A stretch of 64,000 bases of DNA from Pseudarthrobacter oxydans (GTDB lineage Bacteria > Actinomycetota > Actinomycetes > Actinomycetales > Micrococcaceae): contig NZ_CP139438.1 of NCBI RefSeq assembly GCF_034258515.1, positions 3,596,001 to 3,660,000 of the forward strand. Direction: 5' to 3'. Below are positions 1-64,000 of this stretch, in pieces (position 1 is the stretch's first letter; every line of letters begins with the position of its first letter). The notes under the pieces were generated by a model that saw only the letters and a list, made by a program, of their open reading frames with translations, had not been told where the DNA came from and did no database searches. A program made the position numbers and the translations under genes.

Positions 1-626
1 CGGAGGTTGACCCCCTCCGGCACCTGGAGCATCACGGGGGCGAAACTCAGGACGCTGCGGACGCCGGCCGCCACCACGCGGTCGCAAACATCCTGGGCCA
101 CGGCGGCCGGCAGTGCCAGCACCACCATGTTGGCCCCGGTCCGGTGCAACACCGCTTCCAGGTCGGCCACGTCGCTGACCCGCAGCCAGCCCACTTCGTT
201 GCCCACCACCATCTGGTCCGCGTCAAAAATGGCAACTACGTCGAAGCCGCGGGATTCAAAGCCGCCGTACCGGGCCAGGGCCTTGCCCAGGTTGCCGGCA
301 CCCACGATCGCCACTTTCCAGTCGTGCGTAAGTCCCAGGGCGGCCGCGATGTGCCGGCTCAAGTACTGCACCTCGTAGCCCACACCGCGGGTTCCATACG
401 AACCAACGTGGGAGAGGTCTTTGCGCAGGGTTGCGGAGCTGACGCCCGAGGCCTCGGCGAGGGATTCTGAGGAGACCCGCTCCACCCCCTCGGAGAGCAG
501 GGTGTTGAGGGCGCGCAGGTAGAGGGTCAGCCGTGCCACGGCAGCGGGCGGAATCTGTTTACCCGCCGTGCCCGTGGCTCCCGGCAGGTCCGGGACAGCC
601 TGGGGAGTTGAATCCAGCGAAGCCAC
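1..626 (-). CDS. rex: Redox-sensing transcriptional repressor Rex (3' end cut by window edge)
   Basis: Rex senses the NADH/NAD+ ratio and represses respiratory and fermentative genes. The minus-strand translation shows an N-terminal winged helix (ARLTLYLRAL, then RVSSESLAEASGVSSATLRKD and the SYGTRGVGYEV wing), followed by a Rossmann fold beginning VAIVGAGNLGKAL and AIFDAD. This order is diagnostic for Rex. The frame runs off the left edge, so roughly the last quarter is missing. I placed the start at the GTG at 626 because GGAGG lies 5 nt upstream. An in-frame GTG at 656 (or the adjacent GTG at 659) would add about ten residues and has no good ribosome site. It lies 74-104 nt downstream of the glutaredoxin gene on the same strand and is probably co-transcribed with it. 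Confidence 0.93.
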   Translation of the reverse strand, partial: MASLDSTPQAVPDLPGATGTAGKQIPPAAVARLTLYLRALNTLLSEGVERVSSESLAEASGVSSATLRKDLSHVGSYGTRGVGYEVQYLSRHIAAALGLTHDWKVAIVGAGNLGKALARYGGFESRGFDVVAIFDADQMVVGNEVGWLRVSDVADLEAVLHRTGANMVVLALPAAVAQDVCDRVVAAGVRSVLSFAPVMLQVPEGVNL

Positions 627-730
627 CAGCTCCTCCCTCGCATTGCGTCGTGACACCACTCTAGAGCCCCATCAGCATTGCCAACAAAGCAGGTGACGCC
701 GATGTCCGCATCATCACAAGGTGCTGCTCC

Positions 731-985
731 CTACTGCGCCATTGCCTGCCGGAGCACGCGTTCAAGGCGGGCTTCGTCGATCTTCCAGAAATCGCGCTGC
801 ACCCCGTCCACCAGCACCACGGGGATTTCTTCCGCATAGCGTTCACGGAGTTCCGGCTGGTGGTCCACCAACTCCTCGTCCCACTCAAGTCCCAGCGATG
901 CGGTAACCCGCCCGACGGCGTCGCGCGCGTCTTCGCAAAGGTGGCAGTCTGCTTTGGTGATGAGGAGGACGCGCGGTGAGGCCAT
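731..985 (-). CDS. Glutaredoxin-family protein
   Basis: An 84-residue thioredoxin-fold protein with the redox motif CHLC at about residues 14-17 directly after the first beta strand (VLLITKADCHLC) and the cis-proline segment EEIPVVLVDG. This matches the short glutaredoxin-like (DUF836 type) family, which lacks the long C-terminal part of classical glutaredoxins. It precedes rex on the same strand, and a redox link to Rex is plausible but inferred. It is divergent from the HAD phosphatase gene. Confidence 0.85.
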   Translation of the reverse strand: MASPRVLLITKADCHLCEDARDAVGRVTASLGLEWDEELVDHQPELRERYAEEIPVVLVDGVQRDFWKIDEARLERVLRQAMAQ

Positions 986-1061
986 GCCTTAACGGTATCC
1001 CCGTTGCCCGGGCGCGGCGACGTCCGGCGTGACACCGCAGTGGGATGAAGAGTGGATTGAC

Positions 1062-1067
1062 TAGACT
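1062..1067 (+). promoter_or_regulatory. -10 box TAGACT of a probably leaderless transcript
   Basis: TAGACT fits the actinobacterial TANNNT -10 pattern and ends 7 nt before the ATG at 1075. That spacing would put the start codon at or next to +1. There is no Shine-Dalgarno sequence before this ATG and no clear -35 box. Confidence 0.45.
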
Positions 1068-1074
1068 CAACTGC

Positions 1075-1893
1075 ATGCCCGTTGAGAAATACGTCGCCGT
1101 AGTCACCAAGCCGGTTGCTGCGCCGCAGCCCGGCGAGGCGGCGTTCTTCGATGTGGACAACACCCTGATGCGCGGCGCCAGCCTCTTCCACGTTGCACGG
1201 AAGATGCACCAGCGCGGCGCCTTCACCATGACCCAGGCTGCCGGCTTTGCCTGGAAGCAGTTCAAGTTCGTGGCCCGCGGCGAGAACATCGACGACGTCC
1301 ATGCGGTGCGCGACTCCGCCCTGACCCTCGCCGCGGGGATCACGGTCGACGACGTAAAAGCCTTGGGCGAAGAGGTCTACGACGAGATGATCGCCTCGAG
1401 GATCTGGCCCGGCGCCAAGGCCTTGGCGGAGCAGCACCTGCGGGTTGGCCGCCGGGTGTGGCTGGTGACCGCCACACCCATCGAAGTGGCCACCGTGATT
1501 TCCACCCGGCTGGGACTGACCGGAGCCCTGGGAACGGTGGGCGAAATACATGACGGCATGTACACGGGCCGGCTGGTGGGGGACATCCTGCACGGCTCCG
1601 CCAAGGCCGTTGCCGTCCGGGCCATTGCCGACGCCGAAGAGCTGGACCTGATGCGCTGCTGGGCCTACAGCGACTCCTACAACGACATCCCCCTGCTGAC
1701 CCTGGTGGGCCACCCCGTGGCCATAAACCCGGACGCCCGTCTGCGCCGGCACGCCCGGGACAACAATTGGCCCGTCTACGACTTCCGCGCAGGCCGCCGC
1801 GCAGCCACGCTCGGGCTCAAAGCGGCAACGGCCTGCGGCGCCGTCTACGGTCTCTGGAAGGGGTTCGCCCGCATCCGGGGCCCCCGCGTCTAG
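1075..1893 (+). CDS. HAD-superfamily IB hydrolase (SerB-like phosphatase)
   Basis: A 272-residue HAD-IB phosphatase. Motif I is FFDVDNTLM near residue 25, with both nucleophile/acid Asp residues present. Motif II is LVTATP and motif IV is AYSDSYNDIPLL. The family hydrolyses small phosphate esters such as phosphoserine, and some members are lipid phosphatases. The substrate cannot be read from sequence. The C-terminus is basic and hydrophobic. I chose the ATG at 1075 because a -10 box sits 7 nt upstream. An upstream in-frame ATG at 1045 would lie before that -10. It is divergent from the glutaredoxin-rex pair, an order I recall from Arthrobacter chromosomes. Confidence 0.88.
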   Translation: MPVEKYVAVVTKPVAAPQPGEAAFFDVDNTLMRGASLFHVARKMHQRGAFTMTQAAGFAWKQFKFVARGENIDDVHAVRDSALTLAAGITVDDVKALGEEVYDEMIASRIWPGAKALAEQHLRVGRRVWLVTATPIEVATVISTRLGLTGALGTVGEIHDGMYTGRLVGDILHGSAKAVAVRAIADAEELDLMRCWAYSDSYNDIPLLTLVGHPVAINPDARLRRHARDNNWPVYDFRAGRRAATLGLKAATACGAVYGLWKGFARIRGPRV

Positions 1894-1907
1894 GCAGCGC
1901 CAACAGA

Positions 1908-1939
1908 AATGCCCGCCACCTCGGAAGGCGGCGGGCATT
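1908..1939. terminator. Hairpin between convergent genes
   Basis: Perfect 10-bp inverted repeat AATGCCCGCC / GGCGGGCATT with a 12-nt loop. It sits between the stop of the HAD phosphatase gene (+) and the stop of the small basic protein gene (-). T-runs are short, so it is a probable bidirectional terminator by position rather than a canonical one. Confidence 0.65.
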
Positions 1940-1960
1940 TCCACGCAGTTCGAAGTATTG

Positions 1961-2059
1961 CTACTTCTTGTTGCGGCGCTGGTGACGGGTCTTGCGAAGC
2001 AACTTGCGGTGCTTCTTCTTGGCCATACGCTTGCGACGCTTCTTAATAACTGAACCCAC
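1961..2059 (-). CDS. AURKAIP1/COX24-domain small basic protein (32 aa)
   Basis: A 32-residue, extremely basic peptide starting with GTG (VGSVIKKRRKRMAKKKHRKL, then a KTRHQRRNKK tail). Its KKRRKRMAKKKHRKLLRKTR core is typical of the actinobacterial AURKAIP1/COX24-domain family, which resembles small ribosome-associated proteins. GAGGA lies upstream of the GTG at a suitable distance. Binding to rRNA or the ribosome is inferred from composition and family. Its high conservation across actinobacteria argues that it is real despite its size. Confidence 0.85.
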   Translation of the reverse strand: MGSVIKKRRKRMAKKKHRKLLRKTRHQRRNKK

Positions 2060-2209
2060 GAAAGTTCCTCACAAACTAGATGCAGTACCTGTCTGATGGA
2101 AAAGGTTCGTGGACAGAGCTACGAACTGAACAACTGACAGATTCTTACAATGACGTAAAACGTTCCTTAACAGGGTACCGCTTCCGGGAGGCGGCTATGG
2201 ACAAGCTTG

Positions 2210-2422
2210 TCAGGCGGTCTCGGTGTGGCCGTCCACCACAGCACCTTTGAGGTACTGCTCCACCGCCTGCTCCGGGACGCGGTAGGAGCGTCCGAAGCGC
2301 ACTGCCGGCATTTCGCCGGAGTGGACCAGCCGGTACACGGTCATCTTGGAGACCCGCATAACCTGGGCGACTTCAGCCACGGTGAGGAACTTCGCGTTTG
2401 AGAAGTTCTGTTCTGGCGACAT
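2210..2422 (-). CDS. BldC-like MerR-type helix-turn-helix protein
   Basis: A 70-residue single-domain DNA-binding protein. The segment KFLTVAEVAQVMRVSKMTVYRLVHSGEMPAVRFGRSYRVPE is the excisionase/BldC-type winged helix-turn-helix. The family includes the Streptomyces developmental regulator BldC, which binds direct repeats cooperatively. Here a housekeeping regulatory role is likely, but its targets are unknown. It is a monocistronic minus-strand gene between DAHP synthase and the COX24-like gene. The 154 nt upstream (2423-2576) show no clear regulatory motif. Confidence 0.85.
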   Translation of the reverse strand: MSPEQNFSNAKFLTVAEVAQVMRVSKMTVYRLVHSGEMPAVRFGRSYRVPEQAVEQYLKGAVVDGHTETA

Positions 2423-2576
2423 TTCCCATATTCCTTTGCTGACGGATGGACAACAGTGACCCCATGTTCATGCCAATGCGGTGTTCCGATGCTGAGCCAT
2501 CCACCAACCACCTATCTAGATACTCTAGATGTTCCTGTGGCAGAAGTGAAAGTAGTACGGTCCCCTATTTCATCCC

Positions 2577-3731
2577 CTATTTAGTGAGAGCCGACTCCCT
2601 CCGCTTGCGGGCGGAGGCGGCCAGCTGGTCCAGGACAGAGACCGAAACATCCCACTCCATGCAGGCGTCCGTGACGCTCTGCCCGTACACCAGCTCCGGT
2701 CGTCCCGCGGCGTGCCCGGCAACATCGAGGTTCTGTGCGCCGCCCACCAGGAAGCTTTCCAGCATGACACCGGCAATCGCCTGGGCCGAAGTGCCGCCGT
2801 CTTCCAGCTGGGCGCCGATCTCCATGGCCACTTCGGCCTGGCGGTGGTGGCTCTTGCCGCTGTTGGCGTGGCTGGCGTCGACGATGAGGCGGGGGTTCAA
2901 CTGCTTGCCTGCCAGCTTTGCCGAGGCAGCCTCCACGTCGGCGGCAGAGTAGTTCGGTCCCTTGCGCCCGCCGCGGAGGATGACATGGGCGTCCGGGTTT
3001 CCGGCGGTGGACACCAGCGCGGCCCGGCCGTCGCCATCAATGCCGAGGAAGGCCTGGGCGGCCGCCGCCGCGCCGCAGGCGTCGATGGCTACCTGGAGGT
3101 CGCCGTCGGTCCCGTTCTTGAAGCCGATGGGCATGGACAGGCCCGAGGCAAGCTGCCGGTGGATCTGGCTTTCGGTGGTGCGGGCCCCGATGGCGCCCCA
3201 GGAAATCAAATCCGCCATGTACTGCGGGCTGATCGGCTCGAGGAATTCCGTGGCCGTGGGCAGCCCCAGCGCGGTGACCTGCTGCAGGAAGCGCCGCGCG
3301 GTCCGCAGGCCGGTGACCATGTCGTGGCTGCCGTCCAGCCGCGGGTCGTTGATCAGGCCCTTCCAGCCCACCGTGGTGCGGGGCTTCTCGAAGTAGGTCC
3401 GCATGACGATGAGCAGGTCTTCCCGGTGCTTCTCGGCCTGGCTGACCAGCCGCCGCGCGTACTCCAGTCCCGCCTTCGGATCATGGATGGAGCAGGGTCC
3501 CACGATCACCAGCAGGCGGTCGTCCACACCGTCCATGATGGCGCGGACTTCGTCGCGTCCGCGTTCGACGACGTCCGCCGCCCGTGCGTCCAGCGGCAGT
3601 TCCGCGATGACTTCCTGGGGCGTGGGCAGCGCGGTGAATTCGCTGACACGCAGGTTGGACGTCGATTTTGCGGCTTCGGCGCCGGCGGCGGTCTGGGCTG
3701 TGGCGGATGCTTCTGCTGTTGCGGTGCTCAT
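2577..3731 (-). CDS. aroG: 3-deoxy-7-phosphoheptulonate synthase (DAHP synthase, AroG/F type)
   Basis: Catalyses phosphoenolpyruvate plus erythrose 4-phosphate to DAHP, the entry step of the shikimate pathway. The 384-residue protein has the class-I hallmarks LLVIVGPCSIHDP (about residue 75), a central KPRTTVGWKG segment, and the metal-binding DASHANSGK segment near residue 290. The first 28 residues are Ala/Ser/Thr-rich and poorly conserved in type. The ATG at 3731 is preceded by ACAGGA. A leader region of about 175 nt upstream holds a short aromatic-rich leader peptide and two hairpins, so expression is probably controlled by attenuation. Confidence 0.95.
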   Translation of the reverse strand: MSTATAEASATAQTAAGAEAAKSTSNLRVSEFTALPTPQEVIAELPLDARAADVVERGRDEVRAIMDGVDDRLLVIVGPCSIHDPKAGLEYARRLVSQAEKHREDLLIVMRTYFEKPRTTVGWKGLINDPRLDGSHDMVTGLRTARRFLQQVTALGLPTATEFLEPISPQYMADLISWGAIGARTTESQIHRQLASGLSMPIGFKNGTDGDLQVAIDACGAAAAAQAFLGIDGDGRAALVSTAGNPDAHVILRGGRKGPNYSAADVEAASAKLAGKQLNPRLIVDASHANSGKSHHRQAEVAMEIGAQLEDGGTSAQAIAGVMLESFLVGGAQNLDVAGHAAGRPELVYGQSVTDACMEWDVSVSVLDQLAASARKRRESALTK

Positions 3732-3793
3732 GTTCGGGTCCTGTTCCAGATGGGAAGCGGGCCCGGATCAGAACCCGCCGGAGAAACGGCGAA

Positions 3794-3876
3794 GGGCAGA
3801 GAATAATCTCTGCCCTGTTGGCTCTGAAGGAAAGTTGGATGCGTGTCAGTTAGACGCGGGCCCCTCCAGAGCCAAC
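3794..3876 (-). promoter_or_regulatory. Candidate attenuator hairpins upstream of the DAHP synthase gene
   Basis: Two perfect inverted repeats lie in the transcribed leader. The first pairs 3867-3876 with 3817-3826 (10 bp); its 5' arm is inside the leader-peptide gene, 3 to 12 nt after the aromatic codons. The second pairs 3807-3815 with 3794-3802 (9 bp, ATAA/TTAT loop). A CAGAG in the first hairpin's 3' arm could also pair with CTCTG in the second, so they may compete. No U-run follows the second hairpin, so it may act by pausing or Rho rather than as a classic terminator. Confidence 0.6.
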
Positions 3877-3905
3877 GAAAAATACGCATACCAACGGTTT
3901 GTCAT
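3846..3905 (-). CDS. Aromatic-rich leader peptide (19 aa) of an aroG attenuator
   Basis: A 19-codon frame from ATG (3905) to TGA (3846-3848) with the run Trp-Tyr-Ala-Tyr-Phe at codons 5-9. All three end products of the aromatic pathway are represented. It lies between a promoter and the aroG leader hairpins. The arrangement matches ribosome-mediated attenuation, where scarce charged tRNA stalls the ribosome in the leader. I recall a comparable leader-peptide attenuator upstream of a DAHP synthase gene in Corynebacterium. Function here is inferred. Confidence 0.7.
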   Translation of the reverse strand: MTNRWYAYFSLALEGPASN

Positions 3906-3912
3906 GCCTTGA

Positions 3913-3942
3913 ACCATAACCGCAACCTGTTGCCCCCCGCAA
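3913..3942 (-). promoter_or_regulatory. Promoter of the aroG leader transcript
   Basis: On the minus strand, TTGCGG (3942-3937) and TATGGT (3918-3913) are 18 nt apart and look like -35 and -10 boxes. The -10 ends 7 nt before the ATG of the leader peptide, so the peptide would be translated from the very 5' end of the mRNA. Confidence 0.5.
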
Positions 3943-3972
3943 AGTGTTACGCCGCATCGCGGGACGGGCGGC

Positions 3973-4992
3973 CTACCCCAGCAGCTTCCGCAGGAACAGC
4001 AGCTGCCTGATCCAGTGGTGCTCCTGGCCGCCCTCGTGGTTGTTGAACCGGTACACCTCGATCTCTTTCGCAGCACCGGTGGCCGGAACGCCGGGCGTCC
4101 CGCATCCGTACGCGTTGAAACTGGCAAAAACAGTGGAGGGCGGGCAGATGTCATCCATCTGCGCCGCCGAATACAGCGCCGGCGCGGTTGCCCAGCGTGC
4201 CAGGTTGACGCCGTCGAAATAGCGCAGCACCGCGAGGGCGGCAGCGTACCGGTCCCGGTGCCGGGCCAGGAACTGCGCTATCTCCGGGTACGGCCCGCGC
4301 GGGGTGATGTCGATGGCGCGGGGGAAGTCCTGCAGGAAGGGGACGTCGGGCAGGGCGGCGATGACGCCGTCGAGCCTTCCGGCCACCAGCCCGGCGACGG
4401 CCACAACGATGCCGCCGCCCTGGCTGACGCCGGCCAGCACCACGCGGGACGGGTCGACGGCGGGGTGGGACCGGGCAGCTTCCACGGCCCGGAAGGCGTC
4501 CACGTAGACCCGGCGGTAGTAATAACCGTCCCGGTTGGCAATGCCGCGGGTCATAAGGCCGGCGTGGGCCACGTCCCCGGCGGAAGGGTGCGGGTCCGGC
4601 GTCTCCCCCAGGGTGCCGCCGTAGCCCTGGCCCCGGGTGTCCATGATGAAGTGCGCGTATCCGGCCTGCGCCCACCGGGTGTCCTGGTTGACCAGCCCGC
4701 GGCCGCCGGAATATCCGGCGTACTGGACCACCACGGGCAGCGCCGCATCGGGTTCCCGGTGCGCAGGGAGGTGCAGCCACCCCTTGACCGGAGCACCGTC
4801 ATAGCCGGCAAAGGTCACGTCGAAGGTGTCGATGACGGAAAGGTAGTTCTCCACGGGTTCAAAGCCGGGGTCCAGGGGGAACTCCCGTGCTTCCGCGATG
4901 GTTGCGTCCCAGAATTCGCGCAGGTCCTCCGGCGGCGTCACGTCCGAGGTGTAGGTACGGAGCTGGGCGAGCGGGAGATCGAAGAGCGGCAT
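3973..4992 (-). CDS. Acetylxylan esterase / cephalosporin-C deacetylase family (CE7)
   Basis: A 339-residue alpha/beta hydrolase of the CE7 family, which removes acetyl groups from xylo- and other oligosaccharides and is usually cytoplasmic. Diagnostic segments are the N-terminal PEDLREFWDAT, the oxyanion-loop region YAGYSGGRGL, the MDTRGQG strand, and the nucleophile elbow GVSQGGG (Ser near residue 190). The C-terminal FNNHEGGQEHHW carries the catalytic His. There is no signal peptide. It is the last gene of the rhamnose operon, 46 nt after rhaB, so it probably deacetylates imported pectic oligosaccharides. The start ATG at 4992 begins the family-typical MPLFDLPLAQL. Confidence 0.88.
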   Translation of the reverse strand: MPLFDLPLAQLRTYTSDVTPPEDLREFWDATIAEAREFPLDPGFEPVENYLSVIDTFDVTFAGYDGAPVKGWLHLPAHREPDAALPVVVQYAGYSGGRGLVNQDTRWAQAGYAHFIMDTRGQGYGGTLGETPDPHPSAGDVAHAGLMTRGIANRDGYYYRRVYVDAFRAVEAARSHPAVDPSRVVLAGVSQGGGIVVAVAGLVAGRLDGVIAALPDVPFLQDFPRAIDITPRGPYPEIAQFLARHRDRYAAALAVLRYFDGVNLARWATAPALYSAAQMDDICPPSTVFASFNAYGCGTPGVPATGAAKEIEVYRFNNHEGGQEHHWIRQLLFLRKLLG

Positions 4993-5038
4993 GGTTATCG
5001 AATCCTGTCCTGTGTTGACGTGTCGCAGTGCGGTCAGG

Positions 5039-6484
5039 CTACAGCCGCGAGAGTTCCGGCGCGAACGCCTGCAGGTCATGGCCCTGCACCACCAGGGCGC
5101 GGAGCTCAGCCAGCCCGCCGCAGACGGCACCGGCCGCCCGTGCCTGCACCAGCACATTGCCCAGTGCGGTGGCTTCCACGGGTCCTGCCACCACTTTCCT
5201 GCCCGTGGCGTCTGCCGTGAGCTGGCACAGCAGCCTGTTCTGGGAACCGCCGCCCACGATGTGCACCACGTCGACGATCCGGTCGGCGACGCGTTCGGCG
5301 TCGCGGATGGTGCGGGCGTAGCCGGCCGCGAGGCTGTCCATGATGCACCGTGTGATGGCTGCTGGATCGTTGGGCAGCACCTCTCCGGTGCGGCGAACGG
5401 CACCCCGGATGCGTTCGGGCATGTGGTCCGGGGCGATGAAGTAGGGGTCGTCCGGGTTGATCTGCGGCCCGCCGGCCGGCAGCGCGGCCGCCGCGGTGAG
5501 CAGCGCCGTCAGTTCGGGACGGACCCCTTCCTGTGCCCAGGTCCGCTGGCATTCGCTGAGCAGCCAGAGCCCGCCCATGTTCCGGAGGTACCGGATGGTG
5601 CCGTCCACGCCCCGTTCGTTGGTGAAGTTCGCCGCGCGGCTGGCTTCGGTGAGGACGGGGTGTTTCAGTTCCAGCCCCACCAGGGACCAGGTTCCCGAGG
5701 AGATGTACGCGAAGTTTTCCTCGCCGTCTTCCGCTTTGGCGGGGACTGCGGCGACGGCGGATGCGGTGTCGTGCGAGCCGACCGCCACCACCTTTGTATC
5801 CCGCGGCAGTCCCGACCGGGCGGCGATCTCCGGCAGCAGGGTGCCTATCGCTTCACCGGGCTGGATCAGCGGCGGGAACAGGTCCTTCCGCAGGCCCAGG
5901 GCGGTGAAGAACTCGGTGGCCCACTCCCCCGCCACGGCATCGAACAGGCCGGTGGTGGAGGCGTTGGTGGCCTCGGTCCGCCGCTGCCCGGTGAGCAGGA
6001 ACGCGATGAGGTCCGGGATCAGCAGGGCCTGCAGCCCGTCCAGGTCCGGTTCGCTGGCCAGCTGGTAGATCGTGTTGAACTGCAGGAACTGCAGCCCGGT
6101 GGTGGCGTAGAGGCGGGCGGGGTCCAGTTTCCGGTGCACGGGTTCGACGGCGGCGCGGCTGCGGTCGTCGCGGTAGCTGAACGGCGGAGCCGTCAGCTCG
6201 CCCGCGGCGTTGACCAGGCCGTAGTCCACAGCCCAGGTGTCGATGCCGATGCTGAGGATCCGCTCGCCCTGCACGGCGGCAACCGTGGCCGCGGCCGTCA
6301 GGCCCTTCAGCACCTCCGCGAAGAGGGCGTCGAAGTCCCAGCGGAGGCCGCCGTCGATCTCCACCACGCCGTTGGAGAAACGGTGGACCACCTCCAGCTC
6401 CACGCCGCTTCCTGCGATCCGGCCCAGGATGACCCGGCCGGAGGAAGCGCCAATATCGACGGCGGCAAACACAGGCGTGTTCAT
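5039..6484 (-). CDS. rhaB: Rhamnulokinase
   Basis: Phosphorylates L-rhamnulose to L-rhamnulose 1-phosphate. The 481-residue FGGY-family kinase starts with AAVDIGASSGRVILG, the phosphate-1 loop in its rhamnulokinase form. The mid-protein AVGSHDTASAV and YISSGTWSLVGLE segments and the C-terminal HIVGGGSQNRLLCQLTAD adenosine-binding segment are typical of RhaB. Its ATG overlaps the rhaEW stop as ATGA, suggesting translational coupling. Confidence 0.95.
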   Translation of the reverse strand: MNTPVFAAVDIGASSGRVILGRIAGSGVELEVVHRFSNGVVEIDGGLRWDFDALFAEVLKGLTAAATVAAVQGERILSIGIDTWAVDYGLVNAAGELTAPPFSYRDDRSRAAVEPVHRKLDPARLYATTGLQFLQFNTIYQLASEPDLDGLQALLIPDLIAFLLTGQRRTEATNASTTGLFDAVAGEWATEFFTALGLRKDLFPPLIQPGEAIGTLLPEIAARSGLPRDTKVVAVGSHDTASAVAAVPAKAEDGEENFAYISSGTWSLVGLELKHPVLTEASRAANFTNERGVDGTIRYLRNMGGLWLLSECQRTWAQEGVRPELTALLTAAAALPAGGPQINPDDPYFIAPDHMPERIRGAVRRTGEVLPNDPAAITRCIMDSLAAGYARTIRDAERVADRIVDVVHIVGGGSQNRLLCQLTADATGRKVVAGPVEATALGNVLVQARAAGAVCGGLAELRALVVQGHDLQAFAPELSRL

Positions 6485-8523
6485 CGGAGGAAGGCTGCGG
6501 CCACTCCGGCGTCCACGGGGATGTGCAGGCCGGTGGTGTGGGACAGTTCGCTGCCGGTGAGGACGGCGGCGGCGTTGGCGACGTGTTCGGGGAGGACTTC
6601 GCGTTTGAGCAGGGTGCGCTGGGCGTAGTACTTGCCCAGTTCCGTCTCGTCCACGCCGTAAACGGCGGCGCGTTTGGCGCCCCAGCCGCCGGCGAAGATC
6701 CCGGAGCCGCGGACCACGCCGTCGGGGTTGATGCCGTTGACGCGGATGCCGTGCTCGCCCAGTTCCGCGGCGAGGAGGCGGACCTGGTGGGCCTGGTCGG
6801 CCTTGGTGGCGGAGTAGGCGATGTTGTTCGGGCCGGCGAACACGGAGTTCTTGGAGGAGATGTAGATGATGTCCCCGCCAAGGCCCTGGGCGATCATGAC
6901 CTTGGCCGCGGCCTTGGCCACCAGGAAGGAGCCCTTGGCCATCACGTTGTGCTGCAGGTCCCAGTCCTTTTCGGTGGTGTCCAGCAGCGGCTTGGAGATG
7001 GACAGGCCGGCGTTGTTGACCACCAGGTCCAGCCCGCCGAACGCCAGCACCGCGGCGTCGATGGCAGCGGCGACCTGGGCCTCGTCCGTGACGTCGGCCT
7101 GGACGCCGACGGCGACATCGGGCCCGCCGAGCTCTTCGGCCACCTTCTGCGCGTTCTCGAGGTTGAGGTCCGCGATGACCACGCAGGCGCCTTCGGCGGC
7201 GAGGCGGGTGGCGATGGCCTTGCCGATCCCGGACGCCGCGCCGGTGACCAGGGCGATCCGGGTGGCGTGGGACTTGGGCTTGGGCATCCGTGCCAGCTTG
7301 GCTTCCTCCAGCGCCCAGTATTCGATCCGGAACTTCTCGGATTCCTCGATCGGGGCGTAGCTGGAGATGGCCTCGGCGCCTCGCATCACATTGATCGCGT
7401 TGAGGTAGAACTCGCCGGCCACCCGGGCGGTCTGCTTGTTGGAGCCGTACGAGAACATGCCCACGCCGGGGACCAGCACGATGGCCGGGTCGGCGCCGCG
7501 CAGCGCCGGCGAATCGGCATCCGCGTGGCGGTCGTAGTAGGCCTGGTAGTCCTCGCGGTATCCGGCGTGGAGCTCCTGCAGCCGGGCAATCGAATCCTCG
7601 ATGGAGGCGTCGGCCGGAAGGTCCAGGATCAGCGGCTTGACCTTGGTCCGAAGGAAATGGTCCGGGCAGGACGTGCCCAGCGCACCCAGGCGCGGGTGCC
7701 CGGCGGCTTCCAGGAAGTCCAGCACGACGGCGTCATCACTGAAGTGCCCCAGGACCGGCTTGTCCGTGGAGGCCAGGCCGCGGATCACCGGCGCCAGGGC
7801 CCCGGCTTTGGCGCGCCGCTCGGCCTCGGGCAGGGCGCCGTAGCCGGGCAGCTTCGCACCGAACGGCTCGGCCTTGCCGTTTTCCATGATGTACTTCTCG
7901 GCCTGGTCGATGATCCACAGCGAGTTCTGTTCCGCCTCTTCGGAGGTGGCGCCCCACGCGGTGATGCCGTGCCCGCCCAGGATGGTGCCGATGGCCTGCG
8001 GGTTCGCGTCCTTGATCGCCGCGATGTCCAGGCCCAGCTGGAATCCCGGACGGCGCCACGGCACCCACACCACCTTGTTCCCGAAAATCTTCGCCGTCAG
8101 CGCCTCACCCTCTGCCGCCGTCGCAATGGCAATCCCGGAGTCCGGGTGCAGATGGTCCACGTGCGCCGCATCCACCAGCCCGTGCATCGCCGTGTCAATC
8201 GAGGGGGCCGCGCCGCCTTTGCCGTGCAGGCAGTAATCGAACGCGGCCACCATCTCGTCTTCACGCTCAACGCCCGGGTACACGTTCTTCAAAGCGTTCA
8301 GCCGGTCAAGGCGCAGCACCGCAAGGTTCCCGGCCCTCAAAGTACCCAGGTCCCCGCCGGAACCCTTGACCCACAGCAGCTGGACGTCCTCACCCGTCAC
8401 CGGGTCCTTCTCCGTGCCCTTCGCCGACGTGTTGCCCCCGGCAAAGTTAGTGTTCCGCTTATCCGCACCCAGGCGGTTCGAACGGGAAATCAGGTCTTCA
8501 ACAGTCTTGGCTGTGTTCTGCAT
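6481..8523 (-). CDS. rhaEW: Bifunctional rhamnulose-1-phosphate aldolase / short-chain dehydrogenase (RhaEW type)
   Basis: A 680-residue fusion. Residues 1 to about 410 are a class-II aldolase/adducin domain (NTNFAGGNTSAKG, HGITAWG) that cleaves L-rhamnulose 1-phosphate to DHAP and L-lactaldehyde. Residues about 420-680 are a short-chain dehydrogenase (TGAASGIG cofactor loop, NNAG, YSATK active site) expected to oxidise lactaldehyde to lactate. This matches the RhaEW architecture described in Bacillus and Chloroflexi. I chose the second of two close ATGs (8523, MQNTAK) because GAAAGG is 7 nt upstream; the alternative is 8529. It lies 11 nt after rhaI and overlaps rhaB by 4 nt. Confidence 0.93.
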   Translation of the reverse strand: MQNTAKTVEDLISRSNRLGADKRNTNFAGGNTSAKGTEKDPVTGEDVQLLWVKGSGGDLGTLRAGNLAVLRLDRLNALKNVYPGVEREDEMVAAFDYCLHGKGGAAPSIDTAMHGLVDAAHVDHLHPDSGIAIATAAEGEALTAKIFGNKVVWVPWRRPGFQLGLDIAAIKDANPQAIGTILGGHGITAWGATSEEAEQNSLWIIDQAEKYIMENGKAEPFGAKLPGYGALPEAERRAKAGALAPVIRGLASTDKPVLGHFSDDAVVLDFLEAAGHPRLGALGTSCPDHFLRTKVKPLILDLPADASIEDSIARLQELHAGYREDYQAYYDRHADADSPALRGADPAIVLVPGVGMFSYGSNKQTARVAGEFYLNAINVMRGAEAISSYAPIEESEKFRIEYWALEEAKLARMPKPKSHATRIALVTGAASGIGKAIATRLAAEGACVVIADLNLENAQKVAEELGGPDVAVGVQADVTDEAQVAAAIDAAVLAFGGLDLVVNNAGLSISKPLLDTTEKDWDLQHNVMAKGSFLVAKAAAKVMIAQGLGGDIIYISSKNSVFAGPNNIAYSATKADQAHQVRLLAAELGEHGIRVNGINPDGVVRGSGIFAGGWGAKRAAVYGVDETELGKYYAQRTLLKREVLPEHVANAAAVLTGSELSHTTGLHIPVDAGVAAAFLR

Positions 8524-8534
8524 GCTCATGCCTT

Positions 8535-9701
8535 TCAGGCGCCCCATCCGGCTTGCTGGCCGCCCACGCGGTCCTCGTTGATCTTCTTCTGGTAACCGCT
8601 GGCCTTGAACGCGGCCAGCGGGTCCGCGGGCAGGCCGCGGGATTCACGCCACTCGGCCAGGACCGGCCGGACGTCGGTGTAGAACGCATCATTGAAGATG
8701 CCGTTGGCGGCCAGCACATCTCCGGCACGCTGGGCCTCGGCCAGGGCCTCGGTGTCCACGAGCAGGGCGCGGGCGGTCATTTCCTGGACGTTCAGGACCG
8801 AGCGGATCTGGCCCGGGATCTTCTCCTCCAGGTTGTGGCACTGGTCCAGCATCAGCGCAACTCCAGAGTCCTTGCCGAACCCGCCGCCGCGGATCACCTC
8901 ATGCATAATGCGGAACAGCTGGAACGGGTCCGCCGCGCCCACGATCAGGTCATCATCCGCGTAGAAGCGGGAGTTGAAGTCGAACGAGCCAAGCTTGCCC
9001 AGGCGCAGCAGTTGCATCACGATGAACTCGATATTGGTGCCCGGGGCGTGGTGGCCGGTGTCCAGGCACACAAACGCCTTCTCCCCGAGCGCGAGGGTCT
9101 GGGCGTAAGAGGTGCCCCAGTCCGGAACATCGGTGTGATAGAAAGCCGGCTCGAAGAACTTGTACTCCAGCACCAGGCGCTGCCCGTCCCCGAGGGCCGC
9201 GTAGATCTCCTGCAGGGACTCGGCCAGGCGGTCCTGGCGGCCACGCATATCGTCCTGGCCCGGGTAGTTGGTGCCGTCCGCCAGCCAGATCTTCAGGTCC
9301 TTGGAACCCGTGGCGTGCATGATCCCAATGCAGTCCAGGTGATGGTCGATGGCCCGGCGGCGCACGGACTCATTGGACGAGGTCAGCGAACCGAACTTGT
9401 ACTCATCATCCTGGAACGTGTTGGAGTTGATAGTGCCCAGGCCAACACCCAGGCCGGCCGCGTACTCCTTCAAAGCCGAGTAGTCATCCACCTTGTCCCA
9501 CGGGATGTGCAGCGCCACCGTGGGCGCCAGGCCGGTCAGTTCATGGACCTTCGCGGCGTCCGCCAGCTTCTCCTGCACAGTGCGCGGGGTGCCGGGCGTG
9601 CCGAACACCCTGAACCTTGTACCCGAATTTCCATAAGCCCACGAAGGGACCTCGATGGCAAGCTCCCCGAGCCTGCCCAGCGCCGTTGCTACGTCATTCA
9701 T
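8535..9701 (-). CDS. rhaI: L-rhamnose isomerase (RhaI, Pseudomonas stutzeri type)
   Basis: Interconverts L-rhamnose and L-rhamnulose in a TIM barrel with two divalent metals. The 388-residue length and the segments IPSWAYGNSGTRF-like (here VPSWAYGNSGTRF), HIPWDKVDDY, LEYKFFEPAFYHTD, CLDTGHHAPGTNIE and FDFNSRFYADDDL are typical of the RhaI group rather than E. coli RhaA. The metal ligands Glu, Asp and His are in the LEYKFFEP, CLDTGHH and DFNSRFYADDDL segments. It follows rhaM by 87 nt. Confidence 0.94.
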   Translation of the reverse strand: MNDVATALGRLGELAIEVPSWAYGNSGTRFRVFGTPGTPRTVQEKLADAAKVHELTGLAPTVALHIPWDKVDDYSALKEYAAGLGVGLGTINSNTFQDDEYKFGSLTSSNESVRRRAIDHHLDCIGIMHATGSKDLKIWLADGTNYPGQDDMRGRQDRLAESLQEIYAALGDGQRLVLEYKFFEPAFYHTDVPDWGTSYAQTLALGEKAFVCLDTGHHAPGTNIEFIVMQLLRLGKLGSFDFNSRFYADDDLIVGAADPFQLFRIMHEVIRGGGFGKDSGVALMLDQCHNLEEKIPGQIRSVLNVQEMTARALLVDTEALAEAQRAGDVLAANGIFNDAFYTDVRPVLAEWRESRGLPADPLAAFKASGYQKKINEDRVGGQQAGWGA

Positions 9702-9788
9702 GATGGTTCTTTCCGGTGTCTTGTGATGCTGTTGGTCTGCTGGATGCCGCCCCGCTGCTGGAGCCTGTTGTTTGCCGGCCCGCCGGCT

Positions 9789-10136
9789 TTAGGAGGTGGA
9801 GGCCTGTGCCGCGGCCAGCTGGCTGTCAAGGTTGAAGACTTCCTCCAGGACCTGGAACCCTTCATCGGGAGCCTGGCCAGTGTTTTCAAAAAGCGCTGCC
9901 ATTTCCGCCTGCCACCGGGCGTTGACCTCGGTCAGGGCCATGCGGGCGCGGGCGGCATCGAAATCGTCGCATTCCACGTAGCCAACCAGGAGCCCGTCCC
10001 CGGCCAGGAACAGGGAGTAGTTGTTCCAGCCCGCGGCCTTGAGGGCGCGCAGCATCTCCGGCCACACGGCCGCATGCCGCCGCCGGTATGCGTCAATCAG
10101 CGGTGGCTGTATCGAGGAGCGGAAACACACCCTCAT
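9789..10136 (-). CDS. rhaM: L-rhamnose mutarotase
   Basis: Converts alpha- to beta-L-rhamnopyranose ahead of the isomerase. The 115-residue protein is of the usual size, with the family segments CFRSSIQPPLIDAYRRRHAAVWPEM and YSLFLAGDGLLVGYVE. The conserved His in RRRHAAVWPE and the Tyr residues line the ferredoxin-like pocket in homologues. The start ATG at 10136 has GGAGGG upstream. It is the first gene of the rhamnose operon, downstream of a strong promoter with paired operators. Confidence 0.93.
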   Translation of the reverse strand: MRVCFRSSIQPPLIDAYRRRHAAVWPEMLRALKAAGWNNYSLFLAGDGLLVGYVECDDFDAARARMALTEVNARWQAEMAALFENTGQAPDEGFQVLEEVFNLDSQLAAAQASTS

Positions 10137-10162
10137 GTTGGACCCTCCTAAACTCGCGGAAA

Positions 10163-10219
10163 CTTTGAATCGTTTCATTGTTACGATTCAAAGTACTCTT
10201 GAACTGGAGTAGGTGTCAA
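10163..10219 (-). promoter_or_regulatory. rhaM promoter with a double LacI-type operator
   Basis: On the minus strand a consensus -35 TTGACA (10219-10214) and -10 TACTTT (10195-10190) are 18 nt apart. Directly downstream lie two 12-bp operators, TGAATCGTTTCA at 10166-10177 and its inverted partner TGTTACGATTCA at 10179-10190. Together they form an 11-bp perfect inverted repeat (CTTTGAATCGT/ACGATTCAAAG) with a 9-nt spacer. A repressor here would cover the -10 and start site. The adjacent LacI-family gene is the obvious candidate. Confidence 0.75.
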
Positions 10220-10287
10220 GCATTCCGGACAAGCCGTCCATGGGGCGGCCCGGACGCCTGGCACATCGCGCAGCAGCACGGAGAATC

Positions 10288-11310
10288 ATGAACCGCTCAG
10301 CCAGTATCAAGGACGTCGCCAACCATGCCAGCGTGGCGGTGGGCACGGTCTCCAACGTGCTGAATTACCCTGACAGGGTCTCGCAGCGGACCAAGGACCG
10401 GGTGCTCAAGGCGATCGATGAGTTGGGGTTCGTCCGTAACGACGCAGCCCGCCAATTGCGCGCCGGCCACAGCCGCACCATCGGCCTGATCGTCCTGGAC
10501 GTAGGCAACCCGTTCTTCACCTCCGTGGTGCGTGCGGCCGAGGACGCCGCTGCCCTTCACGGCAGTGCGGTGCTGCTTGGGGACAGCGGCCACGACGCCG
10601 GCCGGGAGGCCAATTACATCGATCTTTTCCAGGAACAGCGTGTCCAGGGACTGCTGATCTCGCCGGTGGGTGACGTGACGGAGCGCCTTGACCTCCTCCG
10701 CGAGCGCGGCGTGCCCACCGTACTGGTGGACCGGCTGGCTGACGAGGCAAAGTTCAGCTCCGTAGCAGTGGACGACGACGCCGGGGGGTACCTTGCCGCG
10801 CGGCACCTGCTGGACACCGGCCGCCGTCGGCTGGCCTTTGTGGGCGGCCCCACCTCCATCCGGCAGGTGGCGGACCGCCTGCAGGGCGCGCAGCGTGCCG
10901 TCAAGGAAGAACCCGACGCGTCGCTGGAGGTTCTGGCATCGGACGCCATGACGGTCCTGGCCGGGCGAAGCGTGGGGAACGCACTGGTGGAGCGGGGCCG
11001 GGAAAAGCTGCCGGACGGCATCTTCTGCGCCAACGACCTCCTGGCGCTGGGGGTCATGCAGTCCCTAACCATGACCCACACGTTCCGCATCCCCGAGGAC
11101 GTTGCGCTGATTGGCTATGACGACATTGACTTCGCCGTCTCGGCCGTGGTTCCGCTGTCCTCCATCCGGCAGCCCACGGAGGCGCTGGGGCGCACGGCAA
11201 TCGAACTTCTCGCCGAAGAAGTGGGGTCCCGGAACCCCACGCACCGTTCGGTGGTCTTCACGCCGGAACTGGTGGTCCGGCAGAGCACGGGGACTTCCGC
11301 CGGCGGCTGA
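10288..11310 (+). CDS. LacI-family regulator of the rhamnose operon
   Basis: A 340-residue repressor with N-terminal helix-turn-helix SIKDVANHASVAVGTVSNVLNYPDRVS, hinge NDAARQLRAGHSRTIG, and a periplasmic-binding-protein-like effector domain (GNPFFTSVVRAAED, GYDDIDFAVSAVVPLSSI). The Val/Thr/Asn recognition helix is typical of LacI members that bind TGAANCGNTTCA-like sites. I chose the ATG at 10288 with GGAG 5 nt upstream. An in-frame GTG at 10213 coincides with the opposing promoter -35 and is unlikely. It is divergent from rhaM, and rhamnose or a rhamnose-derived compound is the likely inducer (inferred). Confidence 0.88.
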   Translation: MNRSASIKDVANHASVAVGTVSNVLNYPDRVSQRTKDRVLKAIDELGFVRNDAARQLRAGHSRTIGLIVLDVGNPFFTSVVRAAEDAAALHGSAVLLGDSGHDAGREANYIDLFQEQRVQGLLISPVGDVTERLDLLRERGVPTVLVDRLADEAKFSSVAVDDDAGGYLAARHLLDTGRRRLAFVGGPTSIRQVADRLQGAQRAVKEEPDASLEVLASDAMTVLAGRSVGNALVERGREKLPDGIFCANDLLALGVMQSLTMTHTFRIPEDVALIGYDDIDFAVSAVVPLSSIRQPTEALGRTAIELLAEEVGSRNPTHRSVVFTPELVVRQSTGTSAGG

Positions 11311-11362
11311 TATGGCACCGTCCGGTTAAGTAGGCATTGCCCGGTTGGCAGGCAACGCCCGG

Positions 11363-11737
11363 TCAGTCACCTTCCTGCAGCCATTTCATGGACTCTGTCC
11401 GGGAGGTGAAGAAACGGGTGGGGCAGGGCGGGATGTGCACGCCCAGGAAGAAGTTTGCGATGATCCGGTCTACCGGGCTTGCTCCCAGCAGCGCGATCCG
11501 GTTGGCAGCGCACGGGATGGAAAAGACAGCACGGGCTGCCCTGGTGACGTCCTCGGTGGTGGCCATGTCCACCAGCATCGGGTAAGTGCTGTCCCCCGCT
11601 ATCCGGTTGACGGCAGCCATGGCTGCCCGTGCGTCCTGCAGTTCTATCCGGACCCTGGGTTCCCAGATCAGGTGGATGATGCCGTCGGAGCGGAGCTCCA
11701 CCGTTCCCTTGCCGCCGTCGACAATTACAGGCTCCAT
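11363..11737 (-). CDS. STAS/SEC14-like domain protein (DUF7793 type)
   Basis: A 124-residue soluble protein, MEPVIVDGGKGTVELRSDG onward, with alternating hydrophobic strands and helices (LVDMATTEDVTRAARAVFS, IIANFFLGV). It resembles small STAS-like proteins annotated in many Arthrobacter genomes, often of unknown role. No catalytic motif is visible. It ends close to the LacI gene but on the opposite strand, and its upstream gap (11738-11963) is shared with the photolyase-like gene without a clear motif. Confidence 0.6.
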   Translation of the reverse strand: MEPVIVDGGKGTVELRSDGIIHLIWEPRVRIELQDARAAMAAVNRIAGDSTYPMLVDMATTEDVTRAARAVFSIPCAANRIALLGASPVDRIIANFFLGVHIPPCPTRFFTSRTESMKWLQEGD

Positions 11738-11963
11738 AACCTGCCTCCCTCCCTAGGCGCACTCCCATGATCTTCCTATCTTGCCGTATGCCTCCGAGGC
11801 GGCGCCCGGCCTTGTGCCAACGCAGGAGGCATTGCCCGTTGACTGGTTCGACATGGATGGATTTGCCGTGGCTGTTGAGGAACTGGCGCTGGACACCATA
11901 GCCTGGCGAGGCCCTGGGCTTAACTGCCCGCGGCCATCCCCTCGACTTGCAAGAATGGCCATC

Positions 11964-13027
11964 ATGGACTTCAACCGGCTGCTGCAGATCCGCCGCATCT
12001 ACGCGCAGCCTGCCGCACTGGAGCTGCCCCGGGGCAGGGACATCGTGGAACGGTGGCCGGACGCCGACGTCGTGCTTGTCGACAACCACTGGAACATCCC
12101 GGCTGTGCACGGTGATGAAACGAACGTGCCGCGCTGGTCCCGGATCAAAACGGAGGCGTTGGTCCTCGGGGTCAAGAAAGCGCTGACCGTCAAGCCGAAC
12201 GGCAGGTCCGCAGACTTCATTGCGCCCTCAACCGCGAACGGCTGCGCCATGGCGTGCGCGTACTGCTACGTGCCCCGGCACAAGGGGTACAGCAATCCCG
12301 TCACGGTGTTCGCGAACATCGACCAGATCGCGGGTCACTGGAGCGCCACGTTACGCGCCAAGGCATCAAGCTTGAGCCCAACCAGTGCGATCCGGAGTTC
12401 TGGGTCTACGACATCGGTGAGAACAGCGACTGCTCCGTGGACGCCCTTGTCAGCGACAACGTGGAAGATCTGGTCACGCTCTTCCGCGACCTGCCTACCG
12501 CCAAGCTGTCCTTTGCCACCAAGTACGTCAACCCGGCGATGCTGGGCTGGGACCACGGCGGCCACACCCGGATCCGCTTTTCCCTTATGCCCGCGGCTTT
12601 GGCGAAGTCGATCGACGTCAGGACCTCGCCGGTGGGCGAACGCATGGCGGCCATCAACGACTTCGTCGCTGCCGGCTATGAGGTGCATGTGAACTTTTCC
12701 CCGGTCATCATTACGGACACCTGGCTCGGCGACTGGGAGGAGCTGCTCTGCCAACTCGACGCGACGCTGAGTGCCGCTGCGAAGTCCCAGCTGGCGGCGG
12801 AAGTCATCTTCCTGACGCACAATGAACGGCTCCACGAGGTCAACCTCGGCTGGCATCCGCAGGCCGAGAGCGTGCTGTGGCGCCCGGACCTCCAAGAGGC
12901 AAAGGTCTCATCCAACGGCTTCACCAACGTCCGCTACCGCTCCGGAACCAAGGCCGGCTACGTGCGGCAACTGACCGCCCTGGTTGGGAGGATCGCACCA
13001 TACTGCCGCATCCGGTACGCCTTCTGA
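11964..13027 (+). pseudogene. Spore-photoproduct-lyase-family radical SAM protein, interrupted by a frameshift
   Basis: Two plus-strand frames together read as one protein of about 354 residues. The first half (IRRIYAQPAALELPRG, HWNIPAVHGDE, NGCAMACAYCYVPRHKGY with the CxxxCxxC cluster) stays in one frame until about 12334-12340. The second half (LEPNQCDPEFWVYDIGEN, ATKYVNPAMLG, FLTHNERLHEVNLGWHP, CRIRYAF at the end) continues in the -1 frame. Restoring one base in the stretch 12334-12340 gives IAGH-LERHVTRQG as expected for the family. No slippery heptamer is present, so programmed shifting is unlikely. It is either a recent inactivating deletion or a sequencing error. The family is found in non-sporulating actinobacteria with unknown substrate. 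Confidence 0.85.
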
Positions 13028-13099
13028 GGGTCCGGGTTCCTGGCCGGCGTCGGGGCGCGAACCGGGCCTCGGGCCAGGGCCTGCCCCGCCGCGCGGCGC

Positions 13100-13105
13100 T
13101 AGACT
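13100..13105 (+). promoter_or_regulatory. -10 box TAGACT of a probably leaderless transcript
   Basis: TAGACT ends 5 nt before the ATG at 13111. No Shine-Dalgarno sequence separates them, and no -35 box is evident. It is the same hexamer as before the HAD phosphatase gene. Confidence 0.45.
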
Positions 13106-13110
13106 GAAGC

Positions 13111-13926
13111 ATGACCGGCGCCCGCCCCCGTCTCTTGGCCTGGCTCCTCGTCCTGGCAGCCTTCCTCGGGGCCTGCACGCCCGCCGTCGGCATCAACGAC
13201 GCCGTTACCGGGCAAGCGAGCCCGGCCTCCCCGGCGCCGGCATCGGCCGCCCTGACCGCCCCGCCACCGGCGTCAGCGGCTCCGCCCGCCCCGCCGCCGG
13301 TACCCGCGGCACCGCCGGAACCCCAGCCGTTCGCCCTCAACCTTTACCAGGAGGGCGACTTCGTGCCGCAGTACACCTTTGACTGGTGTGTGGCAGCGAG
13401 CATCCAGATGGCCCACAACCTCATCGACGACACGGGCGGCGGCACGTGGGCGGATTCCACCCAGCAGGGAGAACTCTGGGAGATGGCCCGGGCCCGATCG
13501 TCCAACTCGTTCAACGGCGCCAACCCCCTCGGGTGGGCGCAGGTGCTGACGGAGGTTGGCATGGGGCCGTACACGGTGGTCAGCATCGCCGACTACGGGA
13601 CCGCGCTCCGGACGGCGGCGCGCGCCATCGCCGCCACGGGCCGGCCGGTGGGGCTGGTCATGTGGCGCGGCCGCCACGCATGGGTGATGAGCGGTTTCGA
13701 GTCGATCGGCGATCCCGCCCGGTTCCAGGACTTCTCCGTCACCGGCGTCCGGGTCCAGGATCCGCTCCACCCGCACGGCAGCGGGCAGTGGGGCCCGTCG
13801 CCCGCGCCCAACAGCCTGCTCACCCCGGAGGAGCTGGCAACGCAATTCGTGGTCCGCGAGCCGCGGCGCTGGAGCAGCGAACTGCCCACCGGTTACCTGA
13901 TGGTGCTCCCGGTCGCCGGGGCCTGA
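13111..13926 (+). CDS. C39-like peptidase-fold lipoprotein
   Basis: A 271-residue exported lipoprotein. Residues 1-22 form a signal with the lipobox LGAC, followed by an Ala/Pro-rich linker to about residue 72. The rest has a papain-like layout: FDWCVAASIQMAHNLI with the candidate nucleophile Cys near residue 93, and GRHAWVMSGFE with the candidate His near residue 189. A downstream Asp is likely in VQDPLHP. This matches C39-like peptidase-family proteins on the actinobacterial surface. The substrate is unknown. It stands alone between the photolyase-like gene and the DUF808 unit. Confidence 0.7.
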   Translation: MTGARPRLLAWLLVLAAFLGACTPAVGINDAVTGQASPASPAPASAALTAPPPASAAPPAPPPVPAAPPEPQPFALNLYQEGDFVPQYTFDWCVAASIQMAHNLIDDTGGGTWADSTQQGELWEMARARSSNSFNGANPLGWAQVLTEVGMGPYTVVSIADYGTALRTAARAIAATGRPVGLVMWRGRHAWVMSGFESIGDPARFQDFSVTGVRVQDPLHPHGSGQWGPSPAPNSLLTPEELATQFVVREPRRWSSELPTGYLMVLPVAGA

Positions 13927-14007
13927 CCGGCCGCGGCTGGGGACAAAGGTCGAAGGAATGCTGGCCGTGCGCAGCGGAGCCGGGCCGGTACGGCTGCCCG
14001 CCCCCCG

Positions 14008-14013
14008 TATAAT
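14008..14013 (+). promoter_or_regulatory. Consensus -10 box TATAAT before a small upstream frame
   Basis: A perfect TATAAT in GC-rich sequence ends 6 nt before the ATG at 14020. Transcription would start at or next to that ATG. No -35 box is visible. Confidence 0.55.
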
Positions 14014-14019
14014 CTCAGC

Positions 14020-14094
14020 ATGCCGATCACGCGCCTGCACCCAGGCAGCCAAGCCCAGCCGACGGAACGCGAACACTGCGGGAGCGGTCTGTGA
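14020..14094 (+). CDS. Leaderless 24-codon upstream frame coupled to the DUF808 gene
   Basis: ATG at 14020 to TGA at 14092-14094 encodes 24 residues beginning MPITRLHPGSQAQ. The stop overlaps the GTG start of the DUF808 gene as GTGA. The GTG has only a moderate GGAG 9 nt upstream. The arrangement suggests that ribosomes loading at the 5' end of a leaderless mRNA are delivered to the membrane-protein start. The peptide has no recognisable homology and may matter only for being translated. Confidence 0.5.
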   Translation: MPITRLHPGSQAQPTEREHCGSGL

Positions 14095-15113
14095 GCGGCG
14101 GCCTCGTCGCCCTGCTGGACGACGTCGCGGCCCTGGCCCGCATCGCCGCCGCGTCGGTTGACGACGTCGCAGCCGGAGCCGCCAAGGCAGGAGCCAAGGC
14201 CGCCGGTGTGGTCATCGACGACGCCGCTGTAACCCCGCAGTACGTGTCCGGGGCTGACCCGTCCCGCGAACTGCCGATGATCAAGCGGATCTTCTGGGGC
14301 TCGCTCCGGAACAAGCTGCTGATCATCCTCCCGGCCCTGCTGCTCATCAGCGCCTTCCTCCCGTGGGCCATCCCGTTCATCCTCATGCTGGGCGGCACGT
14401 ACCTGTGCTTCGAGGGTGCCGAGAAGGTCTGGCACAAGCTCCGCCGGGACCACTCGGACGAAAAAGCGCCGGCGGTCCAGCGGGGTCCGGAGGCGGAGGC
14501 GAAGGTGGTCAAGGGCGCCATCACCACAGACTTCATCCTGTCCTGCGAGATCATGGTCATCTCCATGAACGAGGTGGCGGCCGAATCCATCTGGGCCCGG
14601 GCTGTCATCCTGGTGGTCGTGGCCCTCGCCATCACCGTGCTCGTGTACGGTGCGGTGGCACTGATCGTCAAGATGGACGACATTGGCCTGCACCTGGCCG
14701 CCAAGGAATCTGCGGGCTCGCAACGCTTCGGCGAGCTGCTGGTCAAGGGGATGCCCGCCGTGCTGGCTGCAATCACCCTGATCGGGACAGTCGCCATGCT
14801 GTGGGTTGGCGGCCACATCATGCTGCAGGGGGCCTACGACCTCGGCTGGCACCTTCCGTATGACCTGGTCCATGCCCTGGAGGCCCCGGTCGCCGGAATC
14901 GCGGGCATTGGCGGCCTCCTGGCCTGGCTCGTGAACACCCTGTGCTCAGCCGTCCTGGGACTCGTGTGGGGCCTCGCCGTGATGGCCGTCCTGCACCCGC
15001 TGCTGAAGGCCCTGCCGTTCGGCAAGGAGAAGGGCCAGCACGAGGAAGGTGACGTCCGCGCCGAACTCGCCGGTTACCGGCCGACGAAACACAAGGCGGA
15101 TCCCGCTCCCTAG
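14091..15113 (+). CDS. DUF808-family membrane protein
   Basis: A 340-residue protein starting SGGLVALLDDVAALARIAAASVDDVAAGAAKAGAKAAGVVIDDAAV, the hallmark N-terminus of the DUF808 (YedI-like) family. Several membrane spans follow (LLIILPALLLISAFLPWAIPFILML, a span near 14600-14650, then two C-terminal spans). A charged loop, HKLRRDHSDEKAPAVQRGPE, separates the first and second parts. The family is widespread but its function is not established. Its stop codon is back to back with that of the convergent DUF1961 gene. Confidence 0.85.
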   Translation: MSGGLVALLDDVAALARIAAASVDDVAAGAAKAGAKAAGVVIDDAAVTPQYVSGADPSRELPMIKRIFWGSLRNKLLIILPALLLISAFLPWAIPFILMLGGTYLCFEGAEKVWHKLRRDHSDEKAPAVQRGPEAEAKVVKGAITTDFILSCEIMVISMNEVAAESIWARAVILVVVALAITVLVYGAVALIVKMDDIGLHLAAKESAGSQRFGELLVKGMPAVLAAITLIGTVAMLWVGGHIMLQGAYDLGWHLPYDLVHALEAPVAGIAGIGGLLAWLVNTLCSAVLGLVWGLAVMAVLHPLLKALPFGKEKGQHEEGDVRAELAGYRPTKHKADPAP

Positions 15114-15800
15114 CTAGAGTTCCTCCACCACCAGGTTGCGGTAGGCCGCCCGGAGCGGGGCCATGTGCCGGAAGCCCAGGTAGCCGGCCCCAAGCACCTT
15201 GCCGGACGGATCCTGCCACTCAAGCAGCGGCAACCCGTTGATGGAAAAAGCCACGCGTGGACCGTCCTTCTCCACCTCCAGGCGGTAGAAGTCCACCGCG
15301 TCCCCGGCAGGCGGCAACGGATCGGCACCCTGAGCCACCAGCTGAAAACCGGCGCTCTTGCGCAGGTTGCAGGTGCGGAAGGCCCGCTCGGACTCGTATT
15401 TGTGCCGGAAGTAGGAGATGTGCAGGGCATCGATGTCCCCGGAATGGTATTGCGGGTAGTACCCCGTCCGCGGTGCGAGCCCGGGTGAGAACAGGTCCCG
15501 CCCGCCGTGCCCCCGGGCGGCGAAGAAGAGCATGGCCAGGCCCGGCTCCTCCAGCGGAAGGAACTCCCAGCTGATCCGGACTCCGTCCGGGAACTCCACC
15601 GGGCACCAGAACGTCCAGTGCGCGTGGTCCCCGAATTCCGCGTCGTCCAGCGAACCCGAAAGTTCCAGCGCACCGCCATGACCGCCCACGCTCAGCGGCC
15701 CTTCCGCCACCCAGTCTGCAACATCCTCCGGCCCGGTCAGTGCGTTGCTGTAGAGCACCTTCGTCCCCGGGCCAGGCGTTCCCAAGCCAGGCGTGCCCAC
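15114..15800 (-). CDS. DUF1961-family protein (concanavalin-like fold)
   Basis: A 228-residue protein without signal peptide. Segments WTFWCPVEFPDGVRISWEFLPLEEPGLAMLFFAA, YHSGDIDALHISYFR and FYRLEVEKDGPRVAFSINGLPLLEW match DUF1961, a jelly-roll family often found beside rhamnogalacturonan genes. Its fold resembles DUF1080-type proteins, some of which act on 3-keto-glycosides, so a catalytic role on an oxidised sugar is possible but inferred. The GTG start at 15800 directly follows the TAA of the acetylesterase gene. It is the last gene of the LplABC operon. Confidence 0.75.
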   Translation of the reverse strand: MGTPGLGTPGPGTKVLYSNALTGPEDVADWVAEGPLSVGGHGGALELSGSLDDAEFGDHAHWTFWCPVEFPDGVRISWEFLPLEEPGLAMLFFAARGHGGRDLFSPGLAPRTGYYPQYHSGDIDALHISYFRHKYESERAFRTCNLRKSAGFQLVAQGADPLPPAGDAVDFYRLEVEKDGPRVAFSINGLPLLEWQDPSGKVLGAGYLGFRHMAPLRAAYRNLVVEEL

Positions 15801-16502
15801 TTAGCTGCGTCCCGCCGTCGTACTTAACGCACCGTCCGGGACCAGCCCCAGCTCCTGGAGCTCCGCGGCAACATGCTCCGCCACCAGGGCGGCTCCCGGC
15901 TGGGAAAAGTGGGTGTTGTCCGCCAGCCCTTCCGGCCAGTAGGCGTGCGTGCCCGGCGCAAAGTGGCAGAAGAGGGACGCCGAGTCCTCCGGTCCCAGGC
16001 GAAGGTAAAGCCCGCGCGTCCACGCGTTCAGGTCAACCACCGGCAGCCCCAGCTCCAGGCCGATTTCCCGGACCACCTCCGGGTAGTCCTCCAGGCTCGG
16101 CTCCAGGATCCCTTCCACAGCAGCGTCCGACGGCGGCGCGTCCAGGAAGTGCCGCCGCTCCACCGGGGTGCACAGGACGGGAAGCGCCCCGCGGCTCCGC
16201 ACGTCCCCGGCCATGGTGCGCAGGTTCGCCGCGTAACCGGTGCGGGCCGCGAGGTGTTGCCTCTTCTGGTCGTTGTGGCCGAACTGGATCAGCACCAGGT
16301 CCCCCTCGGCTGCTTCCGAAAGCAGCCGGCCCCACAGACCCTCCTCCCGGAAGGACTCCGTGCTTGCCCCGCCCTTGGCGAAGTTGTGCACGGCCGCCCG
16401 CCTGTAGGCATGCGGCGCAAGCTGCGCTCCCCAGCCGCTCATGGGGTACTCATGCGTGGGGCAGTTGGCCACCGTGGAATCTCCGGCGAGCAGGATTTTC
16501 AT
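15801..16502 (-). CDS. rhgT: Rhamnogalacturonan acetylesterase-type SGNH hydrolase
   Basis: A 233-residue SGNH/GDSL esterase. Block I is GDSTVANC (Ser at residue 8), block II has the Gly in NFAKGGAS, block III is QFGHNDQKR, and block V is ADNTHFSQPGA with the Asp-His pair. These are the features of rhamnogalacturonan acetylesterases (YesT/RhgT type). No signal peptide is seen, so it probably acts in the cytoplasm on imported oligosaccharides. It lies 30 nt after the second permease gene in the same operon. Confidence 0.88.
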   Translation of the reverse strand: MKILLAGDSTVANCPTHEYPMSGWGAQLAPHAYRRAAVHNFAKGGASTESFREEGLWGRLLSEAAEGDLVLIQFGHNDQKRQHLAARTGYAANLRTMAGDVRSRGALPVLCTPVERRHFLDAPPSDAAVEGILEPSLEDYPEVVREIGLELGLPVVDLNAWTRGLYLRLGPEDSASLFCHFAPGTHAYWPEGLADNTHFSQPGAALVAEHVAAELQELGLVPDGALSTTAGRS

Positions 16503-16532
16503 GCTGTGCTTTCTGGTAGTCCGGCTCCCCCA

Positions 16533-17405
16533 TCAGCCCTTGACGGAGCCGATGAGCATGCCTTTGGCGAAGTGTTTTTGCAGGAACGGGTAGAAGACCA
16601 GGATGGGCAGGGTTGCCACCACGATGACCGCGAATTTGATGCCCTGTTCCGGCGGGATGTAGTTGGGGTCCACGTTTCCGGTGCCGAGCAGGTCGGAGGA
16701 GGCTGTGACCTGGCGCAGGTACATCTGCAGGGTCCATTTGGAGTTGTCGGAGAGGTAGAGCAGGGGTGACATGAAGTCGTTCCAGATGCCGACCGCGTAG
16801 AACAGCGCGAACGTGGCCAGCACCGGTTTGGACAGCGGCAGCAGGATGCGCCAGAGGATCCCGACCTCGGTGGCGCCGTCCATCTTGGCGGATTCCTCGA
16901 GCTCGGCGGGAAGCTCCTGGAAGAAGTTCTTGACGATGATCAGGCTGAACGGGTTGATGGCGGCCGGCAGGATCAGGGCCCAGTAGCTGTTGAGCAGGCC
17001 GAGGTCCTTGACCAGCAGGAAAGTGGGAATCATGCCGCCGGAGAAGACCATGGCGAAGACCACCAGGGACAGGATGAGCTTGCGGCCGCGGAGGTTCCGT
17101 TTGGCCAGCGGGTAGGCCATGGTGACGGTCAGGATCAGCTGGACCCCGGTGCCCACGGCGGTGACCAGGACAGTGGTGACCAGGGCGCGGATGAAGGCGG
17201 GCGTGGAGAAGATGTACTCGTAGGAGCCCAGGGAAAACTGTTCGGGCCAGACGAAGAAGGCCCGCCGGGTGATCTCGGCTTCGGTGGCGAAGGAACCGGC
17301 GAAAACATAGATGAACGGCAGCAGGGTGATGATGCCGATCAGGGCCAGGAAGACGTAGTTGGCGGCGTCGAAAATCCGGCCGCCGGTGGTGTTGTGAATC
17401 TTCAT
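16533..17405 (-). CDS. Carbohydrate ABC transporter permease, LplC/YtcP type
   Basis: A 290-residue inner-membrane permease with six predicted spans, the first at ANYVFLALIGIITLLPFIYVFAGS. The EAA-like loop is ELEESAKMDGATEVGILWRILLPLSKP. A short GLLNSYWALILPAAINPFSLII region and the C-terminal GMLIGSVKG are typical of the LplC subfamily. Its start overlaps the stop of the partner permease (TAATG). It probably imports rhamnogalacturonan oligosaccharides, judged from its neighbours. Confidence 0.92.
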   Translation of the reverse strand: MKIHNTTGGRIFDAANYVFLALIGIITLLPFIYVFAGSFATEAEITRRAFFVWPEQFSLGSYEYIFSTPAFIRALVTTVLVTAVGTGVQLILTVTMAYPLAKRNLRGRKLILSLVVFAMVFSGGMIPTFLLVKDLGLLNSYWALILPAAINPFSLIIVKNFFQELPAELEESAKMDGATEVGILWRILLPLSKPVLATFALFYAVGIWNDFMSPLLYLSDNSKWTLQMYLRQVTASSDLLGTGNVDPNYIPPEQGIKFAVIVVATLPILVFYPFLQKHFAKGMLIGSVKG

Positions 17406-18376
17406 TAGAACAGTCCGCTCTGGTTGAACCGCTTGGCCAGGGCGTTGGTGCCGAAGATCAGCACGATGCCCACCAGGGATTTGAACAGTCCCACCGCGGT
17501 GGAATAGGAGTAGGCGCCCTGGGTGATGCCCACGAAGTAGACGTAGGTGTCGAAGACGTCAGCGACATCGCGGTTCAGGGCGTTGGTCATCAGGTAGATC
17601 TGCTCGAAGCCGGTGTTGAGCATCTGCCCGATCGCGAGGATGAGCATCACGATGATGGTGGAGCGGATCCCGGGCAGGGTGATGTGCCATACCCGGCGGA
17701 ACCGTCCGGCGCCGTCAATGATGGCGGCCTCGTACTGGTCCTGGTCCACGGTGGCCAGGGCGGCGAGGAAGATGATGGTTCCCCAGCCGGTGTTCTTCCA
17801 GATCTCCTGGAGCACGATCAGCGGCCGGAACCAGGCAGGGTCGGACAGGAAGTCGATGTCCGTGCCCATCACGTTGTTCAGGAACAGGAACAGCGGGCCG
17901 AAGTCCAGCGCGAACAGCAGGAAACTCAGCGACGCCACGATGGTCCACGACAGAAAGTGCGGGATGTAGACCAGGGTCTGGACGGTGCGCTTGAGGATGG
18001 AGAGGCGGACCTCGTTCAGCAGCAGCGCCAGCACGATGGTCAGCGGGAACGCGATACCCAGGTTCAGGAACGCCAGGATCAGCGTGTTGCCCAGCAGCCG
18101 GGGGAAGTCCGGGTTGGCGAAGAAGTCCTGGAAATGCTGGAACCCCACCCACGGGCTGCCGTTCACCCCGAGGAACGGGACGTAGTCCTTGAAGGCGATC
18201 GACACCCCGTACATCGGGGCGTAGCGGAAGACGGCGAAATAGAGCACGCCGGGCAGCAGCAGGAGGTACAGCCACTTATAGTGCGCGAAGTGGACGGAGA
18301 ACCTGCCCCGCGGCCGGGGAGCGGAGACGGGCTGCGCCCGCTCCCCGGCCTGGGCGTCAATGACAGGGGCTGCCAT
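17405..18376 (-). CDS. Carbohydrate ABC transporter permease, LplB/YteP type
   Basis: A 323-residue permease. The segment HYKWLYLLLLPGVLYFAVFRYAPMYGVSIAFKDY starts the LplB signature. The EAA loop is QYEAAIIDGAGRFRRVWHITLPGI and would contact an ATPase. About 30 cytoplasmic residues precede the first span. Its ATG directly follows the binding-protein stop (TAA then ATG), so the two are translationally linked. No ATPase gene lies in the operon. Confidence 0.92.
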   Translation of the reverse strand: MAAPVIDAQAGERAQPVSAPRPRGRFSVHFAHYKWLYLLLLPGVLYFAVFRYAPMYGVSIAFKDYVPFLGVNGSPWVGFQHFQDFFANPDFPRLLGNTLILAFLNLGIAFPLTIVLALLLNEVRLSILKRTVQTLVYIPHFLSWTIVASLSFLLFALDFGPLFLFLNNVMGTDIDFLSDPAWFRPLIVLQEIWKNTGWGTIIFLAALATVDQDQYEAAIIDGAGRFRRVWHITLPGIRSTIIVMLILAIGQMLNTGFEQIYLMTNALNRDVADVFDTYVYFVGITQGAYSYSTAVGLFKSLVGIVLIFGTNALAKRFNQSGLF

Positions 18377-19906
18377 TTACTTGCTGTCCTGCCAGAGCTT
18401 GTTGATTTCTTCCTGGACCTTGTCGCCGCCGCTGCTCTTCCACAGCTTGATGGCGTCCTTCAGGCCCTGCTCATCAATCTGGCCGGCCAGGTACTTGATC
18501 CGGGCATCGGCCACAATGTTGTCCAGCTGCGCGCCCTTGGCCACATACGTGGGTGAGACGAAGGCTGCTGCCGGGTTGTAGACCGCGCTCTTGAGGTCCT
18601 CGGCCATGACCTCGACCCGCTTGTCGAAGACCTCCTGTTCGTAGCCCGAGGCCTGCTTGACCGGGTAGAAGTTGTTGCCCGTGACGTTCATTCCCAGCTG
18701 GGCGTAGCTCTTGATATCGGTGTTGACCACCTTGCCCTCAGGGGTCTCGGGTTTGATGGTGGCGGCCTTGCCGTCCTCCACCGTGAAGTTCACGCCCTCG
18801 ATGCCGTTGTTCAGCAGGACAGCGGTTTCCTTGGAGTTCATCTTGTTCAGGAACTCCAGCACGGTCTTCAGCTCGGCCTCGGTCCGGACGCTGGTTTTGG
18901 GAATGGCCAGGAAGCCGGAGTAACCGTCGGTGGGATGTGTGTGCAGTTCACCGTCCGGGCCTTCGAGCCCGCCGACAAAGCCGACCTTGTTTTCAAAGTC
19001 GTTGGGGTTGGCCTGCTTGAACAGGTTGATCAGCACGCTGACACGGGAGTCGACGTCGATAATGATGCCGCCCTTGCCGTTGAAGAAGGGCTCGTTCCAC
19101 TTGGTCCCGTCGAAGGTGGCAAAGTCAGGGTTGATGAGCTTCTCATCCACCATCTTCTTGACGAAGCGGTTGGCTTCGATGAACTCTTCGGTCTCAAAGC
19201 TCGGGACCAGCTTGCCGTCACGTTCGGCCCAGCGGTTGCCGGCGCCGTACCAGGTTTCGATCATGTCGTAGGGGCTGTTGGACCCCAATGCGCCCCACTT
19301 CGGGATGGTGATGCCCCAGGTATCGTTCCGGCCGTTGCCGTCCGGGTCCTGTTCCGTGAAGGCCTTGGCCACCTTGTAGAGGTCCTCGGTGGTTTTGGGC
19401 GCTTGCAGGCCCAGTTTGTCCAGCCAGTCCTGGCGGAACATGACAGCCGAGCGGATCGGGTTGCGGGCGCGGTAAACGCCGTAGACCTTGCCATTGATGC
19501 TGGCGTTCCGCTCCACCGCCGGGGAAGTGGACTTCAGGTTTGGGTACTCTTTGAGCTTATCCGTGAGGTCCCAGAAGGCACCCGCTTCGGCGTTCTTGAC
19601 GAAGCCTGGGGACTTGCTCTGCACCACCAGGACGTGCGGAATCTCGGACGAAGCCAGCGTGATGTTCATCTTGTCTTCATAGGAGGCGTTTGGCGTCCAG
19701 GCGATATTGACGTCCTTCCCTGTGAGTTCCTCCAACTTCTTTTGGACGGCGCCGTCCGCGGAGGGCGGCTGCGCCTCGAGGAAGGGGGCCATCACGTTGA
19801 TGGCGGCCAGGTCCGCGGACTGGGTTTCCCCGGCTCCGCAGGCTGTCAGTGTCAGGGCCGTGGCGGTCACGACGGCGGCGGCCAGGCTGAGTTTTCTGGT
19901 AATCAT
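18377..19906 (-). CDS. Extracellular sugar-binding lipoprotein, LplA/YtcQ type
   Basis: A 509-residue lipoprotein with signal peptide and lipobox LTAC (Cys near residue 23). The long type-1 solute-binding domain (ELTGKDVNIAWTPNASYEDKMNITLASSEIPHVL, YGVYRARNPIRSAVMFRQDWLDKLG) is typical of LplA proteins that take large oligosaccharides. AAGGAA lies before the ATG. It is the first gene of the importer operon, downstream of a LacI-type operator at 19960-19971. The substrate is inferred to be rhamnogalacturonan fragments. Confidence 0.92.
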   Translation of the reverse strand: MITRKLSLAAAVVTATALTLTACGAGETQSADLAAINVMAPFLEAQPPSADGAVQKKLEELTGKDVNIAWTPNASYEDKMNITLASSEIPHVLVVQSKSPGFVKNAEAGAFWDLTDKLKEYPNLKSTSPAVERNASINGKVYGVYRARNPIRSAVMFRQDWLDKLGLQAPKTTEDLYKVAKAFTEQDPDGNGRNDTWGITIPKWGALGSNSPYDMIETWYGAGNRWAERDGKLVPSFETEEFIEANRFVKKMVDEKLINPDFATFDGTKWNEPFFNGKGGIIIDVDSRVSVLINLFKQANPNDFENKVGFVGGLEGPDGELHTHPTDGYSGFLAIPKTSVRTEAELKTVLEFLNKMNSKETAVLLNNGIEGVNFTVEDGKAATIKPETPEGKVVNTDIKSYAQLGMNVTGNNFYPVKQASGYEQEVFDKRVEVMAEDLKSAVYNPAAAFVSPTYVAKGAQLDNIVADARIKYLAGQIDEQGLKDAIKLWKSSGGDKVQEEINKLWQDSK

Positions 19907-19959
19907 GTTGTTCCTTTTCCACTTCTTCGGGGTTGGTTGGCGAGCATGGCTAGAGGTTT

Positions 19960-19971
19960 TGATACGTTTCA
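19960..19971. promoter_or_regulatory. LacI-type operator upstream of the LplABC operon
   Basis: TGATACGTTTCA (minus strand TGAAACGTATCA) is a near-palindrome of the same class as the two sites at the rhaM promoter. It lies in the 135-nt gap between yesL and the binding-protein gene, 53 nt before the ATG of the latter. I see no convincing -35/-10 pair around it. Confidence 0.55.
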
Positions 19972-20041
19972 GTAGTGCGGTGAGGCCGACGGCGGCAAGG
20001 GCCGGAGCACCGGCGCAGGACTTCCTGGCGGGTACGACGGG

Positions 20042-20710
20042 TCAGGCCACTGAGGCCACCGGGACGGCATCATCGGGGGCAGCCGCTTCCGCCGTGGCGA
20101 CCGATTCGTCATTGGCGCTGAAGAACCTGTCGCACAGCCAGCCTGTAACGAACAGCCAGGCGCCGACGCTGAAGAACGGGATCAGGCCGGGGACCGTGCT
20201 GCTCGCATAGAACGCGGCAGCGGAGATGAACAGCAGGATGACGGTTCCAGCCAGATGCCGGAAGGCAAAACGGGACGACGTGAGCAGGTACCGGGCCAGG
20301 GGCAGCTCATACCGCGCATACATGGGAAAGAGGTAGCACGCTGCCCCGGCCAGGAAGATGGCCACCACGAAGATTCCTGCCGCAACGAGCTGCGAAATGA
20401 CATCGCCGGAGCGCGAAAAGTAGTTCCAGTTCATGGCCAGGACTACCGCCACACCCATGACGGGCAGGGCGATGGCATTGGCTCTGCCGAAGTTGCTGAA
20501 GTAGTGGGAAGCAAAGCTCCGAGCCAGCGGAGCCTCACTCCCCCGCACCCGCTTTCGTATTGCGATATGGGCGGCCGCGGTGGCCGGACCGGCACCGAGG
20601 ATGCCCGCGCCAGCCAGGGCAAAGAAGATCCACAGCAGGTTCAGGCAGGCGATCCAAAGGAGCGTGTCAAAGAACGAGTAGGCACGGGCGTTGAAGGATC
20701 CAGACGGCAT
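20042..20710 (-). CDS. YesL-family (DUF624) membrane protein
   Basis: A 222-residue membrane protein. The segment LLWIACLNLLWIFFALAGAGILGAGPATAAAHIAIRKRVRGSEAPLARSFASHYFSNF matches the DUF624 signature. About five membrane spans are visible. In Bacillus subtilis yesL starts the rhamnogalacturonan cluster next to the binding-protein importer, and here it lies upstream of the LplABC genes on the same strand. Its function is unknown; an accessory role in oligosaccharide import is commonly assumed. Confidence 0.8.
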   Translation of the reverse strand: MPSGSFNARAYSFFDTLLWIACLNLLWIFFALAGAGILGAGPATAAAHIAIRKRVRGSEAPLARSFASHYFSNFGRANAIALPVMGVAVVLAMNWNYFSRSGDVISQLVAAGIFVVAIFLAGAACYLFPMYARYELPLARYLLTSSRFAFRHLAGTVILLFISAAAFYASSTVPGLIPFFSVGAWLFVTGWLCDRFFSANDESVATAEAAAPDDAVPVASVA

Positions 20711-20792
20711 GGCGCAGCTCCCTCCATTTCTCCATCGTTGCAGAGGCGAAGGCGGTAGTGGTCCGCGTCACGCCAGTAATCGGTTTCTCGAA

Positions 20793-20822
20793 AATCTAGA
20801 CCCCCTGAGGCGGTCGGGTCAA
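20793..20822 (-). promoter_or_regulatory. Promoter of the yesL gene
   Basis: Minus-strand TTGACC (20822-20817) and TAGATT (20798-20793) are separated by 18 nt. The operator at 20832-20843 lies 9 nt upstream of this -35. Confidence 0.55.
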
Positions 20823-20831
20823 GCCAATTTT

Positions 20832-20897
20832 TGAATCGTTACATAACTGGACTCCAACCCTTCCCGTCCCGCACACTGGTTGGTGGAAAGCGCTTGC
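20832..20897. promoter_or_regulatory. Two LacI-type operators in the yesL / GH78-operon divergent region
   Basis: TGAATCGTTACA at 20832-20843 is of the rhamnose class. GGAAAGCGCTTGC at 20885-20897 is of the second class seen near the other LacI gene. The 237-nt divergent gap thus carries one site of each class, which suggests joint control by both regulators. Confidence 0.6.
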
Positions 20898-20947
20898 TGA
20901 ATCCTGCTCGCGCAACGGCCAGTGCCCGCCGGGCAGAACGGAGAACC

Positions 20948-22186
20948 ATGGGAACGCCAGGAGGCACCCGTTCCACCGAAACGCCCGCCGAAGCGTCCGC
21001 CGGGGCCTGGGCGCCTGCCATGGGCGGCAGCAGGGCAGCCAGGGTGGCCCTCGTCGGCGTGCACGGCTTCGGCACCCACCACCTCCGCAACCTTGAACGG
21101 CTCCAGGCGGCAGGCGCCGTCGAACTCATTGCCGTGGCGGACCCGCAGCCGCCGGAAGCCGGTTCCCTCCCGCCGTCGGCCGCGGTCTATCCGGGGCTGG
21201 CCGAGCTGCTCGCCGCCACCCGGACGCTGGACCTGGTCATCGTGGCAACCCCCATCCAGACCCATGCCCCGCTGGCGCTGGCGGCCCTGCGGACAGACGC
21301 GGACCTCTACCTGGAGAAGCCTCCCGTTGCGTCATTGGCGGACTTCAACCGGCTCTGTGACGCAGCCGCGGCATCGGGCAGAAGCGTCCAGGTGGGGTTC
21401 CAGAGCCTCGGTTCGCATGCCCTTCAGGCCATCGAAGACCTGCTGGCGGACGGCACCATCGGCACGCTCCAGGGCATTTCGGCCACGGGCCGCTGGGTCC
21501 GCGACCGGGCGTACTACAAACGCTCACGGTGGGCCGGAAAGCGCAGCATCAACGGCGTGGACGTGGTGGACGGTGTGGCCACCAATCCCCTGGCGCATGC
21601 CGTGGCAACGGCGTTGAGGATCGCCGGGGCACGGACCACGGCTGATGTGGTGTCCGTGGAAACCGAGCTGTACCGTGCCAACGATATCGAGTCCGATGAC
21701 ACCTCGGTGATCCGTATCCGCACGGTGTCCGGCCTGCCCATCACCTGCGCCCTCACCATCTGCGCGACGGAATCGGTGGAGCCCTGCGTCACCCTCCAGG
21801 GATCAGCCGGAACTGCCGTGTTCCACTACACGGAGGACCGCCTGAGCGTCACCACGGAGGCCGGCACCTCCGAGGAAACCTATGGCCGCGACGACCTCAC
21901 CGAGAACCTCCTGGCGCACCGGAACGGCGGAACCCCGCTGACCAGCCCGCTGCTGGACAGCGGCGCATTCATGCTGGTCCTGGAAGCGGTCCGGACCGCT
22001 CCGCCGCCCGCGCCCATCGGTGATGCGCACGTCCGGTGGGAGGGGGCAGGTGAAGCAGCCCGCGCCGTCGTCCTTGACATCGAGTCGGCACTGGACCGTG
22101 CCGGCCGCGGGCATGCCACGTTCAGCGAGCTGGGCCTGCCGTGGGCCACCCGTGCCCCTCACGCCTTCAGCCTGCCGGTTTCCTGA
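20948..22186 (+). CDS. Gfo/Idh/MocA-family oxidoreductase
   Basis: A 412-residue NAD(P)-dependent sugar oxidoreductase. The Rossmann start is VALVGVHGFGTHHL, with Ala/His variation in the usual glycine loop, followed by AVADPQPP and VIVATPIQTHAPLAL. The catalytic EKPP motif is LYLEKPPVASL. The second half has the alpha/beta substrate domain. The start ATG at 20948 has GGAG 5 nt before it. It is closely similar over its length to the N-terminal part of the 700-residue protein at 40256. It overlaps the rhamnosidase start by one base (TGATG). The sugar substrate is unknown. Confidence 0.88.
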   Translation: MGTPGGTRSTETPAEASAGAWAPAMGGSRAARVALVGVHGFGTHHLRNLERLQAAGAVELIAVADPQPPEAGSLPPSAAVYPGLAELLAATRTLDLVIVATPIQTHAPLALAALRTDADLYLEKPPVASLADFNRLCDAAAASGRSVQVGFQSLGSHALQAIEDLLADGTIGTLQGISATGRWVRDRAYYKRSRWAGKRSINGVDVVDGVATNPLAHAVATALRIAGARTTADVVSVETELYRANDIESDDTSVIRIRTVSGLPITCALTICATESVEPCVTLQGSAGTAVFHYTEDRLSVTTEAGTSEETYGRDDLTENLLAHRNGGTPLTSPLLDSGAFMLVLEAVRTAPPPAPIGDAHVRWEGAGEAARAVVLDIESALDRAGRGHATFSELGLPWATRAPHAFSLPVS

Positions 22187-25100
22187 TGCGCCGGCAGTGG
22201 GCAGGAAAGGCCCCGGCACGCAAAGCACCAGCCACCGCCACCGGCCAGCTGCACGCCGTCAACCTCCTGACCGACGGCCTCGCGGCCTGCCTGACGGCCA
22301 CGCCGCGGCCCACCTTCAGCTGGCAACTTGCCCAGCAGGAGGGCGCAGACCCGGCGCGCGCACTGCAGACCGGCTTTGAAATCACGGTGGAAGACTCACA
22401 AGGGGTGAAGTTTTGGAGTTCGGGGCCGGTCCCCTCCGCCGCCCAGCGGGGCGTCCCCTATCGCGGGCCAGCGCTCGACGACGACACAGACTATGCCTGG
22501 CGCGTGCGGGTCCGCGACGCAGCAGGAATGCCCGGGGCCTGGTCCGCGGCGCAGCCTTTCAGCACCGGGCTTGCCGATCCTTCCTGGCAGGCGGACTGGA
22601 TCAGGAGGGTGCCCGGCGGCCGCGCACCCCTGGAAATCCTGGACAACGCCCTGCGGGTGGCGGGCTCGCCGTTCCTGCCGGTTCCCTGCCCGCCTGTCCG
22701 CAGCTTCCGCCTTGAAGCCCGCGTCCGGCCGGCCATGGGATGGGCGGGACTGATCCTGCGGAGCAACGGACCCGGCACAGGCCTGCTGCTGGAACTCAAC
22801 ACGGCGGGCGAGGTGGTCCTGCGGCATGCACCGGAATGGGACATTCCCGCCCCGGGCGCCCCGGAGACCGCCGAGCTGGCCACGGCCCGGCTGCCGCGCC
22901 AGGACCTGGCGTCCGGCTCGTGGCAGGACCTGGCGTCCGGCTCGTGGCAGGACCTGGTGGTCACTGATGACGGGCTGGCCATCAGAGTCTCCCTGGACGG
23001 TGTGGAACTCTTGGCCGTGCATGAGCCGGCCGCTGCCGGGTCCGCCGGCAAACTCGCCCTGCACCAGGGTCCGCGGACCCAGGCCGAGTACGCGTCCCTT
23101 CGCATCACCAGCGCCAGCGCCCTGCTGCTGGACCACAAGTTCAACGCCGCCGGGGACCACGCCCGCGCCTGCCTTGCCCACTGGAGTTCCACTACGGCGC
23201 ACCGCCAGCCGGATGAATGGACCTTGTTCCGGACCACCCTGACGTTGACCGGTACAGTGCGCCGCGCGCGGGTGTTCCTGGCCGCGAACCACCACGCGCA
23301 GCTCTCCCTGGCCGGTACCGCCTGCTTGAGCACAACATCCTTCGGCTATCCGGGCGAAGGCTACTACGACGCCGCAGACGTCACCGGGCTGCTCGCCGCC
23401 CAGCCTCCGGCCACAGCTGTTCCGCTGACGGCCCTGCTCCACTGGTACGGCCCGGGCCAAGGCCGCGCCGCCGGACTGCCCGGCCTGCTGGTCCACATCA
23501 GCGTGCAGTACACGGACGGCCGCCGGGAAGTGTTCGGCTCCGGAGCGGACTGGACCGCAGGCGAGGCGCCCTACCGGCAGTCCGGGTACCGCAACGACGA
23601 GGGCGACCCCGTGGAACACCTGGACGGGCATGCTGCCGCCGCGGCTCCCTCCGCCGCCGATGACCTGCCCGCCGCGATCAGTTACGGCGGCCACCCGGCA
23701 CCGGAATTTCCCCGGCTGCACCCGCGCCGCACTTTCCTTGCCCAGGAATTCGCGGCGCCCAAGGCCTTTCTGGCGGCTGACGACGGCACGCTGGTGGCGG
23801 ACTTCGGCCAGGTCCTTCCCGGGCGCCCCGAAGTGGACTTCCTGGACGGCGTTCCCGGCCGCACCCTTATGATCCGTACCGGCTACACCCTCCGGTCCGA
23901 CGGACGGGTGGACACCGGAAGGACGGCAAGCCAGAACACGGACATGTCCTTCCCGTATACGCAGTCGGCGGGCCCGCAGCAGTTCCGGGCCACGGTGCAC
24001 CTGGGCTTCCGCTACCTTGAGCTTCCCGGCTTGGACACCGCAGAGGTGAACCGGCTGGGCGCACTGGTGGTGCACGGCCGGCATCCGGGCGAGGGGAGCT
24101 TCAGCAGTTCGGATCCCGCCCTGAATGATGTGTTCAAGCTGCTGCGGGACTCAGCACTGTTCGGCGTCCAGGAGCAGTTCGTGGACACCCCTACGCGGGA
24201 GAAGGGCCAGTTCCTGGCGGACGCCGTAAACATCTCCTACGCCACGATGGCGCTCTTCGGGGAACATGCCTATACCGCCCAGGCGCTGCGGGAGTTCGGC
24301 TGGTCGGCGGCCCGGTACTGGACAGACGGCGAAGACCGGGGCCGCTACAACGCGGTATACCCCAATGGGGACGGCAAGCGCGACATCCCGGATTTCTCCC
24401 TCATGGTTCCCGAGTGGGCCGAGGAGTACCATCTGCGCACCGGGGACCTCGCCCTGGTCCGGGAACTGCTGCCGCACTGCCGCAACACCGCGGACTACGC
24501 GCTGCGGCACATTCCGGCAGATGGTCCGACGGCGGGACTGGTCACCCGGCTGGGCGGCGGTTCCGGCCCCTACCTGCACGGCATCGTGGACTGGCCCGAA
24601 CCCGGACGGTTCGGCTACGACATGGAGTGCGCGGCCAAGACAACCGTCAACGCCCAGGCCTATTCTGCACTCGTCGCCACGTCCCGGCTCTGCAGCCTGG
24701 CGGGCGACCACGAGGCCGCCATCCGCTACGCCTCGTCTGCCCGGCACCTGGCCGGCGCAATCCGCGCCCGCCTGCGCGTGGACGGTGTGATGGTGGACGG
24801 CCTGCACGCCGACGGCACACCCAGCTCGCACGCCTCACAGCACGCCACATCCTTTCCGCTGTCCTTGGGCATCACCGAGCCGGAACTGGCGGCCTCTGAC
24901 GCCCGGCGGATCGCCGCCTTGGGCATGATGCAGGGGCCCATGACCGTGCACCGCCTGGTTCGCGCACTCCTTTCCCAGGGGCTGACGGACGCCGTGCTGG
25001 ACCTTCTGACGGACAAGGACCAGCCCGGCTGGGCACGTCTTTTGGACCGCGGTGCCACCTTCACCTGGGAGGCGTGGGACCTGGTGGAGGGAACGGACTA

Positions 25101-25530
25101 CAGCCAGTCCCACGCCTGGTCGGCATCCGTGGCCAAGGAGATCCTTGAACACCTGCTGGGCGTCCGATACAGCTCACCGGGAGGCTGCGGGCTGGTGCTC
25201 GAGCCACCGCTGTGCCGGCTGGAACATGCCCGCGGCTCCGTGCCTGCGGCGAACGGATATGTGGAGGCCAACTGGAGCCGGGAAGACGGGCTGGTGCGGC
25301 TGGAATGCACCATTCCGGCCGGAACCACCGCAGTTGTCCGGCTGCCGGCCGGCAGGTACCGGGTCACGTCCCGGACTAAGGACGCTGCGGCGGATGCCGC
25401 CGTCGAACATTCCGCTCCGGCGAGTGCCGCGAAACCGGGCATGCATCCCGACGGCGGCACGGCCAGCGGTGCAGCCAAGGTGGAGTTCCGCGTCCTTGCC
25501 GGCACCTGGACGTTCTCGCCGTCCCGGTGA
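22186..25530 (+). CDS. Alpha-L-rhamnosidase, glycoside hydrolase family 78
   Basis: A 1114-residue enzyme expected to release terminal rhamnose from rhamnogalacturonan oligosaccharides. N-terminal fibronectin-like and beta-sandwich domains (ARPTFSW-like TPRPTFSWQL; YAWRVRVRD) precede an (alpha/alpha)6 barrel. The GH78 signature FVDTPTREKGQFLADAV lies near residue 664 and GATFTWEAWD near residue 955, which carry the conserved acidic residues. There is no signal peptide, so it acts inside the cell on imported oligomers. The ATG overlaps the preceding stop. An 8-residue tandem repeat (QDLASGSW twice) lies in the inserted beta-sandwich domain near residue 240. Confidence 0.92.
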   Translation: MRRQWAGKAPARKAPATATGQLHAVNLLTDGLAACLTATPRPTFSWQLAQQEGADPARALQTGFEITVEDSQGVKFWSSGPVPSAAQRGVPYRGPALDDDTDYAWRVRVRDAAGMPGAWSAAQPFSTGLADPSWQADWIRRVPGGRAPLEILDNALRVAGSPFLPVPCPPVRSFRLEARVRPAMGWAGLILRSNGPGTGLLLELNTAGEVVLRHAPEWDIPAPGAPETAELATARLPRQDLASGSWQDLASGSWQDLVVTDDGLAIRVSLDGVELLAVHEPAAAGSAGKLALHQGPRTQAEYASLRITSASALLLDHKFNAAGDHARACLAHWSSTTAHRQPDEWTLFRTTLTLTGTVRRARVFLAANHHAQLSLAGTACLSTTSFGYPGEGYYDAADVTGLLAAQPPATAVPLTALLHWYGPGQGRAAGLPGLLVHISVQYTDGRREVFGSGADWTAGEAPYRQSGYRNDEGDPVEHLDGHAAAAAPSAADDLPAAISYGGHPAPEFPRLHPRRTFLAQEFAAPKAFLAADDGTLVADFGQVLPGRPEVDFLDGVPGRTLMIRTGYTLRSDGRVDTGRTASQNTDMSFPYTQSAGPQQFRATVHLGFRYLELPGLDTAEVNRLGALVVHGRHPGEGSFSSSDPALNDVFKLLRDSALFGVQEQFVDTPTREKGQFLADAVNISYATMALFGEHAYTAQALREFGWSAARYWTDGEDRGRYNAVYPNGDGKRDIPDFSLMVPEWAEEYHLRTGDLALVRELLPHCRNTADYALRHIPADGPTAGLVTRLGGGSGPYLHGIVDWPEPGRFGYDMECAAKTTVNAQAYSALVATSRLCSLAGDHEAAIRYASSARHLAGAIRARLRVDGVMVDGLHADGTPSSHASQHATSFPLSLGITEPELAASDARRIAALGMMQGPMTVHRLVRALLSQGLTDAVLDLLTDKDQPGWARLLDRGATFTWEAWDLVEGTDYSQSHAWSASVAKEILEHLLGVRYSSPGGCGLVLEPPLCRLEHARGSVPAANGYVEANWSREDGLVRLECTIPAGTTAVVRLPAGRYRVTSRTKDAAADAAVEHSAPASAAKPGMHPDGGTASGAAKVEFRVLAGTWTFSPSR
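22900..22957 (+). repeat. 24-bp tandem duplication inside the GH78 gene
   Basis: The unit 22900-22923 is repeated exactly at 22924-22947, followed by its first 10 bases at 22948-22957. It encodes QDLASGSW twice and then QDL. Perfect identity at synonymous positions indicates a recent slippage event. The reading frame is kept. Confidence 0.9.
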
Positions 25531-25554
25531 TCCGCACCCGCGCCGTACGCGGGC

Positions 25555-26808
25555 TTAGGTTTTCCGGGAGTTCAGCCAGAGCAGGAATCCGATGACGGCG
25601 GCTGACAGCATGCCTCCGGCGCCGGTGGCCACCAAGCCGAGGCGCACGCCGAACTGCTCGGTCAACCAGCCGGCCAGGAGGCCGCCCAGGGCATGGCCGC
25701 CGAGCAGGAGCGGAAGGTAGAGGGCCATCACGCGGCCACGGATTTCCGGCCCGGCTTCAAGCTGGACCGCGGTGGCGGCGCTGGTCAGGAACAGGAGGGT
25801 CATGAGGCCCACCACCGCAAGCATCGCAGTGAAGAGGACGAGGTCGGGCATCAGGGCAGCCACCAACTGGGAGAGCCCGAACAGGCCGGCGGCGGCCACG
25901 ATCCCCTTCCGGCCCAGGCTTCTCAGCCGGGCTGCCAGGAGCGCTCCGGCCAGGGCACCGAGGGCGCTGACGGTATTGAAGAGGCCGAACCCTTCAACGC
26001 CGTTGTGCCACACCCGCTCGGCGAACGCCGCCAAGACCACCGGCCCGTTCATGCCGAACACACCCAACAGCCCGGCCAGGGCAATGACCAGCAGCAACGG
26101 AGGCCGTTCCCGGACGTAGCGGAACCCGGCCAGGAGCTGGCCCTGCCCGCGAACCACCGGAACGCTTGTGTGCAGCTCGGCAGGACGGATGGCCGCGATC
26201 AGGCCGAGGACCAGCAAGCACAGCAACGAGTTCGCCGCGAACGCCGCGGCCGTTCCTGCCTGCGCAATGACAACTCCTGCCAGGGCCGGCCCCGCCATGG
26301 CGCCCAGCTGGCCGGTTGCATTGTTGAGGCCGATAGCGGGCCGGAGGGCGGCGTCGCCTACCACTTCGTTAACGAACACCTGGATGGCAGGCTGGTTGAT
26401 GGCCGACGTCACGCCGAGCGCAGCGCAACTGGCGTAGACAGCCCAGACGGTGATGGTGCCGGTCGCCGCCCAGGCCGCCAGGCCCAGGGCCAGGACGGCA
26501 ACGACGGCCTGGCAGGCCAGCATGATGCGCCGCTTGGAAAACATGTCCACCAGCAGGCCGCTCAGGGGCCCCACCACCAGCATGGGAAGGAACTGGAGGG
26601 CAACGGCCACGCCCACGGCGGCGGGACTGCCGGTCAGCTGCAGCACCAGCCAGTCCTGGGCGAGCCGCTGCATCCACACACCCACGCTCCCTGCAAACAC
26701 CAGGGCCAGGAAGAGCCGGTAGTTCCGCTGCGTCAGCGGCTGGTACCACCGGGGCTGGTCCTGCGGGGAATGGACGGACTGTTCGGAACGCTGGCGGTCG
26801 GAAGACAC
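25555..26808 (-). CDS. MFS transporter (MFS_3, drug/siderophore exporter-like)
   Basis: A 417-residue, 12-span major facilitator protein. The start RWYQPLTQRNYRLFLALVFAGSVGVWMQRLAQDWLVLQLTGSPAAVGVAVALQFLP is the typical signature of the MFS_3 subfamily, which includes enterobactin exporter EntS-like proteins and macrolide exporters. A GGLLVDMFSKRR-type loop (here GLLVDMFSKRRIM) follows span 3. The substrate is unknown. It may efflux sugars or drugs. It is downstream of and parallel to the second importer operon but separated by 44 nt. Confidence 0.85.
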   Translation of the reverse strand: MSSDRQRSEQSVHSPQDQPRWYQPLTQRNYRLFLALVFAGSVGVWMQRLAQDWLVLQLTGSPAAVGVAVALQFLPMLVVGPLSGLLVDMFSKRRIMLACQAVVAVLALGLAAWAATGTITVWAVYASCAALGVTSAINQPAIQVFVNEVVGDAALRPAIGLNNATGQLGAMAGPALAGVVIAQAGTAAAFAANSLLCLLVLGLIAAIRPAELHTSVPVVRGQGQLLAGFRYVRERPPLLLVIALAGLLGVFGMNGPVVLAAFAERVWHNGVEGFGLFNTVSALGALAGALLAARLRSLGRKGIVAAAGLFGLSQLVAALMPDLVLFTAMLAVVGLMTLLFLTSAATAVQLEAGPEIRGRVMALYLPLLLGGHALGGLLAGWLTEQFGVRLGLVATGAGGMLSAAVIGFLLWLNSRKT

Positions 26809-26852
26809 GTCGGACTCAACTCAATAGTGGCGGGCAGGACCAGGAAAAATGG

Positions 26853-27479
26853 TCAGCGGGCGGAACGCAGTTTGACCGCCGCGGCGGCGAGGATGAGGGT
26901 GCCGGGAACCACCACGAAGAGTGCTGCGAGCATCCAGACGAAAACCACTGCCCCGAAGAGTGCGGCAGCCAGCAGGAGCGATCCGGTCCAGTCCCTGACG
27001 GACAGCGATTGGGCATTTTCGAGCGCCAAGCGCCAGGCACTCTTGCCATCCTTTGAAGAGACTGCGGCGTCAGGCCACCCGGCGGCGGTGCGCAGCAGCA
27101 GGATGGCCGCCCCGGCGGCAAGGATCAGGGTGGCCGGCAGGACCACTTCGCGGCCGGGCAGCTGCCCCACCCACGCGAGCAGCAGGTTGAGGACAATCAC
27201 GACGGCGGCTGCCGCCGTCGTGATTCCCAGCTTCCAGCTGCCGGGCAGGGCAGCTTTGAACGTGCCCCAGAGGCCGCGGACGGAATCGTCGCGGCCGGAG
27301 AGGTGCCGTTCCAGATGGGCGATTCCCGCCGCGTACGCGGCGGGAATCGTCACCAGCGGGACGGAGAGCACCAGGACCAGCACCCCGGCCAGGAGGGTCT
27401 CGGAGAACAGTGCGAAGCGGTTCACCGGGACGGGTTCGTGATGGTTGGGGGCGGGTGTGGTGCCGTCCATGACGCTCAT
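26853..27479 (-). CDS. YesL-like (DUF624-related) membrane protein
   Basis: A 208-residue membrane protein. LLAGVLVLVLSVPLVTIPAAYAAGIAHLERHLSGRDDSVRGLWGTFKAALPGSWKLG resembles the N-terminal signature of YesL proteins, though more weakly than the gene at 20042. Four to five spans are seen. It follows the second importer permeases by 22 nt, so both oligosaccharide importers with extra genes carry a YesL-type partner. Its function is unknown. Confidence 0.65.
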   Translation of the reverse strand: MSVMDGTTPAPNHHEPVPVNRFALFSETLLAGVLVLVLSVPLVTIPAAYAAGIAHLERHLSGRDDSVRGLWGTFKAALPGSWKLGITTAAAAVVIVLNLLLAWVGQLPGREVVLPATLILAAGAAILLLRTAAGWPDAAVSSKDGKSAWRLALENAQSLSVRDWTGSLLLAAALFGAVVFVWMLAALFVVVPGTLILAAAAVKLRSAR

Positions 27480-27501
27480 TTTCTGTCTCGGGTTCCCGGC
27501 A

Positions 27502-28419
27502 CTAGCCTTTGAGGCCCTGGGTGGAGACGCCTTCGACGATGTAGCGCTGGAACACCAGGAAGAAGATCAGCACGGGCAGGAGGGCCAGGACGGACATGGC
27601 GATCATGGCGCCGTAGTCCGAGGACTGGGTCTGGTCCACGAAGAGGCGCAGCGCCAAGGGCAGCGGGTACTTGTCCGGGGTGTTCAGGTAGAGCAGCGGG
27701 CCCAGGAAGTCGTTCCAGCTCCAGATGAAGGAGAAGATCGAGGTGGAGATCAGGGCCGGCTTCATCAGCGGGAGCATGATGGACGTGAAGATCCGGACGT
27801 GGCCGGCGCCGTCGATCCTTGCCGCCTCGTCCAGCTCACCGGGGAGGTTGCGCATGAACTGGACCATGAGGAACACGAAGAACGCGTCGGCGGCGAGGAA
27901 CTTGCCGATCAGCAGCGGCACGTACGTGTCCACCAGGCCCAGCTGCTGGAACACGATGTACTGCGGGATGATCACCACGTGGAAAGGCAGGAGCAGGGTG
28001 GCGATCATCATGCCGAAGAACACGCTGCGGCCGGGAAACTTGATCCGGGCGAACGCGTAGGCGGAGACCGACGCGGAGAGGACGGTTCCCGCCACGGCAC
28101 CGACGGCCAGGATCAGGGAGTTGGTGAAGAACTGCAGGGTGGAGACCCCGCCGATCCCGTCCATGGCTGTGACGAAGTTGTCGAAGCTGAAGTTGTTGGA
28201 CCACAGCGACGTGTTCGCGCCGCCGATCTCGGCATTGGGCTTGAACGAGGAGGCGATCATCCACAGGCCCGGGTACAGGACCACGGCCGTGAGTGCCAGC
28301 GCCACGACGTGGAAAATGGTGCTCTTGGCGCGCTTGGCACCTGCTGATTCGGATTTCGGGTTGTAGTGCGGCACCTGTGCGTCGCGGGCGGACTGGGTGG
28401 GGGTTGCCATGGTTGTCAT
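27502..28419 (-). CDS. Carbohydrate ABC transporter permease, MalG/UgpE type
   Basis: A 305-residue permease with six spans and the loop ELDEAARIDGAGHVRIFTSIMLPLMKPALI. The N-terminus MTTMATPTQSARDAQ is cytoplasmic. Its ATG overlaps the partner stop as ATGA. The operon (binding protein, two permeases, YesL-like protein) is divergent from the GH42 beta-galactosidase gene, which suggests galacto-oligosaccharides as substrate (inferred). Confidence 0.92.
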   Translation of the reverse strand: MTTMATPTQSARDAQVPHYNPKSESAGAKRAKSTIFHVVALALTAVVLYPGLWMIASSFKPNAEIGGANTSLWSNNFSFDNFVTAMDGIGGVSTLQFFTNSLILAVGAVAGTVLSASVSAYAFARIKFPGRSVFFGMMIATLLLPFHVVIIPQYIVFQQLGLVDTYVPLLIGKFLAADAFFVFLMVQFMRNLPGELDEAARIDGAGHVRIFTSIMLPLMKPALISTSIFSFIWSWNDFLGPLLYLNTPDKYPLPLALRLFVDQTQSSDYGAMIAMSVLALLPVLIFFLVFQRYIVEGVSTQGLKG

Positions 28420-29369
28420 TTTGCATCACCGCTGTAATGGACCCAGGACTTGGACGTGCGGAAGATGATCAGGGTCAGGATGCCCACCACGATCAGGAGC
28501 AGCCAGGCCATGGCCGAGGCGTAGCCCATCCGGAAATCGCTGAAGCCCCGCAGGTAGAGGTAGAGAGTGTAGAAGAGGGTGGAGCCGGCCGGGCCGCCTT
28601 CACCGTTGGAGATGATGTAGGCCGAGTTGAAGATCTGGAACGCGTGGATGGTTTCCATCAGCAGGTTGAAGAAGATCACCGGCGACAGCATGGGCCAGGT
28701 GATGTTGAGGAACTTCCGCACCGGCCCGGCCCCATCCATGGACGCGGCCTCGTAAAGGTCGTTGGGGATCTGCTTCAGGCCGGCCAGGAAGATCACCATC
28801 GGGGCGCCGAACTGCCACACGGTCAGCAGGATGAACATCGGCATGGTCATGGCCGGGTTGCCCACCCACCCGCCCAGGTTGATCCCGAAGAGGGACAGGC
28901 CCTGGTCCACTGGGCCCGAATCGCCGAACATGGCCTTCCAGACAATCGCGATGGACACCGAGGCGCCGATCAGGGACGGGGCATAGAACGCGGACCTGTA
29001 GAACCCCTGGCCGCGGCGCTTGCTGTTCAGGAGCATCGCCACTGCCAGTGCGGCGGCGAGCTTGAGCGGGGTACCGAACACAACGTAGCTGACGGTCACG
29101 CCCACCGACTGCAGGAACCGCTCGTCCTGGAAGAGGGTGGTGTAGTTGTCGAAACCGATCCATTTGGGCGGATCAAACAGGTTGTAGTTGGTGAAGGACA
29201 GATACAGCGAGGAAATCATCGGCCCGATGGTGAGGGCGATGAATCCCAGCAGCCAGGGCAGCAGGAAGGTATAGCCGGCGCGGGCGTCCACCCCCCGCTG
29301 CCGCGACTTGCGCGGCAGCGGGGAGGCGGACGACGTCGAACGCCTGCTCAGGGTTGGGCTTTGGGTCAC
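28416..29369 (-). CDS. Carbohydrate ABC transporter permease, MalF/UgpA type
   Basis: A 317-residue permease. GYTFLLPWLLGFIALTIGPMISSLYLSFTNYNLF is the first span region, and the coupling loop is LYEAASMDGAGPVRKFLNITWPMLSPV. It starts with GTG at 29369. It lies 48 nt after the binding-protein gene and overlaps the next permease by 4 nt. Confidence 0.92.
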   Translation of the reverse strand: MTQSPTLSRRSTSSASPLPRKSRQRGVDARAGYTFLLPWLLGFIALTIGPMISSLYLSFTNYNLFDPPKWIGFDNYTTLFQDERFLQSVGVTVSYVVFGTPLKLAAALAVAMLLNSKRRGQGFYRSAFYAPSLIGASVSIAIVWKAMFGDSGPVDQGLSLFGINLGGWVGNPAMTMPMFILLTVWQFGAPMVIFLAGLKQIPNDLYEAASMDGAGPVRKFLNITWPMLSPVIFFNLLMETIHAFQIFNSAYIISNGEGGPAGSTLFYTLYLYLRGFSDFRMGYASAMAWLLLIVVGILTLIIFRTSKSWVHYSGDAK

Positions 29370-29417
29370 GGGTTCATTCCGTCAGTTGTGGACGTCTTGG
29401 TCAGTCAGTCTGCCTGG

Positions 29418-30707
29418 TCAGGCGTTCTGCTTGATGAGGTCTTCGGCTTCCTTGAACCAGGAATCGGCTGCACCGTCGATGGTCAACTTGCCGTAGTTCA
29501 GGTCCGAGCTGACCCGCTTGAAGGATGTCTCGAGGGTGCCGAAACCGACGATGGGCGGCTCGGGAGCGTCCTTGAGGTACTGCTCGATCGACTTTTCGTA
29601 GTCGACGACGAGCTTGTCAGTACCTTCGAAGGTGGTGCCGTCCCGCTGGGTCTTCGACGCCGGAACGCCGCGGGAGGTCTTGAAGATGTTGCCCACTTCG
29701 GGGTCGTTGACCATGAAGTCGATGAAGCGGGCAGCAGCATCCTTGTACTTGGTCTTGGCGCTGGCCACCATCAGCATGGACGGCTTGAGGAACAGGCCCA
29801 GGTTGTCCGGGTCATCCGAGGGCACCGGCACCAGCTTGAGCTCCTTGGCACCGCTGTCCCCGAGGTAGGCGGCCATGAAGTTGTCCCAGGTGACTTCGCT
29901 GGCGGTGACATTCGAGCCAAAGGGGGACTTGGGGGCGAGCTGGGTGACGCGCTCTTCGGAGACGAGGGCAGGGGTGCCGCGAAGGGCGGCGGTCTGGTTC
30001 CACCACTTCTTCAGGTCATCCTTGGTGAAGCCGAGCTTGCCGTCCTCAGTGAACGCTTGGATGTTGTTCTGGCGCAGCCAGATGTTGAACATCCACCAGA
30101 CGCCGGTGTAGTCGGTGGAGCCGAAAAGCGCGCCGTTGCCCTTGGTGCCTACTTCGGCGAGGAAGGCGTTGTACTCCTTGTAGGTCCACGTGCCGTCCGG
30201 CTCGGCAATGCCCAGGGAGGCCAGCTTGGCGGGATCGTAGTAGACGGCGAAGGCGTTGGTGCTGGTGGGGATGCCGTAGGTCTTGCCCCGGATCTGGCCG
30301 GACGGCAGGAGGGACTTGTCAAAGGCATCCGTGTTGATCTTGACGGTACCCAGGTCCAGGAGCTGGTTGCGCTGGCCGTAATCCCGCAAGTAGGAGAGGT
30401 CCCACTGCATAACGTCGGGCAGGCCGCCGCCGGCAGCTTCGGTGGCACGCTTCTGCCAGTACCCGGCGAAGTCGGTGAAGTTGCCGTTGACCTTGATATC
30501 CGGGTTCTTCGACTCGAACAGGGCAATGGCCTTGCGGGTGCGCTCCGCACGGTCATCGTTGCCCCACCAGGTGTAATTGATGGTGACGGGCTTCTCGGCG
30601 GTGCCGGCCCCTCCGGAAGAGCTGGAGCCCGTTCCGCACGCCGCGAGGGCCGCAGCAGATGCGGTGCCGACGGCCACGGTGGTGAGGAAATGCCTTCTGT
30701 TGATCAT
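29418..30707 (-). CDS. Sugar-binding lipoprotein of ABC importer (Tat-type signal)
   Basis: A 429-residue type-1 extracellular solute-binding protein. The N-terminus MINRRHFLTTVAVGTASAAALAACG has a twin-arginine RRHFL motif followed by lipobox LAAC, so it is probably a Tat-exported lipoprotein. The mature part begins with TINYTWWGNDDRAERTRKAIALFESKNP. Low-hydrophobicity signals of this sort are common in actinobacteria. The start ATG at 30707 has GGAGG upstream. It heads the second importer operon. Confidence 0.92.
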   Translation of the reverse strand: MINRRHFLTTVAVGTASAAALAACGTGSSSSGGAGTAEKPVTINYTWWGNDDRAERTRKAIALFESKNPDIKVNGNFTDFAGYWQKRATEAAGGGLPDVMQWDLSYLRDYGQRNQLLDLGTVKINTDAFDKSLLPSGQIRGKTYGIPTSTNAFAVYYDPAKLASLGIAEPDGTWTYKEYNAFLAEVGTKGNGALFGSTDYTGVWWMFNIWLRQNNIQAFTEDGKLGFTKDDLKKWWNQTAALRGTPALVSEERVTQLAPKSPFGSNVTASEVTWDNFMAAYLGDSGAKELKLVPVPSDDPDNLGLFLKPSMLMVASAKTKYKDAAARFIDFMVNDPEVGNIFKTSRGVPASKTQRDGTTFEGTDKLVVDYEKSIEQYLKDAPEPPIVGFGTLETSFKRVSSDLNYGKLTIDGAADSWFKEAEDLIKQNA

Positions 30708-30783
30708 GGGAGCCTCCTTGCTCGATCTGTGCAATGCTGTCGCCCACCTGCAACGGGAGTAGTGAGCTGGCTTACACGGCTTC

Positions 30784-30853
30784 TGAATCGATACAATATC
30801 GGCATTCCCGGCTGCGGGCAAGCGTTTTCCATGAATATGGGCAAGCGTTTTCC
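30784..30853. promoter_or_regulatory. Three LacI-type operators in the GH42 / importer divergent region
   Basis: TGAATCGATACA at 30784-30795 overlaps a likely plus-strand -10 TACAAT (30792-30797). Two identical sites GGCAAGCGTTTTCC at 30817-30830 and 30840-30853 are 23 bp apart. A third degenerate copy follows at about 30857. The region therefore has one rhamnose-class site and two second-class sites. Confidence 0.65.
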
Positions 30854-30905
30854 AAGAACACGTTTTCTCCCAGTGCCACAGCCCTCCATTAGATGAAGGA
30901 GTCCC

Positions 30906-32921
30906 ATGGATTCGCAGGATATCCCCCAGCCGGCCAGCGTCTGGAACAACAGCGGAGGCATCGCCTACGGCGGGGACTACAACCCAGAGCAGTGGCCCGT
31001 CAGCGTCCGCCTGGAGGACCTGGAGCTGATGAGGGAAGCGGGCGTGAACTTCCTGAGCGTGGGAATTTTCTCCTGGGCACTGCTGGAACCCGCCGAAGGG
31101 AAGTACGACTTTGGCTGGCTCGATGAGGTGCTGGACAACCTCCACGGCATCGGCGTCAAGGTCGCCCTGGCCACCGCCACCGCAGCTCCCCCGGCATGGC
31201 TGGTACGGAAGCATCCGGAAATCCTCCCGGTCACGGCTGACGGAACCGTGCTGGGCCCGGGGTCACGGCGGCACTACACTCCGTCGTCGGCCGTTTACCG
31301 CCGCTACGCCAGCGGCATCACCCGGATGCTCGCGGAGCGCTACAAGGACCACCCCGCCCTGGCGCTGTGGCACGTGGACAACGAACTGGGCTGCCACGTT
31401 TCGGAGTTCTACGGCGAGGAAGACGCCGCCGCGTTCCGCCTGTGGCTCGAGCGGCGGTACGGCAGCATCGCGGCCTTGAATGCCGCCTGGGGCACGGCGT
31501 TCTGGTCCCAGCATTACGGCTCATTCGAGGAGATCCTGCCGCCCGCAGCCGCGCCTTCCACGCTGAATCCGGGGCAGCAGTTGGACTTCCAGCGCTTCAG
31601 CTCCTGGGTACTCATGGACTACTACCGCGAACTCGTGGCGGTCCTGCGGGAAGTCACACCGGGCGTGCCGTGCACCACCAACCTCATGGCTTCCAGCGCC
31701 ACCAGGTCCATGGACTACTTTGACTGGGCCAAGGACCTGGACGTCATCGCCAACGACCACTACCTCGTGGCCGCCGATCCGGAGCGGCACATCGAACTCG
31801 CGTTCAGCGCGGACCTCACCCGCGGCATCGCGGAAGGGGACCCGTGGATCCTGATGGAACATTCGACGTCGGCCGTCAACTGGCAGCCGCGAAACCGGCC
31901 CAAGATGCCCGGGGAAATGCTGCGCAACTCGCTGGCGCACGTGTCCCGCGGTGCCGACGCCGTGATGTTTTTCCAGTGGCGGCAGAGCTTCGCCGGCTCG
32001 GAGAAGTTCCACTCGGCCATGGTGCCGCACGGCGGCCGGGACACCCGGGTGTGGCGCGAGGTGGTGGAACTGGGGGCGGACCTGAAGCGGTTGGCTCCGG
32101 TGCGCGGTTCGCGAGTGGAATCCCGGGTTGCGATCGTGTTCGACTACGAGGCCTGGTGGGCCAGTGAGATCGACTCCAAACCGAGCATTGATGTGCGGTA
32201 CCTGGACCTGCAGCGGGCCTTCCACCGCTCGCTGTTCCTTCGGGGCGTGTCCGTGGATTTCGTGCACCCTTCCGCTTCCCTTGATGGATACGACCTCGTG
32301 CTGGTGTGCACCCTGTACACCGTCACTGACGAGGCCGCGGCCAACATTTCCGCCGCGGCCTCCGCCGGCGCCACTGTACTGGTGAGCTACTTCAGCGGGA
32401 TCGCGGACGGGAAGGACCACGTCCGGCTGGGCGGCTATCCAGGGGCCTTCCGGGAGCTGCTGGGCGTTCGGGTTGAGGAGTTCCATCCATTGCTGGCCGG
32501 GTCGCAGCTGAAGCTGAGCGACGGGACCGTTTCTTCCATCTGGAGCGAGCACGTCCACCTGGCCGGCGCGGAAGCCATGCAGGCGTTTACCGAGTATCCG
32601 CTGGAAGGCGTACCGTCCCTCACGCGACGGGCCGTGGGTTCGGGAGCGGCCTGGTACCTGGCCACGTTCCCCGATCCCGACGGCATTGATTCCGTGGTGG
32701 ACCGGCTGTTGGAAGAGTCCGGTGTGGCCCCCGCTGCTGCGGCCGACCCTGGTGTGGAACTGGTGCGGCGGCGCTCTGCCGGCGGGCAGGGCTTCCTTTT
32801 CGCGATCAACCACACGCGTTCGGATGCCGCCGTGGAGGCATCCGGCCAGGATTTGCTGACCGGCGAACCGTTTCCGGGGCTGGTCCCGGCGGGCGGCGTG
32901 GCGGTAGTTGCGGAGGGCTAG
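30906..32921 (+). CDS. Beta-galactosidase, glycoside hydrolase family 42
   Basis: A 671-residue GH42 enzyme that removes galactose from galactan side chains or galacto-oligosaccharides. It opens with GIAYGGDYNPEQWP. The acid/base Glu is in LWHVDNELGCH (about residue 160), and the nucleophile Glu is in WILMEHSTSAVNW (about residue 318). The trimerisation and beta domains follow (SRVAIVFDYEAWWASE). No signal peptide is present. GAAGGAG lies before the ATG. It is divergent from its importer. Confidence 0.94.
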   Translation: MDSQDIPQPASVWNNSGGIAYGGDYNPEQWPVSVRLEDLELMREAGVNFLSVGIFSWALLEPAEGKYDFGWLDEVLDNLHGIGVKVALATATAAPPAWLVRKHPEILPVTADGTVLGPGSRRHYTPSSAVYRRYASGITRMLAERYKDHPALALWHVDNELGCHVSEFYGEEDAAAFRLWLERRYGSIAALNAAWGTAFWSQHYGSFEEILPPAAAPSTLNPGQQLDFQRFSSWVLMDYYRELVAVLREVTPGVPCTTNLMASSATRSMDYFDWAKDLDVIANDHYLVAADPERHIELAFSADLTRGIAEGDPWILMEHSTSAVNWQPRNRPKMPGEMLRNSLAHVSRGADAVMFFQWRQSFAGSEKFHSAMVPHGGRDTRVWREVVELGADLKRLAPVRGSRVESRVAIVFDYEAWWASEIDSKPSIDVRYLDLQRAFHRSLFLRGVSVDFVHPSASLDGYDLVLVCTLYTVTDEAAANISAAASAGATVLVSYFSGIADGKDHVRLGGYPGAFRELLGVRVEEFHPLLAGSQLKLSDGTVSSIWSEHVHLAGAEAMQAFTEYPLEGVPSLTRRAVGSGAAWYLATFPDPDGIDSVVDRLLEESGVAPAAAADPGVELVRRRSAGGQGFLFAINHTRSDAAVEASGQDLLTGEPFPGLVPAGGVAVVAEG

Positions 32922-32944
32922 TCACCCGCGCCTAAGAACGTGCG

Positions 32945-32972
32945 ACGGCGGCGCCTCCTTTGGCGTCGCCGT
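32945..32972 (+). terminator. Hairpin after the GH42 gene
   Basis: Inverted repeat ACGGCGGCGCC / GGCGTCGCCGT with one mismatch and a 6-nt loop starts 24 nt after the stop. The following TCCGCTTTGC gives only a weak T-tract. Confidence 0.6.
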
Positions 32973-33106
32973 TCCGCTTTGCTACAGGGCGGCCTGGAGG
33001 CGGGGCGGCTTGGGGCGGAGCGGCACAGGGCGGAGCGGCTTTTCCCGTTTTCCACATAGGGCTTTTGGTGGCTGTCGTTGTCACACCCTGGTGGAAGACT
33101 TTGGCT

Positions 33107-34954
33107 ATGGAAGCGGTATTGGGGACGGTTGCAGTGCTGGGGGCGGAGCCTCGGGTGCCCCTTGCTGCCAGCGTGCCGCAGCCCTCGCCTGTGGTTATCG
33201 AAGGGGATAAGCCGGACTCATCCCCTGCCATTCCGACCTTTGCCGATAAACCCCACGCATCGCGTGCCATTCCCACCGCTGCCGGTACACCCCACCCAAC
33301 GCCTGTTGTTCCGGCTTCCGGAGGCGCGCCTGCGTCCCTGCCTGCCGCGCCGACCCTCGCTGATGCATTGGCCGTTCTGGCTGGTATTCCTGTGGCCCGC
33401 GATAGTGCGGGGATGGTTGAGCAGATGCGGCAGTGGGAGGACCTGAAATGCCTGGCCGGCGCGCAGCAGGCCCGGCTTGCTGTGGCCTTCGATCTATTGC
33501 AGCGGCAGGAGCAGGCTGACGCCGGCGTGCCCGTGGATGAGCAGGGCGCCGGTGTCGCGGCGCAGATCGCACTGGCACGGCGGGAATCCCCGGCCAGGGG
33601 GTCCCGGTTGCTGGGCCTGGCCAAAGCCCTTACGGGCATGCCCCGCACCTTCGCCGCCTTTCGGAGCGGCCAGCTGAACGAGTGGCGCGCCACCCTGATC
33701 GTGAAGGAAACCATCTGCCTCACGGTGGAGGACCGTGCCGGCGTGGATGAGGAACTCGCTGCCGACACCGGCACGCTCGACGGCGCCGGCGACCGCGCCA
33801 TCGTCGCCGCAGTCCGCGCCGCGGCGTACCGCCGGGACCCCCGCTCCATCGCAAAGCGGGCCGCACGAGCGGTTACCGAACGGACCGTGAGCCTTCGCCC
33901 GGCCCCTGACACCATGACCTACCTGACCGCGATGCTCCCCGTTGCCCAAGGCGTCGCCGCCTACGCCGCCCTGGCCAGGGACGCCGATGCCGCCCGCTCT
34001 GCAGGAGACGAACGGTCCCGGGGGCAAGTTATGGCCGACACCCTCGTCGACAGGGTTACCGGCACCCCGGCCGGCATCAGCGGGGTGGAGATTCAGCTCG
34101 TTATGACCGACCGCGCCCTGCTCCAGGCCGATTCAGAGACCGCCCGGCTTCCCGGGTACGGCACCATTCCCGCAGACTCGGCCAGAAACATCGCCCTTGC
34201 CAGTACATCGGCCGCGGGAATGCCGGCCACAGACCCAAGCACCGGCAGCGCCGGTTCTCCTGCCGCTGACGGCACCGCCGGCGACGGTGCCGGAGGCGAG
34301 GGCGCCGCGGGCGATCACGCCGCTGCTGTTCGCCGCGAGCTTGATGTGTGGGTCCGGCGGCTTTACACCGCCCCCGGCAGCGGGGACCTGCTGGCCATGG
34401 ATGCCAAAGCCCGGCTTTTCCCGGCGGGGCTGAAGCGCTTCCTTCAAGTCCGGGACGAAACCTGCCGCACCCCGTACTGCGACGCCCCCATCAGGCACCA
34501 CGATCACATCGCTTCCTGGCATAGCGGCGGAGCCACCAGCGCCGGCAACGGCCAAGGCCTCTGCGAAGCCTGCAACCACACCAAGGAAACCGGCGGCTGG
34601 GCGGCAGAACGCGTGCCCGGCCCGCGGCATACAGTGGCAACCACCACCCCAACCGGCCACACCTACTGTTCCACCGCACCACCCCTCCCCGGAACATTCC
34701 CGGTACCTCAGGAAGACGGTAGGGGGCCACACCAGGTGGACCAGGGAGCGGAGCCCCCCACTCGTGCACATCCGGCCCGCCCCGCCCGGGCCCCGGCAGT
34801 CGCACAGTCGCCACCCCACGATGCCGTCCAACTCCCGGGAAGGGTAATGCCGCCGCGCGTCTATAGGCGGGGAGAACGCGTCCATGCGCAAGGAGCAGGT
34901 GTCGGACGGCCACGGTCCAGGGAAAGCGCCCTTCCCTGGCCGCCACAAGATTAG
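33107..34954 (+). CDS. DUF222/13E12-repeat HNH endonuclease-like protein
   Basis: A 615-residue member of the actinobacterial DUF222 family. A low-complexity Pro/Ala/Ser N-terminus precedes the DUF222 helical domain (QQARLAVAFDLLQRQEQ, SRLLGLAKALTGMPRTFAAFRSGQLNEWRATLI). The C-terminal HNH zone has RDETCRTPYCDAPIRHHDHIASWHSGG and NGQGLCEACNHTKE with paired Cys ligands. These genes occur in many copies per Arthrobacter genome. Their role is not settled; a link to mobile introns or defence has been proposed. The start ATG at 33107 is the best placed but weakly supported, because longer in-frame starts exist upstream. Confidence 0.82.
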   Translation: MEAVLGTVAVLGAEPRVPLAASVPQPSPVVIEGDKPDSSPAIPTFADKPHASRAIPTAAGTPHPTPVVPASGGAPASLPAAPTLADALAVLAGIPVARDSAGMVEQMRQWEDLKCLAGAQQARLAVAFDLLQRQEQADAGVPVDEQGAGVAAQIALARRESPARGSRLLGLAKALTGMPRTFAAFRSGQLNEWRATLIVKETICLTVEDRAGVDEELAADTGTLDGAGDRAIVAAVRAAAYRRDPRSIAKRAARAVTERTVSLRPAPDTMTYLTAMLPVAQGVAAYAALARDADAARSAGDERSRGQVMADTLVDRVTGTPAGISGVEIQLVMTDRALLQADSETARLPGYGTIPADSARNIALASTSAAGMPATDPSTGSAGSPAADGTAGDGAGGEGAAGDHAAAVRRELDVWVRRLYTAPGSGDLLAMDAKARLFPAGLKRFLQVRDETCRTPYCDAPIRHHDHIASWHSGGATSAGNGQGLCEACNHTKETGGWAAERVPGPRHTVATTTPTGHTYCSTAPPLPGTFPVPQEDGRGPHQVDQGAEPPTRAHPARPARAPAVAQSPPHDAVQLPGRVMPPRVYRRGERVHAQGAGVGRPRSRESALPWPPQD

Positions 34955-35005
34955 GCAGCTCCGCCCCGGCTGGAACCTGATGGTTCCAGCCGGGGCGAAG
35001 CTGCC
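34954..35005. terminator. 24-bp hairpin between convergent genes
   Basis: Arms at 34954-34977 and 34982-35005 pair with one mismatch in 24 around a TGAT loop. The 5' arm begins at the last base of the DUF222/HNH stop codon. It lies between this gene and the convergent binding-protein gene. Probable bidirectional terminator without a T-tract. Confidence 0.7.
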
Positions 35006-35078
35006 GCCCGCCGTCGGACGTGGTGGGCGGAGGAGGCGCCCACCCACGTTGTCCCAAGCCGTGTTGGCGGCGTGAAGA

Positions 35079-36446
35079 CTAGCTGCTGATTGCGGATTTC
35101 ATTTCGGCGTGGGCCTTCTTGCCGGCTTCCTCCGTGGACAGCCTCTCAAAGAGAACCTCGGAAGTGTAGCGCTTGATGATTTCCTGGATGGCCCCGGCAC
35201 CCTTCGGCGGCGGCGCGGGGGCTTCGCCCAGTTCGTCCTTGATCTGGTCGATGAACTTGACCACCTTCACGTCTGCCGGGGTCAGCTTGGACTCGATGGC
35301 CGCACGGACCTCGGAGTTCGGGTAGACGCCGCGGTCAGCCAGCAGGGTCTCGCCGGCCTTGACGTCGTTGGCCAGGAAGTTGATGAACTTGGCGGTCTCC
35401 TCAGGGTGCTTGGTGCGTGAGGACGCGGACCAGAACTGGGAAGCCTTGTACCAAAGCTTCGCATCGGCGGATGACCCGGTCTTGCTGGGGAACCGCAGGA
35501 TCTTCAAGTCGCTGCCGGATGCCTTCTCCAAGGCAGGAGCCTGGTTGGACCACCAGAATGCCAGGCCGTTCTTGCCGGTGGCGAGTCCGGACTGGTCAAG
35601 CGGGGCGGCCTCAGCTTCCACAACCTCGGATGCGGTCGGAACGGCCTTGTTCTCGCTGAGCTGCTTCAGGAACGCCCACCATTCGGCGATGTCGCCCGGC
35701 TCGAAGCCCAGCTTGCCATCGGAGGTGTAGAGGGACTTGCCGTTCTGGCGTAGCCAGACTCCGAGTGACGCCTCGTCGGTCCCGTAGGCGGCAGCGCCGT
35801 AGGTGCCCTTCGGGGACTTGGCAGTGACCTCGGAGGCGATCCGCCCAAAGTCCTCCCAGGTCCACTTGGAGTCGTCAGGCAGCGGAACACCGGCAGCCTC
35901 AAAAACCTTCGGGTTCGCCAGGATGGTGGCGGCGTTGATGCCGGCCGCGATGCCAGTCAGGTCGTCTTCGCCCTTGCCCGCGTTCAGTGCCGCTTCGTCG
36001 AGCTTGGAGGTGTCGATGTCGTACTTGGACAGGTCAAGAAGGGCTCCGCGGCTGGAGTACTCGGTGATGTACTTTTCGTCCATCTGGATAATGTCCGGGG
36101 CATCGTTCGCCGCCACCTGGGTGGCAAGCTTGTCCCAATAACCGCTCCAGTCACCGAATTCCGGCTTGATCTTGATGTTGGGGTTTTCGGCCTCAAACTT
36201 TTTGATGGCTTCCTGGGTCAGCTGGGCCCGCTTGTCGCCGCCCCACCAGGAGAAACGGAGTTCGACGGGGCCGTCAGCGTTTTGTTGACCGGATCCCCCG
36301 CCACAGGCACTGAGGCTCAGAGCCATGACGACGGCGGCAGCAGCTGCTGCAACACCAGTCTTACGTCGGCGGCGTCGTCCGCCCGTGGAGGATGTTGCTG
36401 CCGGCTGCTTGGCTGCAGCAGGGGCAGAGCGGGAAAAAAGCGGCAT
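35079..36446 (-). CDS. Sugar-binding lipoprotein of the third ABC importer
   Basis: A 455-residue solute-binding protein. An unusually long charged N-region (about 30 residues with RRRRRK) precedes the hydrophobic core and lipobox LSAC (Cys near residue 48). The mature part has RFSWWGGDKRAQLTQEAIKKFEAENPNIKI. It is placed downstream of its permeases rather than first. It has its own promoter and operator (36526-36574), and a hairpin separates it from the permease genes. That would allow higher expression of the binding protein. Confidence 0.9.
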   Translation of the reverse strand: MPLFSRSAPAAAKQPAATSSTGGRRRRRKTGVAAAAAAVVMALSLSACGGGSGQQNADGPVELRFSWWGGDKRAQLTQEAIKKFEAENPNIKIKPEFGDWSGYWDKLATQVAANDAPDIIQMDEKYITEYSSRGALLDLSKYDIDTSKLDEAALNAGKGEDDLTGIAAGINAATILANPKVFEAAGVPLPDDSKWTWEDFGRIASEVTAKSPKGTYGAAAYGTDEASLGVWLRQNGKSLYTSDGKLGFEPGDIAEWWAFLKQLSENKAVPTASEVVEAEAAPLDQSGLATGKNGLAFWWSNQAPALEKASGSDLKILRFPSKTGSSADAKLWYKASQFWSASSRTKHPEETAKFINFLANDVKAGETLLADRGVYPNSEVRAAIESKLTPADVKVVKFIDQIKDELGEAPAPPPKGAGAIQEIIKRYTSEVLFERLSTEEAGKKAHAEMKSAISS

Positions 36447-36525
36447 TGGTGCTCCGATCTTCTTTGATCTTGGTGCTGGGGCTGGAGTTCGGGGATGAAT
36501 CTCAAACGAGGTGGCACCGAAACGG

Positions 36526-36574
36526 GAAACCGTTTTCTTGGTCTAAGAATACAAGTAGCAAACTTGTATTACAA
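36526..36574 (-). promoter_or_regulatory. Promoter and LacI-type operator of the third binding-protein gene
   Basis: Minus-strand TTGTAA (36574-36569) and TATTCT (36551-36546) are exactly 17 nt apart. GAAACCGTTTTC at 36526-36537 lies at the expected transcription start. Overlapping inverted repeats AATACAAG/CTTGTATT (36548-36555 / 36563-36570) and CTTGTATTACAAG (36563-36575) cover the spacer and may be a second protein site. Confidence 0.7.
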
Positions 36575-36599
36575 GATGTTTCAGAATGTTATGGACCTC

Positions 36600-36631
36600 G
36601 GAAGCGGCCCGTCGGCGGACGGGCCGCTTCC
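36600..36631 (-). terminator. Hairpin between permease genes and binding-protein gene
   Basis: A perfect 14-bp stem (GGAAGCGGCCCGTC / GACGGGCCGCTTCC) with a GGCG loop. It lies 54 nt downstream of the permease stop and upstream of the next promoter. Confidence 0.7.
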
Positions 36632-36685
36632 TGCAGCGCAGTTAGTACCGCGGCCGGCGAGGGAGGCGTGTAAAAGCCGGGACTG

Positions 36686-37627
36686 CTATTTGATGCCTGT
36701 GGTGGCAATGCCCTTGATGAGGAACCGCTGGCCGAAGAGGAACACGAGGAAGACCGGCAGGAGCGACACGATGGACATCGCGAACAGCGATCCCCAGCTC
36801 GTAGCCGACTGCGAATCCACGAAGGCGCGCAGTGCGACAGGAACCGTGAACATGTCGGGGTCCGTCAGGTAGATCAGGGCGCCGAAAAAGTCGTTCCACG
36901 TCCAGATGAACGTGAAGATTGTGGTGGTGGCCAGGGCCGGGACCATCAGCGGCAGGATGACCCGCAGGAAGATGCGGGGGTGGCCTGCGCCGTCGATCCT
37001 TGCGGCCTCATCCAGCTCCCGGGGAATGCCGCGGATGAACTGGACCATAAGGAAGACAAAGAACGCTTCGGTGGCCAGCAGCTTGGGCACGATCAGCGGC
37101 CAGAACGTATTCACCCAGCCGATCTGCGAGAAAAGGATGTACTGGGGAACGATCACCACATGGAACGGCAGCATGATGGTCAGCAGCATGATGCCGAACA
37201 GCAGCTTCTTCGCGGTGAACTGAAGACGGGCGAAGGCGTACGCGGCCATGGAGCAGGAGACCAGGTTGCCAAGGATCGAGCCGATCACCACGATCGCGGA
37301 GTTGATCATGTAGTGGCCGAAGGGATGCGTCAGGGCCGACCAGCCTGAGGTGTAGTTGCTCATTTCCAGGCTGTTGAGCCAGAGTCCGGGTTCGCGGAAG
37401 ATCAGCTCGTTGGGACGAAGTGATGAAACCACCATCCACAGCAGGGGGTAGATCATCAACCCGCCGGCAAGGATCAGGACGGCGTGCTTCATCAGGGCCT
37501 TGCCGCGCTGGGCCTTGCTGAAGGCCAGTGTTCCGCGGGACTCGCGGGGCTTGCGATGGTTCGTAGGCTTGCCGGCACCTCCGGACTTCTTGTCCGAGGC
37601 GGGCAGCGTCTCCAGCTTAGTCGTCAT
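36686..37627 (-). CDS. Carbohydrate ABC transporter permease, MalG/UgpE type
   Basis: A 313-residue permease with an N-terminal cytoplasmic stretch rich in Lys and Gly (SDKKSGGAGKPTNHRKPRES). Spans begin at LMKHAVLILAGGLMIYPLLWMVVSSLRP. The coupling loop is ELDEAARIDGAGHPRIFLRVILPLMVPAL. Its ATG at 37627 overlaps the partner gene by 11 nt. The substrate may be uronides or another pectic sugar, judged from operators shared with the uronate operon. Confidence 0.9.
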   Translation of the reverse strand: MTTKLETLPASDKKSGGAGKPTNHRKPRESRGTLAFSKAQRGKALMKHAVLILAGGLMIYPLLWMVVSSLRPNELIFREPGLWLNSLEMSNYTSGWSALTHPFGHYMINSAIVVIGSILGNLVSCSMAAYAFARLQFTAKKLLFGIMLLTIMLPFHVVIVPQYILFSQIGWVNTFWPLIVPKLLATEAFFVFLMVQFIRGIPRELDEAARIDGAGHPRIFLRVILPLMVPALATTTIFTFIWTWNDFFGALIYLTDPDMFTVPVALRAFVDSQSATSWGSLFAMSIVSLLPVFLVFLFGQRFLIKGIATTGIK

Positions 37628-38561
37628 AGAAAACCCAATACTTAGAAGCGATGAAGTTGATGGCGGTGAACACACCGATGATCACCAGCAGGATCCACGC
37701 CATGGCGGAGGCGTAGCCCATGTCGAACTGGCCGAAGCCCTTTTGGTAGAGGTACAGGGTGAAGAACATCGTGGAGTCCGAAGGGCCGCCGTTGCCGCCC
37801 GAGACGATGAACGCCTGGGTGAACGACTGGAAGGACCCGATGATCTGCAGCACGAGGTTGAAGAAGATGATCGGGCTCAGCATGGGGAGGGTAATCCGCC
37901 AGAACTGCTGGAGGGTGGTGGCACCGTCAACCCTGGCTGCCTCGTAGTACATGTTCGGGATCTGGCGCAGGCCGGCCAGGAAGATGATCATGGGGGCGCC
38001 AAAGGTCCAGACGTGCAGCAGGATAATCGAGCCCAGTGCCGTGCTCGGGTCAGAAATCCAGCCGGGCCCCTGGATGCCGAACATGGCGAGGACCTGGTTC
38101 ACCAGGCCGGTGGTGCCGAAAATCTGCTTCCAGAGGATAGCGACGGCAACCGAGCCGCCCAGCAGGGACGGCAGGTAGAACACCGAGCGGTAGAACGGCA
38201 GGCCTCGCAGGCCTTTGTCCAGGACGAGGGCAATCAGCAGCGCCACCGCAAGCTGGAGGGGGACCCCGATGAACACGTACGTGAAGGTCACGCCAAGCGA
38301 GTTGTGCAGCCGGGCGTCCGTGAGCATGCGGGTGAAGTTGTCCAGGCCCACCCATTCCGGAGGCTGGAGGAGGTTGTAGTCGGTGAAGGACAGGTACAGG
38401 GACATCAGCATGGGGCCGATGGTGATCGCCACCAGGCCCACCAGCCATGGCAGCAGGAAGATATAGGCGGCCTTGTTGTCCCTGCCGTTGGCCTTCTTTT
38501 CCGCGGCGGTGAGTTTGCCCTTTCGCCGGGTAATGGAGCTGAGTTCGCTGATGGCGCTCAC
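37617..38561 (-). CDS. Carbohydrate ABC transporter permease, MalF/UgpA type
   Basis: A 314-residue permease. AAYIFLLPWLVGLVAITIGPMLMSLYLSFTDYNLL is the first span region, and the loop is YYEAARVDGATTLQQFWRITLPMLSPI. Translation starts at GTG 38561, which has no good ribosome site. It overlaps the stop of a small upstream frame as GTGA, so translational coupling is likely. Confidence 0.9.
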   Translation of the reverse strand: MSAISELSSITRRKGKLTAAEKKANGRDNKAAYIFLLPWLVGLVAITIGPMLMSLYLSFTDYNLLQPPEWVGLDNFTRMLTDARLHNSLGVTFTYVFIGVPLQLAVALLIALVLDKGLRGLPFYRSVFYLPSLLGGSVAVAILWKQIFGTTGLVNQVLAMFGIQGPGWISDPSTALGSIILLHVWTFGAPMIIFLAGLRQIPNMYYEAARVDGATTLQQFWRITLPMLSPIIFFNLVLQIIGSFQSFTQAFIVSGGNGGPSDSTMFFTLYLYQKGFGQFDMGYASAMAWILLVIIGVFTAINFIASKYWVFYDD

Positions 38562-38647
38562 TGGTGGCGCCCCATTCGTCTTGATGGCACCGCCGCTGCC
38601 GGCATTCCTGCCGGGCGCGGTACCTGCGGTATGTGCTTAGCGGCCAT
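38558..38647 (-). CDS. Small 29-residue frame coupled to the permease gene
   Basis: ATG at 38647 follows a strong AAAGGAG at 6 nt spacing. The frame encodes MAAKHIPQVPRPAGMPAAAV and nine more residues, and its TGA overlaps the permease GTG (GTGA). The frame of the permease itself has a stop close upstream, so this is not a longer permease N-terminus. Proline-rich and without homology that I recognise. Confidence 0.5.
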   Translation of the reverse strand: MAAKHIPQVPRPAGMPAAAVPSRRMGRHQ

Positions 38648-38803
38648 GTGGTCTCCTTTGGTCATCGTGGCCTCCACGTTGGTGTTTCCGCCCTGGGCGG
38701 AGGTGTGCTCCCGCTGCGGGGCGGCATCCCCGCCAAGTTATTGGCAGTGGGAGGCCCCGCGCCGCCGGGAGGTGGGGGTTTGAAAAAGCGGCTCCGTACC
38801 AAA

Positions 38804-38860
38804 GTAAACGGTTTCTTGACTCGTGTATAGCCCTTTGCTAGATTTTGAGAAAACGCTTTC
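38804..38860 (+). promoter_or_regulatory. Esterase-operon promoter flanked by two LacI-type operators
   Basis: TTGACT (38816-38821) and TAGATT (38839-38844) are 17 nt apart and form a good promoter. GTAAACGGTTTC (38804-38815) abuts the -35, and GAAAACGCTTTC (38849-38860) covers the start site. The second is identical to the site at 49674-49685 by the uronate operon. Confidence 0.75.
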
Positions 38861-39083
38861 CGCGTGGTCTGTCACTATGAATAGAATCGAAGGGCCCAGG
38901 GGACGCAACAGTGCGATTTCGTCTCACGGAATCTCTCTTGGCGCGGATGTGCTGTTCGGGAAGATCTCGCCGCAGGGCGGCGCGAAAGGGGCTTCAAGAA
39001 GCCAGCTCCAAACCGGCCTGACCCCCGGTTGGTCCCCGGTTGATCCACGCCATCAAAACCACATCGGAACAGGAGGCCAGCCA
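38861..39083 (+). other. Long untranslated leader of the esterase operon
   Basis: About 225 nt lie between the predicted transcription start and the esterase ATG. The esterase frame is open through the whole leader, so an N-terminal extension is possible, but the only strong ribosome site (AGGAGG) is directly before 39084. I see no stable long hairpin or known riboswitch. The adjoining stretch 38648-38803 holds only the ribosome site of the small frame on the other strand and weak candidate -10 boxes. Confidence 0.4.
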
Positions 39084-40259
39084 ATGACAGGTAGCAGCCA
39101 GCGCGTCAGGCCCAGCGCCATCGCCGGCTACGAAGACTGGCCCGCCTATGTCCAGCAGCACCCCCGCTACCAGGCTGCCACCATTGCAGCCCAGGAACTT
39201 GCGGACGCCCTCGGCGTGCCCGGGGCGCTGCCGTCTCCTGACGTGACCGTCCAGTGGGAGGAGACATACGACGGCGTCACCACCTCCCAGCTCAGCTGGC
39301 AGCTTGGCTTCGGTCCCCGGAGTACGGGCTGGCTGATCCGCCCGGCCGGCGCTTCCGGGCCGCTGCCCGGCATCCTGGCACTGCACTGCCACGGCGGCAA
39401 CAAGTTCGGCGGCGCGGACCGGCTGGTTGAACTCCCCAAGTCCCATCCCTCCGCGAAAAACGCCCGGGCCGGCCATTACGACGGCCGCGCCCTGGCCACG
39501 GACCTGGCCCGTGCCGGTTCCGCCGTCCTGGCCCACGACACGTTCGGCTGGGGCAGCCGCCGTTTTGACCTATCGGTTCCGGCTTGGCGGACGGCCGACG
39601 CACTGGAGGCGAGGCAGGCGCAGTGGCGGCAGGACGGCGTCGTACCTTCCGAGGCCGACGTGTACAACGCCGCCGCCGGATTCCACGAGGAAACCGTGGC
39701 CAAGACCGCCGGCCTGCTGGGCACCAGCCTCGCCGGGATGGTGGCCCACGACGACCTCGCTGCCCTGGAGATCCTCGCCTCGCTGCCGGACGTGGACCAG
39801 CAAAGGCTCGGCTGCATCGGCTTCTCCGGCGGCGGGGGCCGGTCCCTGGCCCTCGCCGCACTGAGCCCCCGCATCAAGAGCTACGTGGTGACGTGCATGA
39901 TGACCACCTTCCAGTCGCTTCTGCCCGCCTACCTCGACGCCCATTCATGGCTGCTGCAGACGCCGGGGCTGTGGAAGCTGGGTGACTTGCCGGAACTCTC
40001 CGCCCGGGCCGCGGCCCGCCGCCTGCTGGTGCAGTACGCACTGGCGGACCAGCTCTTCCCTGAAGACGGCATGCGCGGCGCCCACCGCATACTGGAGTCC
40101 CTGCACAGCCCCGACAGCTACACCGGGAGCTTTTGGCCCGGGGTCCACGTCTTCACCGCAGGCATGCAACAGGAAGCGATCGATTTCCTGTCCGCCTCGC
40201 TCGGCGCCAAAGACCCCAAAACCCTTCCTCCCTTCAGCTACCAAGGACCCACCTCATGA
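39084..40259 (+). CDS. Alpha/beta hydrolase, acetyl-esterase-like
   Basis: A 391-residue serine hydrolase. The oxyanion segment is ILALHCHGGNKFGG, and the nucleophile elbow is GCIGFSGGGGRSLALAAL. AVLAHDTFGWGSRRFD and FPEDGMRGAHRI resemble dienelactone-hydrolase and acetylxylan-esterase relatives. The C-terminal PGVHVFTAGMQQEAIDFL probably has the catalytic His. There is no signal peptide. It is the first gene of a three-gene operon with ATGA overlaps. A carbohydrate ester substrate is inferred from context only. Confidence 0.72.
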   Translation: MTGSSQRVRPSAIAGYEDWPAYVQQHPRYQAATIAAQELADALGVPGALPSPDVTVQWEETYDGVTTSQLSWQLGFGPRSTGWLIRPAGASGPLPGILALHCHGGNKFGGADRLVELPKSHPSAKNARAGHYDGRALATDLARAGSAVLAHDTFGWGSRRFDLSVPAWRTADALEARQAQWRQDGVVPSEADVYNAAAGFHEETVAKTAGLLGTSLAGMVAHDDLAALEILASLPDVDQQRLGCIGFSGGGGRSLALAALSPRIKSYVVTCMMTTFQSLLPAYLDAHSWLLQTPGLWKLGDLPELSARAAARRLLVQYALADQLFPEDGMRGAHRILESLHSPDSYTGSFWPGVHVFTAGMQQEAIDFLSASLGAKDPKTLPPFSYQGPTS

Positions 40260-42358
40260 TTGATCAATCCGCCACAGCGCAGCGCGGCCGCCACGCCGCC
40301 GGAGGTGCCGCCCCCGGGGGCGTCCAGCGCATCGCCCTGGTGGGCGTCCACGGCTTCGGCGAACAACACCTCGCCAACCTCGCCAGGCTCGAACAGGCCG
40401 GCACCGTGGAACTCGTCGCCGTCGCGGACCCCAACCCGCCGGCCCCTGGACGGCTCGCTGAATCCGTAACTGTCTTCGACAGCCTGGCCCAACTGCTGGC
40501 AGCAGACCCCGGCGTCGACGTCGTCATTCTCGCCACCCCCATCCAGACCCATGCTCCCCTGGCCCTCGCAGCCCTGTCAGCGGGCACGGACGTCTATGTG
40601 GAAAAGCCGCCGGTGGCCTCGCTGGCCCAGTTCCGGGAAGTGCTGGCAGCAGCCGAAACCGCGGGACGCCTGGTCCAGGTGGGCTTCCAAAGCCTCGGCT
40701 CCCACGCGCTTCCCGCCATCCGGGCGCACGTCGCATCAGGCGGCATCGGTGACATCCTCGGCGTGAGCGCAAGGGGCGAATGGGTGCGCAGCAAGGCGTA
40801 CTTCAAGCGCTCCCGCTGGGCCGGAAAGCGCAACCTGGACGGCACCGACGTGGTGGACGGGGTGGCAACCAACGCCCTGGCCCACGCCGTGGCCACGGCG
40901 CTCCACCTGGCCGGGGCGCACACCCTGGCGGACGTGGAATCGGTGGAGACGGACCTGTACCGGGCACACGATACCGAGAGCGACGACACCTCCGTCCTCC
41001 GCGTGCGCACCGCCGGCGGAACCACCGTCACCTGCGGGCTGACGCTGTGCGCGCCGGAGCAGCAGAACCCGTCCGTGACGGTGCACGGCACCCAGGGCGA
41101 AATCACCTTCTTCTACACCGAGGACCAGGTGGTCTTCAGCACCGCGGACGGCGAGCGCCGGGAGACGTTCGGCCGTACGGACCTGCTGGAGAACCTGTTG
41201 GCCGCGCGCTCCACGGGCACGCCGCTGCTGTGTTCGCTGGCGGACACCGGCGCCTTCACTACAGTGCTGGAAGCCATCCGGACGACCCCGGCGCCGCAGC
41301 CCATCCCGCCGGAACATGTCACCTGGGAGGGCGAAGGCGACGACGCCCACCCCGTGGTTCACGGCGTCGCAGCCGTCATCGAAAGGGCCCTCAAGGCCCA
41401 GGCCACCTTCGCCGAGCTGGGTGTTCGCTGGGCCCGGGACCTGCCGCCGGCCCGCACGCTCACTGTGGACCGCAAGCCCGTTGCCGGGTACCAGGACGGC
41501 AGCCGGATCCGGGCAGTGTCCTCGCCCCGCCCCTACCTGCATCCCGTCCGGACCCTGGCGGGCACGGTGGTGACGGACCACCAGCCGCTTGACCACGTGT
41601 GGCATCTCGGCGTCGGGGTGGCGCTGCAGGACGTGGACGGCATCAACTTCTGGGGCGGCCGTACCTATACCCGTGAAGCCGGCCAGTACGTCTGGCGCCC
41701 GGACCACGGCAGCATCACGGTCCGGGACACCCTCGTCGAAGAAACAGCTGCCCGGACGGGCGGACGGGACGGGAAGCTACAGGAACTCCTGGGCTGGAAC
41801 GGTCCCGACGGCGCGCCGGTGCTCGTCGAGGAGCGCACCTGGACCTGGTCCGGCGTCAGCCCGTCCATCTGGCGAATGTCCCTGGACTTCGCCCTCTCCC
41901 CCGCGGGCGGCCAGCCCGTCAGCCTCGGCAGCCCCGGCTCCAACGGCCGCCTTGAAGGCGGCTACGGCGGGTTCTTCTGGCGGCTGCCCGCGTGTGAGGC
42001 CGCCACCGTATGGACGTCCGCCGGCTCCGGCGAGTCCGGGGTGCACGGTTCAGTGACGCCCTGGCTCGCCTGGGCCGGAAAGTTCGACGGCGGCGCGCCA
42101 GTCGGCGGGGCATCAGGCGCCGGGGCACCCGCCGGCAGCGCCACGCTCGTCTTCGTCGCCGCCGAGGGCTCCACCGACCCCTGGTTCGTCCGCGTGGACG
42201 GCTACCCGGGCGTCGGCCAATCCCTCGCCTGGGACACCCCGGTCATCGCCGAACCGGGCCGTCCGGTCCAGCGCAGCATCACCGTTTTCGTAGCCGACGG
42301 GATCCTGGGCACCACCGACATCGAAGCACTCATCAACCAGCAGGGGAACCGTTCATGA
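40256..42358 (+). CDS. Gfo/Idh/MocA oxidoreductase fused to a DUF6807 (PmoA-like) domain
   Basis: A 700-residue two-domain protein. Residues 1 to about 400 are an NAD(P)-dependent oxidoreductase (IALVGVHGFGEQHL, AVADPNPP, VYVEKPPVASL) closely related to the free-standing protein at 20948. Residues about 422-700 are DUF6807: RPYLHPVRTLAGTVVTDHQPLDHVWHLGVGVALQDVDGINFWGGRTY. That His/Asp-rich opening is the family hallmark. The fold is expected to be a beta-sandwich of unknown activity. Start and stop overlap both neighbours as ATGA. The link join near residue 410 is Arg/Pro-rich. Confidence 0.85.
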   Translation: MIDQSATAQRGRHAAGGAAPGGVQRIALVGVHGFGEQHLANLARLEQAGTVELVAVADPNPPAPGRLAESVTVFDSLAQLLAADPGVDVVILATPIQTHAPLALAALSAGTDVYVEKPPVASLAQFREVLAAAETAGRLVQVGFQSLGSHALPAIRAHVASGGIGDILGVSARGEWVRSKAYFKRSRWAGKRNLDGTDVVDGVATNALAHAVATALHLAGAHTLADVESVETDLYRAHDTESDDTSVLRVRTAGGTTVTCGLTLCAPEQQNPSVTVHGTQGEITFFYTEDQVVFSTADGERRETFGRTDLLENLLAARSTGTPLLCSLADTGAFTTVLEAIRTTPAPQPIPPEHVTWEGEGDDAHPVVHGVAAVIERALKAQATFAELGVRWARDLPPARTLTVDRKPVAGYQDGSRIRAVSSPRPYLHPVRTLAGTVVTDHQPLDHVWHLGVGVALQDVDGINFWGGRTYTREAGQYVWRPDHGSITVRDTLVEETAARTGGRDGKLQELLGWNGPDGAPVLVEERTWTWSGVSPSIWRMSLDFALSPAGGQPVSLGSPGSNGRLEGGYGGFFWRLPACEAATVWTSAGSGESGVHGSVTPWLAWAGKFDGGAPVGGASGAGAPAGSATLVFVAAEGSTDPWFVRVDGYPGVGQSLAWDTPVIAEPGRPVQRSITVFVADGILGTTDIEALINQQGNRS

Positions 42359-43524
42359 GCCAGACCACAGCCGACAAAACGCTGCATTCGGGCAGGACGG
42401 CCCCGGCCTCCGCGGCGGACCGCGCCATCAAACGCCGGCGCGTGCTGGACATCCTTGACGCCAAAGGGCGGGAATCCCTGCTCCTGACCACCAACACCGC
42501 GCTGACGTGGTACCTGGACGGCAGCCGGGTGCACATCAGCCTGGCCGGCGATCCGATCGCCGCCCTTCTCGTGGACCGCGAGGGCGACCACCTCGTCACC
42601 TTCAACAATGAGGCCGGCCGGATCGCCGCCGAGGAGCTGCCGGCCGGCGTCGCCCTGCACTCCGTGCCCTGGTACGGCAACCTGCACGAGGCCGCTGCCG
42701 CCGTCGGACGTACTGCCTCGGCTGGAACTGGCCCGGGTGGAACTGCCGCCCAAGGCGGCACAGCCGGGCGTGGCACAGCGCCGCTGGCCGAAGCCGACGT
42801 GGCGTCGGAGCTGCGCGCCGCACGCCAGCAGCTGCTCCCGGCCGAGAGCACCCGCTATGCCCGGCTCAGCGCCGAGGTTGCCGTGATCATGACGGACGTC
42901 CTCTCCACGGCCCGGCCGGAGACCACGGAGTTCGAGCTGGTGTCCGCCTTGGCCGGCCGGGTTGTCGCCGCCGGCGCGGAGCCCCTGGTCCTGCTGTGCA
43001 ACGGCAGCAGCCGCAGCGGGTTCCGGCACCCGCTGGCCACGCACTCGCCCCTGGGCCGCCGCGCGATGGCCGTCGTCTGCGCCCGTCGGGACGGCCTGGT
43101 TGCCAACATCACCCGCTGGGTAAGGTTCGACGCCGGCACGGCGGAAGAGCGCGACGCCGAGGCACGCATCGCCGCAGTGGAAGCAGACATCTTCGACGCC
43201 ACGGTCCCCGGAGCACGGCTGGACCGGATCTTCGCCGAGATCCAGGCCTCCTACGCCCGGCACGGCTTCGGCGCGGACCAATGGGAGCAGCACCACCAGG
43301 GCGGTCCCGCCGGCTACGCGGGCCGTGACCCCCGGGTTACGGCCGCCGCGACGGACACAGTGGTCCTGGACCAGGCCTTCACCTGGAACCCGTCCGGGCC
43401 CGGCGTCAAGATCGAGGACACGGTCCAGCTCACCGCAACGGGCCTGCGGGTCCTCACCGTCGACCCCCGCTGGCCCTCGACGGCGGTCAACGGACTGGAG
43501 CGGCCGGCCACCCTCCAGCTCTAG
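42355..43524 (+). CDS. M24 (creatinase/aminopeptidase P-like) family protein with missing metal ligands
   Basis: A 389-residue pita-bread-fold protein. The N-terminal creatinase-like domain spans residues 25-165, with an Ala/Gly/Thr linker near 121-145. The catalytic domain starts RYARLSAEVAVIMTDVL. Metal-dependent M24 enzymes use Asp, Asp, His, Glu and Glu. Here the second Asp position is Asn (VANITR, about 251), the first has no clear Asp, and FTIEPG is FTWNPS (about 342-347). His (HH 313-314) and the last Glu (KIEDTVQLT, 354) remain. It is probably a non-peptidase member, like creatinase, or a binding protein. Confidence 0.75.
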   Translation: MSQTTADKTLHSGRTAPASAADRAIKRRRVLDILDAKGRESLLLTTNTALTWYLDGSRVHISLAGDPIAALLVDREGDHLVTFNNEAGRIAAEELPAGVALHSVPWYGNLHEAAAAVGRTASAGTGPGGTAAQGGTAGRGTAPLAEADVASELRAARQQLLPAESTRYARLSAEVAVIMTDVLSTARPETTEFELVSALAGRVVAAGAEPLVLLCNGSSRSGFRHPLATHSPLGRRAMAVVCARRDGLVANITRWVRFDAGTAEERDAEARIAAVEADIFDATVPGARLDRIFAEIQASYARHGFGADQWEQHHQGGPAGYAGRDPRVTAAATDTVVLDQAFTWNPSGPGVKIEDTVQLTATGLRVLTVDPRWPSTAVNGLERPATLQL

Positions 43525-43526
43525 CC

Positions 43527-43644
43527 ACAACGCTCGCTCAGTTCCTGCGGCAAAACCCGAAACGCTCTATCAGTTGAAGCTGTATTACCGGCAACAACTG
43601 ATAGAGCGTTTCGGTTAAACCGACATTCAGTGAGAGAGCGTTGT
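43527..43644. repeat. Nested inverted-repeat element between convergent genes
   Basis: A perfect 20-bp inverted repeat (43557-43576 / 43595-43614) with an 18-nt spacer is flanked by imperfect outer arms (ACAACGCTCNCTCA at 43527 and 43644). Four copies of a unit like AACGCTCNNTCAGTT are present, two in each direction. It fills the whole gap between the M24 gene and the KGSADH gene. It may serve as a bidirectional terminator or be a small repeat element. Confidence 0.8.
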
Positions 43645-45095
43645 CAGGGAAGTACGAGTTCCCCGTCGACCCGGCGCGGGATGCCCAGCGGGTTGCTTTC
43701 GTGCAGGGCCGGGTGCAGCACCGTTTCGGGCGCATCCTGGTAGGCAACCGGACGCTGGAAGCGGCGGACCGCCGTCGCGCCCACCGAGGTGAACAGCGAG
43801 GTGGTGGCCGGGTAGGGGCCGCCGTGCTGCTGTGCCCAGTTGACGGCCACACCGGTGGGCCAGCCGTCGAAGAGGACGCGGCCGGCCAGCTCGGACAACT
43901 GGCCCACAAGGCCGGACACGTCCTCGCCCGGCTGGGCGTGCACGGTGGCGGTGAGGCTGCCCGGCACCTTGGCCAGGACCGCGGACAGCTCCTCCTGGCC
44001 CGAGTACTCGATCAGCATGGTGGTGGGGCCGAAGCACTCTTCCAGCAGCTCCCCGGGGCGCTCCAGGACCTTTGCCGCCGAGGTGGAAAAGACCACGGGT
44101 GCGGCGCCGTCGGACACTGCGTCCTGGGCCACGGTGCCGCTGACCACCTTCACGCCCTCCACGGACGCGAAGCTGCGCAGGCCGTCCGGGTAGGCCTCCG
44201 CAATCCGGCTGGTGAGCATGCCCAGGGCAGGCTTGTCCTTGCTGGCCGCCGCCACTTTCGCGGCAAAGTCAGTTCCAGCCGGGATGAACACCAGGCCGGG
44301 CTTAGTGCAGAACTGTCCGGCGCCCAGGGTGAAGGATCCTGCGAGCCCGGCAGCGAGCTGGTCCGGGCGTTGCGCCAGGGCTGCCTCCGTGACCACTACC
44401 GGGTTGAGGCTGCCCAGTTCGCCGTAGAACGGGATGGGATCGGGGCGGGACGTGGCCAGGTCGAAGAGGGCGCGGCCGCCGGGGATGGACCCTGTGAAGC
44501 CCACGGCCTTGATGGCGGGGTCCTGGACCAGCGCTGTTCCCACTTCGCGGCCGCTCACCAGGGCGAACAGGCCGTCCGGAGCGCCCGCGCCGCGCAGCGC
44601 CTCTGCCACAATCTCCGCCGTCCGTTCCGACAGCCGGAGGTGGCCCGAGTGCGCCTTGACGATCACGGAGCAGCCCACGGCCAGGGCCGAGGCAGTGTCG
44701 CCGCCGGCAACCGAGAAGGCGAACGGGAAGTTGGAGGCGGAGAAGACCGCAACCGGTCCGATGGGCCGCAGGATGCGCCGCAGGTCCGGCTTGGGCGGGG
44801 TGGAGTCCGGATCCGCGTGGTCGATGATGGCCTCAAGGTAAGAGCCCTCGGTGATCACCCGGGCGAACAGGCGCAGCTGGCCGGTGGTGCGGGCCACTTC
44901 GCCGGTGAGGCGGGCGGCGCCCAGGCTGGTCTCGGAATCCGCGATCTCGACGAGCTCGGCGGCGTTGGCGTCCAAAGCATCGGCCACAGCGTTGAGCCAG
45001 GCCGCGCGCCGGGCATCCGAGGCAGCCGCGGAAGCTTTCGCTCCCTTCGTGGCCGCGGCCGTGAGCTCGGTAAGGGAAAGGGTTGCAGTAGTCAC
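43644..45095 (-). CDS. 2-oxoglutarate semialdehyde dehydrogenase (KGSADH) family
   Basis: A 483-residue aldehyde dehydrogenase in the 2,5-dioxovalerate dehydrogenase group. Cofactor segment FSASNFPFAFSVAGGDTASALAVGCSVIVKAH is diagnostic for this NADP-linked subfamily. The catalytic Glu is in YGELGSLNP and the Cys in GAGQFCTKPG (about residue 263). The C-terminal AVNWAQQHGGPYPATT is also typical. It would convert 2-oxoglutarate semialdehyde to 2-oxoglutarate, the last step of the uronate pathway. It is the last gene of its operon. Confidence 0.9.
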   Translation of the reverse strand: MTTATLSLTELTAAATKGAKASAAASDARRAAWLNAVADALDANAAELVEIADSETSLGAARLTGEVARTTGQLRLFARVITEGSYLEAIIDHADPDSTPPKPDLRRILRPIGPVAVFSASNFPFAFSVAGGDTASALAVGCSVIVKAHSGHLRLSERTAEIVAEALRGAGAPDGLFALVSGREVGTALVQDPAIKAVGFTGSIPGGRALFDLATSRPDPIPFYGELGSLNPVVVTEAALAQRPDQLAAGLAGSFTLGAGQFCTKPGLVFIPAGTDFAAKVAAASKDKPALGMLTSRIAEAYPDGLRSFASVEGVKVVSGTVAQDAVSDGAAPVVFSTSAAKVLERPGELLEECFGPTTMLIEYSGQEELSAVLAKVPGSLTATVHAQPGEDVSGLVGQLSELAGRVLFDGWPTGVAVNWAQQHGGPYPATTSLFTSVGATAVRRFQRPVAYQDAPETVLHPALHESNPLGIPRRVDGELVLP

Positions 45096-45115
45096 TGGGA
45101 TCCTGTTCGTCGTGA

Positions 45116-46225
45116 TTAGGTCTGCGGGTTGTCAGTGAACCGGAAGCCCAGCCCCGGCTGGTCCGTGAGCGTCACCCGGCTGTTGCTGAACCGGACCGGC
45201 GACGGGCCGGCCAGGATCCCCAACTGTTCGAAGGATGCCTCTTCGACGTCCTCCACCATGGTGGGCTCCGCCAGGGTCAGGGCCAGCTGCCCGGACAGTT
45301 CGGGCAGCAGGTGCGGCATGACCCTGATGCTGTTGGTCCGTGCCAGCTCAACGATCCGCCGGAACGGGGTAATGCCGCCCACCCGGACGATGTTGGGCTG
45401 GATGATGTCCACCGCTTCCGCCTCAATGAAATCGCGGAACCGGTAGACGGTGTGCAGGTTTTCGCCAAGGGCAATCGGCACCGGTGAATGCTTGCGGAGC
45501 CGCCGGTACGCCCAGAGATCGTCCGCGCGGATGGGTTCCTCGAGCCACTCCAGCCCGAATTCGGACAGGACGTCGAGGGCGCGGAAGGTGGCGGGCAGGT
45601 CCCACCGCTGGTTGGCGTCGATCATGAGCTTCCGGTCCGGCCCCAGCACGGAGCGGACCGCGGCAACACGTTCGGCGTCCTCGCGGAGGTCCGGTTTGCC
45701 CACCTTGATCTTCACTGCCTGGTGCCCGGCCGCGACCCAGCGTTCGGCCTGAGCCACCAGCTCGTCAAGTGTGTAGTGCAGGTTCACCCCGGAGCCGTAG
45801 ACCTCGGCAGACTCCTGCCGCTGGCCGAGGTATCCGGTGACGGAGGTTCCGGCGCGGGAGGCCTGCAGGTCCCAGAGGGCAAGGTCCACCCCGGCCATCG
45901 CGATGGTGGTCAGTCCCCCGCCGCCGGCCTCATGCAGCCGTTTCCACAGCGCGTCCCACACCACCTCGGGGTTGGCCGGCAAGCCGGCGACGAAAGGCGC
46001 AATGTCATGGTCCAGCAGTGCCTTAACCGCCTGGGGGCCGATGGTGGGCGTCCAGGAGAAACCGTGCCCCGCGCCGCCGTCGTCCGTATGGATCTCCGTG
46101 ACGATCACATGGTTTTCCGGTGCCTCCACGCCCCAGCTGCGGCGCAGCGGAACCGTGATGAGGCGGGTGGTGAGGCCCGTGATGCGCGGTGCGGTGCGCA
46201 CCGCTTCGGCGGCCGGGGCGCCCAT
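45116..46225 (-). CDS. Enolase-superfamily dehydratase/cycloisomerase (MR/MLE type)
   Basis: A 369-residue mandelate-racemase-type protein. Catalytic Lys pair KIK is at 172-174. Metal ligands are Asp203 (MIDANQRW), Glu229-230 (WLEEP) and Glu255 (ALGEN), with general base/acid His305 (MPHLLPE). These residues fit sugar-acid dehydratases and galactarolactone cycloisomerases. Between KdgD and a dehydrogenase, the parsimonious role is to form 3-deoxy-2-keto-hexarate from galactaro-lactone or galactarate. The exact reaction is not decided by sequence. It overlaps kdgD by one base (TGATG). Confidence 0.78.
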   Translation of the reverse strand: MGAPAAEAVRTAPRITGLTTRLITVPLRRSWGVEAPENHVIVTEIHTDDGGAGHGFSWTPTIGPQAVKALLDHDIAPFVAGLPANPEVVWDALWKRLHEAGGGGLTTIAMAGVDLALWDLQASRAGTSVTGYLGQRQESAEVYGSGVNLHYTLDELVAQAERWVAAGHQAVKIKVGKPDLREDAERVAAVRSVLGPDRKLMIDANQRWDLPATFRALDVLSEFGLEWLEEPIRADDLWAYRRLRKHSPVPIALGENLHTVYRFRDFIEAEAVDIIQPNIVRVGGITPFRRIVELARTNSIRVMPHLLPELSGQLALTLAEPTMVEDVEEASFEQLGILAGPSPVRFSNSRVTLTDQPGLGFRFTDNPQT

Positions 46226-47130
46226 CAGCGGCCGGCCAACTCGTAGCCCCTGGCGAGGATGGCCTTCAGCTGGACCAACTGCTCCTCGGCGGGGTCGACC
46301 AGGGGCGGGCGCACGGGGCCCACCGGCAGGCCGCCCAGGCGCAGGCCTGCCTTGATCAGCGAAACGCCGAAGCCCGGAGTCTGGTCACGGAGCCGAACCA
46401 GCGGCGCGTAGAAGCCCTCCAGCAGGGCGTTCCGGCGGTCCTCGTCGCCCGCTTCGTAGGCGTCGTAGTAGGCCGTGGCGATTTCCGGCGCCATGGCGAA
46501 CGCGGCGGACGAGTACAGCGGGATCCCCAGTCCGCGGTAGGCGCCCTGGGTCAGTTCGGCGGTCAGCAGCCCGTTGAAGAACGCAAAGTCCCGGCGTCCC
46601 GTGGCGCGGACCGCGGACACAATTTCCTGGGCCAGGCCAACGTCGCCGAGCCCGTCCTTGAAGCCGATGACCTTGGGGTTGGCGGCCAGCCTGGTCATGG
46701 ATGCGGCCGTGAACCTGGCGTTGCCGCGGTGGTACACGATGACCGGCAGGCTGCTGGCGTTGGCCACGGCCTCGACATAGGCCACCAGACCGTCCGTGGG
46801 GCCGGTGACCAGGTACGGCGGCAGCACCAGGAGCGCGTCCGCGCCTGCTTCTTCGGCAGCGCGGGCGGCGGCGAGGGCATGGCCCAGGGGTCCGCCGGCT
46901 CCTGCTACTACCGGCACCTTTCCGGCAACAACCTCGACGGCTGCAGCCACTACGATGCGGACCTCGTCGATGCTGAGGGCGTGGAATTCGCCGGTGCCGC
47001 AGGCGGGGAAGACGCCGCCCGGCCCGAACGGAAGCCGCGAGCTGATGTGTTCTTTGAGCAGTTCCACGTCGACGGCACCAACGGCTGTGAACGGGGTGAC
47101 GGGGAAGAACAGTACGCCGTCGAATTTCAT
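46225..47130 (-). CDS. kdgD: 5-dehydro-4-deoxyglucarate dehydratase (KdgD)
   Basis: A 301-residue DHDPS-superfamily aldolase-fold enzyme that dehydrates and decarboxylates 5-dehydro-4-deoxyglucarate to 2-oxoglutarate semialdehyde. FDGVLFFPVTPF at the start is the KdgD signature. The Schiff-base Lys is in VIGFKDGLGD, the Tyr in VIVYHRGN, and PACGTGEF is the carboxylate-binding loop. The ATG at 47130 overlaps the preceding gene as ATGA. Confidence 0.9.
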   Translation of the reverse strand: MKFDGVLFFPVTPFTAVGAVDVELLKEHISSRLPFGPGGVFPACGTGEFHALSIDEVRIVVAAAVEVVAGKVPVVAGAGGPLGHALAAARAAEEAGADALLVLPPYLVTGPTDGLVAYVEAVANASSLPVIVYHRGNARFTAASMTRLAANPKVIGFKDGLGDVGLAQEIVSAVRATGRRDFAFFNGLLTAELTQGAYRGLGIPLYSSAAFAMAPEIATAYYDAYEAGDEDRRNALLEGFYAPLVRLRDQTPGFGVSLIKAGLRLGGLPVGPVRPPLVDPAEEQLVQLKAILARGYELAGR

Positions 47131-48092
47131 GGTGTCTCCTTGGCTCCGCCGCCGGTGCTGACCAGCGCGGAGTTCTCGTCGTTGAGGGTGGAACGGGACT
47201 TGAGTTCTGTGCGCCAACTGCGCGCGGGGTGCCAGCCCAGGAGTTCCTGTGCTTTGGCGATGGAGAAGGCCGGGCTGCTGCCGGTGAGCCCTGCGCTGAG
47301 GACTTCGCTTCCGGGCAGGAATTTTGGCATCAGTTCGGCCAGGGGCGCGGTGGCGAGGGCGTCAGCGGCTCCGACGAAGAAGGTTTCCCCGTTGGGGATG
47401 AACGGCATCCTTTCCAGCAGCAGGTCGAGGAAGTCCGCCACGTCCCGGGCGTCCACGTAGTTGAACAGGGCGGGTGCGGAGAGGGCGGGGTCGGCCAGCC
47501 GTTCCACAAGGGTGTGGCCCTGCTGGGTGGGCGCGTCGTCCCACTCCTCCGGGGAGATCACGTAGCAGGGGCGGAACGCCGCGTAGCGGATCTTTTCGCC
47601 CTGGGCTGCCGCGAAGGCCTGGACGGTCTGCTCCGCGATGAGCTTGGAGAGCGCGTACGCGTTCCACGGCTTCGGCGGGGTCCGCTCATCCAGCGGGAAC
47701 GACGGCGGCAGCCAGCCCGCAGGTGCGCCGTAGCCCAGCACGGTGGGGCTGCTGGCGGTGACGATCTTCGGCACGCCCACTTCCGTCGCGGCGCTGACCA
47801 CGGCGAAGGCGAGGCGTGTGTTCGTAGCGAAGATGACGTCCTCGGGCGCGCTGAAAGGCACCGCGATCGCAGCGAGGTGGATGACGGCGTCGGGCGTGGT
47901 TTCCCGGAGGAGGCGCGGCGCCTCGCCCGGCGCCAGGAGGTCGGCGGTTTCCTGCACCACCCCGGCGGGAAGCTGGTCCGCCGGGACGGCGTCGCGGTCC
48001 ACGGAGATGACCTGGTGGCCTTTGCCGGCCAGCCCCGCCACCACGCTGCGTCCCAGCCGGCCGGAGCCGCCGGTGACAAAGATCCTGCTCAT
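47127..48092 (-). CDS. NAD-dependent epimerase/dehydratase family protein, candidate uronate dehydrogenase
   Basis: A 321-residue extended short-chain dehydrogenase. IFVTGGSGRLGRSVV binds NAD, followed by DAVIHLAAIAVP, ASSPTVLGYG and YALSKL (active-site Tyr-Lys). In its operon it is the only good candidate for oxidising galacturonate to galactaro-lactone. Known bacterial uronate dehydrogenases are shorter (about 265 residues) and this one is distant, so the role is an inference. It lies 27 nt after the oxidoreductase gene and overlaps kdgD. Confidence 0.65.
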   Translation of the reverse strand: MSRIFVTGGSGRLGRSVVAGLAGKGHQVISVDRDAVPADQLPAGVVQETADLLAPGEAPRLLRETTPDAVIHLAAIAVPFSAPEDVIFATNTRLAFAVVSAATEVGVPKIVTASSPTVLGYGAPAGWLPPSFPLDERTPPKPWNAYALSKLIAEQTVQAFAAAQGEKIRYAAFRPCYVISPEEWDDAPTQQGHTLVERLADPALSAPALFNYVDARDVADFLDLLLERMPFIPNGETFFVGAADALATAPLAELMPKFLPGSEVLSAGLTGSSPAFSIAKAQELLGWHPARSWRTELKSRSTLNDENSALVSTGGGAKETP

Positions 48093-48119
48093 GGTTGTTC
48101 CTTCAGGTTCTCGGGCCGG

Positions 48120-49592
48120 TCACTTGCCGCGGCGGAGGTCGATGCCGAGGTCCAGGTCCGCGATGCGTACGGGCAGGGAGGTCTCGAGGGAGCGGTTGCC
48201 GGCGATGCCCACGGACACCGACCTCAGCCCGTCCAGGTAACCGGAGGGGCGGCCCAACTGGTCCTCGCCCGGACCGTTGAAGAGGTCCGAGAGCAGGAGC
48301 TCGTCGCCGCCGCCGTGTCCGCCTTCGCCGTTGACGATCGGCACCTCGTAGGCGGCTTCCCAGTGGCGCTGGACCACCAGGCGTTCGCCGTTGCGGCGGA
48401 TGGCGTCCTCTTCCTCCACCGGGGTGGCGCTGGGGTCCACCACAGTCTTCTTGTCCGTGCTGTGCAGCACGGCGGCGCGTTCCACGACTTCCAGCTCGGC
48501 GCGGCCCTCGGTGCCGTTGACTGCGACGCGATAGCCCTCCCAGGGGCTGTGGGCGTTCAGCGAGTAGCTCAGGCGGGGCCCGCCCTGGTACTCCACCACG
48601 AGTGCGAGGTTGTCCTCGATGGTGATGCCGCCGGTGAAGACGTCCTGGTCGCGGCGGTAGCCGTCGTAGTGCTCGTTGTCCAGGAACAGCGCCTTGAGCC
48701 GCTCGTCCTCCCGCAGGTCCAGCGCGAAGGGGTCCTTCGCGCTGGTGCTTGTTCCGGCGGCGGAAGCATCGGCGTCGGGCGTGCCGCGCTCCGGACGGGG
48801 GCCCAGGCCGCGCTCGGCGGCGTTCGTGTCACCGTAGAACTTCAGCCCGCCGGAGGCGAACACGCGCTCGGGGACGTCGTCGATCCACCAGTTCACCAGG
48901 TCGAAGTGGTGGGACGCCTTGTGGATGAGCAGGCCGCCGGAGTTCTTCTTTTCGCGGTGCCAGCGGCGGAAGTAGTCCGCGCCGTGGACGGTGTCCAGCA
49001 CCCAGCTGAAGTCGACGGACGTGACCTTGCCGATCACGCCGCTCTGGATGATCCCCTTCAGTGCGGTGTTGCGCGGCGAATAGCGGTAGTTGAAGGTGAC
49101 CACAACGTTGCGGCCGGTCTCGTGCACGGCCTGGGTGATGCGGCGGCAGCCCTCGGCGTCGATGGTGAGGGGTTTTTCGACGACGACGTCCGCCCCGGCG
49201 CGCAGGCCCTCCACGATGTAATCGGCGTGGGTGTAGTCCGGCGTGGTCACGATGACCCGGTCGATGTTGTTGGCCTGGATGAAGGCTGTGAGGTCCGCCG
49301 GATCAAAGGACGCAACGGGTCCCGGGGCGCCGAGTTCCTGGATGAGCTGCTGGTAGAACTCCACCCGGCCGGGGTTTACATCCGAGAACGCCACCAGTTC
49401 GGCGGTATCTGCGTGCTTGCCGAAGATCGCGCGGATGTACATCTCGGAGCGCCCGCCGGTCCCGATCAGGGCGATGCGGGTCTTTCCGCCCTGGCGGGCG
49501 GCAGCAGCTTGGGCGCCGGGAACGGCGTGAAGGCCGTCCGCGGACTCGGACCGGGCCTCTGAAGCAGAAGTCGACTCGGCTGTGTTGACCAT
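48120..49592 (-). CDS. Gfo/Idh/MocA-family oxidoreductase, first gene of the uronate-type operon
   Basis: A 490-residue oxidoreductase. RIALIGTGGRSEMYIRAIF is the cofactor loop, VVVEKPLTIDAEGC the catalytic EKP motif, and SGGLLIHKASHHFDLVNWWI the His-containing substrate segment typical of larger members. A charged, variable insertion (about residues 285-330, with Ala/Ser/Thr and Asp) separates parts of the substrate domain. It belongs to a different branch from the proteins at 20948 and 40256. The substrate is unknown. The ATG at 49592 begins a 35-residue variable N-terminus. Confidence 0.85.
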   Translation of the reverse strand: MVNTAESTSASEARSESADGLHAVPGAQAAAARQGGKTRIALIGTGGRSEMYIRAIFGKHADTAELVAFSDVNPGRVEFYQQLIQELGAPGPVASFDPADLTAFIQANNIDRVIVTTPDYTHADYIVEGLRAGADVVVEKPLTIDAEGCRRITQAVHETGRNVVVTFNYRYSPRNTALKGIIQSGVIGKVTSVDFSWVLDTVHGADYFRRWHREKKNSGGLLIHKASHHFDLVNWWIDDVPERVFASGGLKFYGDTNAAERGLGPRPERGTPDADASAAGTSTSAKDPFALDLREDERLKALFLDNEHYDGYRRDQDVFTGGITIEDNLALVVEYQGGPRLSYSLNAHSPWEGYRVAVNGTEGRAELEVVERAAVLHSTDKKTVVDPSATPVEEEDAIRRNGERLVVQRHWEAAYEVPIVNGEGGHGGGDELLLSDLFNGPGEDQLGRPSGYLDGLRSVSVGIAGNRSLETSLPVRIADLDLGIDLRRGK

Positions 49593-49673
49593 GAGGGTCC
49601 CTTTCGAAGGCTTAAATCCGGCCCGCCGGGCCGTTGTTCGGGGTTGATCCGGTTCTATGCTGACGAGGCGTGA

Positions 49674-49855
49674 GAAAACGCTTTCCGGATTCGTTATATG
49701 AGTTCTATCAACCGGACCGCCCATCCGTCAACCATTGGCAGCGTTGTGAGAAAGCGTTTTCTACCCCGGCGCGGCGGCCGCACGGGAAAAGCCGGGAAAA
49801 CCGTGCGGGAAAATTCGGGAAAAGAAGAGAAATCGCTTTCCCGTCCCGTTATATG
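49674..49855. promoter_or_regulatory. Operator cluster with two duplicated operator-promoter modules
   Basis: Operators GAAAACGCTTTC (49674-49685), GAAAGCGTTTTC (49750-49761, inverted) and GAAATCGCTTTC (49829-49840) lie in the 375-nt divergent gap. The first and third are each followed after 6 nt by CGTTATATG (49692-49700 and 49847-49855) with a likely -10 TATATG. Four A-tracts in GGGAAAA lie at 49784, 49794, 49807 and 49817. The rest of the gap (49856-49967) holds nothing obvious beyond the ribosome site. Confidence 0.7.
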
Positions 49856-49967
49856 CTTTCACGTACGACATGCTCTGACTAGTACGTCGACAAGGAGTTG
49901 GCCGGGTACCCCCGCCAGCGGACTGCGCCCGGGCCTGCCGGCTCCGGCGCTGAGGAAGGGGCCACTT

Positions 49968-51002
49968 ATGGTCAGGAAATCGGCTTCCGGCCGGATCGGC
50001 ATCGCGGATGTTGCCCTCAAGGCGGGCGTCTCGCACGCCACGGTTTCGCGCGTCATGAACGGCAACTTCACTGTTGACCCTGAGATCGCCGCCCGCGTGA
50101 AGGCAGCTGCGGCTGACCTGAAGTACCAGCCCAACCCGGTGGGACGAAGCCTGGCCCTCGGCAAGACCGACACCATCGGCATCGTGGTGCCGGACCTGGC
50201 CAACCCCACTTTCCAGGCCATCCTCCGCGGCCTCAGCCGGGCGGCCGCCCAGGACGGCTACCGCGTCCTCATCGCCGACTCCTTTGAAGTCTCCAGCGAG
50301 GAGTCCATCCTTGCGGGTGAGGCGCGGCGGCGCTGCGATGGCCTGGTCCTGTGCGCTCCGCGCATGAGCGACGCCGAGCTGGAAGAGCTGGCCCCGTCAC
50401 TGCGCCCGCTGGTGCTGATCAACCGCACCACGGCAGCCGCCGATGTTCCCAGCCTGGTGGTGGACTACGGCCAGGGCGTGCAGGACATCGCCGAACATTT
50501 GGTTGAGCTCGGGCATACCCGCCTCGCCTTCCTGGCAGGGCCTCCCCGCAGCGCGTCCAACAACCTCCGGCTCCAGGGCCTGGAGGCGTTCAAGGCCGCC
50601 CATCCGCATGTTGAGGTCACCATGCTTGAAGGCGGCTCCGATTTCGACACCGGCCATGGGTCAGTAGACGCGGTGCTGGAGAGCGGTGCCACCGGGATCC
50701 TGGCCTTCAACGACCTCGTGGCCATGGGCCTGATGAGCGGGCTGCACGAGCGCGGCCTTGACGTTCCCGGCGACATCTCCGTCACCGGGTTTGATGACAT
50801 CCCCTTCGCCAAATACACGACGCCGACGCTCACCACGGCAGCGGTGCCCATCACCGAGCTGGGGGCGGAGGCATGGCACCAGCTGCGGGCCCTCATCCGG
50901 AATGAAGCGAGCCAGACTCCCGGCAGCCGCTACCAGCCGAGGCTCGAAGTGCGGGCCAGCACGGGCCCGGCCAAGGCCGCCCGCACCGCGGTGCACGGCT
51001 GA
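49968..51002 (+). CDS. LacI-family regulator of the uronate-type operon
   Basis: A 344-residue repressor. The helix-turn-helix is IGIADVALKAGVSHATVSRVMNGNFTVDPEIAARV, and the effector domain has VPDLANPTFQAILRGLSRAA, INRTTAAADVPSLVVDYGQG and GFDDIPFAKYTTPTLTT. The ATG at 49968 has a GGAAGGGG ribosome site. It is divergent from the five-gene operon, with the GAAAACGCTTTC-class operators in between, so it very likely controls itself and that operon. Matching sites at 20885, 30817, 30840, 36526, 38804 and 38849 suggest a wider regulon. Confidence 0.88.
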   Translation: MVRKSASGRIGIADVALKAGVSHATVSRVMNGNFTVDPEIAARVKAAAADLKYQPNPVGRSLALGKTDTIGIVVPDLANPTFQAILRGLSRAAAQDGYRVLIADSFEVSSEESILAGEARRRCDGLVLCAPRMSDAELEELAPSLRPLVLINRTTAAADVPSLVVDYGQGVQDIAEHLVELGHTRLAFLAGPPRSASNNLRLQGLEAFKAAHPHVEVTMLEGGSDFDTGHGSVDAVLESGATGILAFNDLVAMGLMSGLHERGLDVPGDISVTGFDDIPFAKYTTPTLTTAAVPITELGAEAWHQLRALIRNEASQTPGSRYQPRLEVRASTGPAKAARTAVHG

Positions 51003-51009
51003 CATCCGC

Positions 51010-51717
51010 TCACGGGGCTGGCCGGGCCTCCGCCGGATCCAGTCCTGCTTCCTTGTAGTAGCCCTGGATGTGGGCGGCAACGAGCCTTGCCGCCCGTTCG
51101 CCGTCGTCATTCCTGATGGCGGCGAGGATGCCGCCGTGCTCCGACTTCAGCCGCGATGCCGTGTCCTCCCAGTCGGGGAGGCTGGAGGTGATCTGCGCGG
51201 CATAGCTCTGGATGGATTCGCGCAACGATCCCATCATGGCGCTCACGACGGCATTGCCGGCGGCGTCGGCCAGGGCAAGGTGGAACCGGACGTCCAGCGC
51301 CAGGAACTCGTCGACGGCAAGCCCTTCCGCGGCCATCTGGTCCAGCAAGGCGGCGGCTGTCTCCAGCTCCGGCGCGTCCGGCCTGGCTTTCGACGCGGCC
51401 CAGGACTCGAGGAGCACCCGGGTTTCCACGATGTCCGCCACCGGAAGGTGCTGGGTTGCAACGTGCAGCCGCAGGGCAGAGCCGAGGGCCGCCGTGGGAT
51501 CCGAAATGACCACCGTGCCGGCCTCCGGACCCGAGCCGACCCCGGCCCGGACCACGCCCATCGCCTCAAGGATCCTGATGGCCTCGCGCACGGACGTTCG
51601 CGAGACCTTCAGCTGTTCCGCAAGCGTGCGCTCGGCCGGAAGGCGGCCGCCCACGGTCAGCCTGCCCTCCGAAAGCTCATTTTCGATCCACGACAAAACA
51701 AGCTGGTGCGTCCGCAT
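51010..51717 (-). CDS. lldR: GntR/FadR-family regulator, LldR-like
   Basis: A 235-residue regulator with N-terminal winged helix (GGRLPAERTLAEQLKVSRTSVREAIRILEAMGVV) and C-terminal FCD domain (DFHLALADAAGN-like RFHLALADAAGN, ESIQSYAAQI, SEHGGILAAI with metal/ligand-binding His residues). Placement divergent from an L-lactate dehydrogenase gene with TGTGGT-N3-ACCACA palindromes between them fits LldR. Lactate as effector is inferred. The start ATG at 51717 (MRTHQLVL) precedes the domain without extra residues. Confidence 0.85.
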   Translation of the reverse strand: MRTHQLVLSWIENELSEGRLTVGGRLPAERTLAEQLKVSRTSVREAIRILEAMGVVRAGVGSGPEAGTVVISDPTAALGSALRLHVATQHLPVADIVETRVLLESWAASKARPDAPELETAAALLDQMAAEGLAVDEFLALDVRFHLALADAAGNAVVSAMMGSLRESIQSYAAQITSSLPDWEDTASRLKSEHGGILAAIRNDDGERAARLVAAHIQGYYKEAGLDPAEARPAP

Positions 51718-51730
51718 AGGGCAATGGTAC

Positions 51731-51774
51731 TTGATGTGGTTGGACCACATGGCCTACAGTGTGGTTAGACCACA
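51731..51774. promoter_or_regulatory. lldD promoter with two LldR-type operators
   Basis: Perfect palindromes TGTGGTTGGACCACA (51735-51749) and TGTGGTTAGACCACA (51760-51774) have centres 25 bp apart. They cover a likely promoter TTGATG (51731-51736) and TACAGT (51755-51760), spacing 18 nt. The TGGTNNNACCA core is typical of FadR-subfamily regulators. Confidence 0.8.
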
Positions 51775-51785
51775 GGAGGTCCCGG

Positions 51786-53177
51786 ATGCGGACCTGCCGG
51801 CCAATGGAGGACGCCATGACCCACACCATCCAGCCCAACAATCCGGAAGCAACTCCCGCACCGGACGCGACGGATATTCCGGCCACAACGCCGCCCGCCC
51901 CGTCCACTACCCAGGCACCGGCCGCTCCCCCGGCCGCCGCTGCCGTGCCGGCGGCGCTGAAGCGCCGCATCCCGAAGTACTCGGACCTGGCTCCGCTGAT
52001 GCAGTTCAAGAAGCCGGAGTTCAGCAAGGAAGCCCGGCTCAAGCGGGCCAGCACGGTCTGGGAGCTGCGGGACATCGCAAAGCGCCGCACCCCGCAGGCG
52101 CCTTTTGACTACACGGACGGCGCCGCCGAAGCGGAAATCACCCTTCGGCGTGCACGCCAGGCCTTCCTGGACATCGAATTCCGGCCCGGCATCCTGCGGA
52201 ACGTCTCCGCGATCGACCTCAGTACCGACATCCTGGGCAAGCCGTCCCGCCTTCCGGTGGGGATCGCGCCCACCGGCTTCACGCGGATGATGCAGTCCGA
52301 GGGCGAGTACGCCGGTTCCCAGGCAGCCGAGGCCGCCGGCATCCCCTACACGCTGTCCACCATGGGCACCGCGTCCATCGAGGATGTTGCCGCCGCCGCA
52401 CCGAACGGCCGCAACTGGTTCCAGCTGTACCTGTGGACGGACCGCGACCGCTCGCTGGAACTGATCGAGCGCGCCGCCAAGGCGGGTAACGACACGCTGA
52501 TGGTCACCGTGGACACCGCCGTCGCCGGCGCCCGCCTCCGCGATGTCCGCAACGGCATGACCATCCCGCCGGCGCTGACCATCAAGACTGTCCTTGATGC
52601 GTCCTACCGGCCCGCCTGGTGGTTCAACTTCCTCACGCATGAGCCGCTGACCTTCGCTTCCCTGTCCCGCTACACCGGCACCGTGGCGGACCTGATCAAC
52701 TCCATGTTCGACCCCACCCTGACGTTCGAGGACCTGGACTGGCTGCGCGAAACCTGGAAGGGCAACCTGGTGGTCAAGGGCATCCAGACCGTGGAGGATG
52801 CCCGCCGGGTTGTTGACCATGGAGCGGACGGCGTCATCCTGTCCAACCACGGCGGCCGCCAGCTGGACCGGGCCCCCATCCCGTTCCATTTGCTCCCCGA
52901 GGTCAAGGAAGCCTTCACCAAGGACAACACGGATGCGGCGATCATGCTGGACACCGGCATCATGAGCGGCGCGGACATCGTGGCAGCCCTCGCCCTGGGC
53001 GCCGACTTCACGCTGATCGGCCGCGCTTACCTGTACGGCCTGATGGCCGGCGGCCGGGCGGGCGTTGACCGCACCCTGCAGATCCTCGAGAAGGACATGG
53101 CCCGCACCATGGCGCTGCTGGGCGCCAGCAAGATCTCCGAGCTGACCCCGGACCACGTGCGCCTGCTCAACAACTAA
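51786..53177 (+). CDS. lldD: FMN-dependent L-lactate dehydrogenase
   Basis: A 463-residue alpha-hydroxy-acid dehydrogenase that oxidises L-lactate to pyruvate at the membrane and passes electrons to quinones. The active-site stretch is [13 protein letters not shown] (His near residue 354). FMN contacts are in [20 protein letters not shown] and [14 protein letters not shown] Pro/Ala-rich N-terminal extension of about 55 residues precedes the barrel. AGGAGG lies 6 nt before the ATG at 51786; other ATGs occur at 51804 and 51816. It could finish the lactate formed from rhamnose by RhaEW. Confidence 0.92.
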
Positions 53178-53188
53178 GCCCCGCCCGA

Positions 53189-53246
53189 CTGGCTCGCAGT
53201 TAACGCACCGAAATCCGGATTTGAATGCGTCAACTGCGAGTCAGTT
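53189..53246. repeat. Long hairpin between convergent genes, same geometry as 43557-43614
   Basis: Arms 53189-53208 and 53227-53246 (20 nt each, 18 of 20 paired) are separated by 18 nt. The arm sequence differs from the 43.6 kb element but arm and loop lengths are identical. It lies between lldD and the ArsR gene and may terminate both. Confidence 0.7.
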
Positions 53247-53256
53247 GGATTAAGAG

Positions 53257-53850
53257 CTACTTCTTCCGGCCGAACTTCGGCAGGTTGGGGAGGTTGGCCA
53301 GGAGATCCGCGGCCTTGGTGGCGGCGCGCCCCACGGTCCTGCCGATCTGCTGGGGCACGCTGTCATCACTCAGTGGCGCGGTGGTTCCGCCGGGAATCAC
53401 GACGGCGGGACTCAGGTCCGCACCGTCCCTCGCCAAGACTCCGGCGGACACAGCCTCGGCCGCTACTGCGCCGGCGGTCGCGGCCTCCTTGTGTGCGGCA
53501 GCCGCCTTCCTGGCTTGCGCGGGCGCAGGTTCGGCCCGCTTGGCGTCAGTGGCCGCGCCGGCTGCCGCAGCCGGCGCCGGTGCCGCCGAACCGACGTCGA
53601 GCGTTTCCAGCCAGCTGGCAATCCCCTCCAGCGGCTTACGGTTCAGTGCGTAGTAGCGCTTCTGCCCCTGGGCCCTCATGCTCACCAGCTGGGCTTCGCG
53701 GAGGACTTTGAGGTGCTTGGAAATGGTGGGCTGGCTTGCCGCCAGTTCCTCCACCAGTTCGCCCACGGCCTTGTCTCCGGAACGGAGGGAGACGAGGATG
53801 TCCCGCCGGGTCGATTCCGCTATGACGGCAAATACGTCGTCTGTCACCAT
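53257..53850 (-). CDS. ArsR-family regulator with long Ala-rich tail
   Basis: A 197-residue protein. Residues 1-80 are a winged helix (FAVIAESTRRDILVSLRSGDKAVGELVEELAASQPTISKHLKVLREAQLV). No Cys metal ligands are present, so it is not a classical metal sensor. Residues about 90-197 are Ala/Pro-rich with scattered charges and end NLPNLPKFGRKK, which is unusual for ArsR proteins of about 110 residues. The ATG at 53850 (MVTDDVFAVI) fits the domain start better than upstream codons. Target unknown. Confidence 0.8.
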   Translation of the reverse strand: MVTDDVFAVIAESTRRDILVSLRSGDKAVGELVEELAASQPTISKHLKVLREAQLVSMRAQGQKRYYALNRKPLEGIASWLETLDVGSAAPAPAAAAGAATDAKRAEPAPAQARKAAAAHKEAATAGAVAAEAVSAGVLARDGADLSPAVVIPGGTTAPLSDDSVPQQIGRTVGRAATKAADLLANLPNLPKFGRKK

Positions 53851-54003
53851 GCCTCCCACCCTAGCGACATATACGCCCAAAGGCATCAACTATTTCGGCC
53901 GGTACCCGTCACCATTGCCCCGGTTTCCCGGCAGTGCTAGAACGGTGTCACTGCTGCCCGGATTCCCGCGCGGCGGCCACCACGGTTTGAGGGGTGGGTG
54001 GTG

Positions 54004-54507
54004 ATGGAGTTCCTTCGCCAGCAACTGTTCAATATCATCGCGTTCGTGTTCCTGGGCCTTTTCGTGGCGGTCTGGGGCGCGGTGCTGCTGCGCGTCGGAT
54101 TCTGGGTGCCGGACGGACGCACGGTGGCGCCGCCGCTCAACGGGGCCCTGGTCACGGCGGCCGGAGTCCTCGCCACGTCGTTGAGTTCGCTGACCGCATC
54201 GGCGCTCGGTTTCACCATCGCCGAGGTCCGCCGTGAGGAGTCCGGGCAGGACACCCGCCGGCCATCAGGTCCGGGGGCGCCGGGAAGCTCAACGGCGATC
54301 AACCCGTCCGACGTCACCGCCAGGCTGTCCGGGCGGATCATTGCAGCGATCCTGGTCTACCTCGCCGTGGGCCTGGCTGTCCTGTTGCTCTGGCTGGCCA
54401 AAGGGACGGCATCAACGGACCTGATCGGCGCTTTCGCTTTGTCCCTGCTGGGCTGGCTCATCGGCGCTGCCGGGGTGGTGTTCCAGACGGAAAAGCCGAG
54501 CAGCTGA
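54004..54507 (+). CDS. Hypothetical membrane protein
   Basis: A 167-residue protein with about four spans: LFNIIAFVFLGLFVAVWGAVLLRVGF, ALVTAAGVLATSLSSLTASALGF, IIAAILVYLAVGLAVLLLWLA and LIGAFALSLLGWLIGAAGVVF. A cytoplasmic loop EVRREESGQDTRRPSG follows the second. Two GTG codons immediately precede the ATG and could also serve as start. I do not recognise a family or function. The 153 nt before it hold no clear signal. Confidence 0.65.
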   Translation: MEFLRQQLFNIIAFVFLGLFVAVWGAVLLRVGFWVPDGRTVAPPLNGALVTAAGVLATSLSSLTASALGFTIAEVRREESGQDTRRPSGPGAPGSSTAINPSDVTARLSGRIIAAILVYLAVGLAVLLLWLAKGTASTDLIGAFALSLLGWLIGAAGVVFQTEKPSS

Positions 54508-54556
54508 CCAGGCAATCAGCGCAAGGAAGTTGAACCGGCACCGGTCGAACCGGCGG

Positions 54557-55768
54557 TCAGTCGAACCAGGGGTCCAGCCCGTGGAGCGGGAAGACTGCCT
54601 TCCTCGTGGCCATGACAGTCCTGTCCACGGCATCGTTGGGGTCGAAGCCCACTTCCCAGGACCGCCACCACAGTTCCACGTCGTCGCCCATCAGGAGGGG
54701 GGCGTCCCTGCCGAATTTTGCCAGGACATAGGCGCGCCAGTCCTCCGGGACGGGAGTGCGCAGCGGCACGGGCCGCCCTGACGCGATGGCAATCAGGTGG
54801 CTCCAGGACCGCGGGACCACGTCCGTAACGTTGTACCCGCCGCCCCCGGTGGCGATCCAGCGGTTGTCGCAGTGCCGGGCGGCGAGACTGCCGACGGCGG
54901 AGGCGGCCTCCCGCTGCCCGTCAACGCTGAGGTTGAGGTGTGTCAGCGGGTCCGTGCGGTGGGAGTCGCACCCGTGCTGGCTGACGATCACCTCCGGCTG
55001 GAAAGCGGCCACCAGCTGCGGCACCACCGCGTGGAAGGCGCGAAGCCAGCCGGCATCCCCCGTCCCTGACGGCAGGGCGACATTCACCGCCGTCCCCTCG
55101 GCCTGCGGACCGCCGATCTCATTGGCGAATCCGGTTCCGGGGAAGAGCGTAAGGCCGCTCTCGTGCAGCGAAATGGTGAGCACACGGGGATCATTCCAGA
55201 AGATGCTCTCCGTCCCGTCCCCGTGGTGGGCGTCGACGTCGATATATGCCACCTTGCTGATGCCGCCGTCGAGCAGCTTCTGCACGGCGAGTGCAGCGTC
55301 GTTATAGATGCAGAACCCGCTGGCCCGTTCGCGGGCGGCATGGTGCATGCCGCCGCCGAAGTTAACCGCGTGCAGCGCGGAGCCGTCCAGGATCCGGGAA
55401 GCGGACAGCAGCGAACCGCCGGCCAGCCGGGCTGCCGCCTCATGCATGCCGGCGAAGGCGGGATCGTCTTCCGTGCCCAGCCCGCGGGCCTCATCGGGCT
55501 CCGCTGGGTTGGCGCTGACCCTGCGGACCGCCGCAACAAAGTCTGCGGAATGCACCGACTCCAGCGCGGCGTCGTCCGCCACTTCGGGCGCTTCCACCAC
55601 GACGTGGTCCAGGCCGAACAAACCCAGGCTGCCGGCCAGGCGGGCTGTCAGGTCCATCCGCTCCGGCGCCATCGGATGGCCCGGACCGAAATTGTAGGCA
55701 GTCATGTCAGAACTCCACGCCACCACCGTTGGGGGCGCGGGCTGGCTGAGACCCGGGAGGTATGTCAT
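54557..55768 (-). CDS. acuC: Acetoin utilisation protein AcuC (histone-deacetylase family)
   Basis: A 403-residue zinc deacetylase. YNFGPGHPMAPERMDLT, HAVNFGGGMHHA (tandem His), YIDVDAHHGDGTESIFW (Asp and His zinc ligands), and QHGCDSHRTDPLTH (second Asp) are all intact. The family deacetylates acetyl-CoA synthetase in Bacillus. The substrate here is inferred. It is a single gene, and an in-frame ATG one codon upstream (55771) is an alternative start. Confidence 0.92.
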   Translation of the reverse strand: MTYLPGLSQPAPPTVVAWSSDMTAYNFGPGHPMAPERMDLTARLAGSLGLFGLDHVVVEAPEVADDAALESVHSADFVAAVRRVSANPAEPDEARGLGTEDDPAFAGMHEAAARLAGGSLLSASRILDGSALHAVNFGGGMHHAARERASGFCIYNDAALAVQKLLDGGISKVAYIDVDAHHGDGTESIFWNDPRVLTISLHESGLTLFPGTGFANEIGGPQAEGTAVNVALPSGTGDAGWLRAFHAVVPQLVAAFQPEVIVSQHGCDSHRTDPLTHLNLSVDGQREAASAVGSLAARHCDNRWIATGGGGYNVTDVVPRSWSHLIAIASGRPVPLRTPVPEDWRAYVLAKFGRDAPLLMGDDVELWWRSWEVGFDPNDAVDRTVMATRKAVFPLHGLDPWFD

Positions 55769-55871
55769 CAATCACAGGCTACCTGAGCGGGCGGCCCCTC
55801 CTGCCCGGCCATAACGCCGCATTAGTGGTTTACTACTGAGGGAAGCAGTTTCTACCGAGGAAAAGCCACAC

Positions 55872-57305
55872 ATGACGCAAAGCCAGTCGAGGCCCCGGAA
55901 CCCGGCCAGCTGGCATCCCGCAGCGCAGGAGCGGGAAGGCCTCTGGATCCTTACGCGGCTGCGCGACTTCATTGACGACATCGCAAACACCTCCCCGGCC
56001 CGGCTTGCCCTCACGGTGTTCGCCGCCGTCTGCCTGGTCTTCACACTCATCCTCTCGCTGCCGGTCTCGTCCGCCGCCGGCACCCCCACCCCGGTCCACC
56101 AGGCGCTGTTCACGGCCGTTTCGGCCGTGTGCGTCACCGGCCTGACCGTGGTGTCGACGGCGGTCCACTGGTCCTTCTTCGGGCAGCTGGTGATCCTGGT
56201 GGGCGTCTTCATTGGAGGCCTGGGCACGCTGACCCTGGCCTCCTTGCTTGCCCTGATGGTCAGCAAGCGGCTGGGCGTGCGGGGGAAAATCATCGCGGCG
56301 GAATCCATGAACAACGCAGGCCGCCTGGGCGAGGTGGGCACCCTGCTGCGGATCGTCATCACAACATCAGTGGTGATCGAAGGAATGCTGGCGCTTGCCC
56401 TTGTCCCGCGGTTCCTGACCCTGGGAGAGCCGTTCTGGCAGTCCGTGTGGCACGGGATCTTCTACTCCATCTCGTCCTTCAACAATGCCGGTTTTACCCC
56501 GCATTCGGATGGGATCGTGCCTTACGAAACGGACCTTTGGATCCTGGTCCCGCTGATGCTCGGCGTCTTCCTGGGAAGCCTCGGGTTTCCCGTGGTGATG
56601 GTCCTCCAGCAGAACGGGCTGAACTGGAAGAAGTGGAACCTCCACACCAAGCTCACCATCCAGGTGTCCTTCATCCTCCTGTTTGCCGGCACTTTCCTGT
56701 GGGCTTTGATGGAGTGGGACAACCTGCGGACCATCGGGACCATGGATTTCGATGACAAGGTGACGCATGCCCTGTTCGCCTCCGTGATGATGCGGTCCGG
56801 CGGCTTCAACCTGGTGGACCAGAACCAGATGGAGTCCACCACCATGCTCTTGACCGACGCGCTCATGTTCGCCGGCGGCGGCTCGGCATCCACGGCCGGC
56901 GGCATCAAGGTCACCACCATCGCCGTGATGTTCCTGGCGATCGTGGCGGAGGCCAGGGGCGACACCGACGTGCAGGTCTACGGCAGGACCATCCCGCAGG
57001 GCACCATGCGCGTTGCCATCTCCGTGATCGTCGCGGGCGCCACCCTGGTGTCCGTGTCCGCCTTCCTCCTGCTGCACATCAGCGGGGCGTCCCTGGACCG
57101 GGTGCTGTTCGAGACCATTTCGGCTTTCGCCACCGTGGGTCTCAGCACCAACCTCAGCGCAGAGGTGCCGCCGGCGGGCGTTTACGTCCTTGCCGCCCTG
57201 ATGTTCGCCGGCCGCGTCGGCACCGTGACCCTGGCGGCCGCCCTGGCCCTCCGCCAGCGCAGCCAGTTGTACCACTATCCCGAAGAGAGGCCGATCATTG
57301 GCTAG
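55872..57305 (+). CDS. ktrB: Potassium uptake protein, TrkH/KtrB family
   Basis: A 477-residue membrane channel subunit. The four pore loops are AVCVTGLTVVST, SSFNNAGFTPHSDG, MMRSGGFNLVD and SAFATVGLSTNLS, each with the filter glycine. The RLRDFIDDIANTSPARLALTVFA start lacks the long TrkH-specific N-terminal addition, which fits KtrB better. It overlaps the gene for the regulatory subunit by 8 nt. Confidence 0.9.
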   Translation: MTQSQSRPRNPASWHPAAQEREGLWILTRLRDFIDDIANTSPARLALTVFAAVCLVFTLILSLPVSSAAGTPTPVHQALFTAVSAVCVTGLTVVSTAVHWSFFGQLVILVGVFIGGLGTLTLASLLALMVSKRLGVRGKIIAAESMNNAGRLGEVGTLLRIVITTSVVIEGMLALALVPRFLTLGEPFWQSVWHGIFYSISSFNNAGFTPHSDGIVPYETDLWILVPLMLGVFLGSLGFPVVMVLQQNGLNWKKWNLHTKLTIQVSFILLFAGTFLWALMEWDNLRTIGTMDFDDKVTHALFASVMMRSGGFNLVDQNQMESTTMLLTDALMFAGGGSASTAGGIKVTTIAVMFLAIVAEARGDTDVQVYGRTIPQGTMRVAISVIVAGATLVSVSAFLLLHISGASLDRVLFETISAFATVGLSTNLSAEVPPAGVYVLAALMFAGRVGTVTLAAALALRQRSQLYHYPEERPIIG

Positions 57306-57984
57306 TTCCCCAGACGCCCCCCGGCGCCCCGCCCACAACGCTCCAGTGCTGGTGATCGGGCTGGGCCGCTTCGGTTCATCCACGGCAGAACAGCTGGTCA
57401 AGCAGGGCCGGGAAGTCCTGGCTATTGAACGGGACCGGTCCCTGGTGCAGAAGTGGGCACCGCTGCTGACCCACGTGGTGGAGGCCGACGCCACCAACAT
57501 CGATGCGCTCCGCCAGCTCGGCGCGCAGGAGTTCAGTTCCGCCGTCGTGGGCGTGGGCACGTCCATCGAGTCCTCCGTGCTGATCACGGTCAACCTGGTG
57601 GACCTTGGCATCGAGCACCTGTGGGTGAAGGCGATTACGCCGTCCCACGGCAAGATCCTCACCCGGATCGGCGCCAACCATGTGATTTATCCGGAGGCCG
57701 ACGCCGGCGTCCGCGCAGCCCACCTGGTGTCCGGCCGGATGCTGGACTTCATCGAGTTCGACGACGACTTCGCGATCGTGAAAATGTACCCGCCGCGCGA
57801 AACGGTGGGGTTCACCCTGGACGAGTCAAAGGTCCGTTCCAAGTACGGCGTGACGATCGTGGGCGTGAAGTCGCCCGGCGAGGACTTCACCTATGCCCGC
57901 CCGGAGACCAAGGTGTCCTCCCGGGACATGCTGATCGTGTCCGGCCACGTGGACCTGCTGGAACGGTTCGCTGCCCGGCCGTAA
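57298..57984 (+). CDS. ktrA: Potassium uptake regulatory subunit, TrkA/KtrA family
   Basis: A 228-residue RCK protein. The Rossmann start VLVIGLGRFGSSTAEQL binds nucleotide; an RCK_C domain follows from about residue 145 (MYPPRETVGFTLDESKVRSKYGVTIVGVKSPG). I use the TTG at 57298, because GAAGAGAGG lies upstream and no ATG or GTG fits before the Rossmann fold. It gates the KtrB channel in complex. Confidence 0.9.
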   Translation: MASSPDAPRRPAHNAPVLVIGLGRFGSSTAEQLVKQGREVLAIERDRSLVQKWAPLLTHVVEADATNIDALRQLGAQEFSSAVVGVGTSIESSVLITVNLVDLGIEHLWVKAITPSHGKILTRIGANHVIYPEADAGVRAAHLVSGRMLDFIEFDDDFAIVKMYPPRETVGFTLDESKVRSKYGVTIVGVKSPGEDFTYARPETKVSSRDMLIVSGHVDLLERFAARP

Positions 57985-58017
57985 TTGCACGGGTGCCTGG
58001 GCCCACGCCCGCCGGGT

Positions 58018-58045
58018 TCCCTGGCCGAGCTTGCGAGGTTAGGGA
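58018..58045. terminator. Imperfect hairpin between convergent ktrA and proC
   Basis: TCCCTGGCC and GGTTAGGGA pair with two mismatches or wobbles around a 10-nt loop. Its position between two stop codons suggests termination. It may be one of the REP-like sequences common in Arthrobacter gaps. Confidence 0.4.
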
Positions 58046-58056
58046 GCGGGTGGGGA

Positions 58057-58890
58057 CTAGCCGAGCTGCCTGGTGATTTCGGCTGCCCGCTCCGTAGCCG
58101 CGCGGGCACCGGCCACAATGATGGCGGGAAGGCCCCGCTCGTCAAAAGTGGCGATGGCCCGTTCAGTGGTGCCGTTCGGGCTGGTCACTGCCTTGCGCAG
58201 CGCTGTTGGATCCGCCCCGGGCTCGGCCAGCATGAAGCCGGCCCCGGCCACGGTTTCCCTGGCAAGGAGAACGGACAGTTCCGGATCCAGGCCCAGTTCC
58301 CGGCCGGCTGCCGCCATTGCTTCCGCCAGGTAGAACGCGTAGGCGGGTCCGGAGCCGCTGATGGCCGAGACCGCGTCCACCTGCTCCTCGGGGACCTCCA
58401 CCACTGTTCCCGCACCCCGCAGGACGTCCTTGACCTTTTGAAGCTGCTCCGGGGTGCAGTGGGTCCCCGGCGACACCGACACCACGCCGCGGCCCAGCTT
58501 CGCCGGTGTATTGGGCATGGCGCGGATTACCGGCTGCCCCGCCGGCAGTGCGGCCTCGAGCTGGGCGATGGACACCGCGGCAGCCACACTGACCACCACG
58601 GCGGTTGGTGAGAGGGAGCGGCTGATCTCCCGCGCAAGGTCAAGGATGCCAACAGGCTTGACGCCAAGGATGACAACGCCGGAGCCCTTGGTTGCCTGTT
58701 TGTTGTTGTCCGGCTCCTCCTCACCGGCAATCGCGGTCACGCCGTGGTGCCGCTCGGCCAGTTCCGCGGCACGCCCGGCACGCCGGACCGTTGCGACGAC
58801 GTCCGCGGGATCCGTCCCCGCTTCCAGCAGGCCACTCAGAATTGCTTCGTTCATGGATCCACAGCCCAGGAAGGCGATTCGGTTGCTCAT
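58057..58890 (-). CDS. proC: Pyrroline-5-carboxylate reductase
   Basis: Last step of proline synthesis, with NADPH. The 277-residue protein begins IAFLGCGSMNEAIL (cofactor loop), then VVILGVKP, PVIRAMPNTPAKLGRGV, and SGSGPAYAFYLAEAM followed by TVAGAGFMLAE, the ProC signature. The ATG at 58890 (MSNRIAFLG) is the family-like start. It is a single gene convergent to ktrA. Confidence 0.94.
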   Translation of the reverse strand: MSNRIAFLGCGSMNEAILSGLLEAGTDPADVVATVRRAGRAAELAERHHGVTAIAGEEEPDNNKQATKGSGVVILGVKPVGILDLAREISRSLSPTAVVVSVAAAVSIAQLEAALPAGQPVIRAMPNTPAKLGRGVVSVSPGTHCTPEQLQKVKDVLRGAGTVVEVPEEQVDAVSAISGSGPAYAFYLAEAMAAAGRELGLDPELSVLLARETVAGAGFMLAEPGADPTALRKAVTSPNGTTERAIATFDERGLPAIIVAGARAATERAAEITRQLG

Positions 58891-59196
58891 GGCTCCATCA
58901 TTACAGTTAGGCCCGGCCGGCGCCGAAAATGATGACCACGGGGTGGACAACCCGGTAACCAGGGAACCGGCTGAAATGCACTCACAGGTGGCTCACATGT
59001 AAGGCGCAGGTACCTCACAACTTGGGGTCCTAACGTAGTTATTACCTCATTGAGGGTGCGAGTGATGCGGCAGGGATGGGGATCCCTGCCAGGGCACCGG
59101 CGGTCGGCAACAGGTTTTCCCCCATTTTCCTGTTGTGGACGCCGGTGCTTCCGCTTTTAATCGGCTCGTGTGCCGCGGGCACCGTCCGGCAGGGCC
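58891..59196. other. 306-nt intergenic region upstream of proC with 22-bp-spaced repeats
   Basis: CAGGTGGCTCACA (58985-58997) and CAGGTACCTCACA (59007-59019) are offset by 22 bp, about two helical turns. ACCTCATTGAGG near 59044 contains a related palindrome. A perfect 9-bp hairpin with GGGG loop lies at 59069-59090, and a weaker one (CAACAGG/CCTGTTG) near 59108-59137. The repeats look like a regulator site. I see no credible gene here. Confidence 0.4.
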
Positions 59197-60186
59197 CTAG
59201 GCCGGGGCTTCGACAGCCTGCGGCGCCGCCACGTGGGGCGCAGGCTCCAGCGGCCCCGAAAACACCAGCTGGTCCAGCCGGCGCAGGATCAGGCCTTCAC
59301 GCAGGGCCCAGGGGCAGATCCGGAGCTTCTTGAACCTGAAGAGCTCCAGCGCGGCCTCGGCAACGAGTGCTCCGGCCAGCAGCTGATGGGCACGTGCCTC
59401 GGAAACCCCCGGCAGGTGCAGCCGGTCCTCGGCCTTCATCGCCGAGATGCGCTGCGCCCACACTCCAAGGTCCGTTGCACGGAGCTCCCGCTTGACGTAC
59501 GGGCCGGCCGCGCTCGGGGCCGCGCCGGCGATCCGTGCAAGGGAGCGGAAGGTCTTGGACGTTCCCGCCACGACGTTGGCACGGCCCAGCCCGTCGAATT
59601 CCCGCACCGCGGGCTTGAGGGTGGCCTGGATGTACCGCCGCAGTTCCTTGACGCTCTTGGCTGACGGCGGATCCTCGGATAGCCAGTCCCTGGTGAGCCG
59701 GCTGGCACCCAGCGGCACGGAGGTGGCAACCTCCGGAAGTTCGTCCTGGCCGAAAGCCATCTCAAAGGAGCCGCCGCCGATGTCCAGGTTGAGGATGGGC
59801 CCGGCGCCCCAGCCGTGCCAGCGCCTGACGGCAAAAAAGGTCATCGACGCTTCTTCGCTGCCGGTGAGCTCCTGCAGCGTCACAGTGGTTTCGTGTTTTA
59901 CGCGCGCCAGGACCTCAGGGCCGTTGGTGGCCTCGCGGATGGCCGACGTACAGAACGCCAGGAGGTCCTCGGCCTTGTGCCTGGCGGCAAACTCCCAGGC
60001 TTCCAGCACGAATTCGGTGAGCTCGTGCTGGCCGGCGTCGTTGATGCTGCCGTCCGGTTCCAGGTACTGGACCAGGGACAGCGGCCGCTTATGCGAGGCG
60101 AAAGGTACCGGGCGCGCGCCGGGGTGGGCGTCCACAAGGAGGAGATGGACAGTATTGGACCCGATATCGAGGACGCCTAGCCGCAT
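59197..60186 (-). CDS. Ppx/GppA-family exopolyphosphatase
   Basis: A 329-residue ASKHA-fold phosphatase. The phosphate-1 loop is GVLDIGSNTVHLLLVDA and the phosphate-2 loop LNLDIGGGSFEMAFG, with the catalytic Glu in FCTSAIREATNG. It is the short actinobacterial form without the C-terminal HD-like domain. Acts on polyphosphate or pppGpp; the preference cannot be read from sequence. It lies 7 nt after the SseB-like gene on the same strand. Confidence 0.9.
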   Translation of the reverse strand: MRLGVLDIGSNTVHLLLVDAHPGARPVPFASHKRPLSLVQYLEPDGSINDAGQHELTEFVLEAWEFAARHKAEDLLAFCTSAIREATNGPEVLARVKHETTVTLQELTGSEEASMTFFAVRRWHGWGAGPILNLDIGGGSFEMAFGQDELPEVATSVPLGASRLTRDWLSEDPPSAKSVKELRRYIQATLKPAVREFDGLGRANVVAGTSKTFRSLARIAGAAPSAAGPYVKRELRATDLGVWAQRISAMKAEDRLHLPGVSEARAHQLLAGALVAEAALELFRFKKLRICPWALREGLILRRLDQLVFSGPLEPAPHVAAPQAVEAPA

Positions 60187-60193
60187 GGTGACA

Positions 60194-60613
60194 TTATTGC
60201 TCGTCAGCCCGCTTGAAGTCGCGCTTGATGTTGGCCACGCCCTCAGGGTTGATCTCGAACCCGTAGGCGGCGCCCGGGTTGATAACCATGCCCAGCTCCT
60301 CGCCGATGTTAGCGATGATGGCTGCGCCCTGGGTGCCCAGCACGTTCGGCGCAGCGTCAAGGTACTGCTGGTCCACGCGGCTGGGGTGCGAGAAGACGGC
60401 AAGCACGGGATCGCCGTCGGCATTGCCCAGGACCAGCGGCTCCACCTGGGAGTCCTCGCCCTCGATGCCGTCCGAACTGATGATGTAGACCTCGCTGTTC
60501 AGGAAGGACAGGATGACGTCCACCGGGTTGGCGTCGGGCTGCCCGCCCTTGGCGAGCTTTTCCTCGAGGTCGTTCAGGGGCTGGAGATCCGTGTGCGCAG
60601 GCTGTTCAGTCAT
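60194..60613 (-). CDS. SseB-family protein
   Basis: A 139-residue protein. LVLGNADGDPVLAVFSHPSRVDQ and NIGEELGMVINPGAAYGFEINPEGVANIKRDF match the SseB N-terminal domain, common in actinobacteria and of unknown biochemical role. It is the first gene of a pair with the Ppx gene. Confidence 0.75.
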   Translation of the reverse strand: MTEQPAHTDLQPLNDLEEKLAKGGQPDANPVDVILSFLNSEVYIISSDGIEGEDSQVEPLVLGNADGDPVLAVFSHPSRVDQQYLDAAPNVLGTQGAAIIANIGEELGMVINPGAAYGFEINPEGVANIKRDFKRADEQ

Positions 60614-60656
60614 CCCTCTACCCGATCACGATCCCGTGCGGCATGCAAACGCCCGG

Positions 60657-63383
<2,727 letters not shown>

Positions 63384-63498
63384 GGTGCTCCTACAGAAAA
63401 AGGTTGCTCGGGCAGATGCGCCCATACTGGCCTAGTTCACCATATTTTGCAGAAATGTGCGCATCCATGTGGAAAAGTAGGGGGTTCCCCTGCTGGTC

Positions 63499-64000
63499 TT
63501 AGGCGCCCTGTTCCGGGGCCGGGATCAGGAAACCGTCGCGGACCAGATTAGCCACTTCGGTGAGCAGCCCGGTCCGGAACGAGCCAGCGTCGAACCCCTC
63601 CTCCCCCGCCATTCCGCCGCCCAGCAGCGCCTCCAGCGCCCCGGCGATCTGGCCGGCGGTCAGGTCACCGTCGCACGCTGAAACGAAGCCGGCCAGCTCG
63701 GTGCTGAGCAGGTTGGTACGGCGCAGGCCGGCGCCCTGGCGCAGCAGGATGACCCCCGGGTGCTCGGCGCCCGGCCGCTGGTGGCGCTCCTCCGTGACGT
63801 CGTCCGCCACCAGCAGGTGCGCATCCTCCAGGGCGTGCACGGCCAGCCAGTCGATGCGTTCGACCGCGGCCCCCAGGTGGGGTCCGATGGGCTGCTCAAT
63901 GGGGTACGTGATTTCCTCGAACCTGCTGATGGCGGCCCGCCCCGGTTCAACGGGCCGGCGCAGCCAGACCATGCCGAAACCGATGCCCTCCACGTTCCTG
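63499..64000 (-). CDS. C-terminal part of a SAM-dependent methyltransferase-like protein (5' end beyond window)
   Basis: The frame runs from the right edge (RNVEGIGFGMVWLRRPVEPGRAAISRFEEI) to the stop at 63499. EGIGFGMVWLRR resembles the end of the catalytic domain of the large actinobacterial methyltransferases that commonly lie upstream of topA, followed by a winged-helix-like tail (LSTELAGFVSACDGDLTAGQIAGALEALLG). Methyltransferase motifs themselves are outside the window, so the call rests on the C-terminus and gene order. Confidence 0.6.
   Translation of the reverse strand, partial: RNVEGIGFGMVWLRRPVEPGRAAISRFEEITYPIEQPIGPHLGAAVERIDWLAVHALEDAHLLVADDVTEERHQRPGAEHPGVILLRQGAGLRRTNLLSTELAGFVSACDGDLTAGQIAGALEALLGGGMAGEEGFDAGSFRTGLLTEVANLVRDGFLIPAPEQGA

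Follow-up and report, generated by a model that had tools for sequence, protein, structure and literature searches.

A candidate leader-peptide attenuator that may read three aromatic amino acids before the DAHP synthase gene aroG of Actinomycetes

DAHP synthase acts as the gate to the shikimate pathway. In Escherichia coli its isozymes are repressed through TyrR and TrpR (available sections of PMC11802643). Leader-peptide attenuation is a known type of mechanism, with one studied case found at a DAHP synthase gene: AroR of Corynebacterium glutamicum, a short aromatic leader that contains Phe-Tyr-Phe and precedes aroF (available sections of PMC11802643, PMC4046766, PMC6892785 and PMC3890552). 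AroR is described as acting by transcription attenuation and as responding to Phe, not Tyr (PMC11802643, same sections). In the accessible portion of their paper, Seliverstov et al. 2005 report no conserved structures upstream of phenylalanine/tyrosine operons of Actinobacteria (PMC1262725), and the C. diphtheriae transcriptome paper, in its accessible sections, has trp, ilvB and leu leaders only (PMC5784534). Literature searches, which covered few subscription journals, yielded no description of an aroG leader in Micrococcaceae or more widely, and four leader motifs were absent from the full texts searched. An earlier note on the DNA considered here had supposed that a mixed aromatic sensor is undescribed in Micrococcaceae, and these searches gave no source to the contrary.

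The locus lies on the minus strand of a 64,000-nt stretch of the Pseudarthrobacter oxydans genome, here called the window. Unlike in E. coli, one short RNA would here read Trp, Tyr and Phe jointly. The reading put forward is a ribosome-mediated attenuator of aroG that follows how much charged tRNA for Trp, Tyr and Phe is available and is most likely translational, with a probability of roughly one half. Sensing of aromatic amino acid supply by the leader is very likely; that the output is translational, with a stall leaving aroG open, is about an even call; and the element probably raises aroG expression when aromatic amino acids run short. The features that bear on the leader and its gene are as follows.

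3846..3905, minus strand: leader peptide gene MTNRWYAYFSLALEGPASN, ATG at 3905-3903, TGA at 3848-3846, 19 codons plus TGA
3879..3893, minus strand: sensor codons 5-9, TGG TAT GCG TAT TTT (Trp Tyr Ala Tyr Phe)
3937..3942, minus strand: -35 element TTGCGG, read from the sequence, 18 nt before the -10 element
3913..3918, minus strand: -10 element TATGGT, ending 7 nt before the leader ATG
2577..3731, minus strand: aroG, class I DAHP synthase (NCBIfam TIGR00034, Pfam PF00793)
3736..3747, minus strand: Shine-Dalgarno region of aroG, GGAACAGGACCC, with AGGA at 3742-3739

The earlier note had read a 19-codon WYAYF frame upstream of a DAHP synthase gene and directly behind a promoter. Both readings stand, the frame at 3905-3846 on the minus strand and the gene by its TIGR00034 and PF00793 matches. 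Its wording that the three aromatics come in a row is correct in that Trp, Tyr and Phe codons all fall within codons 5-9, but an Ala codon interrupts the run. As in a leader attenuator, Trp, Tyr, Tyr and Phe codons stand before DAHP synthase, frame, start and aromatic residues are kept across families, and translation is predicted. Of 975 frames of 10-40 aa in the window that begin with ATG or GTG, 6 reach four or more W/Y/F within five codons, namely two nested starts of the leader and four of one other frame; ten Markov-simulated controls gave 0-2 such frames apiece. The gene upstream of the leader encodes an acetyl xylan esterase-like hydrolase.

In 104 of 105 relatives a TANNNT box precedes the leader start by 6 or 7 nt, the other 38 scanned offsets together giving 9 hits, and TTG at offsets matching the -35 element (32-34 nt before the start) gives 94 hits in the same 105. 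A stricter consensus scan of the region returned zero promoters and zero terminator-like sites. Because the -10 box sits 6-7 nt from the leader start, transcription is predicted to begin at or beside the leader ATG and to yield a leaderless mRNA. Leaderless transcripts are common in the class Actinomycetes: they account for 33% of mRNAs in C. glutamicum (PMC3890552), and leaderless leader peptides occur in Streptomyces lividans (PMC8079986; available sections of both).

The Micrococcaceae set examined comprised 109 loci (L001-L106, L111-L113), the best matches plus 56 picked for divergence, taken from aroG matches in 40 of 59 and 178 of 395 genomes. The frame is present in 108 (105 at first pass, then L075, L083 and L111); in the one exception, L074, it is displaced by one base and the RNA arms are intact. 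The earlier proposal of an element resembling an attenuator, whose leader mixes Trp, Tyr and Phe codons, is supported, and the element is conserved. Twelve additional loci, some from the same genomes, also carry the leader, among them L128 with a frame shifted after codon 11. Sensor residues depart from the pattern in L083 (Tyr8 to Asn), L088 (Tyr6 to Gln, with Arg4 to Cys) and L111 (Phe9 to Leu), and Trp5 is lost in none of the 109. By the criteria used here a leader is also present in 78 of 80 named loci, being missing in L333 and L342.

Some loci invite separate mention. In L128 (genome G180) and the named locus L290, both of the window's genus group, the shift after codon 11 gives MTNRWYAYFSLCSGGARV, and L128 has one more base in the arm called arm1 below. 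In L074 (G338) the leader lies near locus positions 490-560, and its one-base shift falls after the aromatic run. These shifted leaders could be artefacts of sequencing, or else natural test cases. In 217 of the 395 genomes of the window's family the search with this class I DAHP synthase gave no match.

The leader core CGTTGGTATGCGTATTTTNCGTTGGCTCTGGAGG is near-invariant in Micrococcaceae down to its synonymous sites. It occurs once in the window's genome and is matched with at most three mismatches in 14 of 297 genomes of the order; named matches are mainly Arthrobacter, Pseudarthrobacter and Paenarthrobacter, then Psychromicrobium, Microbacterium, Brachybacterium and others. In four genes of the window TAT and TTT are rare (TAT 2 against TAC 40, TTT 3 against TTC 54). 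Since synonymous sites hardly vary although these codons are rare, selection seems to act on the letters of the leader beyond its residues alone. Could the RNA itself bind a ligand or protein, riboswitch-like, with the short frame incidental? Conservation letter by letter, rare codons included, would fit such an RNA. Across families, however, the letters change while aromatics, frame, start, stop and mostly an 8-nt spacing persist, and Rfam gave no match in the window at the gathering threshold (three far sub-threshold matches fall in 3700-3960, with E up to 10). This explanation is very improbable.

The idea that the element is specific to Micrococcaceae did not survive a wider survey, in which a DAHP synthase of the window's type was found in 75 of 297 genomes of the order and 59 of 296 of the class. 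Within the order, leaders upstream of aroG read RWYWRF (families f8 and f13), RWYWF, QYWF and RWRYF (f13), RWFTY (f11) and RWYAYFES (f19). In f38, RRYPYF, RWYWRF or similar precedes aroG in 15 of 18 loci, and in f22, AYWRF, YFWF or similar does so in 43 of 45. Two f22 genomes of genus g218, a putative Corynebacterium, have a WRFYF leader that includes Phe-Tyr-Phe. All three kinds of aromatic residue occur in 185 of 199 leaders, a set preselected for at least three aromatics within six codons, with f38 as the chief exception, 11 of its 16 leaders having lost Trp. Aromatic leaders before aroG are thus seen as a series over several families and orders of Actinomycetes, which probably includes AroR of Corynebacterium.

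The series has gaps. None of the 15 loci of family f4 has a frame upstream of aroG resembling the other leaders, and four of them (L110, L177, L184, L186) have TTG-started three-aromatic frames unlike the others. Most genomes of f4 (L109, L110, L176-L188) have a pair of class I DAHP synthase genes, and L110 and L186 have in common a TTG-started LYAYRYV frame, equally distant in both. A convincing leader was found in 0 of 9 f35 loci, the candidate in L214 being without a -10 box. By the criteria used here none was found in L175 and L189 (extra paralogues, genome G679), in L203, L208 and L216 of f38, or in L226 and L255 of f22. On reading, L139, L148 and L145 have two-aromatic leaders, and L162 was not parsable.

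Two oddities were met in the survey. The leader of L173 (f13), VTVQFYWRP, has an unusual residue order, and the duplex that would sequester its Shine-Dalgarno sequence (14 pairs, -28.8 kcal/mol) is the strongest among 20 listed. L325, in a record named Sporosarcina beigongshangi, a Firmicute, has an AroG 78% identical to that of the window and an aromatic leader upstream; the assembly is probably mislabelled or contaminated.

Two hairpins, P1 and P2, precede the gene, and the first of them starts within the leader frame.

3863..3876, minus strand: arm1, codons 10-14, 5' arm of P1
3817..3830, minus strand: arm2, 3' arm of P1, after the leader stop; alternative partner of a2
3793..3816, minus strand: P2, second hairpin, 3816-3807 with 3802-3793, 10 pairs

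P1 pairs 3876-3863 with 3830-3817 over 14 pairs, one of them G-U. The two hairpins announced by the earlier note are thus in place, and the 187-nt leader region folds with a z-score of -5.87, none of 200 shuffles being equally good. Both are well supported; a further helix P3 and the alternative arm2:a2 pairing, set out below, are supported less strongly. An alignment of Micrococcaceae upstream regions had been proposed as a check: it yielded conserved aromatic codons and exchanges in P2, but P1 is too invariant there for covariation, and 406 of 500 shuffles were as good, which makes the control uninformative within the family. L104 has both sides of P1 altered together, on reading. Between families the letters of P1 differ on both sides (for example T-A against C-G in core column 6). 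With defined arms, pairing within the own family was better than with other families in 79 of 80 leaders and beat every shuffle in 58, for a sample of at most 16 per family from the 197 leaders that have the core; a separate comparison gave 33 of 33. A cruder class-wide test with long, undefined arms gave 69 of 109, in a setting where arm2 positions were unreliable and the duplex program bridged long internal loops. P2 pairs better with its own partner than with a swapped one in 103 of 104 sequences, with G-C/A-T exchanges at several pairs.

Two observations concern the neighbourhood of the hairpins. The bases after P2 (3793-3781 in the window, and relatives), CTTCGCC[AG]TTTC, are among the best-conserved non-coding letters; pairing accounts for CGCC only, and the guess may be ventured that they form a sequence-specific RNA polymerase pause. 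A local hairpin inside the leader (codons 11-16, about 3873-3859) pairs GGCTC with GGGCC or GAGCC, and in f8, f22 and f38 GGCTCC with GGAGCC; seen on reading and in some folds, it could compete with P1.

Is P2 a terminator? Transcription attenuation, in which P2 (or P3) would terminate despite a poor U-run, or Rho would act while translation of the leader runs freely, and a stall would relieve the block, is the mode reported for C. glutamicum AroR (PMC11802643 and PMC4046766, available sections). Some f22 loci, such as L229 and L263, do have a U-rich run after P2. In the window, however, P2 is followed by CTTCGCCGTTTC, in which there is no U-run, and no hairpin with U-run overlapping an antiterminator was found. 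Four or more consecutive T come after the scripted hairpin in 1 leader of 105 from Micrococcaceae and in 4 of 41 from f22, so that the earlier remark on the missing U-run holds for Micrococcaceae, where P2 is not a classical terminator. The scan for terminator-like sites also found none. P2 shares no base with P1, arm2 or the alternative helices, which means that the switch helices found cannot open it, and the pairings arm2:a2 and b:SD (SD being the Shine-Dalgarno region) both lie downstream of it. Hairpin 2 as a Rho-independent terminator and main switch in the window is ruled out by the absence of a U-run and of bases common to the alternative helices. Transcription attenuation in general is improbable, with a terminator role for P2 kept open in some f22 loci by their U-rich tails. 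Possibly P2 is a pause hairpin.

P1 stands at a largely regular distance from the aromatic run. Counted from its first base, the last aromatic codon precedes the GGC core of arm1 by exactly 8 nt in 169 of 197 leaders, and in all 169 this codon is Phe; in the f1 set the spacing holds in 106 of 106. Among the other spacings are 17 leaders at 11 nt. In f22, a Trp codon comes 2-3 nt ahead of the core in 9 of 43 leaders; over the whole set, just 12 of 197 place an aromatic codon at the core or beyond it. When the A site holds the Phe codon, the codon in the P site begins 11 nt before the arm1 core. About 11 nt from the P-site codon is where a stem can first stand outside the ribosome, as the spacing at frameshift sites shows. 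The 8-nt spacing therefore suggests that a ribosome halted at the aromatic codons has the start of P1 immediately beyond its edge. Stalls at Trp5, Tyr6, Tyr8 and arguably Phe9 would spare the P1 core, and further movement would open P1.

Equilibrium folds under ribosome masks were computed for 11 sequences, with masks that assume a longer 3' reach of the ribosome than the spacing argument does. Masks for Trp5 and Tyr6 left P1 in 10 of 11 (L090 was mixed), the Tyr8 mask had a mixed outcome, and under the Phe9 mask (to nt 37) arm2:a2 replaced P1 in 9 of 11. The earlier claim that a stall covers the 5' arm of hairpin 1 (3876-3867) accordingly fits Phe9 and perhaps Tyr8, and fails for Trp5 and Tyr6, by masked folds, known ribosome geometry and the 8-nt spacing. 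With no ribosome, P1 formed in 8 of 11 sequences including the window, and a further helix, P0, in 2-3 only. With the ribosome parked at the stop codon, a case modelled by deleting the upstream part, arm2:a2 had genus means of 0.61-0.99 in ten genera.

That same note had named two hairpins. Further pairings, among them one with an arm behind the leader stop, the arm2:a2 helix and a pair of hairpins at the aroG ribosome site, are candidate parts of the switch.

3884..3895, minus strand: arm0, codons 4-8, partner of arm0'
3834..3844, minus strand: arm0', directly after the leader stop
3788..3791, minus strand: t (CGCC), partner of a over the first four bases of the latter
3774..3779, minus strand: a (GGCGGG), 5' arm of P3
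3768..3775, minus strand: a2 (GGTTCTGA), can take the place of arm1 as partner of arm2; in the window's genus it can also pair with the Shine-Dalgarno region
3753..3764, minus strand: b (GGGCCCGCTTCC), partner of a in P3 or, alternatively, of the Shine-Dalgarno region of aroG in P4

P0 joins arm0 and arm0'. Its post-stop bases vary by genus with the match kept (genus means of z lie between -2.0 and -4.2, mononucleotide shuffles being the reference), it is poor or missing in f8, f11 and 8 of 13 f13 leaders, and its equilibrium probability in the window is 0.00. An H-type pseudoknot of P0 and P1 was considered; as the helices cross and the arm0'-arm2 linker is short, the two are treated as mutually exclusive. 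Helices that exclude each other are also found at P1, which overlaps codons 10-14 and whose arm2 has a second possible partner in a2, with weaker controls: arm2:a2 has one TA to CG pair exchange in two genera, 76 of 500 shuffles were as good, and the own partner beat the swapped one in 78 of 104 sequences and in 16 of 33 comparisons between families. The TCTG of a2 is mostly retained in lineages whose P3 can do without those bases. Two-sided changes occur in t:a (18 of 500 shuffles as good) and in P3, GGCGGG with CCCGCC (1 of 500; here b was picked by best match, and this inflates the P3 count). P4, or b:SD, is better than swapped in 83 of 104 Micrococcaceae sequences and in 17 of 20 from f11, f13 and f19, and worse in genera g45, g47 and g28. 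The 104-sequence tests of swapping, a2 masking and site opening exclude L054, whose start codon is ambiguous.

The pairing of a2 with the Shine-Dalgarno region brings in another reading, with the classical sign and near to what the earlier note proposed. A stall at Tyr8 or Phe9 would cover arm1, arm2:a2 would form, and a2 would leave the Shine-Dalgarno region (GGGTTCTG with CAGGACCC in this genus), opening aroG. The best fold of the window is P1 with a2 paired to the Shine-Dalgarno region, and a2:SD is stronger there than b:SD (-19.4 against -15.2). In the window's genus, g1, a2:SD is 5.7 kcal better than swapped; the switch under the mask to nt 37 and the ribosome-free P1 fold, like a classical default-off state, agree with this reading as well. 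Against it, a2:SD beats the swapped pairing only slightly in g28 and g49 and falls behind it in the seven remaining genera, stalls at Trp5 and Tyr6 would fail to flip P1, and the last aromatic codon so rarely reaches the arm1 core, lying as a rule 8 nt before it. As a general sequestor a2:SD is ruled out beyond g1 by the swap test, and it holds in the window's own genus. The classical sign is unlikely, though less so than transcription attenuation.

For translational attenuation with P1 as the stalled state, the conserved spacing favours the order stall, P1, P3, open, and, where no stall occurs, arm2:a2, P4, shut. Transcription would start at the leader AUG, and the leader would be translated leaderless, to judge by the promoter spacing. 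When an aromatic tRNA is scarce, the ribosome would halt at codons 5-9, and P1 (arm1:arm2) would form just outside it. With arm2 occupied, a would pair with b (P3) during transcription, and the Shine-Dalgarno sequence of aroG would stay open. When all three amino acids are plentiful, the ribosome would pass arm1 and reach the stop, preventing P1; the free arm2 could then take a2, as folding of the downstream part suggests, and the released b would pair with the Shine-Dalgarno region (P4) and shut aroG. In some lineages P0 may hold arm1 away after the ribosome departs. P2, a fixed hairpin, may pause RNA polymerase so that the choice precedes synthesis of a.

Equilibrium folding does not settle output or sign. 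When P3 is forced, the ribosome site opens more easily in P1 + P3 than in P0 + arm2:a2 in 10 of 10 genus means, in g45 by only 0.3 kcal. When P3 is not forced and P1 is present, the site is harder to open than in P0 + arm2:a2 in five of ten genera including the window's. P3 costs 2.5-10.2 kcal/mol over the best P1-containing ensemble (genus means; 7.8 in the window), and because of this cost, opening of the aroG site would need co-transcriptional folding of P3. Masking a2 closes the ribosome site in 51 of 104 sequences only. In the window's genus a2 itself can close the ribosome site, and that would turn the sign round.

The boldest form of the proposal is an actinomycete-wide translational attenuator in which one leaderless peptide reads three aromatics, a fixed 8-nt spacing sets a stem at the mouth of the stalled ribosome, and a relay of pairings (0:0', 1:2, 2:a2, a:b, b:SD) runs past a pause hairpin to the aroG ribosome site; this is offered tentatively, at a little short of even odds. 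Should the series prove real, it would point to a widespread control of the shikimate gate in Actinomycetes, give a family to AroR (Phe-Tyr-Phe), its one studied case, and add an RNA element missing from Rfam. Its natural variation in letters, residue order and spacing would then provide tests of the proximity of stem and stalled ribosome.

How does the element compare with known ones? Translational T-boxes occur at actinobacterial ileS (PMC1262725). T-boxes bind tRNA directly and have no leader peptide, and in this they differ from the aroG leader. The trp, phe and his attenuators of enterobacteria resemble it in that a chain of mutually exclusive hairpins is set by the position of the leader ribosome; unlike them, the aroG element has no U-run terminator, three amino acids per leader, a predicted leaderless start and aromatic codons mostly outside the first stem. 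The trp and pheA attenuators are treated in the available sections of PMC11802643. In the LEU element of leuA in Actinobacteria, the leucine codons pair with the Shine-Dalgarno sequence and so close a pseudoknot (PMC1262725, accessible portion), whereas in the folds at aroG a separate segment, b or a2, pairs with it, and not the leader codons. AroR likewise places a short aromatic-codon leader upstream of a DAHP synthase gene, and as in an AroR-type element clustered aromatic codons stand before a class I enzyme gene at a fixed distance from a stem with a GGC core. The likeness runs through L250 of the putative Corynebacterium, whose leader MRMWRFYFSKAPEAETS has Phe-Tyr-Phe, the same F-x-x-A-P spacing, the P1 core and a P2-like hairpin, with a2 not seen on reading; AroR of C. 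glutamicum itself is likened by description. In contrast to AroR, the Micrococcaceae version combines Trp with two Tyr and Phe, may form P0, and has pairings extending to the aroG ribosome site. To judge by the literature searches, the novelty lies in the occurrence across several families and orders, in a sensor of three residues, in the constant spacing and in helices that lead to the ribosome site.
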